A stretch of DNA of 43,842 bases from a virus, in IMG/VR virus record IMGVR_UViG_3300033571_025403, positions 1 through 43,842 of that record; one strand, 5' to 3'. How positions within the stretch are numbered: position 1 is the stretch's first letter; each line of letters starts with the position of its first letter. Below the pieces are notes generated by a model. It was not told where the DNA came from. It made no database searches and worked only from the letters and a program-made list of their open reading frames with translations. Shown in pieces: positions 1 to 43,842 of the stretch. Made by a program: the position numbers and the translations under genes.

Positions 1-741
1 CTGGTTCGTCGCCCACGCCTTCGCCGAATTGGTCAGCGTTGTTGAGGCACCCGCCGTGGCCGTTCCTGTCGCAAAAGACTTGAACCCAGTGTCAAGCCAC
101 GCTGGCGTGCTAACAAGCCTTCCGTCCGTGCCGAAGGACGCGGGCAGGCCCGTGTTGGCCAGTGTCACCCACGAATTGGTGGCGAAGTCGTAGCGCTTGA
201 ATGAGCCCGCCGCGAGCGTACCAGCGCCGAAGATGAAAAAGTTTGGCGTCTTAAGCCTGTACTGGCTTGTCGAGTCAAAGGCTACCGCCTCTGCCGCACC
301 CTCAAATGTGATGACAGCGTTGGTGCCAATGGTGTTGCTGGCAATGGTCTTGAGTTTGCCTGCATTGGTCCCGCCGACGAAGAACACACTATAACCGCGA
401 AGGTCGCGCGCAAGGGTCTGGTTGGTTGTGATGGACGTGGTTGTTCCAGCAGTCGCCGTCAGGAATGAAGCGCCTGCCGTAGCCCCGGTCGAGAATGCAC
501 CAGCTGCTCCGCACGCCCCGGCAGCAAATGTCGCAAGTGCTGGGGACGGAAGAAGAACCCAACCGTCCTCATTCGGATTGTAAATCTGCGCGCCTGTAGT
601 CGATGTAACAAGCATCTGCTGCTGCCGATAATGGCGCGACGACACAATGAAGTGCGACGCCGCCGTAACCTGCGGGGCCGGGGTGCAGAACTCCCACCGC
701 TTCAGGTCGAGGATTTTCCGATTTCCATTTGTCGTTGGCAT
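1..741 (-). CDS. Kelch-like virion protein, N-terminal part (cut by window edge)
   Basis: The frame opens at ATG 741-739, overlapping the preceding stop as TAATG, and stays open for 247 codons to base 1. Phrases such as YDFATNSWVTL resemble Kelch blades, and a TLTNSAKAWATNQ segment matches a repeat style common in phage receptor-binding or host-interaction proteins. The sequence continues in the same style in the ORF at 43146-43842. Joining the two gives about 478 residues if bases 1 and 43842 are the same base. Probably a virion surface or tail-associated protein; the exact role is unknown. Confidence 0.8.
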   Translation of the reverse strand, partial: MPTTNGNRKILDLKRWEFCTPAPQVTAASHFIVSSRHYRQQQMLVTSTTGAQIYNPNEDGWVLLPSPALATFAAGACGAAGAFSTGATAGASFLTATAGTTTSITTNQTLARDLRGYSVFFVGGTNAGKLKTIASNTIGTNAVITFEGAAEAVAFDSTSQYRLKTPNFFIFGAGTLAAGSFKRYDFATNSWVTLANTGLPASFGTDGRLVSTPAWLDTGFKSFATGTATAGASTTLTNSAKAWATNQ

Positions 742-1193
742 TAGGTCACCGCTATGTTTCTACGCAGGCTGTCCGCCTGCAAATGCATGAGAGCAGGAAT
801 GTGGTCCTGCATGGCGAAGGTTCCGGCCTGAGACTGGTTGGTCACGGTTGAAACCGTTGAAACTGTCGTGACGGTTCCAGACGCAATCGTTGCCGTTGTC
901 TGCAAGTTGGCCGCTGTTGCGTTTTCAGCCAGCACACGCAGCCTGCCAGCCGTATCCGGCATGGTCATGCCTTGCGTGCGGGTCAAAGACTGCACCGCCA
1001 TGCGCAGGGCTTCGAGCGCCTCAAGCAATTCCCCAAGTACAGTGACTGGAAGTGGAGCGGCGGCACTGACATCAGTCGCAGTCCCGTCAACACCAAAAAC
1101 AACTTTCGACCGAGGGTAGTTAACCCCGCCGATGTCGTCGGTGGCGAAGACTGGGCCGCCCGCGCCAGGATTGGCTGTTACATTATCCGCCAT
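741..1193 (-). CDS. conserved phage structural protein, 150 aa
   Basis: A 150-residue protein with an N-terminal ADNVTANPGAGG stretch and an FATDDIGGVNYPR motif, a sequence style I associate with small phage proteins encoded beside receptor-binding genes. The middle is Thr/Val/Ser rich with several short TVSTV repeats. It overlaps the Kelch-like gene by one base (TAATG), so the two are probably translationally coupled. There is a good purine-rich ribosome site (AAAGGAAAGG) before its start. No enzymatic motif is visible; a virion accessory role is inferred from context only. Confidence 0.65.
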   Translation of the reverse strand: MADNVTANPGAGGPVFATDDIGGVNYPRSKVVFGVDGTATDVSAAAPLPVTVLGELLEALEALRMAVQSLTRTQGMTMPDTAGRLRVLAENATAANLQTTATIASGTVTTVSTVSTVTNQSQAGTFAMQDHIPALMHLQADSLRRNIAVT

Positions 1194-1276
1194 CTATCAC
1201 CTTTCCTTTTTCCGCTTCAGTTTACGGTACTGCAATAACTTTTGCGCAACAGGCTCCACGTCATGCCGTGCCACGA

Positions 1277-4200
1277 CTAGGACAGCCTGTAGATTGTGTA
1301 GGCGGTCGCCCCTGTCCTGCGCAGTCGAAACAAACCCGAAGACCCCGCCGCAATGGTCAAGCTGCCGACCGTCGCGTTTCCGTTTGCGCCCATTGTGCAT
1401 GTTCCTGTCCCCGTGTTGATTACGGAGAAATCAAACGCAATGTTGGTTGTTGTCCAGAAAAACACATCGTTCTGTAAGGCCGTTCCGGTCGGAAAAGTGA
1501 CTGTTGCAGCCGCACCGGTATATTCCAAAATGCCGCTGTACACTTCCCCCGCTGTCAGTGTAGCTGCTGCCGCTTTGGTTGTTGGTGCTGGCTGGTATTG
1601 CAGGAATTGAGCGGACTGCGGCTGAATGTAGCCTGACCCCAAAATTGTCAGGCGATTGGTAGATGTTCCACCTCCTGCGGAAACCTTGAAGCGCAATTCT
1701 CCTGGGCCACCAGACGCCGTGTTCGTGCCGGTGACGCACTCGATTGAGGCAAACTCAGCATAACTTGGTGTCGTGGACAACCCGTCGAAACGTATTTCAC
1801 CGATTGAGGCACCGTCAGGCGTTGCCGTATTGCTCGCACCAACCCGGTTCAGCACGAAATTTGGCGGCGACGATGTGCCGGCTTGCGACGATTGAACCTG
1901 AAGCGTCGGTATTCCTGACGTTGTTCTAACGCGAGCAGTAACAGCCGCCGACGCGACAATATCCAGCGCGTTGCTGGGTGCGGCCCCGATGCCCAGCCTG
2001 TTATTTGTCGGGTCAACAAAGACGCTTGTCGAATTACCAAGCTGAATGATGTTCGAGCTGTTAAGCGCGATGAGCGGAATGTCTGCGCTTCCCGCTACAT
2101 TTCGTGCAGCGATGCCAGCAGTTGTTCCGTTTGGCAGGCGGATGGCATGGTTCACAAAGGTCGATGGAAACGTCGTTCCGCTGGACAGGTTCTGCGGCAT
2201 AAAGTCTATGCCGTAATCGAAGCGACCGTTGATTTGCAGCGCGCCGCGCGGACGAACATTGTCCTCGGTCGCCATCGTAAACGAGAACTGCGCGCCTGAA
2301 CCCGTGCCACCCGTTACCCCTTTGGGGCTGGTTGGCGCGCTTAGGTATGCACCCGCAACAAACAGCTCAGCAGTCTGAATGACACCAGAACCGTTCACCG
2401 TCAAAACCTTGACAACTGCATCCTCATTTTCGACGTTGCTCAGTCCCGTGTTGAACGTAACCAAGTCGCCAGCAGTGTACCCCGTGCCGCCATTGCTGAC
2501 GGCAACATCAACAACGTATGCCTTATACCCGCCTGCGCCAAAAGCGTACCCGCCGCGCGCCAATCCGTTGGGGTTGACTTGAAACCCGACGTGGTTTTTC
2601 GCGTGCTCCCACTCATACCAGATGAGGTCTACCGGAGCGGTGCCGTTGTTGGTGTGTGAGATTGCTATGTTCGATTGCGCGTTCGCCAAGCTGGTCGCGA
2701 AACGGCTTGTTGTGGCAGATACGCGAATTGTCCAGTAAGTCGTGTTTGCCGACAGGCCCGTCGGCAGCGCGCCCCCTGCTACAGCCTCAAATCTGACTGG
2801 CGTGAGGCTCGGAATATCCCCTGTGTATGTTCCGAGCAAGCCGCTTGAACTGGAGAACGTCACACGTCGCTTGTTGAAGTTTGCCGTCCACGGCGAGCGT
2901 GATACCGAGTATCCACCAAAGACGTTGTACCCGACGCGCGTGTTCCCGAGCAGCGCGGTGAAGTCCTGCGTTTCTGGAACCATTTGCTCGCCGATAATCC
3001 ACGGCTTGCCGTTTACCCGTTGTTCGGGAAACCAACCGTCAGTGTCGGCGTGGCGGTTTGTAGGGTTCACCTCACGATTGATGACACTGTATTGCTGCGC
3101 TGACGCGGGAGCGCCGCTCAGTCCGCTTGTAGGGTTCAGCGGGGTGATTGAAACGTCCCAGCGGTTCCAGGCATTGCCGTTCGTTAGCGACTTCCATTTT
3201 GCAATCAGCCCATCACTGATTGTATTCGCCCCGGTCGAGATGTTTCCGTCATGCTCGTTGTATGCGCGGCGGATTGCATAATACGGCTTGTCGTCCAGGC
3301 TGTTGGTGACCTGTATGTATTCGCCAGATGCAGAGTAAACGCCCTCGGCCGCCGCCGCATTGCGAATAAGAGAGAATTTTGTGGTGACCGCAAGATTGCT
3401 TTCACTGACATCGATGCGCGCGCGCTCGACTTCAGGGCCAGTTCCCGTGGTCAAAACGATGTCGCCGTTGGATGCACTGTTCAGGCGCAACACATTGGCT
3501 GCGCCTTCATTGTTTCCCAGCGCATAGAACGGCCCCGCAGTGCCGACGCGAATGCCGATATTGTTGGCGTCAAGACTGTAAAGCGTGTGCTGGTGAGTGT
3601 TGCCGATTTCAACACCAGACGAACGCACCGTCGCCATGCCGGTGGCATTGCCGCCCGTGATGGCAACGTTGTTTGCCGCCTGCGTGGCAATCGTACCAAG
3701 CCCCAGCGTCGTGCGCTGCGCCGTGGCGTCGGCGTCGTCAATCAATGCCCGGCCTGCCGCCGTGCAAGTAATTTCTTCAATGTCGCCAGCGCCAGCCGTC
3801 GAGCGACCGAGTATCCTGTCCGTAGCCGAGACATTTTGAATCTTGGCGTAGGTCACCGCGTCGTTGGCAATGGTCGCCGTGAACGACCCCGTGCCCGACC
3901 CCGTCACGTCGCCCGTGAGGGTTATCGTCTGGTCGCCGCTGAGCGTCGTGCCTGTAATCGTCAGGCCACTGCCTGCGGTGAGGTAGGCATAAGCGCCTGC
4001 GCTGTCATCCCAGAACAATATGCGGTCTGCATTCGGATCTGCGAGGCCTGCAATCGTGGTCAGGTCGCTATCGAGCGGCTGATACCCGGACGCCGCGGCC
4101 GCAGTCGTAAGAAGACTGGCAAAATCTTCTTTTGAGGCAGTTACAAAGACGTATTGAAGGCCCGAGCAGTTGATCTTCGCCCCGGCATTCGTCGAGGAGT

Positions 4201-4438
4201 AAACCGTGTCACGCGACAGGGTCGGCCCGGTCGAGCTATAGGTTCCGGCGCCGACCTCGCGCGCCACGATGTTGCCCGAAACGTCGTAGTCCTCGATCGC
4301 GTAGGTCACGACCTGGCCGTTGGTCACGCCGGCATTGGCAAAGGACAGGTATCCGGTGACAGCTGAGCCAAGCGTAAGCGTGCCCGTGCCCGTCGTCACC
4401 GAGTCCATCTTCGCGATGTTGGCGAGAATGTTGGGCAT
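1277..4438 (-). CDS. large tail fibre / host-recognition protein, 1053 aa
   Basis: This is the longest ORF in the window. It is low in Cys and rich in Thr, Ser, Gly, Ala and Asn. Residues about 150-290 carry fibre-type phrases such as TLTGDVTGSGTGSFTATI, TDRILGRSTAGAGDIEE and RTTLGLGTIATQ, which recur widely in phage and prophage tail fibres. The C-terminal portion has beta-rich stretches ending AYTIYRLS. It starts 9 bases after the 140-aa gene, within the late operon. A side fibre or tail spike contacting the host surface is the likely role. No S74 chaperone tail is apparent here. Fibre identity is fairly sure; receptor specificity cannot be inferred. Confidence 0.8.
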   Translation of the reverse strand: MPNILANIAKMDSVTTGTGTLTLGSAVTGYLSFANAGVTNGQVVTYAIEDYDVSGNIVAREVGAGTYSSTGPTLSRDTVYSSTNAGAKINCSGLQYVFVTASKEDFASLLTTAAAASGYQPLDSDLTTIAGLADPNADRILFWDDSAGAYAYLTAGSGLTITGTTLSGDQTITLTGDVTGSGTGSFTATIANDAVTYAKIQNVSATDRILGRSTAGAGDIEEITCTAAGRALIDDADATAQRTTLGLGTIATQAANNVAITGGNATGMATVRSSGVEIGNTHQHTLYSLDANNIGIRVGTAGPFYALGNNEGAANVLRLNSASNGDIVLTTGTGPEVERARIDVSESNLAVTTKFSLIRNAAAAEGVYSASGEYIQVTNSLDDKPYYAIRRAYNEHDGNISTGANTISDGLIAKWKSLTNGNAWNRWDVSITPLNPTSGLSGAPASAQQYSVINREVNPTNRHADTDGWFPEQRVNGKPWIIGEQMVPETQDFTALLGNTRVGYNVFGGYSVSRSPWTANFNKRRVTFSSSSGLLGTYTGDIPSLTPVRFEAVAGGALPTGLSANTTYWTIRVSATTSRFATSLANAQSNIAISHTNNGTAPVDLIWYEWEHAKNHVGFQVNPNGLARGGYAFGAGGYKAYVVDVAVSNGGTGYTAGDLVTFNTGLSNVENEDAVVKVLTVNGSGVIQTAELFVAGAYLSAPTSPKGVTGGTGSGAQFSFTMATEDNVRPRGALQINGRFDYGIDFMPQNLSSGTTFPSTFVNHAIRLPNGTTAGIAARNVAGSADIPLIALNSSNIIQLGNSTSVFVDPTNNRLGIGAAPSNALDIVASAAVTARVRTTSGIPTLQVQSSQAGTSSPPNFVLNRVGASNTATPDGASIGEIRFDGLSTTPSYAEFASIECVTGTNTASGGPGELRFKVSAGGGTSTNRLTILGSGYIQPQSAQFLQYQPAPTTKAAAATLTAGEVYSGILEYTGAAATVTFPTGTALQNDVFFWTTTNIAFDFSVINTGTGTCTMGANGNATVGSLTIAAGSSGLFRLRRTGATAYTIYRLS

Positions 4439-4447
4439 GAGCGAACC

Positions 4448-4870
4448 TTAGAGTGTGAAAATGCCGGAGGCGTTCCAGGCTATCGTAACATCAGCACCGG
4501 AAGGGGTAAAAGGCATCCCGGTGATGCTTGTGTCGAGGAAAAGAACCAGACGGGACGAGGCGTCCGCAGCACCATCATCGATGTAGATGACGATGGCCTC
4601 AAGACTCACCGAGCCGTTCGAAAACGCTGTGAACGTCGCATCGGCCGCGTCAAAGGTGCCATTCGTATACGTCTTTGAACCCAGTGCCACACCCGTCGCG
4701 CGGGTGTTGGGAAACACACCTGTCAAATCGTTGTAAAAGTCATGCGCCGCGTTGTAGGTGTATGTACCTGTGTCAATAAACGCAACGCGAACGTTGGTCG
4801 AGGTCAGCGCGGAGTTCGCCGAGGCCTGCAGAATCGCTGATTTCCAGATTGGATAAACTGCATTCGCCAT
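4448..4870 (-). CDS. small virion protein, 140 aa
   Basis: A 140-residue protein with an N-terminal PIWKSAILQAS stretch, a central block rich in Thr and Asp, and a beta-rich end (VTIAWNASGIFTL). Similar proteins are commonly encoded next to tail fibre genes in phages, usually annotated only as structural. Its start ATG overlaps the previous stop, and it lies immediately before the large fibre gene, so co-expression with it is likely. I see no enzymatic motif. Function unassigned; a collar, fibre-attachment or decoration role is possible. Confidence 0.65.
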   Translation of the reverse strand: MANAVYPIWKSAILQASANSALTSTNVRVAFIDTGTYTYNAAHDFYNDLTGVFPNTRATGVALGSKTYTNGTFDAADATFTAFSNGSVSLEAIVIYIDDGAADASSRLVLFLDTSITGMPFTPSGADVTIAWNASGIFTL

Positions 4871-5220
4871 TAGAGAACCTCAGCCGCTTGTTTGAAACCA
4901 TTCTGCAAAAGGAGGGCCTTGATCCTTGCCCTTTCATTTTCCGCCGCACGAGCAAGCCAATACTTTTGGTGCTCGACGATCTTATTCCGGAACATGACCG
5001 CTTGCGCCTTGATGACCGGATCTTCCGTTCTTTCCGAGATCGTTACTAGATTTTTCACCGCGTGTCCAACAAGCTCATCTGCTGGCAAAACAGGAACTTG
5101 ACCCAGTGTAATTTTCGGCGGGAAGACTATCCCATCATTCACATGATTTGTACCCCCTGCATTTGAAACGGGGCGATAGATTTCCTGTCCATTCAACCTA
5201 TCCGGCTTAAGATTCATCAT
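4870..5220 (-). CDS. hypothetical protein downstream of portal, 116 aa
   Basis: The ORF starts ATGATG at 5220 or 5217 inside the last codons of the portal gene, an overlap of 11-14 bases that suggests translational coupling. The C-terminal half (about residues 60-110) is charged and helical (VIKAQAVMFRNKIVEHQ, ENERARIKALLLQ). A small helical protein just after the portal often takes part in head assembly or packaging in podophages, but I do not recognise this family. Function unknown. Confidence 0.6.
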   Translation of the reverse strand: MMNLKPDRLNGQEIYRPVSNAGGTNHVNDGIVFPPKITLGQVPVLPADELVGHAVKNLVTISERTEDPVIKAQAVMFRNKIVEHQKYWLARAAENERARIKALLLQNGFKQAAEVL

Positions 5221-7486
5221 CGTTCATCATGTCCTTAGCAATCGGGGTGAAGTCTGTTCCATCAGGCGCAGCGGCTTCCTTGATTTCCTCATACACAGGC
5301 ACAATACCCAGAATTTCCTGGGTCACAGGATCCCGCTGCACATCCATGCGGATTGGCTTCCTCTTATCCGCATTTTTGACCTGCTCAGTCTGCACGGCCT
5401 GCTGCGCGGACATCTGACTCGTTGCCAGTGTGGTCAGATTCTGCTCCCGCGCAATCCGCAGCTTGTTTTCACGCTCCGCCTCTTGATTCTTGGCATCTTG
5501 CGCCACTCGAGCCATTTCGACGTTCGCCGAGACCATTTTTTCCTGTGCCGCATGCTTGAGTTCAAGCTCCTTCAAATGTGCTTGCGTCTGGGCCTTCCCA
5601 CTCTCAATCTGCATCTTAGTCTTTGCTTCAATTTCCGCTTCCGAGGGCTGCGGTTCTTGCGGGGGAACCTGATCCGGATCTGTGAAGAATAGCTCGACGT
5701 GTTTCAGGCCTGTATTCTCCACCAACTTCGCCAGAGTATTATACAAATTCTTCGGAGTCACAAGGCCCATTCCGCCCATCATGGCCTCCTTCTGAATCCC
5801 CAGAAGAGTCTGAAGGTGCAGAAGCATCTGATCCCGGTTATTCGTGCCCAGGGCAACATCCGTCGTCGCCTTCATTTCCGCATTCCAGGCCGCGGGATCA
5901 ATATCTACCCACTTACCCCTCAGCTGAATCGTGCGCTTTTGGTCCTGATACTTCACCGTAAGTTTGAGAATCTGCTGGAACATCCCGGCGATGCCAGTCT
6001 CTGCAAAAATTCGCGCAACAAGGAGGATTCTCTCCTGCGCGGCAGACATGATCTGGGAAATACCACTCGCGGTCTTATTCAAGCTATTCGCATCAAGACC
6101 CTGGTTGTAGGACGTGACACCGGTGGCCTTTTCCCGCATCGAGTTGAAGAACTCAAGGCTCGGAATCAGCGTGTTACCGATGGGCTGAGGTTGCAGGGGC
6201 ATCAGCGCCTCGTTCGGCGGCCCCATGGTGCGGACGATAGCATTCGGACGATTGGTAAGCAGGTCATCCAAGTTCACCCGGTCAGCATTTACCACAACGC
6301 GATTGTTGTTGATGCTGTAGACGTTATCAAGAAACTGCCTGACAATCGTGGACTGGATTCGCTGCCACTGCTTCACAAGATCAAAGATGGATAGCCCATA
6401 AAACTTATGCGGCATGAGAATCGGGCTGATACTTTCAAAGGGCCAGTCACCCTCCCACTCCTCCTTCGAAATAAGCTCGTACTGATCCCCCGCGAGAAGG
6501 ATTTTCCACCTTTCCGCAATACCATCGCCGTCAGTGTCCAGCAGTACATAACACTCATAGAGCCAAACATACCGCGTGGCCTTGTCCCCCGAGTCCGAAA
6601 GCGGGTACATCCCACCTTCCGCCTTGAAACGCTCCTGACGTTCCTGCGAAAACTCCCCATCGATAGAATTTGAGGAAAAACTCTCTGCTTTCTCCTTCGG
6701 CACGCCGAGAGCAACGAGGTCTGAAACCGTTTTCCGACAGCGATGAGCACAGAACCGCGAATTTTGGATCGAGTCCGAGTGCCGCGTCAGCAAAAACTCT
6801 TCCGGCGGCACCGCCACAACCTTCGCACGTCCCCGCGAGCGCACCCGGCGAACCTTCAGGTCACAAACGTACATCTCGCCGAGAGGCGTTGTGGTACTGT
6901 AGTGGGAAAGTTCGAGTGGCTCAACCTCGGGATCTTGGAGAACTGCAAGTTTCTCCATTTCGGTGAGGGACTGGTATGTTTCCGTGGTGACAGTTTCGGA
7001 TTTGTCCCAAAAAATCTTCACAATTCCATTCTTGTGGAGCAGGGCATCCTTAATCATCGTGTAGAGGATGACGAAACCTGGATTATCCACCATGAAGATG
7101 TGGTTGACGTAGTCCGTGGCCTGCTGTGCCGCCTCTTCATCCTTTGGAGTTTCCGGCCTGAACTGCACAACCGTGTCGGAACTCATGAAAATCTTCATGA
7201 GCTGCGGAAGCAGACTCTCAATCGTGTCGCGGAACTCGGTTGTTACGACCTGACTCCGCCCCTCCGTTTCGTCCCCGTAGGGCTCCCCCATGTAATACCG
7301 AAGGGCCTGCCGCCGATTCTCCTGGAGTTCGGAGGTCATGGACGAGCCATCCGCGGAAGAAATTTCATTCTTCAAAATCGCAAGGATTTCATCGTCCTTC
7401 AGCCCGACAGGACCCCGCACCGATTCGTCATCTTCCAACTCATCGTCAAAACTTGGGGCAACTTCCACAGTATTCCGCGTGACCAT
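5207..7486 (-). CDS. portal protein (P22-like), 759 aa
   Basis: Length, position after the large terminase and sequence style identify a podophage portal, the dodecameric ring at the capsid vertex through which DNA enters and leaves. Diagnostic phrases include RRQALRYYMGEPYGDETEGRS near residue 60 and LLPQLMKIFMSSDTVVQF near 95, typical of P22 gp1-type or SU10-type portals. Residues about 600-700 form a long, highly charged helical stretch (KAQTQAHLKELELKHAAQEK), matching the barrel or C-terminal helices of this family. Its ATG overlaps the upstream stop as TGATG. The family assignment is strong. Confidence 0.93.
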   Translation of the reverse strand: MVTRNTVEVAPSFDDELEDDESVRGPVGLKDDEILAILKNEISSADGSSMTSELQENRRQALRYYMGEPYGDETEGRSQVVTTEFRDTIESLLPQLMKIFMSSDTVVQFRPETPKDEEAAQQATDYVNHIFMVDNPGFVILYTMIKDALLHKNGIVKIFWDKSETVTTETYQSLTEMEKLAVLQDPEVEPLELSHYSTTTPLGEMYVCDLKVRRVRSRGRAKVVAVPPEEFLLTRHSDSIQNSRFCAHRCRKTVSDLVALGVPKEKAESFSSNSIDGEFSQERQERFKAEGGMYPLSDSGDKATRYVWLYECYVLLDTDGDGIAERWKILLAGDQYELISKEEWEGDWPFESISPILMPHKFYGLSIFDLVKQWQRIQSTIVRQFLDNVYSINNNRVVVNADRVNLDDLLTNRPNAIVRTMGPPNEALMPLQPQPIGNTLIPSLEFFNSMREKATGVTSYNQGLDANSLNKTASGISQIMSAAQERILLVARIFAETGIAGMFQQILKLTVKYQDQKRTIQLRGKWVDIDPAAWNAEMKATTDVALGTNNRDQMLLHLQTLLGIQKEAMMGGMGLVTPKNLYNTLAKLVENTGLKHVELFFTDPDQVPPQEPQPSEAEIEAKTKMQIESGKAQTQAHLKELELKHAAQEKMVSANVEMARVAQDAKNQEAERENKLRIAREQNLTTLATSQMSAQQAVQTEQVKNADKRKPIRMDVQRDPVTQEILGIVPVYEEIKEAAAPDGTDFTPIAKDMMNDDES

Positions 7487-7704
7487 CAGGCTTCATCCCA
7501 CATTTGTTTCCAGAGAACCTCTGGCGTGTGACCCTTGGCTGCCTGCGTCATGTTGTCTGTCGCAGCCGCAGCCGTAAACTTCCAACCCTGTGCGAGACAC
7601 AGCTCGAGGAGTTGTTTGCACTCGGCTGTTGTGGCACGAAATCCGAGGATAGCCAACCGTCCTCGCAGAAAAGCAACCTTTTTGTCCAAAGAAAGCTGTG
7701 TCAT
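7486..7704 (-). CDS. hypothetical protein between terminase and portal, 72 aa
   Basis: A small gene that overlaps both neighbours. Its ATG at 7704 overlaps the large terminase stop as ATGA, and its stop overlaps the portal start as TGATG. A longer form could begin at 7713, but the ATGA arrangement favours 7704. The protein has a helical, Cys/Leu-rich middle (TTAECKQLLELCLAQGWKF). Small proteins at this position are frequent in podophages, and none of the motifs here gives a function. Confidence 0.65.
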   Translation of the reverse strand: MTQLSLDKKVAFLRGRLAILGFRATTAECKQLLELCLAQGWKFTAAAATDNMTQAAKGHTPEVLWKQMWDEA

Positions 7705-8993
7705 ACAATCCACCTGTTGTCATACTTAAGTTGTTTCATCGCGATGTTGTCACTTCGTGGCAGCATCAGGGCCAAAGTCCTAAAGGCATCCGCACCGTGT
7801 GAGGCCCAGTCGTGCAACGGGCGGTCGGAAAAGACCTTCTTCTTCGCGTCCCATTCCCGGCGATAGTGCCGCAGGGCCTCAATTCCGAGCTGGCAGCGAA
7901 GATTGTCAAAGTTACACCGAGGAATCAACTGCCTGGCCGCTTGAATGCCCTCTTCCACCTTTGTGCGGGGAAGGACTGACGCCGTAATTCCGAGATCGCG
8001 GAGAACCTCCGTGCGACTTCGCGCGGTGGTTACCTCCCGCTGCTCAACGTCGTGCGGGAAGTAGTGGGATGCATAAATGTAATTCCTGCGAAAAATTTCC
8101 CCGGCGTACCAGTCGAGGCCCACACCCGCATTTTCCACATAGTCAAAAATGTTGACCTGCTCCCCGATGATCTGGGCGAACCAAATCGCGGTAGAATCAC
8201 CCACTCCCAAATCCCAGGCGGTGTAGACGCGCTTACCTCTTTCATGAGGCACCGGCCCAACTCGTCCCCCCTTGGCGGCTTCTTCGATGAGCTGGCCAAA
8301 ATACGAACCCACAATCGGAGCCGCCCACGAACACTCATACTCCGCGGCGTAGGCCTCCGGACTCATTTGGCGGCGGGCGTCCTCAAGTTCCTTCTCGGGG
8401 ACAATCTTCGTCGCGCTCGCCGGGTGAATGGCTACATACCAATCCTTCGCAAACTCAGGCTGAAGGCTGCGTTCGTACATGTCATAGAAATGGTTCCTTC
8501 CCCGTACTGTTCCAATGAAGATAGCATATCCGAGGCGGTCGCTGAGAGCTGGTCGCACAACATCATTCCACGCGCGGGGGTCCATATCTCCAAACTCATC
8601 CAGTACGGCCCCATCGAGGTAGATACCTCGCATTCTATTGTAGTTGTCTGCACCGTAGAGTCGAATCCGGCCACCATTTGGAAAATCGACTCTAAGTTCT
8701 CCTTCGTGGAAAGAGATTCCTGGGATGTCACGCGTGAACTCCTGAAGGTAATTCCAAGCGACGTCTTTGGCCTGGGAGTAGGTGGGTGCGATGTAGGCAA
8801 AGCGCGGATTCGGCTTTTCGCAGGTGAGGGCTCCTTTTATCAGTTCATTAATACACGCCACGGTCTTCCCGCACCTTCGATGCGCGACAACAAGTGCCCA
8901 CCGTTTGTTTCTTTGGTGGAGGGGGAGAAAAATTTCGCGGGGTGCATAAGCGATGCGGATCTCTTGCGTTCCGTAAGGCGTCTGCTTGCTCAT
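7701..8993 (-). CDS. terL: terminase large subunit (packaging ATPase/nuclease), 430 aa
   Basis: The DNA-packaging motor. The N-terminal ATPase has a Walker A-like motif AHRRCGKT at residues 37-44 and a Walker B motif GAVLDEF with D132-E133. The C-terminal RNase H-like nuclease shows AWDLGVGDS after residue 240 and a HDWASHGADAFR end motif. At 430 residues it is typical for the podophage/lambda-like terminase group. It starts within the small terminase stop (ATGA overlap), as expected for coupled terminase subunits. The nuclease cuts concatemeric DNA and the ATPase drives it through the portal encoded nearby. Confidence 0.95.
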   Translation of the reverse strand: MSKQTPYGTQEIRIAYAPREIFLPLHQRNKRWALVVAHRRCGKTVACINELIKGALTCEKPNPRFAYIAPTYSQAKDVAWNYLQEFTRDIPGISFHEGELRVDFPNGGRIRLYGADNYNRMRGIYLDGAVLDEFGDMDPRAWNDVVRPALSDRLGYAIFIGTVRGRNHFYDMYERSLQPEFAKDWYVAIHPASATKIVPEKELEDARRQMSPEAYAAEYECSWAAPIVGSYFGQLIEEAAKGGRVGPVPHERGKRVYTAWDLGVGDSTAIWFAQIIGEQVNIFDYVENAGVGLDWYAGEIFRRNYIYASHYFPHDVEQREVTTARSRTEVLRDLGITASVLPRTKVEEGIQAARQLIPRCNFDNLRCQLGIEALRHYRREWDAKKKVFSDRPLHDWASHGADAFRTLALMLPRSDNIAMKQLKYDNRWIV

Positions 8994-9391
8994 CCTTCGT
9001 TCTTTTCCTTGAGGGCCTCTGAACCGTGCATCCCGTGTTCCACGGGAGCCTGGTGTTCAATAACTTTTGTATCTTCTGGCCTGCCTGCCGCAGCGGGGCC
9101 TGACCAACTCACAACGAGGCGCTGGATGGGTTCCGCATCCCCGGCCACCTCCTGCACTGCGACTTTTCCGTCGATCCTGTTCGCGATCTCGTTGATCGCG
9201 GTGTAGTCCCCGTTCAGCGCGTCGTGGACCACAATCCTCGCAATGCGTTCGAGCGCGGTGCCTGTGGGCCCGTCGGCGCGTGCAAGCTCGAGGCGGAGGG
9301 CATCGCGCCATTGCTTGTTGGATGGACCCGTTCCGGGTTTGTTCCGAAGGGTTTTGGATTTTTTCACGGGGACTCTCTGTTCGAAATGCAC
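8990..9391 (-). CDS. putative terminase small subunit, 133 aa
   Basis: The first gene of the leftward late operon, directly upstream of the large terminase and overlapping it by four bases. The N-terminus is basic (VPVKKSKTLRNK). It is followed by a helical region (KQWRDALRLELARA, ERIARIVVHDALNGD, INEIANRIDGK) that resembles small terminases, which recognise the packaging site. ATG 9391 lacks a clear ribosome site; GTG 9367 is an alternative. The position is persuasive but the sequence is not diagnostic. Confidence 0.75.
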   Translation of the reverse strand: MHFEQRVPVKKSKTLRNKPGTGPSNKQWRDALRLELARADGPTGTALERIARIVVHDALNGDYTAINEIANRIDGKVAVQEVAGDAEPIQRLVVSWSGPAAAGRPEDTKVIEHQAPVEHGMHGSEALKEKNEG

Positions 9392-9490
9392 TGGCGTTGA
9401 GGTCTGCTATACGCCCTTCCGGGGGATTTGGGAAGGGGGCTGATGGGTGATATTTTTCGGGGAAAAACGTATATACCCCCTGGGTCCTAA
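9391..9490 (-). promoter_or_regulatory. leader of the late operon with a GTATATAC element
   Basis: On the minus strand, GTATATAC lies at 9476-9469 and is followed by GTTTTTCCCCGAAAA. This matches elements at 14808 and 27630 on the plus strand, which read GTATATACATTTTTC then CGAAAA or CCAAAA. A TATAAA-like word lies just upstream at about 9508-9500. The leader between this and the small terminase start is about 80 bases. I interpret it as a promoter or operator for the leftward late genes. This is a pattern match, not a proven site. Confidence 0.45.
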
Positions 9491-9519
9491 TTTTTTACTT
9501 TTTATACTCTGGGGACCCA
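9481..9519. repeat. inverted repeat flanking an AT-rich core
   Basis: TGGGTCC at 9481-9487 and GGACCCA at 9513-9519 are exact inverse complements around a T-rich centre. The minus strand of that centre contains TATAAAAAG. The symmetry brackets the probable leftward promoter, so it could be an operator or a hairpin in the leader. Arms are only 7 bp. Confidence 0.35.
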
Positions 9520-9552
9520 TCGCGCGCGAAGGTGCGCGCGATGCCGCGCCCT

Positions 9553-9804
9553 TGCGACAAAATGCCGCAGGGGTACCCGGGGGGTCTGGGTGCGACAATT
9601 TGACCCACCCCCCTTGACACGCCCCGGCGTGCGGGTGCGACACAATGTCGCATTGACAACCCCGCTGCGGTACCCTGATACCACATTGTCCAGGTGCGTC
9701 AATTTGTCGCATTGACTTGCGGTACGTGGGGTCGGTAACACGTTGATGCGACAAAGTGCCACATCCCGGCAAAACCGCCCAAAATCATGCGGCAACGTGC
9801 CACA
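9553..9804. repeat. array of 17-bp imperfect palindromes TGCGRCA-N3-TGYCRCA
   Basis: Six copies begin at 9553, 9591, 9636, 9695, 9747 and 9788. The copy at 9636-9652 is a perfect inverted repeat, TGCGACA-CAA-TGTCGCA. The copy at 9591 has a degenerate right arm (TGACCCA). A related longer-spaced version, TGCGGTA-N6-TACCACA, lies at 9666-9685. Start-to-start spacings are 38, 45, 59, 52 and 41 bp. TTGAC words adjoin several copies, and C-rich CCCCCCTTGACAC is repeated at about 9608-9619 and 9805-9817. The array fills the gap between the divergent operons, so it may be a multi-site operator or an iteron-type origin. Confidence 0.75.
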
Positions 9805-9826
9805 CCCCCCTTGACACATTTTTCCA

Positions 9827-9854
9827 TTGATCGAGTCCGGGAACCGTGTATAAT
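9827..9854 (+). promoter_or_regulatory. sigma-70-like promoter for the rightward early operon
   Basis: TTGATC at 9827-9832 and TATAAT at 9849-9854 are separated by 16 bases, close to the bacterial housekeeping consensus. An exact TTGACA lies 16 bases further upstream (9811-9816) but is too far from the -10 box to pair with it. It lies immediately after the last palindrome of the array and faces the early genes. Transcription would start near 9861. Confidence 0.65.
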
Positions 9855-9861
9855 CCTAGCC

Positions 9862-9900
9862 ATGATGATGATTAATAAAACGGAGTCGATGATGATGTAA
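9862..9900 (+). other. 12-codon leader ORF MMMINKTESMMM
   Basis: Directly after the predicted early promoter, three ATG codons, then INKTES, then three ATG codons and TAA form a short symmetric reading frame. No ribosome site is visible, and a start this close to the predicted transcription start would be nearly leaderless. It may be chance from the repeated GATGATG words, or a leader peptide. Confidence 0.2.
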
Positions 9901-10065
9901 CACATACCAGACCTAGCATACATAGCGGCTAGGCGCAGCCCCGGAAAACACGACACCACTCAGGTCAACGGGCGCAAAAATAACAGGGTGGCGGCAGTCG
10001 CCGGGGCTTTCGCCTCGCCGAATAATGGGTGGATCTTTCGATCAAACCACACTGCCGAAAGTTGG

Positions 10066-10112
10066 GTGTTGCCCGAAGATCACAACACAAAATTGTAATC
10101 CTCGGGCAACAC
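10066..10112 (+). promoter_or_regulatory. leader hairpin ahead of the first early gene
   Basis: GTGTTGCCCGA at 10066-10076 is the exact inverse complement of TCGGGCAACAC at 10102-10112. Inside these, GAT/ATC and ACAA/TTGT can extend the stem. It ends 14 bases before the AAAGGAG ribosome site of the next gene. It could control translation or stabilise the early mRNA. No U-tract follows, so it is not a classic terminator. Confidence 0.6.
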
Positions 10113-10140
10113 ACACAAACCGCCCAAAGGAGCAACACCA

Positions 10141-10679
10141 TGCCTAAGAAAACACCAGTTGAAATGGTCGAACAGGGTTTCATCACGGAAAACCACTGGG
10201 ACGACACATTGCTCGGCCGCAACACATGGTTGTGGAACGAACACTTCGGCATCGAAGGCACGACAATCCGTGCCGAGAAGATCGACTTCGTGAAATACCT
10301 CATCACACGGGGCATTAACGAGTCGGTGCAAAATTCCTACCAAGCCCACGCAAAGGGCACCGGACTTGGCCCGCGCGTCGAGGCCTTCAAACGCCGCGTC
10401 GCGGACCTCATGGCCGGGCGCTACGAACGTGGCAAGTCCCGCACCGAGCGCGAAGTGGATGTCGACGATATGACCCTCAAAATGGTCATATTCGAGAGCC
10501 TCGTGACACAATACAAGATCACGAAGAAAGAGGCCGCAGCCCTCATCAAGTCCGTCGATGTCGCGGCCGCACAGGTCGCACAGCGCACCGGACTCGACGC
10601 GGAAGACATCCTCGACGATTGGAAGCAGGCCGCAACCGATCGACTCGCGGAATTGGACGAGCAACTACCCGGCGTGTGA
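10141..10679 (+). CDS. first early-operon protein, unknown function, 179 aa
   Basis: ATG 10141 follows a strong AAAGGAG ribosome site, so I prefer it to the upstream non-ATG start at 10029. The protein starts MPKKTPVEMVEQ and is hydrophilic. Its middle is basic and Arg-rich (FKRRVADLMAGRYERGKSR), followed by helical stretches and an acidic C-terminus. As the first gene after the early promoter it is a candidate for host takeover or control of early transcription. I recognise no family, so the function is unknown. Confidence 0.8.
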
Positions 10680-10687
10680 ACAGCGTT

Positions 10688-10717
10688 GTGGTGGCAAGAC
10701 CAACACCTTGCCACCAC
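10688..10717 (+). other. 11-bp perfect hairpin in early intergenic gap
   Basis: GTGGTGGCAAG at 10688-10698 pairs exactly with CTTGCCACCAC at 10707-10717 across an 8-base loop. It starts 9 bases after the stop of the preceding gene. There is no following T-run, so it is more likely an RNA stability or processing element than a factor-independent terminator. Confidence 0.55.
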
Positions 10718-10762
10718 TCCGAAGGTCACACCTTCACGACACCCAACAAGGAGACTCACCCA

Positions 10763-11068
10763 ATGCCCAATTTAGGAATTTACGACCTCGTCACAACCCG
10801 CGGAGAGATCGAGCGCCGCCTCCGCCTCCAAGCGGAGGACACAAGAACCCGCGGGGTCTTCCTCGAGCCAACCCGCTTCGAAACCCACACCATGCCCTTG
10901 CAGGTCAGCCTCAGCGGCTACCACGAAGAGCTTGGGTACATCAAGAGCGATGGGTACTTCTGCCCCGAGATCCTCAGCGAGATTTTCGAGACTTGGCGCA
11001 AACAAGGCGTCAAGCACCTCAACCTCGAGTACACAGAAGGCCAACACGTCCTCGTGTTCGGCGCCTAA
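10763..11068 (+). CDS. hypothetical early protein, 101 aa
   Basis: ATG 10763 has a ribosome site (AAGGAGA) upstream. The protein starts MPNLGIYDLVTTRGEIERRL, then has an Arg-rich helix, a middle with SLSGYHEELGYIKSDGYF, and a beta-rich end (HLNLEYTEGQHVLVFGA). It is flanked by hairpins on both sides and has no overlap with its neighbours, so it may be translated independently. I do not recognise the family. Confidence 0.75.
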   Translation: MPNLGIYDLVTTRGEIERRLRLQAEDTRTRGVFLEPTRFETHTMPLQVSLSGYHEELGYIKSDGYFCPEILSEIFETWRKQGVKHLNLEYTEGQHVLVFGA

Positions 11069-11084
11069 GTTTTCAACCCGGGAC

Positions 11085-11099
11085 GGGGGCTTTGCCCCC
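11085..11099 (+). other. GC hairpin in early intergenic gap
   Basis: GGGGGC-TTT-GCCCCC forms a 6-bp stem with a three-base loop in the 54-base gap between two early genes. The next gene's GGAGCAACACC ribosome-site context follows closely and repeats the one before 10141. No U-tract is present. Confidence 0.4.
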
Positions 11100-11122
11100 T
11101 CCCTCACAACCGGAGCAACACC

Positions 11123-11491
11123 ATGCGAAGTGCATTCCTTTTGCAAGACTACCAGTACGATCCAGTCCGCGCCTCGCGCGTGCGTGAAGATGCCAACGTG
11201 ATCTTCGATTCCGAGGGCACCAACATCAAGCCCGAGACTCGCGACGCCCTCTACGAAGTCCTCCGCACCCATGACCCGATGCTCCCCTACCCCCTTTGCT
11301 TCGGGTTCGGGGCCTCACTCTACCCCGGAAACTTCGAGTTACTTTTCTCCCAAGAGTACTCCTTCCTCTCCAACCTCAGCAGGAAGTACAAGGAACTCGA
11401 CCGGAACCTCCCATTCGCAAGCCGCCCAACCCTCACCCTCTACTGGGTCACGGAGCACGGCTTCCTCTCTGTGTTTGGTGAAGGAGCGTGA
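11123..11491 (+). CDS. hypothetical early protein, 122 aa
   Basis: ATG 11123 follows GGAGCAACACC, the same ribosome-site context as at 10141. The protein starts MRSAFLLQDYQYDPVRASRV, has an acidic middle, and ends with aromatic beta-type stretches (TLTLYWVTEHGFLSVFGEG). It overlaps the next small gene through GTGA, suggesting coupling. No known motif is recognised. Confidence 0.75.
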   Translation: MRSAFLLQDYQYDPVRASRVREDANVIFDSEGTNIKPETRDALYEVLRTHDPMLPYPLCFGFGASLYPGNFELLFSQEYSFLSNLSRKYKELDRNLPFASRPTLTLYWVTEHGFLSVFGEGA

Positions 11492-11658
11492 AGTGGGCCA
11501 AGAGCAAAACCAAGACTCCAAGCGCGGGGGGAGATTTTCCCCCCGCCCCACCTTCCCGCTCACCCAGCTCCTCTCCTTCGAGGCTCTGGATCATCCCCCT
11601 CATCTTATTCGCCATCTACCTCGTACTCAGATGGATGAGTGGACCATCGAGGGACTGA
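11488..11658 (+). CDS. small single-span membrane protein, 56 aa
   Basis: GTG 11488 overlaps the preceding stop as GTGA, and the upstream AAGGAG is well placed. The first half is basic, then Pro/Ser rich. A hydrophobic segment LWIIPLILFAIYLVLRW at about residues 33-49 should span the membrane, and the protein ends GPSRD shortly after. A small early phage membrane protein could act in superinfection exclusion or host membrane modification. The role is inferred only from the membrane segment and location. Confidence 0.6.
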   Translation: MKWAKSKTKTPSAGGDFPPAPPSRSPSSSPSRLWIIPLILFAIYLVLRWMSGPSRD

Positions 11659-11678
11659 GCTTCCTCCCGGGACAAAGT

Positions 11679-11702
11679 CCCCCTTGACTCAAGGGGTGTT
11701 TT
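11679..11702 (+). terminator. possible factor-independent terminator
   Basis: CCCCTT and AAGGGG (within CCCCTTGA-C-TCAAGGGG, a near-perfect palindrome at 11680-11696) are followed by TGTTTT. The stem is 6-8 bp. The T-tract is short and interrupted, so termination may be weak. The AAGGGG arm may also be the ribosome site of the next gene. Confidence 0.4.
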
Positions 11703-11928
11703 GGGTCATTTCGCTCTCATGACCCAGAGCACCCTCTCCCTCCTCCAATCCCGCCACAGAGCTTTTGCAGAAGGGGTAGCGAAGAGCCCCCCGGAACTCT
11801 CCCTTCCCCTCCTCCAAAAACTCTGCCAAGACCTCAACCTTGAACTCGAAGTCGCCCAGCGACTCCTTCTCTCCAAAACCTTTCAAGCCCTCGTCCACGC
11901 CATCCAAGAGAAGAACAAAACACCTTGA
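11701..11928 (+). CDS. small hypothetical protein, 69-75 aa
   Basis: Start is uncertain: TTG 11701 has AAGGGG four bases upstream, whereas ATG 11719 has no ribosome site. The protein is strongly helical and Leu-rich (LSLPLLQKLCQDLNLELEVAQRLLLSK). The stop overlaps the next start as TTGA. No recognised family. The pairing with the nuclease-like gene downstream hints at a functional link, perhaps a small regulator or partner, but nothing in the sequence shows this. Confidence 0.55.
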   Translation: MGHFALMTQSTLSLLQSRHRAFAEGVAKSPPELSLPLLQKLCQDLNLELEVAQRLLLSKTFQALVHAIQEKNKTP

Positions 11929-12488
11929 GAGAAGAAGAAATCAAGAAAAAATTCCCCTCCTCATTCCTCTGGAAGAAGGAATGGATTCGCGAATCCAACT
12001 ACAAACCTCCCACCGAGGCCTGGAGACCCAAGGCCTCACAGCGCCAAGGCCTGCGTTTTGAAAACTCAGTCGGGAAGATCCTCTTCAAGCTCGCCCAGAA
12101 GCAGAGCTTCTCCTACCACTTCCAAAAGGCCTTCCTGAGCCCCGAAGGGACAAGAATCCCGGATCACTTCTGGCTTCCAGCCGGGCCAGAGGCCCCACTT
12201 TTCGGCTTCGTCTTCGAAACAAAGCTCACATGGAAACCCTCGGCAGAGAAACAAGTTCTCTCCTACGCCTCCCTCCTCTCCTCCTTCTTCGAGGTTCCCT
12301 TCTGCGCCATAGTGATTGCAAAAAACCTCACCCCCGGGACGCCCAAGGCGTCCCTTCTCCCCTCCTTCCACTCCCTCCCCTCCCTCTCCTCTGAGGGTCC
12401 GTGGACCCTCCACGCGATGTGGCCAGAACATACCCTCCGGGAACTCGAGGAAGGGGAGATTCCCACCCCGAGTCTTGAGACGAACTAG
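11925..12488 (+). CDS. probable PD-(D/E)XK nuclease, 187 aa
   Basis: TTG 11925 overlaps the previous stop. The sequence shows the order expected of a PD-(D/E)XK fold: an acidic residue E46 in a helix (RFENSVGKILF), IPDHFWLP with D80, then GFVFETKLTW giving E98-x-K100, and Q110 in SAEKQVLSYASLL. These fit the metal-binding acidic residues and catalytic Lys of this superfamily. Proteins of this kind cut or resect DNA, so host DNA degradation, recombination or defence are all possible. Family match is by motif spacing only. Confidence 0.6.
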   Translation: MREEEIKKKFPSSFLWKKEWIRESNYKPPTEAWRPKASQRQGLRFENSVGKILFKLAQKQSFSYHFQKAFLSPEGTRIPDHFWLPAGPEAPLFGFVFETKLTWKPSAEKQVLSYASLLSSFFEVPFCAIVIAKNLTPGTPKASLLPSFHSLPSLSSEGPWTLHAMWPEHTLRELEEGEIPTPSLETN

Positions 12489-12497
12489 GGGATTTGG

Positions 12498-12777
12498 GTG
12501 GGATTTTTCCATTGTTTCTAATTTTCCCTAGTTTGCTCTAGTTTGATCTGATTGCCTAGTGTGGCGAAAACCACGGGGGAGCGGTGGGGGTGTGTCCCCC
12601 GTGCCACACCCCGGGAGGGGGAGGGTAGTAGTATTAAAAAAAAAAAAAAAAAAATAATTAATCTAACATTACTCCCACACCCCCTGTCTCCCTCCCGCCA
12701 CACCCCCCACCCACCACCCCCACTTTCCAATCACTAGCCAATCAGATCAAACTAGATCAAATCAGATAAAATCCCAC
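12498..12777. repeat. 280-bp nested inverted repeat with 19-A tract
   Basis: The arms 12537-12561 and 12732-12756 are 25 bp long and inverse complements with one mismatch. Outer 10-bp arms GTGGGATTTT (12498-12507) and AAAATCCCAC (12768-12777) also pair. Inside, a G-rich left part faces a C-rich right part and can pair imperfectly. Near the centre are 19 consecutive A residues at 12636-12654. No convincing gene lies here. It could be a replication origin, a structured RNA, or a small mobile element with terminal inverted repeats. Confidence 0.75.
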
Positions 12778-12827
12778 AATGCCCAAACCAGCCCAACTAC
12801 AAAAAAACATCCCAACCTTCCCCATTC

Positions 12828-12875
12828 CTTGTCGATTTTCGTTGCAAGCCTTCAAAATTCATGCAATGATTGAAA
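12828..12875 (+). promoter_or_regulatory. CTTGTCGATTTT ... CATGC promoter-like element, copy 1
   Basis: CTTGTCGATTTT starts at 12828 and CATGC at 12860, an offset of 32 bases. The same two words with exactly the same offset occur at 16686 and 16718. TTGTCG could be a -35 box, but a clear -10 box at standard spacing is not seen. It precedes the gene at 12913. Confidence 0.4.
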
Positions 12876-12912
12876 AATTAATCCACCACCTCCTCCCACG
12901 AAAGCCACCACC

Positions 12913-13461
12913 TTGAACATTTTCATCCTCGACCCCGGCCCGCGGCAGGCCGCTGCCGACCTCCACGACCCCCACGTTGTGAAGATGGTGCTCGAAAGCG
13001 CCCAACTTCTCTCCACCGCCCAGATCCTTCTCTCCCCAAGCCCACAAAGCGGCCTTTACAAGCCCACCCACGTAAATCACCCCTGCGCAAAGTGGACCCG
13101 GGAGAGCCCCGAGAACTACTCCTGGCTCTTTTCCCATCTCGAAGGCCTCCTCACCGCTTACACCCTCAGATTCAAAAAGACCCATAAGGTTGAATCCTCC
13201 GGTCTTTTCGACAAGCTCTCCCGCATCCCCGAGGGAGAGTTTCCAAGTTCTTCCCCTACCCCCTTCGCCCAAGCCATGCCGGAAGAGTTCAAGCACGACT
13301 TCGACGCCGTGAGCGCCTACCGCGCCTACTACCGAACAACCAAGGCCTTCACCAAAAGCGGAAAGTTTATGGCTCGGTACTCTCCCCCGGCCACGCCACC
13401 GAAGTGGTGGTACGATTACAACGAGACATTCTACCCCTACCTCAAAGGAGCCAAGAAGTGA
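12913..13461 (+). CDS. conserved phage protein of unknown function, 182 aa
   Basis: TTG 12913 is the probable start; no ribosome site stands out. The sequence MNIFILDPGPRQAAADLHD, then HVVKMVLESAQLLSTAQ, then YKPTHVNHPCAKW and TPFAQAMPEEFK matches a family I know from many phages, always of unknown function. The conserved His, Cys and Trp residues (HVVKM, HPCAKW, WLF) suggest an enzyme or metal-binding protein. Length is normal for the family. It overlaps the following gene by four bases (GTGA). Confidence 0.8.
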   Translation: MNIFILDPGPRQAAADLHDPHVVKMVLESAQLLSTAQILLSPSPQSGLYKPTHVNHPCAKWTRESPENYSWLFSHLEGLLTAYTLRFKKTHKVESSGLFDKLSRIPEGEFPSSSPTPFAQAMPEEFKHDFDAVSAYRAYYRTTKAFTKSGKFMARYSPPATPPKWWYDYNETFYPYLKGAKK

Positions 13462-13928
13462 CACTCGATGAACTGATGAAGGTTTACGACAAGGCTGCGA
13501 GCAATGGAACAAACCGCCGCGCAGGCATCCGCGCCGTTGTTGAGGCGCTGCGGGATGAGATGCGGCAGGAGTGCTATAACATTGAGGTCGATTATTTCCT
13601 GAAAGAAATCCTCGCCAGCGATGGCGTGGACAAGGCGGCGGGTGGCTCTACCCGTGAGGATGAGACGGGCGTTGTGGTTCCGCCTGTGCAAACACCCGCC
13701 GCCGCCTTTTCCCACCGCCCCGGATGCCCTGCACTAGTCGTTTACGAGTGTACGTGCAGCCATCACGCACCCGCCGCCGCTCCTGTGTGTGAGTGGAAGG
13801 GCTGGGCAACTAGGTTCCCGATGGCTGAATGTAACCCATCCGCAACCTACGTCCACCGCGACTACCGGGACGGCGATATGTGCCCGCTTTGTGGCAAGCA
13901 AATCAAGTTCAAGGAGGACAGCGAATGA
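13458..13928 (+). CDS. putative zinc-ribbon protein, 156 aa
   Basis: GTG 13458 overlaps the upstream stop and has AAAGGAG before it. The first half is helical and charged. The second half has CTCSHH, then CEWKGWATRF, then CPLCGKQ near the C-terminus, so several Cys/His pairs could bind zinc. This is compatible with a small nucleic-acid-binding or protein-interaction module, but I do not recognise the family. Its base use resembles that of the following small genes, and the run is tightly coupled. Confidence 0.65.
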   Translation: MTLDELMKVYDKAASNGTNRRAGIRAVVEALRDEMRQECYNIEVDYFLKEILASDGVDKAAGGSTREDETGVVVPPVQTPAAAFSHRPGCPALVVYECTCSHHAPAAAPVCEWKGWATRFPMAECNPSATYVHRDYRDGDMCPLCGKQIKFKEDSE

Positions 13929-14251
13929 GCAGTGACATCGTGAAGCGACTGCTTGAGCGTGGCGGGTACTTCCCGACGATAGAACGTGAAGCCGCCGACC
14001 GCATTGAAGCCCTTGAGGCAGAGGTGACGAAGGCAAGGGGGATTGCCGCAGAGCTTAACTCTGGCTGGGCAGAGAGCGAAGAAATTTCGCGCAAGAACTA
14101 CGCCGCGTGGAAGGAAGCAGAAGCACGCGCGGAGCGGCTGCGTGTGGCGCTGGAGGATATCAAGCGACTGTCCCGCCACCGCCTGACGGACAAGTGTGAC
14201 GCAATCAATCAGCGTGCCTGCAAGGCACTTGAGGAGGAGGATAAGGAATGA
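13925..14251 (+). CDS. coiled-coil early protein, 108 aa
   Basis: ATG 13925 overlaps the previous stop (ATGA). The protein begins SSDIVKRLLERGGYF and is followed by a long charged helix (REAADRIEALEAEVTKARG, ISRKNYAAWKEAEARAERLR), typical of small phage proteins with coiled coils. It ends in an acidic EEEDKE tail. It lies in a run of overlapping small genes. Role unknown; oligomerisation is likely from the coiled-coil prediction by eye. Confidence 0.7.
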   Translation: MSSDIVKRLLERGGYFPTIEREAADRIEALEAEVTKARGIAAELNSGWAESEEISRKNYAAWKEAEARAERLRVALEDIKRLSRHRLTDKCDAINQRACKALEEEDKE

Positions 14252-14448
14252 CCCTCATTCGGAAGAAAATTTACCCCGAGAGCACGGGCATCCCGCCCGC
14301 TCCCAAGCCCAAACCGGAGATCAAAATAAGACCTTCGGACCCCGATAGCAAGTTCTCCGTCCCGCTCGGCCGGATGCCCACCTCTTACACCTACGGTGAT
14401 AGCTTTCCCACCTGCTGGCTACACCACGTTCAAAAGCAGGTCTTTTAA
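14248..14448 (+). CDS. small Pro-rich hypothetical protein, 66 aa
   Basis: ATG 14248 overlaps the previous stop as ATGA and has GGAGGATAAGG upstream. The 66-residue protein is basic and Pro/Lys rich in its first half (GIPPAPKPKPEIKIRPS) and ends with an aromatic segment (SYTYGDSFPTCWLHH). There is no transmembrane segment. Coupled translation is the main support for it being real. No family recognised. Confidence 0.6.
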   Translation: MTLIRKKIYPESTGIPPAPKPKPEIKIRPSDPDSKFSVPLGRMPTSYTYGDSFPTCWLHHVQKQVF

Positions 14449-14455
14449 AGGAACC

Positions 14456-14791
14456 ATGAAGATGAAAGTATCAGCCCTCATTGCCCTCCTCGCGAACTAC
14501 AGGCCAGACGTTGAAGTCACGGGGATAGAACACCTCTGCATCTCCGCCCCGATCGTGGACTCCGCCGGAGGCGGAGAAGGCCGCGGGAAGGCCCCAACAA
14601 GGAAAATCAATCACTTTTTGAAGGGGGAAAAGCGCAAGGCCGCTGCCACCGCACCGGGACCGGCTTCCGAGGTCGCGGAACGCTTTCACACCACCCCGGA
14701 GTACATCATGCTTCTCCGCAAGCAGGTCCTCAACGGCACCTTCCGGGAGCGGACCCTTGAACTCAAGGCGAAGCAAGAGACTCTCATCTGA
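14456..14791 (+). CDS. hypothetical protein, 111 aa
   Basis: ATG 14456 follows AAAGGAACC. The N-terminus MKMKVSALIALLANYRPDVEVTG has the pattern of a short helix then a strand, common in small phage proteins. A basic linker (TRKINHFLKGEKRKAAA) follows. A helical end contains SEVAERFHTTPEYIMLLRKQVLNG, which could be a small DNA-binding helix pair. Function not recognised. Confidence 0.65.
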   Translation: MKMKVSALIALLANYRPDVEVTGIEHLCISAPIVDSAGGGEGRGKAPTRKINHFLKGEKRKAAATAPGPASEVAERFHTTPEYIMLLRKQVLNGTFRERTLELKAKQETLI

Positions 14792-14802
14792 GTTTGCGTT
14801 CG

Positions 14803-14846
14803 AGTTTGTATATACATTTTTCACCGAAAACCCAAGGAGCCTTCCA
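14803..14846 (+). promoter_or_regulatory. GTATATAC element and leader, copy ahead of 14847
   Basis: GAGTTTGTATATACATTTTT at 14802-14821 is repeated identically before 27671. GTATATAC is at 14808-14815, and a conserved TTTTTC then CCGAAAACCC downstream also resembles the leaders at 9469 and 27630. It starts a new run of genes and ends in a ribosome site, AAGGAG. Promoter or operator function is inferred from recurrence. Confidence 0.5.
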
Positions 14847-15335
14847 ATGACCTTTTCTCTTTCTCCCCTCGAAGACCTCATCCCGATTGTGGAACTCGAG
14901 GCCCCAACCGAAACCCCAGAAGTAGCCCAAATCCACTTCACCCCCGAGGATCTCTTCCGCACCGTCGCAAGTCATCTCTTCCGCCAAGGCTGCCAATCCA
15001 CCCGCAAAATTAACCCCAACGAGTGCCTCTACCGCGGACCCGAGGGGCGCAAGTGCGCCGTGGGTTTCCTCATCCCAGACTCCTCCTACTCCCCCGCAAT
15101 GGAAGGCCGCGGCCTCGATTCCCTCATCGAGGACTTCGGGGGAGTCCTCCCCCAAGCTATTCTTGACAACTCATCCCTTCTCCACCGCCTCCAACAACTC
15201 CACGACTCTTACACCTCCTCTTCCTCCCTCACCTTCCGCGAGCACCTGCTCTACGAACTCAGCATCCTCGCCGTGGAGCAAAAGTTTCAAACGAGGGTCA
15301 TCCGAGAATACTTCTTGGCAACCAAGAACTCCTAG
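14847..15335 (+). CDS. conserved phage protein of unknown function, 162 aa
   Basis: ATG 14847 lies after an AAGGAG ribosome site. The central motif CLYRGPEGRKCAVGFLIPD with nearby YSPAMEGRG matches a conserved phage protein family of unknown function, where a Cys-Tyr-Arg-Gly and Lys-Cys-Ala-Val-Gly core is typical. It may be a DNA-associated or virion-nonessential early protein. The element just upstream suggests it is transcribed from its own promoter. Confidence 0.75.
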   Translation: MTFSLSPLEDLIPIVELEAPTETPEVAQIHFTPEDLFRTVASHLFRQGCQSTRKINPNECLYRGPEGRKCAVGFLIPDSSYSPAMEGRGLDSLIEDFGGVLPQAILDNSSLLHRLQQLHDSYTSSSSLTFREHLLYELSILAVEQKFQTRVIREYFLATKNS

Positions 15336-15365
15336 CCCCCACCCTAACCTCAAGGATCTTTTCCT

Positions 15366-15689
15366 GTGCCGAAGAAACTCAATCCCCATCGGGTTGCCTG
15401 GGCCAGAGACCTTTGGGAACGTGCTGCGGAGACCCCCAAAGGTCTCCGCATTCACTACCCGACAAGAGGCTCCGCCCAAGCCGCAAGATTCAACTTCTAC
15501 ACCGCAAGAAACATCAACAGGGAAGAGATGAAAGAATTCTACGAGGAGGGAAGCCCCGAGTGGGGCTCGTCCCCTTGGGACCCCTTCCGCCTCACCATCG
15601 AACTCGACCCCGTAGCCAACGACTGGGTCCTCTCCATCACAAGACACTCCGACAGCCCCCACTCCCACCTTTCCATCGAGGAACTTTGA
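15366..15689 (+). CDS. hypothetical protein, 107 aa
   Basis: GTG 15366 follows AAGGATCTTTTCCT, which supplies a spaced ribosome site. The protein starts PKKLNPHRVAWARDLWERA, has basic, aromatic-rich segments, and ends ITRHSDSPHSHLSIEEL. It is closely linked with the following gene. No family recognised; its composition resembles small soluble early proteins. Confidence 0.55.
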   Translation: MPKKLNPHRVAWARDLWERAAETPKGLRIHYPTRGSAQAARFNFYTARNINREEMKEFYEEGSPEWGSSPWDPFRLTIELDPVANDWVLSITRHSDSPHSHLSIEEL

Positions 15690-15690
15690 G

Positions 15691-16134
15691 ATGGAAAGGA
15701 AACCCAGAAATGACGCACGGGAACTCGAGACCAAGTTCTCCCTCCTCGGCCTCACCCCACACCTTCCCTCCCTCCGCCTTTCCCACTCAACCAAGGAAGC
15801 CATCATGGCCTTCCGTCCGGGGCTCTGGGGCCTTCAAATCTGGATTTCCGGCAAGGACTTCACCCTCCTCGACGAGAGGGGGTTTCTCTGCAAAGTCGAT
15901 CAAGCCCACCTCGCGCTCGCCCTTGTCACCTTCGAATCAACCGAGGGTCCAGGGGCTTGCCGCGAGGTCTTGGGGCGAGAGGCCCTTCCGCCCTCCTCCG
16001 GGGTGAGAGTCCTCACCTCCAAATTCAACCCGAAGGCGAAGGTCCCAGCCGTGGCACCCGAACCGGTTCCGAGGCCCCTTCGCCGCCGCAAGCTTTCTTC
16101 TTCCGACTTCGCAAATCTCTTGAAGGATCTTTAG
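15691..16134 (+). CDS. hypothetical protein, 147 aa
   Basis: ATG 15691 begins one base after the preceding stop. The protein has a central region with GLWGLQIWISGKDFTLLDERG and a basic C-terminus (RPLRRRKLSSSDFANLLKDL). Its last codons contain AAGGATCTTT, which can act as the ribosome site of the next gene. I see no known domain. Confidence 0.6.
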   Translation: MERKPRNDARELETKFSLLGLTPHLPSLRLSHSTKEAIMAFRPGLWGLQIWISGKDFTLLDERGFLCKVDQAHLALALVTFESTEGPGACREVLGREALPPSSGVRVLTSKFNPKAKVPAVAPEPVPRPLRRRKLSSSDFANLLKDL

Positions 16135-16662
16135 ATGACCCCGTGCGAGAAAGCCCTCATCTACTACAAAACCGAACTCAAGGCTCGGGACGAGGAGATG
16201 AAGGCCCTGCGAAAGAAGTCCCATGACCTTCAGCGGCAAATCGCATCCCTCCGCTCACAAACCCTGCATTGGAAGGCCCTCTCGGAAAAGATCCGCGCGG
16301 AGTTCGATGCACCCGCCCTCTTCCCGGAGACAAAGGAACTCCGGGAACTCTTCCCCCGGTTTCCCTTCATCCACCTCTCCCAGCAGCGCGTTTTGCTCTT
16401 CCTCTGGGATGCCCTCCAGCAGGGCAACAAGAACTTCATCTCGAAGTACGAGATCCACGATGAGATCTACAAGGACCGCCCCGCGCACGCGAGACCAACC
16501 CCCCAGACCATCAACGTCTTCATCTGCCACCTTCGCCGCAGCCTTCAGGGCCACCCCCTCACCATCCTCGGGGAACACGGGAAGGGATGGAAGCTCATCC
16601 TCAAGGAAGAAGACAAGGACTCCGAGTTGTCAATCCCGGAGACGGAAAATTTTTCCCCATAA
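16135..16662 (+). CDS. winged-helix protein with coiled coil, likely regulator, 175 aa
   Basis: ATG 16135 immediately follows the previous stop. The first ~50 residues form a charged coiled coil (ELKARDEEMKALRKKSHDLQ). The C-terminal half looks like an OmpR/PhoB-type winged helix: a helix region, then TINVFICHLRRSLQG, then the wing ILGEHGKGWKLILKEE. A wing tip after an HLRRSL recognition helix is typical of this fold. No receiver domain is present. It is a plausible transcription regulator of phage or host genes. Confidence 0.65.
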   Translation: MTPCEKALIYYKTELKARDEEMKALRKKSHDLQRQIASLRSQTLHWKALSEKIRAEFDAPALFPETKELRELFPRFPFIHLSQQRVLLFLWDALQQGNKNFISKYEIHDEIYKDRPAHARPTPQTINVFICHLRRSLQGHPLTILGEHGKGWKLILKEEDKDSELSIPETENFSP

Positions 16663-16680
16663 GCAACACAAAAATTTTCC
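16644..16680. repeat. AT-rich 11-bp inverted repeat
   Basis: GGAAAATTTTT (16644-16654) and AAAAATTTTCC (16670-16680) are exact inverse complements, separated by 15 bases, and span the end of the winged-helix gene. They could form a hairpin that ends transcription or a binding site. No T-run follows, and the arms are AT-rich, so a moderate stem only. Confidence 0.4.
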
Positions 16681-16685
16681 CCGTT

Positions 16686-16730
16686 CTTGTCGATTTTTGT
16701 TTCCAGTTCGTATATATCATGCCATAATTC
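16686..16730 (+). promoter_or_regulatory. CTTGTCGATTTT ... CATGC promoter-like element, copy 2
   Basis: CTTGTCGATTTT at 16686 and CATGC at 16718 repeat the arrangement seen at 12828 with identical spacing. This copy also contains CAGTTCGTATATAT, close to CAGTTCGTATATAC at 39708. TATATA at 16711-16716 lies 18 bases from TTGTCG, so it could serve as the -10 box. It precedes the gene at 16791. Confidence 0.5.
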
Positions 16731-16790
16731 AAAAATCACGGGGCACAACCTCAATCTCTCGCCCCGGCAACCAAGGAGGCCACTGAGCCA

Positions 16791-17282
16791 ATGTCTGATA
16801 CTGAAAACACTTCCAATCTCCGCGAAATCACCATCCAGGGCACCGAACTCTCCCTCGAGGTCCCCTACGCAGAAGGCCATGTGCTGACTGCAACAGAGGC
16901 CTCGCAGCTCAACCAAGTCTTCTGCGAGAACATCGGGAATAACTTCCGCTCGAAGGTCAAGGAAATGCTCGAGGCCGGGCAGAGCGTGGAGGACATCCAG
17001 GCCGCGTTCGACGCCTACGTTGAGGTCTACGAGTTCGGCAGCCGCCGGGTTTCGTCGGGCACGAAGCGCACCGCGGACCCCATCGAGAAAGAGGCCCGTG
17101 CCCTCGCCAAGCGTGCACTGACCGAGTTCTTCCGGAAGAAGGAAATTGACTTCTCGTCCCTCTCCGTCGATGAGAAGGATCAGGCCCTTCGCACCTACAT
17201 GGAAAAGCACGGCGCGAAGGTTCGCGAGATCGCGGCCCGACGCGTGGCCGACCAGAAGGCCATGGCGGAAGCCGGCCTCTAA
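16791..17282 (+). CDS. conserved early phage protein, 163 aa
   Basis: ATG 16791 follows AAGGAGG. After a short N-terminus it shows ITIQGTELSLEVPYAEGH, then LTATEASQLNQVFCENIGNNFRSK, a combination I know from conserved phage proteins of unknown function, often next to replication genes. The rest is helical with acidic and basic patches, ending AARRVADQKAMAEAGL. Its own promoter-like element and a structured 3' region suggest independent, possibly strong expression. Confidence 0.75.
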   Translation: MSDTENTSNLREITIQGTELSLEVPYAEGHVLTATEASQLNQVFCENIGNNFRSKVKEMLEAGQSVEDIQAAFDAYVEVYEFGSRRVSSGTKRTADPIEKEARALAKRALTEFFRKKEIDFSSLSVDEKDQALRTYMEKHGAKVREIAARRVADQKAMAEAGL

Positions 17283-17284
17283 GG

Positions 17285-17431
17285 GTTCCCCCGGAACTAA
17301 GAGTTCCCCCTAGGCCCTGTTGGGCGGGCCTAGGGGTGAGTGTGCGGAGGGGGTTTGCTCCATGTTACCCCTCCGCTTGGGTGTGGTGGCCCGGTGGAGG
17401 GTGCAAGGGTTTCGGCCCTTCACCCTCCACC
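17285..17431 (+). ncRNA. cluster of four hairpins, candidate structured RNA
   Basis: In order: GTTCC(CCC)GGAAC at 17285-17297; CCCCTAGGCCC pairing with GGGCCTAGGGG, 11 bp, at 17307-17336; GCGGAGGGG pairing with CCCCTCCGC, 9 bp, at 17344-17376; and GGTGGAGGGTG pairing with CACCCTCCACC, 11 bp plus a nested AAGGG/CCCTT, at 17393-17431. The gap of about 210 bases between genes carries no ORF I trust. It may be a structured leader, a processing array or an independent RNA. No U-tract follows any stem. Confidence 0.6.
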
Positions 17432-17492
17432 TCACCTCAAGGGCCATCAAAGAGCAAGCAACAGGAGTGAAAAGGAAACAAAGGAAACCAAA

Positions 17493-17861
17493 ATGAGCAT
17501 CACCACCACCGAGCAAAACACTTCCACTGAGTTCACAGGCCCGCCCCCGCACATCATCAGGGCGACTGGCGAGATCGAACTCTTCTCCCTCCCCATCACC
17601 CTCGAGGAACTTCAAAGGATCGTTGGGGGTTACATCGAGTACTGCCCGATGCCGAAGGGGAGCAAGATCGACTTCATTGTGAATGAAGAGGGTCGCCTCC
17701 GCGACTTCCCCTACAACTCCGTCGCGAGCGAAATTTACAAGGCCGCGTGGCTCGCCGTCCACAAGGCGGAAGAACTCGATCTCAGCATGTTGAGGCTCTA
17801 CGGCGACATCGTAGTCCTTCCCACCAAAACCTCCCTCGGAATCGAGGAGGAGGAAGAGTGA
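17493..17861 (+). CDS. DUF3846-like protein, 122 aa
   Basis: ATG 17493 follows AAAGGAAACAAAGGAAACC. After an N-terminal Thr-rich part, the order LPITLEELQRIVGGYIEY, then IDFIVNEEGRLRDFPYNSVA and a late GDIVVLP matches what I know of the DUF3846 family, found in phages and bacteria with unknown role. Residues about 35-110 carry this domain. The acidic end EEEEE overlaps the next start codon. Function not established. Confidence 0.7.
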   Translation: MSITTTEQNTSTEFTGPPPHIIRATGEIELFSLPITLEELQRIVGGYIEYCPMPKGSKIDFIVNEEGRLRDFPYNSVASEIYKAAWLAVHKAEELDLSMLRLYGDIVVLPTKTSLGIEEEEE

Positions 17862-18082
17862 AAAAGAAGAAGGAAGGCGGGGTGGCTTCGGCCACCCCCT
17901 CGGAAGTCAAGGTCTCCATCCTCATCCGCGTCTTCGAGTCCGACCTCGACCGCCTCCAGCGATTTTATCCCAAGCACCCCTACAACAGAATAATCCGAAT
18001 CCTTCTCCGTAAACACCTCGACTCCCTCGAGAAGAAAATCGAGGCGAAGAGCCCAACCCAGGATCTTCCAAATGACCTCTGA
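17858..18082 (+). CDS. ribbon-helix-helix-like DNA-binding protein, 74 aa
   Basis: GTG 17858 overlaps the upstream stop (GTGA). After a Lys-rich N-terminus, KVSILIRVFESDLDRL gives a short beta strand and first helix, and YNRIIRILLRKHLDSLEKKI gives a second helix, the layout of Arc/CopG-type ribbon-helix-helix proteins. These bind short palindromes as dimers of dimers. The recurring GTATATAC motif is a possible target, but this is speculation. Length is right for the family. Confidence 0.55.
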   Translation: MKKKKEGGVASATPSEVKVSILIRVFESDLDRLQRFYPKHPYNRIIRILLRKHLDSLEKKIEAKSPTQDLPNDL

Positions 18083-18350
18083 CCTCGAACTCCCCGAAGC
18101 CGACCAGAGCCAGCTCGAAGCCCTCGGCTCCATCCCTCCGAGCCTCGAGCGGCTCTTCAACAGAAACCCCCTGAGCCTCACCCGCATCGAACTGAACTCA
18201 ATCGTTTCAGAACTCCGCCAGCAACGCCAGAACTTCGTCGCGGCGGACTCCGAGGCCAAGACCGCGGGAAGAAGGGTTAATGCGAAGAAGGCCATTGCGA
18301 AGGGGAAGAGTGCCGTCCCCGACCTTTCAGAAATGTTGAAGGATCTTTGA
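18072..18350 (+). CDS. hypothetical protein, 92 aa
   Basis: ATG 18072 overlaps the RHH-like gene by 11 bases. The protein is acidic at the N-terminus, with a helix (RIELNSIVSELRQQRQNFVA), then a basic stretch (AGRRVNAKKAIAKGKS), and ends DLSEMLKDL. The close overlap implies a functional pair, perhaps a regulator and its partner. I recognise no domain. Confidence 0.6.
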   Translation: MTSDLELPEADQSQLEALGSIPPSLERLFNRNPLSLTRIELNSIVSELRQQRQNFVAADSEAKTAGRRVNAKKAIAKGKSAVPDLSEMLKDL

Positions 18351-18361
18351 AACCTCATCAT

Positions 18362-18397
18362 TTTTTTGTTTCGAGTCATTCGAGTTCCGTGTACAAT
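18362..18397 (+). promoter_or_regulatory. possible promoter before 18467
   Basis: A T-tract, then TTGTTTCGAG at 18366-18375 and GTGTACAATT at 18390-18399 stand in the 116-base gap. TACAAT could be a -10 box, but the spacing to TTGTTT is 20 bases, longer than usual. GTTTCGAG also resembles the GTTTCCAG word of the 16686 element. Confidence 0.3.
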
Positions 18398-18466
18398 TGA
18401 AATACTAAAGCCTAACCCACGCAACACAAACGAGGGGATGTCGTTCCCCACAGGAGTCTTCAAGCC

Positions 18467-18742
18467 ATGCCCATCCGCACCCAAATCCAGTTCTCCCTTT
18501 TCGCCTGGACCGCGACAATCAAGGTCACCTTCGATCCGCGCGAGAACTACTTCGAATACGAAATTATTTCCTTCCAGCCCCTTCCTTCTTCCGTCCATGG
18601 CTTTTTCAGGCGTCCGGACAACCTCGATCTCTTCGATGAACTCGCCGAGCTTTTCGAAAACGACCCAAAGTACATCGATTTCCTCGTGTCCTTCCAGTCC
18701 GAGTTCATCGAAGACCTCGGGAACGAAGACCGCAGGGAGTAA
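18467..18742 (+). CDS. hypothetical protein, 91 aa
   Basis: ATG 18467 is preceded by CAGGAG at good spacing. The protein is beta-type at the N-terminus (IQFSLFAWTATIKVTFD), then strongly acidic and helical (LFDELAELFENDPKYIDFLVS). A small acidic phage protein like this could act as a DNA mimic or inhibitor, but nothing specific supports it. It leads a tight block with the genes to 20387. Confidence 0.65.
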   Translation: MPIRTQIQFSLFAWTATIKVTFDPRENYFEYEIISFQPLPSSVHGFFRRPDNLDLFDELAELFENDPKYIDFLVSFQSEFIEDLGNEDRRE

Positions 18743-18748
18743 CCCAAC

Positions 18749-19024
18749 ATGAGTGCAGTCAACCAACACGGCAAGCCGCGAAAATGCACCTACCTCTTCA
18801 CCGAACCCGCGTTCAGGCTTGGCTTCCAGAGCGGGATGCGGGGGATCTTCGAGCCCGAAGTCTTCTTCCACACTGAGTGGGAACAGACCAACTACGAACG
18901 GGGCTTTCACTTTTCCCGCGTGCTTCGCACCAAGCACCAAGCCCTTCAATCCCTCCCCAAGCGGCCCACCCCGTCCCTCAAGGCCTTCCTCAACGAGGCC
19001 GTGCGAAACAAGGAGATCATCTAA
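18749..19024 (+). CDS. hypothetical protein, 91 aa
   Basis: ATG 18749 starts six bases after the previous stop. The sequence is rich in Phe, Arg and His, with FTEPAFRLGFQSGMRGIFEPEVFF and WEQTNYERGFHFSRVLRTKHQ. The first half suggests a compact domain with aromatic residues. It is immediately followed by the exonuclease gene, so a recombination-linked function is possible. Family unknown. Confidence 0.6.
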   Translation: MSAVNQHGKPRKCTYLFTEPAFRLGFQSGMRGIFEPEVFFHTEWEQTNYERGFHFSRVLRTKHQALQSLPKRPTPSLKAFLNEAVRNKEII

Positions 19025-19027
19025 CCC

Positions 19028-20161
19028 ATGGACCTCATCCTTCCCAACAAGGCCTCTTTCACCAACTCCGTCGTCCAGCACGCTTGGGACTCATCCAGCC
19101 TCAGCACTTACCTCCGGTGCCCGAGACGATACTTCTACACCTACATCTGCAACTACCGCCCACTCAACGAGTCCTACGACCTCGTCTTCGGAACCCTCTT
19201 CCACCGCGCCATGGAGGAGTACCACCTCGAAAAGCTCTCCCGAGGGCACGCCGAGGCCCAGGTCCTGGGCCTTCAGGCCCTGCTCCGCGCCGCGTGGAAC
19301 GAGGAAACCCTCTCCTACTGGAAATCCGAATCTTCCAACAAGAACCTCTGGAATTGCCTCCGCGCCTTCATCTGGCACACCGAGCACTTCGCCTTCGAGC
19401 CAGACTTCCACACAACCCTCTTGGGCAAAAAACTCTACGCGGTGGAACTCCCCTTCACCTTCGATCTCAACCTCAAGGTCAACGGCATCAGCGCAAGCTA
19501 CTGCGGGCACCTCGATCGGGTGGTGAATACCGCCTCCGGGCGTTGGGTCGTCGACTACAAGACCACCACCAAGACCCTCACCGGGAGCTACTTCGACACC
19601 TACAACCCGTCCACCCAGCTTCCCGGTTACGCCGTGGCGGCAAGCATCGTCTTCCACGAACCGGTGCAGGGGGTTATTATCGACGCCATGCAGATAGGGG
19701 TGGACTTCACCCGGTGTGGCAGGAGTCATCTTCGCCTCGGCACTGAGCGGGCGGAAGAATGGATGCACAATGCGCACGGCTGGGTCGAAGACGCCATGCT
19801 GGTGGCGTCCTCCGCCACCCTCTCCCCCGACGCGGAAGACCTCAAATCCTTCGCCGTGCTCAACGCGAAGCACTGGCGCATGAACACCGAGAGCTGCTTC
19901 ATTTGTCCCTTCAAAGAGGTCTGCCGCACCACCCCATCCCTTCGCGGAGATCTCCTCGACCTCGAGTTCACAACGAGCGTTTGGGACCCCATAAACAGGC
20001 AGAGAGAGAATGTTGATGCCAGTGGAAAAAGCAACCAAAACCAACAGATTCCTCCGGGAGAAAGTTCTCCTCGACAACCTCAAGATCGGGATGAGCTTCC
20101 CGCTCCGGGGCTTGAGGGAGAAGACCCACCTTCAAGTCCTCGCCCTCCCGGTGAGGGATAG
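19028..20161 (+). CDS. Cas4/RecB-like PD-(D/E)XK exonuclease, 377 aa
   Basis: Catalytic phrases are HLDR at 161-164 and VVDYKTT at 174-180, with Q197 and Y201 nearby, giving the D-x-K core of RecB-type nucleases. C31 in LRCPRRYF and C290, C293, C299 in CFICPFKEVC can hold an iron-sulphur cluster, as in Cas4 and AddB. Such exonucleases make single-strand ends for recombination. It sits just before the Sak4-like ATPase and DUF669-like genes, a typical module. The last ~50 residues are Pro/Ser/Gln rich, overlap the next gene, and may be a read-through tail. Confidence 0.85.
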   Translation: MDLILPNKASFTNSVVQHAWDSSSLSTYLRCPRRYFYTYICNYRPLNESYDLVFGTLFHRAMEEYHLEKLSRGHAEAQVLGLQALLRAAWNEETLSYWKSESSNKNLWNCLRAFIWHTEHFAFEPDFHTTLLGKKLYAVELPFTFDLNLKVNGISASYCGHLDRVVNTASGRWVVDYKTTTKTLTGSYFDTYNPSTQLPGYAVAASIVFHEPVQGVIIDAMQIGVDFTRCGRSHLRLGTERAEEWMHNAHGWVEDAMLVASSATLSPDAEDLKSFAVLNAKHWRMNTESCFICPFKEVCRTTPSLRGDLLDLEFTTSVWDPINRQRENVDASGKSNQNQQIPPGESSPRQPQDRDELPAPGLEGEDPPSSPRPPGEG

Positions 20162-20387
20162 GGATGTTTTCCTTGTCTTCTCCCGAAAGTCCCAGACCTT
20201 CGCATTCGTCTCCGGGAAGAACTTCACTGAGGTCAAGAAGAGACTCCAAGAGGAATCCGGAGACCCCGAGAGCTGGGAAGGCCTCAAAACCTTCCTCACA
20301 ATAATCCCCTCCGCACTCTTCGACGCGGTGGGTGCCCTCAACACCGACTCCATCGACTACGAACGACACTTCATCAACCATACCTAA
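20010..20387 (+). CDS. hypothetical recombination-linked protein, 125 aa
   Basis: The frame begins at ATG 20010 or ATG 20016, well inside the exonuclease gene, an overlap of about 150 bases in another frame. The protein reads like a genuine domain (LLDNLKIGMSFPLRGLREK, DRDVFLVFSRKSQTFAFVSG), with alternating helix and strand. It is followed at once by the Sak4-like gene. Function unknown. The overlap is longer than the 1-15 base overlaps elsewhere and suggests the exonuclease 3' end has been extended. Confidence 0.65.
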   Translation: MLMPVEKATKTNRFLREKVLLDNLKIGMSFPLRGLREKTHLQVLALPVRDRDVFLVFSRKSQTFAFVSGKNFTEVKKRLQEESGDPESWEGLKTFLTIIPSALFDAVGALNTDSIDYERHFINHT

Positions 20388-20400
20388 GAAAGAACCGCCA

Positions 20401-21270
20401 ATGGCAACACTCAACAGTAAGAAGGCGAAAGACCCCCTCAAACTCCTCTTGATCGGCGACAGCGGCACGGGCAAAACGGGTGCCCTCGCGAGCCTCGCAA
20501 ATGCAGGCTTTGAACTCTTCATCCTCGACCTCGACAACGGAACCGACATCCTGAACTTTGTCGTCAAGGACGAGTTTAAGAAGAATGTTCACATTGAGAC
20601 CCTGACCGACACCGGAAAGATGAGCGGAAGCGGCTCAAATCAAAAAATCGTCAAGCTCAACCCGCAAGCCTTTCCGAAGGCCCTCGCGTTACTCCAAAGA
20701 TGGAAGGATTCAGAAAGTGGAGAAGATTTTGGCCCTGTCAGTGCGTTTGGCCCTAATCGCATTCTCGTGGTGGATAGTCTTAGCTTTCTTGGGATGGCTG
20801 CTTTAGACTACGTCCTCGCAAAAAACGGCCGGGGCGGCGAACAGCCCTTTCAGGCCGACTGGGGCGAGGCTATGCGGATGCTCGAGCAGACCCTTCAAAT
20901 CATCTACTCAACCGAGATCAAGTGTCACGTTGTGATGAACTCCCACATCACCTACCAACAAGTCGAGGGCACCGGGATAACCAAAGGCCTTCCCATGGGT
21001 CTCGGCAGCCAGCTTCCTCCCAAAATCGGCAGGTATTTCAACATGATGCTGATGAGTAAGAGTCAGGGGCAGGGCGACTCCACCAAGCGTATTGTGCTCA
21101 CCAAGCCCGCCGCGAATGTTGAGGTGAAGTGTCCCATCCTCAACGCGCCGAAGGAACTTCCAATTGAGTCGGCACTCGCCGACATCTACAAGCTCTGGGG
21201 TGTGGGTTTCCCAGCCCCCGAGAGTTCCGGAACCCCCGGAACTTCTTCTAACTTCAACCGCAAACTCTAA
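20401..21270 (+). CDS. Sak4-like RecA-fold ATPase, 289 aa
   Basis: ATG 20401 has a weak upstream ribosome site (AAAGAACCGCC). Walker A is GDSGTGKT at residues 19-26, and RILVVDSLSFLG is Walker B. The order and size match the Sak4-like single-strand annealing/recombinase ATPases (AAA_24 type) that phages use for recombination-dependent replication. Its neighbours are a RecB-type exonuclease and a DUF669-like protein, the usual partners. The C-terminus carries a Ser/Thr/Pro tail. The role is inferred from family, not from biochemical data. Confidence 0.85.
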   Translation: MATLNSKKAKDPLKLLLIGDSGTGKTGALASLANAGFELFILDLDNGTDILNFVVKDEFKKNVHIETLTDTGKMSGSGSNQKIVKLNPQAFPKALALLQRWKDSESGEDFGPVSAFGPNRILVVDSLSFLGMAALDYVLAKNGRGGEQPFQADWGEAMRMLEQTLQIIYSTEIKCHVVMNSHITYQQVEGTGITKGLPMGLGSQLPPKIGRYFNMMLMSKSQGQGDSTKRIVLTKPAANVEVKCPILNAPKELPIESALADIYKLWGVGFPAPESSGTPGTSSNFNRKL

Positions 21271-21285
21271 ACGAAAGCAAAAGCA

Positions 21286-21723
21286 ATGAGCGTTAACTTC
21301 AACGACATTCTCTCCGTCCGCGCTGACACCGTCGAAGCCCCGAAGGCTCTTCCTCCGGGCAAGTACCTCGCCTCGGTCAAGAGTTTTGAGCCGGGCGTTT
21401 CGGCGCAGAAGAAGACCCCATACGTCGAGATCAAGTTCTCTGTGACCCAGGTCATCGACGTGCCCTCCGATCTCGAGTCCGATGCATCGGCCACCCTTGG
21501 GAAGGGTCCGGTCGAAATGCGGACTTCGTTCTACCTCTCCGAGAAGTCCATGTATCGTCTCGTTGACTTCCTCGAGAAGGATCTCAAGCTCTCCCGCTCG
21601 GGCCGTACCATTGGCGACATGCTCACCGAGTGCATCGGGCTGGAGTGTGGGCTTCTGCTCGACACGGAAACGACGAAGGACGGGCGTGACTTTATCGCTA
21701 TTAAGCGTACAATGCCCGCCTAA
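21286..21723 (+). CDS. DUF669-like protein, likely ssDNA-binding, 145 aa
   Basis: Placed 15 bases after the Sak4-like gene. The N-terminus holds a beta-type core LPPGKYLASVKSFEPGVSAQK followed by TPYVEIKFSVTQ, as in DUF669 proteins, which are usually neighbours of phage recombinases and resemble single-strand DNA-binding proteins. The later part, RTIGDMLTECIGLECGLLL, is likewise compatible. The function as an ssDNA binder is the usual suggestion for the family, and here it is an inference. Confidence 0.7.
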   Translation: MSVNFNDILSVRADTVEAPKALPPGKYLASVKSFEPGVSAQKKTPYVEIKFSVTQVIDVPSDLESDASATLGKGPVEMRTSFYLSEKSMYRLVDFLEKDLKLSRSGRTIGDMLTECIGLECGLLLDTETTKDGRDFIAIKRTMPA

Positions 21724-21725
21724 GG

Positions 21726-21770
21726 GGCGGCACCCGCCGCCTTTGTGGGGGACTTCGGTCCCCCACATTC
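21726..21770 (+). terminator. two strong hairpins after the recombination genes
   Basis: GGCGGC-ACCC-GCCGCC at 21726-21741, followed by TTTG, and GTGGGGGAC-TTCG-GTCCCCCAC at 21745-21766, a 9-bp stem with a stable TTCG loop, followed by ATTCTCTTCT. The second is a good candidate for a terminator or processing stop between the recombination genes and the methyltransferase gene. The T-content downstream is only moderate. Confidence 0.6.
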
Positions 21771-21803
21771 TCTTCTGGCCTTTGTGCCCATTTGGAGATT
21801 TTT

Positions 21804-23249
21804 GTGGAAAACATCCCCCTCACCGCCATAAAAGTTCACGATGATGACAGACAGCGCAAAACCCTCACCGGAATTGAAGACCTTATGTCTTCCATCGAAA
21901 GGATTGGCCTTCTCAACCCGCTCGTCCTTGATGCTGAAAATAATCTCATTGCTGGAAGAAGAAGGTTTGAAGCCCTCAAGCGTTTGGGTAGAACTTTTGC
22001 GCCAGTACGACGATTCAGCGATCTCGACGTTAGCACTCGACAGCTCATCGAATTGGATGAGAATCTCCGCCGAGTTGACCTGCCTTGGCAGGAGACGGCA
22101 CTTGCAGTCTATAAAATACACACCCTCAAGGCGGCTGATCGCCCCACCTGGGAGCAACGTGATACTGCTGACTTTACCGGGCTTTCTTCCTCCTACATCT
22201 CAAACGCCGTTGCTGTGGGGGCGGCACTCGCACGCGGTGATGAAAAGCTTGCCGCATGTGGAACTCTCGGTTCGGCGGCAGATCTCCTTCGACGCCGCCG
22301 TCAGCTCGCCTTAGACGCGGCGCTGGGGGAGGAGTTCGGGGAGGGAACAGAAGAGGGGGATGATCCCTTCGAGCATCTTGCGCCGGAAAAGGAACTTCCG
22401 AAGGAAGACCCGCTGCCGGAGCCAGAGGATGAAGATGGGGACAAGGGTGGTATATACAATTTCCCCCAAAAACCCGCCGCAGCTTCTTCTCCCTCTCCCG
22501 CCCCACAACCTTCCTCTCCTCCCGCTCGCCCCGTTTACCCCTACCGCATCATCTCTGCGGATTTCATCCAGCTGCTCGAATCCCAGAGCTTCAAACAGAA
22601 GTTCAATCTTCTCCACTGTGACTTCCCTTACGGCATCAACTTTGACCGTTCGGCGCAGGGTGGAAGTGAGAGCCACGCTGCGAGCTATGAGGACTCACCG
22701 GAGACCTTCTGGGCCCTCACAGACGCCCTCCTCAAGCACCAAGAGAGCTTTGTGGCCGACAGCGCGCATATGATCTTTTGGTATTCCATGAACTACCACA
22801 GAAAGCTCGTCCATGACCTCGAAGCCGCCGGCTGGTTCGTCGTTCCAACCCCCCTCATCTGGTACAAGTCCGACGGTGCAGGAATTGCATCTGACTATCG
22901 CCGACGACCAAAGCACATCTACGAGACGGCTCTCTTTTGCTCTCGCGGAGACAGACCAATCCTTCAGCTTAGAAATGACGTATATGCATGCGGCCTGGCC
23001 CGACACGTTGAGGCCCATCCGTCTGCGAAACCTCAAGAGATGCTTGAATACTTTCTCTCCCTGGTTGTCACCGAGTATTCCAATGTTCTCGATCCTACCG
23101 CTGGTTCTGGCACTGCCATTCGGGCTGCAGCGGCCCTTGGTGCTAAGTCTGCGATCGGACTCGAACTTAATCCAACTGTCGCAGCCACCTCAGCTGCAAA
23201 ATTAAACCTTTTCCTCGAAAGGAAAGCACAGAATGAGTCTGACTCTTGA
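21804..23249 (+). CDS. ParB-domain/DNA methyltransferase fusion, 481 aa
   Basis: GTG 21804 has GGAG six bases upstream and is preferred over TTG 21792. Residues 1-110 are a ParB N-terminal domain: ENNLIAGRRRFEALKRL (GRRR at 51-54) and DENLRRVDLPWQE. Residues about 175-245 are an acidic, then Pro/Ser/Ala-rich linker. The rest is a DNA methyltransferase with HCDFPYGINF (motif IV, D273-F-P-Y276) and LDPTAGSGTAIRAA (motif I, about 429-441) after it, an order typical of beta-type amino-methyltransferases. It probably modifies adenine or cytosine in phage or host DNA. Confidence 0.85.
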   Translation: MENIPLTAIKVHDDDRQRKTLTGIEDLMSSIERIGLLNPLVLDAENNLIAGRRRFEALKRLGRTFAPVRRFSDLDVSTRQLIELDENLRRVDLPWQETALAVYKIHTLKAADRPTWEQRDTADFTGLSSSYISNAVAVGAALARGDEKLAACGTLGSAADLLRRRRQLALDAALGEEFGEGTEEGDDPFEHLAPEKELPKEDPLPEPEDEDGDKGGIYNFPQKPAAASSPSPAPQPSSPPARPVYPYRIISADFIQLLESQSFKQKFNLLHCDFPYGINFDRSAQGGSESHAASYEDSPETFWALTDALLKHQESFVADSAHMIFWYSMNYHRKLVHDLEAAGWFVVPTPLIWYKSDGAGIASDYRRRPKHIYETALFCSRGDRPILQLRNDVYACGLARHVEAHPSAKPQEMLEYFLSLVVTEYSNVLDPTAGSGTAIRAAAALGAKSAIGLELNPTVAATSAAKLNLFLERKAQNESDS

Positions 23250-23466
23250 AAGCAGCATTAGGGAAATTCTCGAGCGGGTGAAGGAGCAGAACCTTCGCCC
23301 CGCGGAAGAATTGAGGGTCGCGGAACGACTCATTCTTGCAGGTTTCACACTCGCACTTCAACTTCAGAAGGCTGGCCATGTCCAAGTTTCCCAGTCCCTC
23401 GACCTCGCCTACACCGGAAAGAATCTCTCCGACAAACTCATCGCAGGAACCGCAAAAACAAACTGA
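23233..23466 (+). CDS. small helical protein, 77 aa
   Basis: ATG 23233 lies inside the end of the methyltransferase gene. The protein is helical (SIREILERVKEQNLRPAEELRVAERLILAG), with an amphipathic region and a basic end. Its 3' end overlaps the next ORF for about 90 bases in another frame. It may be a small accessory protein for replication; no family is recognised. Confidence 0.6.
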   Translation: MSLTLESSIREILERVKEQNLRPAEELRVAERLILAGFTLALQLQKAGHVQVSQSLDLAYTGKNLSDKLIAGTAKTN

Positions 23467-24610
23467 GGGCAAAAGCTGTCTCTTCACCTTCGTCGGCGAT
23501 TTTTACCAGGCCGCCGACGAACTTGCCCAAAAGCCATTCTTTGGCTCCGCCGGGCAGGAACTCACCCGCCTCACCCGCGAGGTGCGGATTGACCTTAAAA
23601 CTTGTTCTCTCACCAACGTTTTCAACTTGAGGCCCCCGAACAATGACCTTCGATCCTTCTGTGTCTCAAAAGCTGCAGCAACTCATTCTTACCCTCGAGA
23701 ACTCCCCCGACTTCGTGAACTCTACCCCGAGTATCCTTGGTCACAGGTTTACGACCTCCCCCCGCTCATGGGGATCGGAAGTTTTCTGCACCCTTCGTAT
23801 CTCACCCACATCGCAGAACTCCGAAGGCATATACAGGAAAACAATCCAAAGTTGGTTGTTGGAATGGGAAACATCGCAACCTGGGCTCTTCTTCGTAGTT
23901 CCGGTATTGGCAAGCTCCGTGGGTATTCTTTTCCTTGCACCTTTCTTCCTGGAGGACCACGAGTCCTTCCTACCTACCACCCAACCAGCTGCCTACAGCA
24001 GTACTCTCATCGACCAGTTGTTGTTGCAGATCTCAAAAAGGCACTCCGATTGGTATCCGGAGGAGGCGTTGTCTCTTCTGGAGGACTCGAGGTGGATGCA
24101 AATCGAAGGACTCTTTGGATTGAGCCAAGTTATGAAGACTTGGAGACCTGGCGCGCACTTTATATTCCCGACGAAAACATTCCTATCTCAGTCGACATCG
24201 AGACCTTCGGTGGAACCATTACCTGTATTGGTTTCGGAGTGAAGGCTTCCGCCCTCTGCGTTCCCTTCTGGCTGCGGTCTCACGAGGCCTCCGGTGGGGA
24301 TCTCGATGGAAGGTCGTATTGGTCCGCCGAGGACGAACTCCGCGCCCTCTGTTGGGTTCGAGACCTCCTTCACACTCCCAACCCAAAAATTCTTCAAAAC
24401 GCCCAGTACGACCTTCAATACCTTTGGAAGACCTGGGGGATGGGGCTCAAGGGCCCCATCCACGACACCATGCTGATGGCCCACGCCCTCCAGCCGGAGA
24501 TGGAGAAGAGCCTGGGCTTTTTGGGCAGTACGTATACGGACTCCCCGGCGTGGAAGCACCTCCGGAAAGTATCCGAAACAAGAGCCAAGTTGGAGAAGAA
24601 AGATGCGTGA
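23378..24610 (+). CDS. uracil-DNA glycosylase-like / 3'-5' exonuclease fusion, 410 aa
   Basis: ATG 23378 is the likely start. Residues about 33-225 resemble the UDG superfamily: FVGDFYQAADE, PFFGSAGQELTRL, LTNVFNLRPPNND, KLVVGMGNIATWALL and YHPTSCLQQ. Residues about 268-390 are a DNA polymerase I-type exonuclease with D273/E275 in SVDIETFGG and N341/D345 in LQNAQYDLQYLW. The expected third exonuclease motif is missing here and appears in the next large ORF. In many phages this UDG-exo-polymerase order is one polypeptide. Here it is split. Confidence 0.8.
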   Translation: MSKFPSPSTSPTPERISPTNSSQEPQKQTEGKSCLFTFVGDFYQAADELAQKPFFGSAGQELTRLTREVRIDLKTCSLTNVFNLRPPNNDLRSFCVSKAAATHSYPRELPRLRELYPEYPWSQVYDLPPLMGIGSFLHPSYLTHIAELRRHIQENNPKLVVGMGNIATWALLRSSGIGKLRGYSFPCTFLPGGPRVLPTYHPTSCLQQYSHRPVVVADLKKALRLVSGGGVVSSGGLEVDANRRTLWIEPSYEDLETWRALYIPDENIPISVDIETFGGTITCIGFGVKASALCVPFWLRSHEASGGDLDGRSYWSAEDELRALCWVRDLLHTPNPKILQNAQYDLQYLWKTWGMGLKGPIHDTMLMAHALQPEMEKSLGFLGSTYTDSPAWKHLRKVSETRAKLEKKDA

Positions 24611-24815
24611 GGAAGACTTTGTTCTCATCTTCCGCCTCACGGAAGCACTTCACCGCTGCCATTCCGTGGGTTGCTCGCAAGTCAAAGAGATTGTTACAAA
24701 AACATTTTCCTCGCTTCCAATTTCAAAATGCGAGTGTAAGATCGAAATGGGGACGTTCAGGGTGAGTGGTGCACACTGCCCCGTTTGTGGAGGGATCATT
24801 GGCAAAGATAATTGA
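24603..24815 (+). CDS. small zinc-ribbon protein inside the split polymerase locus, 70 aa
   Basis: ATG 24603 overlaps the preceding stop by eight bases, and its stop overlaps the next start. The N-terminal half is helical; the second half has CECKIEMGTFRVSGAHCPVCGG, giving CxC and CPVC pairs of a zinc ribbon. It does not resemble any polymerase segment. It may be a real small protein, or an insertion that divided an ancestral polymerase gene. Function unknown. Confidence 0.55.
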   Translation: MREEDFVLIFRLTEALHRCHSVGCSQVKEIVTKTFSSLPISKCECKIEMGTFRVSGAHCPVCGGIIGKDN

Positions 24816-26310
24816 CTTCGAGGCCCTGAGCGACGAGGAACTCCAACTGAGTTCCGCGCACACCTACTGGGCCTACAACGCCGCGGATTGCCTTGTCACC
24901 TCCGAGATCTCTTCCGTGCTCTCGAAGCAGCTCGACAAGGACACAGGGTGGATTTATTACTTTGAGCGCTCCTGCCTCGCACCGGCCATGGAAATGGCCC
25001 TGCGGGGCATTCTCGTTGATATGGTGGCGAAGGAAGACTTCGTCCGTCGCCTCAGCGAGGAATCCGCGAAGTATGATGAGTTGCTTGAGGCGTATGGGCG
25101 GGCGCTGGGTCACTTGGACGGAATCAACGCAAATTCCACCAAGCAGCTCAAAACAATCTTCTACGACCAACTCAAGCTGCCTGAACAGCGAAAGTACGAC
25201 CGTGCGAAGAAGGAGGAGAAGATAAGTGTTGATCGTGAAGCTTTGGAGAAGCTCCAACTGTTCAAGATTGCCAACCCCCTCGTCCTTGCCATCCTCGGCA
25301 AGCGCGATTGCGTCAAAAAGCTGTCCGTGTTGCGGAGCGGAATTGATCGTGACTCTCGAATGCGATTCTCGTTCAACGTCGGAGGAACAGAAACTGGCCG
25401 CTGGTCTTCGTCGCGCAATGCATTCGGCGGAGGTATGAATGCCCAGAACCTCACGGAAGAACTCCGGCATATTTTCATTAGTTCTCCTGGCAAAAAACTC
25501 GCATACATCGATCTCGAACAGGCAGAAAGTCGAGCAGTGGCTTACTTGTCAGGAGACAAGGGATACCAAGACGCTTGCAATTCGGGCGACCTTCACACCA
25601 CAGTCACCAGGCTTATTTGGCCGAATAAAGCCTGGACAGGAGATTTCGCTCACGATCGTAAGCTCGCCGATGCCCCGTTTTATCGCCAGTACTCCTACCG
25701 GGACATGGCTAAGAGGGGTGGACACGGATCAAATTATCTCGGAACTCCGAGAACCATGGCCAAGCACCTGAAGATCGAGCCGAAGATCATGGAGGACTTC
25801 CAGTACGGCTACTTCCGCGCCTTTCCGGGGATCAAGGAGTGGCATCTCAAAACCGCAACGAGGCTCCAATCCACCGGTTCCCTTACCACTCCCTTCGGAA
25901 GAAGGCGCCCGTTCCTCAATCGTCTGAGCGACAACGCGACTATTCGCGAGGCCGTCGCCTTTGTCCCGCAGAGCCTCATCGCGGATTACATGAATGCAGG
26001 TGTTTGCCGCCTTTGGGCTTGGGGGAAGGTTGACCTCCTCGCCCAGATCCACGATGCGGTGGTTTTTGAGTACCCGGAAGACCAAGACCATCTTGTGCTT
26101 GAGGCCTCAAAGATCCTTTCGGCAGAGATAACCCTCACCAACGGCGACAAGTTCTCCATTCCCTCCGAGCCTAATGTGGGCTGGAATTGGGGAAAGGAGT
26201 CCGAAACTAACCCGCTTGGCTTGCGGAAGCTCAAAAAGGGGGATGATAGGAAGGGGCCTGCCCGGGGTCATTGCGCCGCGTCGGATATATTGGGCCGGGT
26301 GTTTCGCTAA
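24799..26310 (+). CDS. DNA polymerase A family, catalytic chain, 503 aa
   Basis: TTG 24799 follows GGAGGG at 5-base spacing, so I prefer it to GTG 24766. The protein begins within the exonuclease domain: WAYNAADCLVT (Y26, D30) is the third exonuclease motif. Polymerase motif A is YIDLEQAESRAVAYL, motif B is RDMAKRGGHGSNYLGTPR, and motif C is QIHDAVVFEYP. These are the dNTP- and metal-binding elements of Pol I. Its first two exonuclease motifs are in the upstream ORF, so the enzyme may work as two chains. Confidence 0.9.
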   Translation: MAKIIDFEALSDEELQLSSAHTYWAYNAADCLVTSEISSVLSKQLDKDTGWIYYFERSCLAPAMEMALRGILVDMVAKEDFVRRLSEESAKYDELLEAYGRALGHLDGINANSTKQLKTIFYDQLKLPEQRKYDRAKKEEKISVDREALEKLQLFKIANPLVLAILGKRDCVKKLSVLRSGIDRDSRMRFSFNVGGTETGRWSSSRNAFGGGMNAQNLTEELRHIFISSPGKKLAYIDLEQAESRAVAYLSGDKGYQDACNSGDLHTTVTRLIWPNKAWTGDFAHDRKLADAPFYRQYSYRDMAKRGGHGSNYLGTPRTMAKHLKIEPKIMEDFQYGYFRAFPGIKEWHLKTATRLQSTGSLTTPFGRRRPFLNRLSDNATIREAVAFVPQSLIADYMNAGVCRLWAWGKVDLLAQIHDAVVFEYPEDQDHLVLEASKILSAEITLTNGDKFSIPSEPNVGWNWGKESETNPLGLRKLKKGDDRKGPARGHCAASDILGRVFR

Positions 26311-26331
26311 ATGCACGTAATGGCCCAAAAT

Positions 26332-26360
26332 TTGACCGCACGCGGCCATTCGTGTTATGG
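26332..26360 (+). promoter_or_regulatory. possible promoter before the helicase-like gene
   Basis: TTGACC at 26332-26337 and TTATGG at 26355-26360 are separated by exactly 17 bases, in the 124-base gap before 26435. The -10 box is poor. A GGGGG/CCCCC inverted run lies just after, around 26360-26380. It could allow separate expression of the helicase gene. Confidence 0.35.
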
Positions 26361-26434
26361 GGGTACCCGCGTATCCCCCCAAATTACCGCCCGTCCACGG
26401 CCACCACAACAAACAATCCCAATAAGGCCCCTTC

Positions 26435-27625
26435 ATGTCCTCCACCCGGAAACTTAAGTCCTGGCTCCACGGCTTCGCCTCATACACTCAACACATGGGT
26501 GTGCCGCTGCTCTGGAGGAAATGGGCCGCGATTACAACTATATCCGGAGCCCTCGAACGCAGATGCGTCTTGAAGACTGCGAAGGGTTCTCTCGCTCCGA
26601 ATGTCTTCGTGCTTCTTGTGTCACCCCCTGGAGTCGGCAAAAGTGTCATCATCAATGAAGTCTTCAACTTCTGGCAGAAAGTTCCGGACCTCCGCATTGC
26701 CCCGTCTTCTACCACCCGTGCGGGCCTTATTGATTTCATGGTGGATGCTAGGAAGATTGATGTGGGTGGGGCAGTACCAGTTGTCTACCATTCTGTTCTT
26801 TGTGCTAGTCCTGAGTTCGGGAACCTCGTCCCGCAATACGATAATGCTTGGCTTAACATTCTCAATGATCTCTATGACTGCGGAACCCTGTTCTCTGATG
26901 TGACGAGGAAGTACGGCGAGATCCGAATTGAACACCCGCACCTCTGCATCATCGCCGGAACCCAGCCGAAGTACCTTGACAACCTGCTGCCAGACGCAGC
27001 CTTCGGCATGGGTTTCACATCGAGACTCGTGATGGTCTACTCTCCGGGCGGGGCCTACACCTCCCTCTTCTCAAACGTGCAGAAGCCCGCCCAAGTCCAC
27101 GACTACCTTGTCGAGGACCTCAAGACCATCGGAAAGATGAAGGGGGAGTTCTACCTCACCCCTGAGGCGATTGAGCTTTGGGAGGCTCTCGCACGGGAAA
27201 GTTTCAAGCCCATTCCCGAACATTCCAAACTCCAGCACTACGTCTCCCGGCGACCCGCACATCTCCTCAAGGCGATGATGTGTCTTTCAGCCGCGGAACG
27301 GGATGACTTCAGAATCACCGAGGACCACATCGAATCCGCCCTGAGACTTCTTCTCGAGACCGAAACGGCCATGACGCAGATCTTCTCCGAGATGGTCACA
27401 AAGGGCTACGCGGATGCGAACGAGGAAACACTCGCGCACGTCCGGGAGACCTTCAGAGTCAACGGCGGAAAGGCGATACAGGAAACTGCGCTCATTCGGT
27501 TTCTTGTGGGGAAGGTTCCAAACAACCAGATCAAGCAAACAATCGATCTCCTCACCCAGAGTGGGCAACTCAAGATCCACGTTTTGAATGGAGGAATTAG
27601 AGCCTATTCCCCGGCGGGGAAATGA
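26435..27625 (+). CDS. replicative helicase-like ATPase (DUF3987-type), 396 aa
   Basis: ATG 26435. Walker A is SPPGVGKS at residues 63-70. The following order (PDLRIAPSSTTRAGLIDFM, SVLCASPEFGNLVP, LCIIAGTQPKYL) fits DUF3987-type ATPases often found in phage replication blocks. The C-terminal part is helical (ETALIRFLVGKVPNNQIKQTIDLL), perhaps a winged-helix-like module. It follows the polymerase gene, so unwinding or primosome function is probable. No TOPRIM primase motif is seen. Confidence 0.75.
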   Translation: MSSTRKLKSWLHGFASYTQHMGVPLLWRKWAAITTISGALERRCVLKTAKGSLAPNVFVLLVSPPGVGKSVIINEVFNFWQKVPDLRIAPSSTTRAGLIDFMVDARKIDVGGAVPVVYHSVLCASPEFGNLVPQYDNAWLNILNDLYDCGTLFSDVTRKYGEIRIEHPHLCIIAGTQPKYLDNLLPDAAFGMGFTSRLVMVYSPGGAYTSLFSNVQKPAQVHDYLVEDLKTIGKMKGEFYLTPEAIELWEALARESFKPIPEHSKLQHYVSRRPAHLLKAMMCLSAAERDDFRITEDHIESALRLLLETETAMTQIFSEMVTKGYADANEETLAHVRETFRVNGGKAIQETALIRFLVGKVPNNQIKQTIDLLTQSGQLKIHVLNGGIRAYSPAGK

Positions 27626-27670
27626 GTTTGTATATACATTTTTCGGCCAAAACCCAGCGAGCCCTCACCC
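27622..27670 (+). promoter_or_regulatory. GTATATAC element and leader, copy ahead of 27671
   Basis: The word GAGTTTGTATATACATTTTT at 27624-27643 is identical to the one before 14847, and TTTCGGCCAAAACCC follows. GTATATAC sits at 27630-27637. It lies directly after the helicase stop and ahead of the last rightward gene. Promoter or operator role inferred from repetition. Confidence 0.5.
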
Positions 27671-27889
27671 ATGCCATACGAAGATGAAGCCCCCTCTGCC
27701 CGCGCCTACCAGAACCTCCCCCGCTACGTGGAGTGGTCAACCTACAACACTGTCCGCGAGGCGTGGCTTGCGGAAATAGCAACCAACAAGCTTCTCCGGG
27801 ACGAAATCTCTCGTCTTCAGACAGAATTAAAGGGGGCCCGACGGCCCCCTCTATTTCTTCCGCAGGTCAAACCAAACCCGGAGCCCTAA
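27671..27889 (+). CDS. last rightward gene, small protein, 72 aa
   Basis: ATG 27671. Helical middle (VREAWLAEIATNKLLRDEISRLQTELKG), a likely coiled coil, and a Pro-rich end (RRPPLFLPQVKPNPEP). Its coding sequence contains the strong inverted repeat at 27831-27850 and ends within four bases of the converging holin gene. Transcription from the GTATATAC leader is likely. Function unknown. Confidence 0.65.
   Translation: MPYEDEAPSARAYQNLPRYVEWSTYNTVREAWLAEIATNKLLRDEISRLQTELKGARRPPLFLPQVKPNPEP
27831..27850. terminator. bidirectional terminator at the convergence of the operons
   Basis: AGGGGGCC-CGAC-GGCCCCCT is an 8-bp perfect stem with a four-base loop. On the plus strand CTATTTCTT follows. On the minus strand TTTAATTCTG follows. 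It lies inside the last rightward gene and just after the leftward holin gene, where both transcripts should stop. Confidence 0.65.
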
Positions 27890-28086
27890 GAAGGCTTCGG
27901 ACCCGGCGGCGGTTTTGTCTTGCTCACGTAGGACCAGACCAGGCCAGACGCCGTCACACCGACGCCAACCAGTCCCTCCACAAGCACGGCATCACCGTAG
28001 CCCTTCGCCATCAAGGCCCCACCAAGCACGGTCAGTGCGTGACGGACGAGACTCTGAATGAAATCACGGGGAATGAGTGAAAGCAT
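27886..28086 (-). CDS. putative holin (Pam3-gp28-like), 66 aa
   Basis: A 66-residue protein with two hydrophobic stretches, about residues 17-26 (ALTVLGGALMAK) and 34-52 (LVEGLVGVGVTASGLVWSY), and a short Pro/Lys-rich tail (KTKPPPGPKPS). The pattern resembles Pam3-gp28-type phage holins, which permeabilise the inner membrane to let endolysin act. It is the last gene of the late unit, next to an XhlA-like protein and an M15 peptidase, so a lysis role is likely. Family match by eye only. Confidence 0.7.
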   Translation of the reverse strand: MLSLIPRDFIQSLVRHALTVLGGALMAKGYGDAVLVEGLVGVGVTASGLVWSYVSKTKPPPGPKPS

Positions 28087-28107
28087 TGTTTTCTCCTTCC
28101 AAAGGCT

Positions 28108-28341
28108 TCATAAGCCAGTTGTAGATTTTACACCAAAATACCCGGCCATTGCACCAAGTCCGCCCAACAAAGACGGAATCAGCAAAAGCAGCCACTTCGC
28201 CCCCTTGCCCTGATTCAGCAACGCGGTGAGAAGTTCCACCTGCTGCCTCAGTTTTTCTACTTCCGCCTGCAGGGCACTTACCGTCCCCTTCAGCTCACCA
28301 ACATCTCGAAAAAGTTCAGACGTCACGGGTAGGCCCTCCAT
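28108..28341 (-). CDS. XhlA-like coiled-coil membrane protein, 77 aa
   Basis: After a short N-terminus it has a coiled coil (DVGELKGTVSALQAEVEKLR), then a hydrophobic segment WLLLLIPSLLGGLGAMAGYF at about 50-69. This layout matches XhlA-type lysis accessory proteins that cooperate with a holin. The start overlaps the endolysin stop. It could also be a spanin-like component, but no lipobox is seen. Confidence 0.65.
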   Translation of the reverse strand: MEGLPVTSELFRDVGELKGTVSALQAEVEKLRQQVELLTALLNQGKGAKWLLLLIPSLLGGLGAMAGYFGVKSTTGL

Positions 28342-28703
28342 GTAAGTTGAATATGTGGGTAGTCCTTAAAACTTCGCCAGTCACTTCCGGACTCAATTGG
28401 AATGCGGAGTAAGCGTCCGGCTTCTTTAAACGCCGCAATTACAGGGAGAAATGCCGGTGTTTTCCAGGTTACTGCGCCGTCAACAAGTGGTGCGAAGTCC
28501 AGGGCGTGCCCGGTCAGGTGACGAGATTTCATCGTCTTGCTAAAACCTTGTTTCACAAGAAGTTCTTGTCGTTCTTTTGTTCGGAGTCCTTCCGTGATGA
28601 CGAAGTCTGTAGTGGTGACCTTAAGGGCCTGGTGACAGACTTTAATGAGGTCTGGGTGGAGACCTTGAAGATTCTGCAAGGATCGTGCACTGAACTTAAA
28701 CAT
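28323..28703 (-). CDS. endolysin, M15 peptidase-like, 126 aa
   Basis: Probable zinc ligands are H66 and D69 in RHLTGHALDFAP and H117 in DYPHIQL. These match the SxHxxGxAxD and HxQ motifs of M15 D,D-/L,D-carboxypeptidase or L-Ala-D-Glu peptidases used as phage endolysins (T5 type). At 126 residues it is a single compact domain without a signal peptide, so it should need the holin to reach the wall. It overlaps the next lysis gene. Confidence 0.88.
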   Translation of the reverse strand: MFKFSARSLQNLQGLHPDLIKVCHQALKVTTTDFVITEGLRTKERQELLVKQGFSKTMKSRHLTGHALDFAPLVDGAVTWKTPAFLPVIAAFKEAGRLLRIPIESGSDWRSFKDYPHIQLTWRAYP

Positions 28704-29389
28704 CAGGTTCCTCTGTAGTATGCTGATACAGCAAGCAATCTATCGTCATTCCCGGCGAAGGTCCAGGCACCAATGGTTTCTGTGGTTACCCTTGCACGGC
28801 GAATCGCGTAAGAAAGTCTTATGTTCCCGCCGGAGCTAATATCCCCCTGCGCCAAGGTGTAATTGGCGGGGTAAGAGGATACAGCGTTTGAACTGCCTGA
28901 TCGTCCCGCTGCGGTGATGAAGAGGGTCGTTGCGTCCAGTCCCCAAGAGGGTGAGATCGCGTTGGCGGTTACAGTGTTTGTACTTGCGGTCGAGGCACCA
29001 GGTGTAACAAAGGCTGTATTAATAACGGCATTTTCAACGATAAAAGCGACGGCAGCATAGGCCAAGACACTGCCAGGAAGATCGCCTGTGATATTTCCAC
29101 TTTCACTTCCCGTCAGTGTTTTTCCGCTGAAAAAGAGGCTCACATTTTGAGAACCAACACCAATTGATCTATTTACACCGCCCATTCCAGTTGGATTTGT
29201 CGGAATACCAGCTGAGAAACCGAAAACCGTATAGCCGACGATTATGAAAAGATCCCGTCCTGCAGCAACACCAGAGGGCATAGGAATACTATACCCATCA
29301 GCTCCGGCCGAAGAAGCCGTTGTGATGTTCACAATACCAGGCGTCGAAAGCACCCGGCCACCAGCAATAGCCTGATGAATACCTGTCAC
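28703..29389 (-). CDS. tail-associated structural protein, 228 aa
   Basis: Ser, Thr, Gly and Asn rich, with beta-type stretches (RDLFIIVGYTVFGFSAG, ATTLFITAAGRSGSS), ending LLAVSAYYRGT. It overlaps the fibre gene by four bases and precedes the endolysin. The composition and place suit a fibre tip or small tail fibre protein. I do not recognise the family. Confidence 0.6.
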   Translation of the reverse strand: MTGIHQAIAGGRVLSTPGIVNITTASSAGADGYSIPMPSGVAAGRDLFIIVGYTVFGFSAGIPTNPTGMGGVNRSIGVGSQNVSLFFSGKTLTGSESGNITGDLPGSVLAYAAVAFIVENAVINTAFVTPGASTASTNTVTANAISPSWGLDATTLFITAAGRSGSSNAVSSYPANYTLAQGDISSGGNIRLSYAIRRARVTTETIGAWTFAGNDDRLLAVSAYYRGT

Positions 29390-30486
29390 GTGAAGGCCCC
29401 CGTAACCACCCAGGAAGTCGAGGTTGTTTTTATGATGGTGACGACTGAGCTTGCCTTTATTGTTCTGTTGCCAGTTCCCGCCACACCATCGCCGCGATTG
29501 AGGGTATCAGTTGTAATCGTGAGGGTTATGTCGGCAGCACTTGGCTCGTTGACGATGGTTATTGCTGTGCCGACAGGAAAAGCGGTCGTGCCGTTGGCAG
29601 GAATTGTGATTGTCTGCGCCGTCGCACCGGAGTGTGCAATAATCCCCCCTTCATCCCCAAAGGCCAAGGTATAGGTTGCACCAGTTTGAAGATTCACCGG
29701 AAGGCCTCGAGTTCCGACCTCTCTCACACTTTGATTCCCAGTAATCCTACCGGTGGTCATGACCCTATAGTTGGCATCGTCGCTTGTGATCAATCCCCAC
29801 TCCCCTGTCCGGAGTACGAGGGCTGAACCGAGATTTATCGTTGAAGTTGTTGGAGTGATGGTAACAATACCCGTGCCAAGGTTTTCGTGGTAGCTAAACC
29901 ACCCGCCACCAAACGTCGAGCCATTGGCCTGCGGCAGCGTGACCGCCACAGCACCTGCGTTGTTATAGGTGACGTGTTTTGCGCGGTCGCCAGCAACAAT
30001 CGTGTATGTGGTCCCCACCTGCGCATTGCGCACAAGGCCCGGCGCGGATTCAGCAGCGCGAAGTCTATCACCGCCAAGCACGATGAAGTCTGTTCCATCG
30101 TAGGCAAGCAACAGCATGTCGTTTGTGCCCCACTGGGAGGCTGACACCGCAGTACCACCGGGAAGTTTGATCGTTTTTGTACCAAGTGCGGAAACGTTGA
30201 GCGTGGGGGTAGTGGTCGTATTCGCACCCGATGCGCGAACGAGGAATCGCTGATTCGTCGCATAAGCTCCCACGGATGGGGTCGATGTGAGGGTAATTGC
30301 ATCCACCGTGCCGCCGACAATTCCACTGATCGTCCCGACAGTGATTTGCGCATACCACTCCGCAATATCCGCCATCACAGCACGGGAACTATCATTGAGG
30401 CTCGAGGGTACCTGACCTTCCGCGAAGTTGATACCGGGCTTGCTGGCGTTACTTGCGGGGGTGATAGAATAGTCCTTCACACTCAT
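29386..30486 (-). CDS. tail fibre protein, 366 aa
   Basis: The N-terminal part contains ADIAEWYAQITVG and GTISGIVGGTVDAITLT, common in short phage tail fibres. The rest is Thr/Gly/Asn-rich beta sequence, with repeated phrases like GATYTLAFGDEGG and TYTIVAGDRAKHVTYNN. It ends WVVTGAFT. It starts within the stop of the previous virion gene. Host binding or a fibre-connecting role is likely. No chaperone domain is seen at the end. Confidence 0.75.
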   Translation of the reverse strand: MSVKDYSITPASNASKPGINFAEGQVPSSLNDSSRAVMADIAEWYAQITVGTISGIVGGTVDAITLTSTPSVGAYATNQRFLVRASGANTTTTPTLNVSALGTKTIKLPGGTAVSASQWGTNDMLLLAYDGTDFIVLGGDRLRAAESAPGLVRNAQVGTTYTIVAGDRAKHVTYNNAGAVAVTLPQANGSTFGGGWFSYHENLGTGIVTITPTTSTINLGSALVLRTGEWGLITSDDANYRVMTTGRITGNQSVREVGTRGLPVNLQTGATYTLAFGDEGGIIAHSGATAQTITIPANGTTAFPVGTAITIVNEPSAADITLTITTDTLNRGDGVAGTGNRTIKASSVVTIIKTTSTSWVVTGAFT

Positions 30487-31724
30487 TGTTTTTTCCTCAC
30501 GCCAGCTATTGCCTTCAATTCATTTTTGATTGCAGTTCCCTTGGTCGGAATGGGTTCGCCAGTTCGAACTACAGTTTCAAGTTCATCCAGTGCGTCAAAA
30601 AGCCTGTTTTGAGCAGAACCCCTGGCAACATCAAACATGAAGTTCAGTGCTTCGTTTCCCACACCGTACTTGTTTCCAAGTTTCGCCTGCAGCGCGCCCT
30701 TAGCCAATCTCTTCGCCGCCTTGCCAAAGAGATTCTTCAGCGCACCAGGTTCAGCATCCTGTACCTTCTTAATCGCGTCAAAGATAGCAGTTTTCTCCGC
30801 CATTTTGCTCGGGGCAAGTCCAGTGCGGTAGAGTGTTCTTTCAAGGACAGTCGGCGCGCCCGGAGAGAATTGCTGAATGTTCTCCGCCGCGTCGTCTGCA
30901 CGGAGACCCCTCGACATCGTGATCGCGTCAAGAATTCCTTTTCTCGTTTCCGCGTCACGGGCAAGGCTAAGCTGTTGTGGAGTAACCGGAGGTCCCGGCT
31001 CGTAGACGGGCCCCGGAGGTCCACCCTCGGACATCATGTCAAGTTGGTCTGCCGTGGTATCAGGCAGCGGATCGCCCATTCCACCCTTTATTCTCGTATT
31101 GAGCATTTCGTTTGAAAGACCGCGACCCGGGGCGGGTGGCCGCGCCGCGTATCGAGCCCCCGCAATGCCACCCCCGAGACCAAGGAGAAACTGCAAAAGT
31201 CCATTTTCAGGATCGATCTCTGCTCCGACTCCCGCACCGAGTCCACCACCCGCACCGCCCGCGACACCTATTGCTCCGCGTGCACCGCCCGCAGCAGCGC
31301 CACCAACACCCTGCCCGGTCATGCCTGCAAGTCTCTGCACCATGTCTTGCGGGGCGAGGTTTGGAAGAATTTCATTCTCAATAAGTTTGTCTCTTGTGTA
31401 CCCTGCCCATCCGCGCCCGCGATCCCGCTCGTTCCACAGCCCGGTGCTCTTTCCAAGCTGATTCATCCCCATCTGCGTCAAGTCCGCGATGGCACCGGGA
31501 GTTTCTGTAACCCCGCGAAGAACCCCAAGGCCAAGCTGATCCAGCGTCTGCGGGATTTGACGAGGAAGGCCCAATTGTTTTGCAATTGAGCCCATAGTTC
31601 CTTCGTCAGTCTGGGTGTTGGACAGGCTTTGAAAAGCTGCGTCCATGTCAGCTTCAGTGGGCGGCTCATCGCCTTCTAAGATAAGTGTTCTGCCGTATTG
31701 ATCGGTGATTTGGTACTGGGGCAT
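30483..31724 (-). CDS. internal virion protein, 413 aa
   Basis: A large soluble protein with helical ends and a central Gly/Ala-rich stretch (GVGGAAAGGARGAIGVAGGA) that could be membrane-active, as in internal virion or ejection proteins. The N-terminal QYQITDQYGRTLILEGDEPPT resembles a motif seen in other podophage ejection proteins. It overlaps the transglycosylase gene by a base. The likely role is in genome entry across the host envelope, inferred from composition and neighbour. Confidence 0.6.
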   Translation of the reverse strand: MPQYQITDQYGRTLILEGDEPPTEADMDAAFQSLSNTQTDEGTMGSIAKQLGLPRQIPQTLDQLGLGVLRGVTETPGAIADLTQMGMNQLGKSTGLWNERDRGRGWAGYTRDKLIENEILPNLAPQDMVQRLAGMTGQGVGGAAAGGARGAIGVAGGAGGGLGAGVGAEIDPENGLLQFLLGLGGGIAGARYAARPPAPGRGLSNEMLNTRIKGGMGDPLPDTTADQLDMMSEGGPPGPVYEPGPPVTPQQLSLARDAETRKGILDAITMSRGLRADDAAENIQQFSPGAPTVLERTLYRTGLAPSKMAEKTAIFDAIKKVQDAEPGALKNLFGKAAKRLAKGALQAKLGNKYGVGNEALNFMFDVARGSAQNRLFDALDELETVVRTGEPIPTKGTAIKNELKAIAGVRKKQ

Positions 31725-33817
31725 TATTGAATCACCTTTCCATCAGCTGTTTTGATTTGGTACTTTGAGGCTGGCTTTTCGCTGGTGGTTTCAGGCGAAG
31801 CCCCAGTTTCGCCCTTTGCATTCGGTACTGTGATTTTGTACTTTGAGGGCGGCGTTGGCGAAAGTGAAGACTTCATATTCAAGTTGAGTTCCCACTTCGA
31901 GGTATCGGGAATATCGAGTATTTTTGGCTGGGCCCCATAGTACACAGCATTTCGATTGAAGGAATCAAGGTTCGGCTGCATTCTCTTCACCTTGTTCTCA
32001 ATCATACTCTTCATCAGTTCCTTCACTTTCTCAGGATCTTGCAGGGTCGAAACGTCGCCGCCAAGAGCCATTCTGATGAACTCTGCGTCTTGCTTGGTCA
32101 TCACACCAGGACCAACAATATCGATCCTGAAGAGTCCAACAAGCGTTTCAAGGTCACCTCTGGCCAACGCAAGATTGAGCTGTTCTTCCGTCAACTTAAG
32201 CCCGTTTTCTCTACCACCGATGAGTGTCTTGAAGTTTGACGCAATTTCATCGAACCAGCGCTGGAAACCAACATTGGTCTTTCCAATCCTTTGCACATAC
32301 CTGTCAATCTTCTGAAGGCCAATTTCATCCTCCGTAAGGGTATTTGCAAGTTTGTCAAATTGAGCCTGAGAAAGCGGGGCAGCCGCACCCGCCGTGGAGG
32401 GCACAGCAGTGGCCGGAACGGGTTTCAAGCCACCAAGTCCATCCGGCTCGTAGAACTGTCCAGTTCTGGGATCATAACTAGCTGGAATCTTCCTTCCCGT
32501 CGCCGGATCAATCATCTGGTATTGCTGGAAACTTCTCGAACTTGCACCCGCAGCCGCACTGCTCCGGGCAAGCAAAGCCTCGCCAAGATTCTCCGCGAAC
32601 TCTCTCTTATTCCCACCAGCCTTCGCCAGCGCCCCAATAATAAGCCTGTTTCTTTCGCCCGGCTCGAGAGTGTTGAGTGTTTGCAGAATTGCGTTCTTTG
32701 AGACCTTTCCATCCGGCCCTTGGAGCGGAATCGGAACTGGTCCCCCTGCGGCGGGAGGAGGTGCTTGAGTTTGCGGGGAAGCACCAGGCGCAGCAGACGT
32801 GGGGGACGTTCCCTGTTGCGCCACCGCAGGGGGGCTCGGAGGGGCTGCCTGTGGGGGCAGTCCCAAACTTTTACCTGGAGTCGATGAGAAAAATCCGAGG
32901 TTTTGTGGGGGTGCGGAAGCCTGTGCTGCTTTCGGTGCCCACGCACCCGCGGAAATCGACCTGTCAATGTAATCGTATGCCTGACCCATTGTCTTATTTT
33001 TGAGCCAGGGATTATCGTTCAGAATTGCAGAACTGAGTGCCATGCTTGTGGGGGTGTCAGGACTCTGCATTGCGAGCCGCACGAAGTTCGGACCGCCGCG
33101 CCAACCAAGAAGGTGTGTCGCGTACATATTCGCGTCGTTGACTGGAAGTCCACCCATCTGCAGTGCGGCAGCACTTCTCCTATCATACTCCGCGATGCGG
33201 GCGTCCTCTTTCTCCTGCGACCGATCAAGGGAACTCAACCCGAGCGCGGTGTCGAGCACTTTCCGCGTGTCATCCGAGAACTGATAAACACCAGACACTT
33301 TTGGATTGAGAGGATTCGTTGTAATCTTCCCGCCGGCAGACTCGAGTCCCTTAAGTCTTGTGTGGTAGGGAGTTGAGGGGGTTGCAATTGTTCCCCCTGC
33401 CGAGGCACCGTCTGGCCCTTTTACGTTGAGGGCAGAAGGCTCTCCAGTGGGATTTATGTAAAAATCCTTTGCAAAATCTTCCCCCCAGGTAGTCTTATCG
33501 TTAAACTCCTGAAATTCCTTTTTCTTCTGCTGACCTTCAAGAAACTTAACCTGCGCCGCTTCCTCGTCCGAGCGGAACTGGGCAAAGTCACCCACAGTTC
33601 CTGCAAGAATCTGGCCGAAGTCACGAGGTTGGTTCGAGGGTCCCGAACGGGCAAGAAGACTCATGCCGATGCGAAAGAGCGGATTGGCAAGCAATCCACC
33701 CTGCTCACCCGTCATAGGATCGCGCTTTGGAAACAGCCTGTCGAAAAGCCCCGGAGCGTCAGGCTCCGGTTCCGGTGTCGGAAATGTCTGCACCTGATTC
33801 AAGGGTCTAACAGGCAT
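31724..33817 (-). CDS. virion transglycosylase-like protein, 697 aa
   Basis: Residues about 150-280 look like a lytic transglycosylase-like domain: GLESAGGKITTNP with E159 as the probable catalytic acid, then VSGVYQFSDDTRKVLD, MYATHLLGWRGGPNF and NPWLKNKTMGQAYDYI. This is the usual order in phage peptidoglycan-cleaving virion proteins. The middle (about 280-370) is Pro/Ala/Ser-rich and disordered. The C-terminal part is helical. It may be injected with the genome and locally open peptidoglycan. Confidence 0.78.
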   Translation of the reverse strand: MPVRPLNQVQTFPTPEPEPDAPGLFDRLFPKRDPMTGEQGGLLANPLFRIGMSLLARSGPSNQPRDFGQILAGTVGDFAQFRSDEEAAQVKFLEGQQKKKEFQEFNDKTTWGEDFAKDFYINPTGEPSALNVKGPDGASAGGTIATPSTPYHTRLKGLESAGGKITTNPLNPKVSGVYQFSDDTRKVLDTALGLSSLDRSQEKEDARIAEYDRRSAAALQMGGLPVNDANMYATHLLGWRGGPNFVRLAMQSPDTPTSMALSSAILNDNPWLKNKTMGQAYDYIDRSISAGAWAPKAAQASAPPQNLGFFSSTPGKSLGLPPQAAPPSPPAVAQQGTSPTSAAPGASPQTQAPPPAAGGPVPIPLQGPDGKVSKNAILQTLNTLEPGERNRLIIGALAKAGGNKREFAENLGEALLARSSAAAGASSRSFQQYQMIDPATGRKIPASYDPRTGQFYEPDGLGGLKPVPATAVPSTAGAAAPLSQAQFDKLANTLTEDEIGLQKIDRYVQRIGKTNVGFQRWFDEIASNFKTLIGGRENGLKLTEEQLNLALARGDLETLVGLFRIDIVGPGVMTKQDAEFIRMALGGDVSTLQDPEKVKELMKSMIENKVKRMQPNLDSFNRNAVYYGAQPKILDIPDTSKWELNLNMKSSLSPTPPSKYKITVPNAKGETGASPETTSEKPASKYQIKTADGKVIQ

Positions 33818-33830
33818 TTTTAGTCTCCAA

Positions 33831-34211
33831 TCACAGCACTCGGTTTAACCCAAGCTGTTGGGCCAAAGCAACAAGTTGTGGCATGCCCCCGCCCGCGGGC
33901 ATTCCACCTCCACCGCCCGGCTGGAACGGGGCAATAGTTGGTCCTTGCGGACCCTGCTGCTGCTGCATGGCTTGATTGATAAGGCCAATGCCGGTTTCCC
34001 GCATTTTATCCTTATCCATTTTCCCAAAGAGTCGGCCAAGCACGCCTGGCTTGGAATCGTTGATTCCACTGAGCAACTTTTGGTTTACTTCATTCTTGAG
34101 AAAATCCATGGGGATTTTGCCAGGAATCGGTGGCTTCATCATCGATGCGGCCTGCATACCAGCCTGCCCTGCCGCGGGACCAAAACCTGCAAACATTTTT
34201 CCAAATGACAT
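33831..34211 (-). CDS. small virion protein, 126 aa
   Basis: The N-terminus MSFGKMFAGFGPAAGQAG is Gly/Ala/Met rich. A helical middle is followed by a Gln tract (MQQQQGPQGP) and a Gly/Pro stretch (GGGGGMPAGGGMPQL). The gene lies between two internal virion protein genes. It may be an internal or collar protein, but no homologous family is recognised. Confidence 0.55.
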   Translation of the reverse strand: MSFGKMFAGFGPAAGQAGMQAASMMKPPIPGKIPMDFLKNEVNQKLLSGINDSKPGVLGRLFGKMDKDKMRETGIGLINQAMQQQQGPQGPTIAPFQPGGGGGMPAGGGMPQLVALAQQLGLNRVL

Positions 34212-34223
34212 CAGAGTATCCTC

Positions 34224-35243
34224 TCAATCCTTAAGTTTTTCTTCAAGCACTTCCACTTTTTTCACAAGGGCGTGAACGGCAGCACAGAGCGCACCGATAA
34301 GCTGTGGCATGGGAATAACCCTGCCATCGCCACCAAAGATCTCCGCAAAGTTTTCCGCCATCGGCCCGATGCGCTCACCAGGCATCCCAAGCTCTTCCTT
34401 GTAGTTGTAGGTGTAACTTGGAAGGTTGCCGAAGTCCTTGAGAATCTGTGCGGAATCGACAGGTTGAATATTTTCCTTGAGGGTTGAGGCACTGAAGAAC
34501 GACGCAATGGTTGCGGCAGTACCAAGGACCTGACCAAAGGTATTACTCTGGGATCCAGGCTGTGTTCCGGTCTGCGTACCGCCCATTTGCCCAGCAGGGT
34601 TAATCAGTCCCGCAAGTTGCTGAAGTCTTGCATAAGGTGCGTTCTGGTAGAAATTATACCTATTCATCGAATCCTGCAGATCTTTCGCCGCCTGCCCTTC
34701 ATAACTCTGGCCGACTTGCGCCAAGCGCTGTGCGTCGTTGTAATCTGCCTGGGCCAGTTCCGGGGCGAAGAGCATACCCTGCATCTGCCGTGCGCGTTCA
34801 TTCTCAAAGTTCCCGCCGTAAATCTGCGTTGCGAGATCCCCGAGATTCTGCGCCATTGCACCCTGATGCATACTACTCCCATAGGTGCCGCCCTGATTAA
34901 ACTGCGTGTCGAGCGCACCGCGAACCTTTCCAGCTGCAAGATCGAATGTGCGGTCAAGGTACGGATTGGCGTTAAGGAAATCCCCGCGGAGGGTTGACGC
35001 GAGAAGATCATTCGCACCCCGCTGGACTTCCGAGCCCCGCATCGCACGATCGGCTTGCATCCCCAGCGCCTGCGTTGTGAAGGGGGAAAAGGGAACAACT
35101 GTCGAGCCGGGGAAAGGATCTCGCCCGTAGGACGAATTGTACCACGTCGAGGCATCGTTAAGTGCCGCCTTGAGAAAAGGTTGCGCAGGACCCCAGGGTT
35201 CGTTCGTCTGCGTTGAAGTTTGCGTCTTTTTTCCTTTGGACAT
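34224..35243 (-). CDS. virion protein with C-terminal S74 chaperone domain, 339 aa
   Basis: ATG 35243 with GGAG upstream is the likely start; the longer frame to 35366 runs through the neighbouring gene. The body (about 1-240) is helical and Gln/Ala-rich, similar to other podophage tail proteins. Residues about 251-339 form an intramolecular chaperone/Peptidase S74-like domain: SASTLKENIQPV with S251 and K256 (S-x4-K dyad), YTYNYKEEL, and IGPMAENFAEIF. These domains trimerise the host protein and then cut themselves off. Unusual on a non-fibre-like protein. Confidence 0.7.
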   Translation of the reverse strand: MSKGKKTQTSTQTNEPWGPAQPFLKAALNDASTWYNSSYGRDPFPGSTVVPFSPFTTQALGMQADRAMRGSEVQRGANDLLASTLRGDFLNANPYLDRTFDLAAGKVRGALDTQFNQGGTYGSSMHQGAMAQNLGDLATQIYGGNFENERARQMQGMLFAPELAQADYNDAQRLAQVGQSYEGQAAKDLQDSMNRYNFYQNAPYARLQQLAGLINPAGQMGGTQTGTQPGSQSNTFGQVLGTAATIASFFSASTLKENIQPVDSAQILKDFGNLPSYTYNYKEELGMPGERIGPMAENFAEIFGGDGRVIPMPQLIGALCAAVHALVKKVEVLEEKLKD

Positions 35244-35244
35244 C

Positions 35245-35718
35245 TTAAAGCTCCATTTCAAAAAGCACGCCGTGCTCTTTAAATCCGTACTTGTTAATCC
35301 AACCTCGACGCCCACCACCGCCGAGTTTTGTGCAGCCGGAATGGCGCGCCCACGCCTTAAGCACATCCATCATTTCATCAAGCCACTTACGGCCCTTGTG
35401 CTGCGCACCGCCGGTCCAGTGAATATCCCCTACACGCGCGCGGGGATACTGTACGATGGAAGTGATGCAAAATCCAATAATCTCGTTTTCATCGATAGCC
35501 AGCCAAAGAATCATGGTTTTGTCGGCAACCATAGCCTTTATATCATCCGGACCGAAAAAATCAGGCCCATACGCCAAAGCCTTGATTAGCCAAGGCTCCA
35601 CAACGGGCCACACAACGGGAAGGTGATCCGGGTGACAGGGAACGCAGTCTACCCCTTCACGTCTTTCCCGTTCAACGTGAGAGTCCGAAAATTTCGCGGA
35701 GTCGGCTGTAAGGGTCAT
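35245..35718 (-). CDS. GNAT-like acetyltransferase, 157 aa
   Basis: ATG 35718 has AGGAAAAAG upstream and is preferred over the start at 35832. Residues about 70-100 show TMILWLAIDENEIIGFCITS and 105-150 a strand-helix order with GDIHWTGGAQHKGRKWLDEMM, fitting a GNAT fold, where GGAQHKGRKW would be the acetyl-CoA loop region. It sits between virion genes. It may modify a virion or host protein. The match is by pattern only. Confidence 0.55.
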   Translation of the reverse strand: MTLTADSAKFSDSHVERERREGVDCVPCHPDHLPVVWPVVEPWLIKALAYGPDFFGPDDIKAMVADKTMILWLAIDENEIIGFCITSIVQYPRARVGDIHWTGGAQHKGRKWLDEMMDVLKAWARHSGCTKLGGGGRRGWINKYGFKEHGVLFEMEL

Positions 35719-36046
35719 TTCTTTTTCCTGTTTCAGTTTGCGGTTTCTTTTGAACATTTGTACCACCTGACGGCGGCACACCATACAAACCAGGAGATTC
35801 AATTTGCGGAGAAATTTGCGGACTCGAGCCACTCAAAAGCTCTGCAAGTTGGGGGAAGCGTGCAAGAATGTCATTAGGCATCAAGGCACCCATACCGGGA
35901 ACCATGAAGTTACCATTCTCCCAATAGTTCTGCTTTGGCACAACTGGGAACCTTCCTTCGCTTGGGTAGGGTGTGATGCCTGACACAAAATTCCCGTTGG
36001 CATCAAGTCCAGTTGTTTGCGTTTGCTGTTTTGCAGTTTTGCTCAT
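35672..36046 (-). CDS. hypothetical virion-region protein, 124 aa
   Basis: A Gln/Thr/Pro/Gly-rich protein, starting MSKTAKQQTQTTGLDANGN with an aromatic, Pro-rich middle (PYPSEGRFPVVPKQNYWEN). It ends KRNDPYSRLREIFGLSR. Its 3' end overlaps the acetyltransferase start by 47 bases. Probably structural or assembly-related; unassigned. Confidence 0.55.
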   Translation of the reverse strand: MSKTAKQQTQTTGLDANGNFVSGITPYPSEGRFPVVPKQNYWENGNFMVPGMGALMPNDILARFPQLAELLSGSSPQISPQIESPGLYGVPPSGGTNVQKKPQTETGKRNDPYSRLREIFGLSR

Positions 36047-36055
36047 TTCACAATC

Positions 36056-36388
36056 CTATCCAATAATCGCAAAGCGAAAGGTTCTATCCGTCTGCGCGTT
36101 GTTGGCATGAGTAATCACAACGCTCCCATTATTTCGACCAGACTCAGAAACAAAAAGTGTTCCATTCCCGAGTTCTGCTGCAGCATTCGCTGTCGTTGGG
36201 CTAAGTACAATTATCGAGCTTATTGAAATCCTATCATCAGTCAAGGTAGAACTTGCCGTGCTTGCGGAGAGGGTGAAAGTTCCAACAACATTGAGTCTTC
36301 CTCGCAGAACCTCATTGAGTGTTGTTGAGACTTTCGTGAGCCATTCTCGCCAGGTGGCGGCTGTAGTTGGAACCGCGGGAAGTGTCAT
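36056..36388 (-). CDS. hypothetical virion-region protein, 110 aa
   Basis: The N-terminal part is helical (TAATWREWLTKVSTTLNEVL). The rest is beta-type with Ser/Thr/Asn and a FTLSASTASSTL phrase that resembles a small beta-domain. It follows the tail hub gene with a four-base overlap. It may be a needle or fibre-adjacent protein; no family recognised. Confidence 0.55.
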   Translation of the reverse strand: MTLPAVPTTAATWREWLTKVSTTLNEVLRGRLNVVGTFTLSASTASSTLTDDRISISSIIVLSPTTANAAAELGNGTLFVSESGRNNGSVVITHANNAQTDRTFRFAIIG

Positions 36389-37881
36389 AGGTCAGAAATC
36401 TCCTCTGCCTCAAACTCCAAACCTTGCAACTGGGACCAAGTCTGATTTGCAGGAATTTTTGTCAAAAACCGCATATGCCTATTGTTGACCCTAATTGGAA
36501 CCTCTTGATTCCTGTTGAGTCCGCGGTAGGAGGTGTAAGTTACGTTTTCGTTCTCAGTCTTCCTGTGCCCAATGGCAGCAGTAATTGTTGCGCTGTTGCC
36601 GGAAAGAAGAGGTCTAATTGCTCCGGAGAGCAACCGGGGACTTCCCACATCTGTATCTCCGGTTTCGGCGATGGCCTCAAGGTTTGCCCCGGAAAAAGTT
36701 CCAGCTCGATTGGAACTGTCGAAAGCGGAGAGAACTGCTTTTCCATCGCCCTGCCAAAATCGTGAATCGAAACTTGTGGTGATAGAATCTGTGGTGCCAA
36801 AGGCATCAAGATCCTCCAAGGAGTATCCGACAGATCCGAGACGAACCAAGGTTTGAATATCGCAAATGGTGGGCGGTGCCCACTTCTTCGAAATGAAATT
36901 GTACAGGAAAAGCCTGTCTGGATTCCCGCTGGAACCAGCGGAAGGATAGGCCACAATGTAAAGTTTGTTTATCGGATCGACAACTCCAACCACACGGTCG
37001 AGCCGGACAGGGTTAACATCGCGGTAGAAGAACTCATCCACCTGCCCTGCGCCAATGGGAATGCTCTGCGCGCCGTCGTTGATATAAAAGCCATCCTCAC
37101 CAAGGTAAAAAACCAACCCACCATACCCTACAACACTTTGCGGTGCGGGTGTCCCGCGAGCACCATCGAGTGGCTGGAAGTCAAAGATTGCAGGCGACCC
37201 CACATACACGCACCGGGAAAGCTGGCGCTCCTGCAAAATCACCGCATCGACGGAGCCAACCCTTGGAATAATCCGCTGAATGGCACCGCCAAGACCTGAG
37301 ATATTCACCCGACCACTTTGCACAGCCGCTGCCGCGGAAGTTCCAGGTGTGGGCCAGTTCGTCGGATCGGAAATGGCGGACCACCAAAGCCCATCTGGCT
37401 GCCGCCCATAGGTTCCATCATTCGTGTTGCCGCACATCAAAAAGTTTGAAACAACTGCAATATGTTTTGCCTTGGGGGCACCAGCAGAAAGATCGCCAAA
37501 GATCGACGAGACGCCCATATTGTAGGCCTGAATCGGGTCGTCAAAATCTGTCGCAATCACCCTACTTCCAAATTGCACAAACTCCCAAACTTCATCCGAG
37601 GCACAGGTGTAACCGCCAACCTTCTTCACATCCGAAAAACTCATACCACTTGCAAGGCGAAAGAGTGCGGAGGCTGTTCCCGCCCACAGCGCAGTATTAC
37701 CCACATTGTCGATGGAGTAGAAGGCACCCTGACACCGCGCAGGGAGTGCGGTGTAGTTTGGACTGAACGCCGCGACAGGACCAAAGGTGCCAGTTGTTTT
37801 GGGCATAAGATTTTGCCCGCCGACCAGGTTTTCTAATCGCGCGGGCTGATCGGGTGCAAAAGAACCAAATGGAACTTTCAT
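36385..37881 (-). CDS. tail hub/DNA stabilisation protein (P22 gp10-like), 498 aa
   Basis: ATG 37881 overlaps the adaptor stop as ATGA, so I use it rather than the upstream start. MKVPFGSFAPDQPARL, then GPVAAFSPNYTAL and repeated beta phrases (TNWPTPGTSAA, SVVGYGGLVFYLGEDGFYINDG) match tail hub proteins of podophages, which close the portal channel. Size is similar to P22 gp10 (about 470 aa). Position directly after the adaptor supports this. Homology to gp10 is inferred, not proven. Confidence 0.7.
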   Translation of the reverse strand: MKVPFGSFAPDQPARLENLVGGQNLMPKTTGTFGPVAAFSPNYTALPARCQGAFYSIDNVGNTALWAGTASALFRLASGMSFSDVKKVGGYTCASDEVWEFVQFGSRVIATDFDDPIQAYNMGVSSIFGDLSAGAPKAKHIAVVSNFLMCGNTNDGTYGRQPDGLWWSAISDPTNWPTPGTSAAAAVQSGRVNISGLGGAIQRIIPRVGSVDAVILQERQLSRCVYVGSPAIFDFQPLDGARGTPAPQSVVGYGGLVFYLGEDGFYINDGAQSIPIGAGQVDEFFYRDVNPVRLDRVVGVVDPINKLYIVAYPSAGSSGNPDRLFLYNFISKKWAPPTICDIQTLVRLGSVGYSLEDLDAFGTTDSITTSFDSRFWQGDGKAVLSAFDSSNRAGTFSGANLEAIAETGDTDVGSPRLLSGAIRPLLSGNSATITAAIGHRKTENENVTYTSYRGLNRNQEVPIRVNNRHMRFLTKIPANQTWSQLQGLEFEAEEISDL

Positions 37882-38543
37882 GATGTGGTGACTCCAAGCG
37901 TCCTGGTCACAAACGAGGTGCCCGAGAATTGGATGGCCTTCTCTTTCGAATGGATTGCGCCGAGGGCAGAAAGAAAGGCCGATTGGAAGTAGGGAAGGCT
38001 TCGCTCTGCCCCGGTGTAGATGGCGAGGTGGCGCAGTCCCCCATAGAGATAGGCCAAGGGATAGTTTGTGCAAATCCAGTTTTCACCCGCATCGCTCAAT
38101 ACAGGTGGAGTCTGGTAATACGTAATGTCGAGAGTGCTTGTTGCACTTGCACCCGGTCCGACTCGCAGGTTCCCACCCTCAATACAATACGCCTTGGGTG
38201 CATCGAGCGTGTTGGAGGAGAGATACGTTGCGTCAAAAACCTTTGCAGAGGTTAACTCAAGGTCAACCTTCGGGTTGCCGTTGAGTGAGACCTTCTTGAA
38301 CCCAGAGAAACGAACGGGGAGTGGTGTGTATTCGCCAACGAGGGCAAAATTTGGATTATTCACTTCCATTCGGTAGCACTGAAGCGGGCCAATAATTACG
38401 CGACCACCAGCGTCAAAAACTCCATTGAGAATCTCATTCTCAGCCAAGTCAATGAAGAGATCAAGAGTTGCACTTTCAATATCCGTGCGGGCAACCCAGT
38501 CCTGCATCGCCAGGCGAAGACTTGAAAGGTTATTGATCGCCAT
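37878..38543 (-). CDS. head-tail adaptor protein (SU10-like), 221 aa
   Basis: The N-terminus MAINNLSSLRLAMQDWVARTD, then ATLDLFIDLAENEIL, has the helix arrangement of SU10-type adaptor proteins that ring the portal. The rest shows beta phrases (DLELTSAKVFDATYL) and a helix-rich end, ending SFVTRTLGVTTS. It is followed immediately by the tail hub gene, the normal order in this lineage. Adaptor role is well supported by context. Confidence 0.8.
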   Translation of the reverse strand: MAINNLSSLRLAMQDWVARTDIESATLDLFIDLAENEILNGVFDAGGRVIIGPLQCYRMEVNNPNFALVGEYTPLPVRFSGFKKVSLNGNPKVDLELTSAKVFDATYLSSNTLDAPKAYCIEGGNLRVGPGASATSTLDITYYQTPPVLSDAGENWICTNYPLAYLYGGLRHLAIYTGAERSLPYFQSAFLSALGAIHSKEKAIQFSGTSFVTRTLGVTTS

Positions 38544-38544
38544 T

Positions 38545-38898
38545 TTAGGCCTCTCTTATCTTCACCCGACCGCGAGAAGTCCGTACCCAAGCCCATTCGG
38601 GGTCATTCAGAAGTCTTGTGAGCAGCGCTTCGTTTCCGGGCTCAATTGGATTCACCCCGTACATCTGAGTCCAAAGTTCCACAATCTGAAGGGGGATCGA
38701 GGCGACGTGCTTGAAAGCCTTGTCCTTATCCCCGGAATACCCATCCCAGCCCGCATTTTGCAAGGCCTGATTCTGGCGAAGAATGTCCCAAGTTTCCGGT
38801 GCGAAAGTGCGTTTGACGTAGCACTTTCCCGTTTCCGGATCGACGGCGAATTCTTCCTTCACACCAAAGGAGTCATAACCAAGGGGACGAAGTTCCAT
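38545..38898 (-). CDS. hypothetical structural-region protein, 117 aa
   Basis: Acidic to neutral with FGVKEEFAVDPETGKCYVKRTFAPETWDI near the N-terminus and helical stretches after it. The gene starts one base within the preceding stop region and ends near the adaptor. A role in head completion is possible from position. No known family recognised. Confidence 0.55.
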   Translation of the reverse strand: MELRPLGYDSFGVKEEFAVDPETGKCYVKRTFAPETWDILRQNQALQNAGWDGYSGDKDKAFKHVASIPLQIVELWTQMYGVNPIEPGNEALLTRLLNDPEWAWVRTSRGRVKIREA

Positions 38899-39215
38899 TA
38901 GCCGACCTCAAGGGGGGTAATCACAAGCTGAACAGAAGCGGAAAACTGCAGATAGGCGACGTGGGTCATACCCTGCACATTGAGCGTAAGCGGGGCACCC
39001 GCGGTGATTGGGAGGTCACCGGTCGTGGCCGTCACGGTGGAAGAACCAGGCTTCACATACGCGGCACCGGAAAGAACACTCAAAAGCACATACCGTGCCC
39101 TTGCACCATCCGCAGCATTCGGGATGGCAACGTTGGCTGTAGCCGCACCCGTTGCGACTGCGGTACCTGTTGCGACCACAACGAGTTCACCGACTTTGAC
39201 TGCATGTCTTGCCAT
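38898..39215 (-). CDS. decoration-like capsid protein, 105 aa
   Basis: ATG 39215 with GGAG upstream is used, dropping the longer frame. Nearly all beta-type with Val/Ala/Thr-rich strands (LVVVATGTAVATGAATANVAI, PLTLNVQGMTHVAYLQFSAS). Small beta proteins right after the capsid gene often decorate the head. It follows a strong hairpin at 39235. Decoration is a guess from composition and position. Confidence 0.55.
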   Translation of the reverse strand: MARHAVKVGELVVVATGTAVATGAATANVAIPNAADGARARYVLLSVLSGAAYVKPGSSTVTATTGDLPITAGAPLTLNVQGMTHVAYLQFSASVQLVITPLEVG

Positions 39216-39234
39216 TTGTTTTCTCCAAAGAGTA

Positions 39235-39258
39235 TTGGGGGAGGCATCCCTCCCCCAA
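39235..39258 (-). terminator. 10-bp hairpin downstream of the capsid/decoration genes
   Basis: TTGGGGGAGG and CCTCCCCCAA form a perfect 10-bp stem with a four-base loop. On the minus strand it lies three bases after the stop of the 142-aa gene and is followed by TACTCTTTGG, not a strong U-tract. It may attenuate transcription beyond the capsid genes or protect their mRNA. Confidence 0.55.
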
Positions 39259-39261
39259 AAC

Positions 39262-39690
39262 TTAGCGTGGGACCAATGCCACAGTAATTGCACCAGTAGC
39301 TGCTGTCAGCGTGCCAGTAAAGTCGGCTGCGATGGAATCACCAGCGGCAAGGAACAGATCACTCAGCGTAGTGGACAGAGTGAGTACTTGGTTCGTGTTG
39401 ATGGTGCCCTTCAGGTTCGCCGTGCCAGAATGCAGCGCGGTGCCTGAAGTGATAGCCGTGCCTGACGGAACCTTTCGGACTGTCAGCGTTACCGCACCGG
39501 CATCAGTGCCAGCCGTTGTAACACGCACGGTGATACCAACAACCTTCATCGCGCGAGTCGCGGTGAAGTAGACAAGATCAACGGCCGCCGCATTGTAGTG
39601 GTGCGGCGCGAAGATGAAAGCGCCGGTATCCTGGTCTGCACCAGAAAGACCGAGACTTCCATCATCTACGGCGATGAGATTAACTCCCAT
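39262..39690 (-). CDS. decoration/capsid-associated protein, 142 aa
   Basis: Immediately downstream of the major capsid gene with only a short leader between. The protein is beta-type with many Thr/Ala/Val (VGITVRVTTAGTDAG, TLSTTLSDLFLAAGDSIAAD), typical of trimeric decoration proteins or capsid stabilisers. Its start follows the GTATATAC element, so it may have its own promoter. Not a recognised family. Confidence 0.6.
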   Translation of the reverse strand: MGVNLIAVDDGSLGLSGADQDTGAFIFAPHHYNAAAVDLVYFTATRAMKVVGITVRVTTAGTDAGAVTLTVRKVPSGTAITSGTALHSGTANLKGTINTNQVLTLSTTLSDLFLAAGDSIAADFTGTLTAATGAITVALVPR

Positions 39691-39703
39691 GGAATTATTC
39701 CTT

Positions 39704-39723
39704 TCTCAGTTCGTATATACAAT
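39704..39723 (-). promoter_or_regulatory. GTATATAC element between capsid and decoration genes
   Basis: GTATATAC at 39713-39720, flanked on the plus strand by CAGTTC and AATTT. The plus-strand word is nearly the same as the one at 16706. It fills the whole gap between the capsid stop and the next ribosome site. It may be a promoter or operator giving extra transcript of the decoration gene. Confidence 0.4.
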
Positions 39724-40665
39724 TTACGTCAGAGAACGAATAACACCTGACGCGCGCTGATTCTTGCCCATCAGACTGTACTCAACCGTCACAAGCTTCT
39801 TCATCGCATCGCCGGTCTTGGCCAGGTCCTGCACCTGCACGGGGCGGAGGTACATAACGTGCCACATATCGGACTGGAGGAGGAAGGCCGTGCGGTTGCG
39901 CTGGAAGCGGTTTGGCACAACCTTGAACTCGAAGAAGTCAGAAACATACACGTCGATGGCCGTGTAGAGCTTCTGATCTTCACTCTTATCCATACGAGTC
40001 GCATTTCCGGTGAAGCCAGAAACAACCTGCTTCTGCACCGGGCCAACCATGAGGTAGTTGGGATTTCCGCCGTTGGTGAAGACCTGCTGGCAGACATCCT
40101 TCAGGAGGGTTTCCGTGAAAGGACGCTGCGTGCCGTCAACAACCGCGGCCCAGTTGGAAGACGCGTAGCCACCGCCCGTGTCGCCGTTGTTCGAGGCATT
40201 CGTCGTGATCTGGTTTTCCAGACCACCAAGCCGGCGAGCAGTCGTTGAGTTGCCAGCATTTGACGCCTGGGAGCCGGTGAGGATCGCTTCCATGTCACGC
40301 TTCAGTTCATAGGTCTGCTTCGTGAGCTGGTAAGCAACTTCCGAGCCACGACCAGCGCGGGTCGTTGCTTCCATCGTTCCGGTGATGGTGAAGGACTTGG
40401 ACGAAATCTGACAACGATTGCCAAGCCTTACCGTCGGCGTCACAGCCACGGCAGCGTAGTCATCACCTTCAAGCTGCGCATTGCTCGTCGTCGCGGCTGC
40501 GAGGACGTCAGTCTGCCACTCGAAGAAAGTGTTTTCAGCCTTACCTTTCCCCGCCATGTTCTGGAAGGGGACATCTTTCGGGCTGACGTTTGCGATGAAG
40601 TCCTTGAGATCTTCTCGCATACCAATGACGGAGTAGGTAGTAAAGGTATCGGCAGGTATAGCCAT
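39724..40665 (-). CDS. major capsid protein (SU10-like), 313 aa
   Basis: MAIPADTFTTYSVIGMREDL, then KDVPFQNMAGKGKAENTFFEWQ, EAILTGSQASNAG, and a C-terminal QRASGVIRSLT are characteristic of SU10-type HK97-fold capsid proteins found in many podophages. Size is normal for that family. It is preceded by a scaffold-like gene and followed by beta-type decoration candidates. The identification is strong. Confidence 0.92.
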   Translation of the reverse strand: MAIPADTFTTYSVIGMREDLKDFIANVSPKDVPFQNMAGKGKAENTFFEWQTDVLAAATTSNAQLEGDDYAAVAVTPTVRLGNRCQISSKSFTITGTMEATTRAGRGSEVAYQLTKQTYELKRDMEAILTGSQASNAGNSTTARRLGGLENQITTNASNNGDTGGGYASSNWAAVVDGTQRPFTETLLKDVCQQVFTNGGNPNYLMVGPVQKQVVSGFTGNATRMDKSEDQKLYTAIDVYVSDFFEFKVVPNRFQRNRTAFLLQSDMWHVMYLRPVQVQDLAKTGDAMKKLVTVEYSLMGKNQRASGVIRSLT

Positions 40666-40677
40666 CTTTTTAATTCC

Positions 40678-41685
40678 TTACTGAGACAAGAGCTTTTCAA
40701 GGGCCGCGGCTGTGGCATCCTGATCGCCACTTTTTGCTGCCCTCAGCAGATTTACCTTCGAGAGTCCTGCAGGCTTTCCGGTTTCAGTTCCTTTCGACGG
40801 TGCAACTACCTTCGGAAGTGGCTTGCCCTGAACCTTTTTCTCCGCAGATTTCAATGCGGCAAGAGCCTTTTGACCTTCCATAAACTGCTTCGCAAAAAGC
40901 AGAATGCGGTGGTCAGAGATTCCTGCAATCTCGCTATCATTGAAGTTGAAGCTTTTCAACAGCGCCGAAATCTCGTTCTTGATTGCCGTACCCTTTGCCG
41001 GGTCGGCAATCTCAGGCCACTTCTCCACCAGAGCCTTAGCTTCAGACTCCAAGAGGCGATTTTGCGCTGCCTGCTGGTGTTGAAACTTCTGTTGCTCAAG
41101 CTGATCCAATTCACCAAGAATCTGCGAGGCATGATCGCGCCAGATCATGAAACGCTGAGCGGTGGCTGGGTCCCTCTGAGCAAGAGCCTGGAGGTCAGCT
41201 GGTGACCTGATGTCACGAAATTCAGCCGGGATATTTGCTTCCATTTGCTTCGCGAGCACATTCAAATTACGCTCGTAGGCTTGCCGAAGCTGCTGAGTCT
41301 GAAAGTTTTCAGACTCAGCCTGCTTTCGGAGTTCAGCGGTTTCCTGGAGTTTTGAGTTAATCGCCCGCTCACGTTCAGCTTCTCGATTGGTAATGATCTG
41401 CCGAACATCAGCCGGGAGCTTCGCCCATTTCTCCTTCGCATCCGCATCCCAAGAAGACGGAGGGGCGATGTCATCATCACCTTCTACCTCAGTCTCCTCA
41501 TCCGCGCTGGCCTCTTCAGGTGCGCTTTCCTGCGGCGTGGGGGCCACAGTATTCCTTTCCTGCGTCCGTCGCGGAGCGGGCTTCGTTGGAACTTCCGCGT
41601 CAGAGTTTGACGCCGGATTCTCAAGCAAAGCCGCCAGCTTATCGCTGTCGCCGTCCAGACCAGCAGAATCATCAATGAAACTCAT
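40678..41685 (-). CDS. capsid scaffolding protein, 335 aa
   Basis: ATG 41685 with the upstream overlap excluded. Strongly acidic N-terminus (EEASADEETEVEGDDDIAP) then long helices (REAERERAINSKLQETAELRKQ, QHQQAAQNRLLESEAKALV), consistent with a coiled-coil scaffold. Basic at the end (KGTETGKPAGLSKVNLL). Placed directly before the major capsid gene, as usual. No protease gene was recognised, so the scaffold may leave intact. Confidence 0.8.
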   Translation of the reverse strand: MSFIDDSAGLDGDSDKLAALLENPASNSDAEVPTKPAPRRTQERNTVAPTPQESAPEEASADEETEVEGDDDIAPPSSWDADAKEKWAKLPADVRQIITNREAERERAINSKLQETAELRKQAESENFQTQQLRQAYERNLNVLAKQMEANIPAEFRDIRSPADLQALAQRDPATAQRFMIWRDHASQILGELDQLEQQKFQHQQAAQNRLLESEAKALVEKWPEIADPAKGTAIKNEISALLKSFNFNDSEIAGISDHRILLFAKQFMEGQKALAALKSAEKKVQGKPLPKVVAPSKGTETGKPAGLSKVNLLRAAKSGDQDATAAALEKLLSQ

Positions 41686-41947
41686 TTGTCGTTCCCTTTC
41701 GCAGGGCTTCAAGCTGCATCGCAGCAAATTTGCCCGTTGTTACATACTCACGCAAGAGACCTTCCACCTGTTCGACAATTCGAATAGCCATGAAAAGCCG
41801 CTCACGTCCCTCAGCATCCCGCACCGCGGAATTTTTCCAGGTGTCCAACACCTGCCGCCGCAACACATCAAAAACTTCAATCAGCAACGGGTGCTCAAGA
41901 AGCTCTTTTGCCTGTTGTGCCCGTCGAAGTTCTTCCTCAAGATTCAA
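41672..41947 (-). CDS. small helical protein before scaffold, 91 aa
   Basis: TTG 41947 has GGAGGG six bases upstream, and starts there rather than in the overlapping longer frame. The protein is helical (LEEELRRAQQAKELLEHPLL, RLFMAIRIVEQVEGLLREYV). It overlaps both neighbouring genes. Possibly a scaffold partner or head completion component. No family recognised. Confidence 0.6.
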   Translation of the reverse strand: MNLEEELRRAQQAKELLEHPLLIEVFDVLRRQVLDTWKNSAVRDAEGRERLFMAIRIVEQVEGLLREYVTTGKFAAMQLEALRKGTTNEFH

Positions 41948-42971
41948 AATACGCCCTCCACGCAAGTTGTATAAGTTTTTCCTCTTCCCGCTTCTCCTTT
42001 TGCCTCCGCATTTCCTGCAGATCAAAAAGTTCCATCAATTCCTTCTCAGCCAGGGACTCCATTCGAAGAAAATCTTGAACACTCTGTTCAGCAATTCTCT
42101 GCAGTTCCCGCTCTGCCGCAAGTTCTGCTTTTTGATTTCCTTCAAACCACGCATCGAGGAACTCCCGCGTAACCGACCGGAGATTACCTGGAATAATCGC
42201 CGCGGGCAAGGGCTGAACTTCAGGCACTGAGAAGATTTTTGCAACGGCAGACGAGTTTTGTGTCTTTCTGGCCTTCTTCAGCTTCACCTTTGTCTGCGGC
42301 GGTGGAACTGAAGGTTCCTCTACCACAGGGAAAACAAGTTTCTTCCTCTTCTTCACCTTCTCTTCGTAGACGAGACCTCCGCGCGCTACGCCGAGGATGG
42401 AGGGGGAGAAAAACGTCTGGGTGTTTGTCCAAAGTGCCGGGGACACAATCCCGAAACTGAGAAGGGTTGGAGAGAAGAAGGAGGAAGAATTGGTGTAGGC
42501 GGCAGGGCTGAGGCTCAATCTGAGGCTTGTGGTGAAGAAACTCTGGATGTTGGTGAAGAGAGGAGGATTGATCCCTGCCGCGGAAACCGTGACGACAGGA
42601 GCGAAGAAGGTGTCGGGGTCTGAGTACAGAGAGGGAGAAAGAGTAACAGAAAGGTTTTGTGTGTAGAAAGTTTGTGCGTTTGCGTGCTGGACAGGGAAAA
42701 GAGTAATAGAAAGGTTTTGTGTGTAGAAAGTTTGTGAGTTTTCAAATGCGGAAGGTGCCAGTACTGTCGCAAAAGACAAACTGGCAGAATAAAACACCTG
42801 CGAATTGACATAAAGAGGCGGCGAGATCGACGCACTGATGATCGTCCGCTTTTCGCTGCCGGAGAGTGGCAACGACGCAAGCGGCGAACCACCAAGGGTC
42901 GACCCCGTCGCTTTTCTCGTAACTGTCCCGGCGGTCTCAAAGAAGAACCGCCAGAGCAGAGTCGTGTTCAT
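41937..42971 (-). CDS. repeat-containing virion protein, 344 aa
   Basis: Residues about 40-190 consist of about seven imperfect repeats of roughly 20-25 residues of the type PxLYxNxQxFYxxxLSxxL, for example ANAQTFYTQNLSVTLSPS and ENSQTFYTQNLSITL. The rest is charged and helical, ending QLAWRAYFES. Similar aromatic-Asn repeats occur in phage virion proteins but I cannot name the family. The DNA also repeats here. A structural role, for example fibre or capsid-related, is likely. Confidence 0.65.
   Translation of the reverse strand: MNTTLLWRFFFETAGTVTRKATGSTLGGSPLASLPLSGSEKRTIISASISPPLYVNSQVFYSASLSFATVLAPSAFENSQTFYTQNLSITLFPVQHANAQTFYTQNLSVTLSPSLYSDPDTFFAPVVTVSAAGINPPLFTNIQSFFTTSLRLSLSPAAYTNSSSFFSPTLLSFGIVSPALWTNTQTFFSPSILGVARGGLVYEEKVKKRKKLVFPVVEEPSVPPPQTKVKLKKARKTQNSSAVAKIFSVPEVQPLPAAIIPGNLRSVTREFLDAWFEGNQKAELAAERELQRIAEQSVQDFLRMESLAEKELMELFDLQEMRRQKEKREEEKLIQLAWRAYFES
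42641..42736. repeat. 36-bp direct repeat within the repeat-protein gene
   Basis: Copies at 42641-42676 and 42701-42736 differ at one base and lie exactly 60 bp apart, so the reading frame is kept. They encode two neighbouring protein repeats. Near identity suggests recent duplication or gene conversion. Confidence 0.75.
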
Positions 42972-43144
42972 CCGCCAAGAGTCCCGAGTGTCAGAAGCTT
43001 ATTAAGCGTGGCCTGTGTATCGTCAATTCGATTATCAATAGCCGCGATTTGCTCAATGTCTCCGAGCGAAACCGCCGAAGTGCGAAGCTGCGTGAGGTGC
43101 GCAAGCCGGGACTTACAGAGGTCAATCAACTGTTGCACGCTCAT
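42968..43144 (-). CDS. small coiled-coil protein, 58 aa
   Basis: A 58-residue gene: ATG 43144 lies one base after the Kelch-like stop and its stop overlaps the next ATG as ATGA. The sequence MSVQQLIDLCKSRLAHLTQL, then DIEQIAAIDNRIDDTQ and LNKLL is helical, suiting a small coiled-coil virion or assembly protein. Coupling on both sides supports that it is real. No function known. Confidence 0.65.
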   Translation of the reverse strand: MSVQQLIDLCKSRLAHLTQLRTSAVSLGDIEQIAAIDNRIDDTQATLNKLLTLGTLGG

Positions 43145-43145
43145 G

Positions 43146-43842
43146 TCAAATCACCATCTGCCGAAGCATGACGTTGGACGTGTTCAGCACCATGTAAATG
43201 TAGTCGATTTCCGTCGCACCATCCCTGTAGGTCACGTCGAATGCAGTATCACCAAGGACCGCACCGCCATTCGGGTAAAGCATTGTAGTCCAGCCGTCCA
43301 TTGACTGCTGCGCAATGTCATACCTGAGCCAGCGGCCGGTCGCTTCCTTGTGCAGGTAAATCGCGTCCTTGTTGTACGCATACTTTGTGCCGGTCGTGAA
43401 GGTTTCGGCGGCAGGGGCATAGGTAATTGCTGCCCACGTGTTCCCTGCAATGTCATAGCGATCGAGGGCAGCTGCCGCGCCGCCACGGAATGAATAGATA
43501 TAGCGTCCGTTCAAAATGGCGTTTTCATTTGTCCAGTCCGCCGCTGAAACGGAGTGAACCCAACTTCCCCCCGCCGAGAGGCCGGGGGCACCAGCTCTTG
43601 CCGCGACTGGAGAGAGTGTCGTCCACGTATTCCCGGAGATAGAGTATCGATACATCGCAACAGCGGCGTTCCCCATAAGGTAGAGGAAATCATCATTCCC
43701 TTCAAGGCTGTACTGGCTCGTTGTGTCCGGGTTTGTCGTCCACGCGCTGCTTACTGTCAGCACGGTTCCGGTATTTGACGCCACCGTGCGGATTTGGCCA
43801 GCACCCGTTCCCGCCGTTATGCGAAGCTGTGAGTTCGTCCAC
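43146..43842 (-). CDS. Kelch-like virion protein, C-terminal part (cut by window edge)
   Basis: From the window edge the frame reads WTNSQLRITAGTGAGQIRT, then Kelch-like phrases YSISGNTWTTL, YDIAGNTWAAI and TTMLYPNGGAV, ending RQMVI. The internal GTG at 43784 is a chance start. It is the natural continuation of the frame that begins at 741 and reaches base 1, in the same repeat style. A single stray base at the junction puts them out of frame. Likely a host-interaction virion protein of about 478 residues. Confidence 0.8.
   Translation of the reverse strand, partial: WTNSQLRITAGTGAGQIRTVASNTGTVLTVSSAWTTNPDTTSQYSLEGNDDFLYLMGNAAVAMYRYSISGNTWTTLSPVAARAGAPGLSAGGSWVHSVSAADWTNENAILNGRYIYSFRGGAAAALDRYDIAGNTWAAITYAPAAETFTTGTKYAYNKDAIYLHKEATGRWLRYDIAQQSMDGWTTMLYPNGGAVLGDTAFDVTYRDGATEIDYIYMVLNTSNVMLRQMVI

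Follow-up and report, generated by a model that had tools for sequence, protein, structure and literature searches.

A palindrome array between divergent gene units of a virus genome, a probable operator cluster for a host RegA-family redox response regulator

Response regulators of the RegA family (RegA/PrrA/RoxR/ActR/RegR) are partnered by the quinone-sensing kinase RegB/PrrB/RoxS. The helix-turn-helix is identical in RegA, PrrA and RegR, and the sites reported for these proteins look degenerate and dissimilar (PMC5506826). The motifs quoted there are SSGNVRDNHYSNCSS for R. capsulatus RegA, YSCGGC(5)GWCRMA for PrrA and GNGRCRTTNNGNCGC for RegR; binding of the A. ferrooxidans RegA is mostly located upstream of the -35 element (PMC5506826). 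Among phages, Synechococcus phage S-PM2d contains Pho boxes for the host PhoBR system, documented by gel shift and expression evidence (PMC10976474). A partial literature search retrieved no report of RegA-type sites in phages.

The DNA analysed here, termed the window, comprises the 43.8 kb of an IMG/VR virus record (IMGVR_UViG_3300033571_025403). A non-coding region of about 750 bp separates a leftward terminase and structural unit from a rightward early unit. Within 252 bp of this region lie six copies of the palindrome TGCGACA-N3-TGTCGCA, with zero to three mismatches to the consensus TGCGACANNNTGTCGCA. Site 1 (9553-9569, TGCGACAAAATGCCGCA) is RegA-type with one mismatch and is followed by the conserved word GGGGTACCCGGGGG. 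Site 2 (9591-9607, TGCGACAATTTGACCCA) has two mismatches and an off-consensus arm, TGACCCA. Site 3 (9636-9652, TGCGACACAATGTCGCA) is a perfect palindrome with no mismatch and adjoins TTGACA (9653-9658), and site 4 (9695-9711, TGCGTCAATTTGTCGCA) has one mismatch and adjoins TTGACT (9712-9717). Site 5 (9747-9763, TGCGACAAAGTGCCACA) has two mismatches, and the promoter-proximal site 6 (9788-9804, TGCGGCAACGTGCCACA) is the most degenerate copy with three. All six copies listed in the preliminary description were recovered, including the perfect one at 9636, and its spacing of 38-59 bp agrees with the measured start-to-start distances of 38, 45, 59, 52 and 41 bp. The array is real: 1000 dinucleotide shuffles of the control region yielded a mean of 0.033 and a maximum of two sites with at most three mismatches, against the six observed, and the suspicion that shuffled sequence might give similar arrays was not borne out. 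For the whole window and both strands, 12 matches with at most two mismatches compare with a shuffle mean of 2.2 and a maximum of 10. Elsewhere in the window there is no place with two or fewer mismatches to the consensus, and a single unrelated place with three (33867). GANTC methylation sites are not enriched in the window (179 versus about 171).

Two close relatives, L009 (TerL 90%) and L006 (TerL 86%), have this array at the corresponding position. In the alignment of the three phages, the palindromes form conserved islands with variable spacing within a diverged surrounding region. The preliminary description had proposed a comparison with related phages for conserved sites with changed spacers; both relatives display this pattern, and the array is missing from neither. 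A de novo palindrome-family search recovered TGCGAC-N5-GTCGCA in L006 and L009. The arm TGACCCA of site 2 is identical in the three phages and hence is not regarded as decay. A variant with a six-base centre, described earlier as part of the array, is indeed present (9666-9685, TGCGGTACCCTGATACCACA). Since it aligns with better sites in the relatives, having one mismatch in L009 and four in L006, it probably represents a seventh site, eroded or weak. More distant relatives differ: the de novo search upstream of TerL revealed no comparable palindromic array in 27 of them, 13 searched over their whole length had no sites with the exception of one marginal match, and the named relatives HTVC027P, HTVC023P, 023Pt_psg01, DSL-LC04, Venkman and ctXG6705 have no array. 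DNA searches of INPHARED phages gave no convincing match, whether the query was the control region or a 30-base motif.

The first gene of the leftward unit encodes a putative small terminase (8990-9391, minus strand), assigned by position and without a Pfam family above the cut-off. It is followed by the large terminase (Terminase_6N; 7701-8993, minus strand) and, by position, further packaging and structural genes. No consensus promoter was recognised for this unit. The rightward unit starts with a gene for a protein of 179 aa (10140-10679, plus strand) without a Pfam family, which has a 67% identical orthologue in L009/L205, and continues with PD-(D/E)XK nuclease, AAA, PolA-like and uracil-DNA-glycosylase-like genes, the latter two named by inspection. 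Its predicted sigma70 promoter (9827-9854, plus strand) reads TTGATC-N16-TATAAT with the -10 hexamer at 9849-9854, which is kept as TAAGAT in L006 and as TATGAT in L009. The distance from the centre of site 6 to the -10 is 53 bp in the window phage, 53 bp in L009 and 52 bp in L006. No good -10 accompanies the TTGAC words beside sites 3 and 4. A stable hairpin (GTGTTGCCCGA...TCGGGCAACAC; -26.3 kcal/mol, z=-5.4) is located in the rightward leader (10061-10112, plus strand), and its 5' 16 bases, GTTGGGTGTTGCCCGA, are invariant in the three phages; in L006 a small inserted ORF separates them from the matching arm TCGGGCAACAC. A tiny ORF, ATGATGATGATTAATAAAACGGAGTCGATGATGATGTAA (MMMINKTESMMM), occupies 9862-9900 just after the rightward -10, and L009 has a similar start region, ATGGTGATGG. 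Further along the window, a near-perfect intergenic 24-bp inverted repeat (12538-12561, CTAGTTTGATCTGATTGCCTAGTG; 12732-12755, CACTAGCCAATCAGATCAAACTAG) encloses about 170 bp, including a run of almost 20 A residues, and is possibly an origin, a terminator pair or the remnant of a mobile element. Positions 21792-23249 encode a ParB_N domain fused to an N6/N4 DNA methylase.

The same site occurs in many other phages. The 20-base pattern TGCGACANNNTGTCGCATTGAC, the form of the consensus with TTGAC attached, was scanned in viral contigs and matched at least 119 stretches, whereas the control patterns, reversed or with an N4 spacer, matched none. Most of the carriers are unrelated to the window phage. 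The largest set comprises 83 loci with related TerL of the HTVC023P/HTVC027P kind, in which the sites lie between TerL and the early side; other carriers include 165-kb and 94-kb phages. Exact viral sites are mostly located outside ORFs of at least 100 aa (192 of 219, with 27 inside), and such ORFs cover 60% of the DNA. The site recurs at sigma70 promoters of these unrelated phages: in 13 of 65 distinct TTGAC contexts a -10-like hexamer follows at spacer 17, against zero to five at other spacings except for nine at spacer 7, a count that we tentatively attribute to the recurrent word ACAAGATRTAGT. The GC content of the site-bearing loci ranges from 0.31 to 0.61, hence their hosts probably differ. 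Four loci (L094, L155, L176 and L188) have tandem site arrays with a 35-41-bp unit of the TGCGACATCTTGTCGCATTGACACAAGATATAGTGGG type beside TerL. The contig of L148 is an inverted duplication of itself with the sites mirrored about its centre, probably an assembly artefact.

According to the preliminary description, one protein may switch both units, and the RHH (17747), winged-helix (16135) and ParB-domain (21792) proteins of the phage were proposed as binders. An operator array between the early and late units, probably with one reader, is retained from this proposal, whereas the search for its reader led away from the named proteins and, through the chromosomal sites described below, towards a host RegA/PrrA/RoxR. 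Orthologues of the three proteins occur at most in the two close relatives. When the three were used in HMM searches, no counterpart was found in unrelated phages carrying the identical site, apart from one weak winged-helix match (E=0.006) in one such phage. A ParB/parS system was rejected, as the ParB_N and DNA methylase protein has no counterpart in unrelated motif-bearing phages. BLAST, clustering and HMMs detected no DNA-binding protein common to the motif-bearing phages, which share only polymerase, uracil-DNA-glycosylase-like, structural and other non-binding proteins. A RegA-like ORF was looked for in the site-bearing phages and none was found; a cognate binder shared among the carriers, as expected of a phage repressor-operator system, was likewise not found. 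As no DNA-binding protein is common to these phages, a host factor was suspected.

In bacterial genomes the scan revealed 45 stretches with the palindrome, in Nitrosomonas, Pandoraea, Porticoccus, Rhodocyclales and others; these sites were sought as exact palindromes and their consensus is thus preselected. They abut the -35 in the same geometry, with a -10 spacer of 17-18, and inspection of translations identified TonB/ExbBD, NosL, SCO1, NosZ and PepSY genes nearby. In L343 and L344 the palindrome is located about 0.1 kb upstream of regB in regB-regA. The kinases adjacent to sites carry the RegB quinone motif GGxxNPF. For the adjacent regulator, there is a full-length match to a response regulator structure (3rqi) and a match to the DNA-binding domain of PrrA (1umq). 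The chromosomal sites had suggested a copper regulon alone, a reading that was dropped when regB-regA was seen beside them. The identical palindrome lies just upstream of regB-regA (RegBA/PrrBA/RoxSR) in at least 32 of 395 Burkholderiales and Pseudomonadales genomes. Both orders together have at least 33 placements within 2.5 kb of regA versus about 0.2 expected: at least 16 among 200 Burkholderiales genomes (in at least 15 genomes, one with two; about 0.14 expected) and 17 among 195 Pseudomonadales genomes (about 0.09 expected), the expected counts being based on approximate genome sizes and site totals. The usual distance between site and regA, 1.25-1.6 kb, corresponds to one regB length. 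In Burkholderiales, RegA (E<=1e-30) is present in 44 of 46 genomes with the site versus 45 of 154 without (p=7e-17), and in Pseudomonadales in 49 of 52 versus 78 of 143 (p=5e-8); these p-values are inflated by the relatedness of the genomes, and the positional effect recurs across the two orders. A RegA homologue is present in each of the nine named genomes with a site that were checked, one of which, a single-cell genome of the Pelagibacteraceae, includes a contig with the motif. In SAR11, RegBA is among the few two-component systems. Pandoraea loci (e.g. L210 and L217) contain a directly adjoining tandem pair of RegA-type sites that is kept in about 20 species. In operons of the Nitrosomonas type (L277-L280, L334, L340-L342 and L347) the site is located upstream of AHTRL...HGC proteins, TlpA-like thioredoxins and small lipoproteins, with TonB/ExbBD carrying a site elsewhere, which suggests a RegA-linked copper-supply regulon.

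The RegA, PrrA and RegR motifs and the palindrome have a common frame, GCGNC-N5-GNCGC. The 15-bp core GCGACANNNTGTCGC fits the RegA motif, with site 3 departing at one central base, and is one base off the PrrA motif; relative to the RegR box, the central T positions are off for most copies. A DriD/WYL regulator and RptR were considered as readers and rejected, as their motifs do not fit. We regard the array as probably an operator cluster for a host RegA-family redox response regulator. In the window phage, a RegA encoded by its host would be the candidate reader. Host RegA dimers would bind the 17-bp palindromes between the leftward packaging and structural unit and the rightward early unit. 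From the promoter-proximal site, centred at about -65 and kept at a constant spacing from the early sigma70 promoter downstream of it, RegA would help RNA polymerase, and the further sites would give a cooperative, graded occupancy across the divergent region and may restrain the leftward promoter or pass control on to it. The start or balance of the phage programme would thus be coupled to the respiratory state of the host, or the phage may simply use an abundant, strongly conserved host DNA-binding protein. Several facts count against RegA as the reader: the palindromes are near-perfect whereas the literature sites are degenerate, about 27 TerL relatives and isolated relatives have no array, the TTGAC words of the window lack a good -10, and many chromosomal sites are found at copper and TonB genes and not at classic respiratory genes.

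Two alternatives concern the identity of the reader, and we consider both improbable to a similar degree. A phage-encoded repressor or activator, be it the RHH, winged-helix or ParB-domain protein or the product of the first rightward gene, may bind the array, its likeness to RegA sites being convergence. Operator arrays by divergent promoters are usual for phage-encoded regulators, a 7-base half-site can converge, and L193, which is the L006 phage, has conserved the winged-helix and RHH genes. However, neither BLAST nor HMM searches detected a DNA-binding protein common to the unrelated phages that carry the identical 20-base element, and the chromosomal sites agree with the phage sites in half-site, in spacing and in abutting the -35. 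Alternatively, a different host protein that controls both regBA and the copper and TonB genes may read the palindrome, with RegA only as one of its targets. The many chromosomal sites at NosL, SCO1, NosZ, TonB/ExbBD and PepSY genes, unusual for RegA, would be explained in this way, but the published RegA, PrrA and RegR motifs fit, the operon's own response regulator is the simplest reader, and the sites track the presence of RegA in two orders.

Other alternatives concern the role of the array. The same host RegA sites acting as repressor operators or as a sponge is a less likely proposition than activation by RegA, though a better one than a change of reader. As operators, high-affinity sites would keep the early or the late promoter off until RegA is displaced; as a sponge, the array would titrate RegA away from host promoters. 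Six to eight tandem sites exceed the need of one activator, and conservation extends to the off-consensus sites, a trait of graded repressor arrays. Against repression, both viral and chromosomal sites lie directly beside, not over, a consensus -35 with a 17-bp spacer, a position in line with the A. ferrooxidans RegA (PMC5506826), and a single genome copy of six sites would be a weak sponge. That the array may be an origin, as suggested in the preliminary description, is very improbable. Its repeats are clustered and intergenic like iterons, and in a few viral families (L086-L204 loci, e.g. L087, L171, L179 and L198) the density of DnaA boxes (TTATCCACA) is about sixfold higher close to the sites (within 200 bp) than elsewhere. 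The window, however, has no such DnaA box, the nearest relaxed boxes being at 8131 and 21803, and no AT-rich unwinding region is seen in the array. Single copies of the same site are located at sigma70 promoters in other phages and in chromosomes, so that an origin role is not needed.

A RegA-family operator array would thus name a likely host reader for a motif common to many unrelated aquatic phages. If this is true, phage transcription responds to the respiratory state of the host via RegBA, and a host redox sensor helps to time infection. More tentatively, and with somewhat less than even confidence, we propose that many unrelated proteobacterial phages (94- to 165-kb phages, HTVC023P-like phages and podophages of the window type) have independently put their early/late switch under the host RegB/RegA quinone-redox sensor, gating lytic development by respiratory state. 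The sites of this regulator family have been described as degenerate and dissimilar (PMC5506826); the consensus would also supply a clean palindrome for them, usable in searching for phages and regulons that the family controls.

Among known systems, the proteobacterial RegA/PrrA/RegR/RoxR sites share with the array the inverted repeat GCGNC-N5-GNCGC and a location upstream of the -35, and the palindrome is found upstream of regBA; in contrast, the array is in a phage, dense and composed of near-perfect palindromes. The DriD sites of Caulobacter, bound by a WYL-domain activator (PMC12340889), have a similar CGAC...GTCG core in sigma70 promoters, but read ATACGAC-N7-GTCGTAT and lie over the -35, whereas the array has a spacer of 5, the half-site TGCGAC and abuts the -35. 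Operator arrays of the lambda type resemble it in their 17-bp palindromes, graded departures from consensus and location between divergent units; unlike them, the present array has no adjacent or common phage-encoded repressor, and the same operator is found in unrelated phages and chromosomes. The closest precedent is provided by the cyanophage Pho boxes, which likewise equip phage promoters with sites for a host two-component response regulator. Those sites belong to PhoB, phosphate and cyanobacteria and stand individually, mostly at metabolic and replication genes, whereas the array is of the RegA, redox type, presumably proteobacterial, tandem in the central early/late region and recurrent in unrelated phages. 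Phage sites for a host response regulator are therefore known (PMC10976474); new, as far as the partial literature search shows, are the arrangement of the sites as an array, the proposed regulator and the recurrence in phages that are not related.
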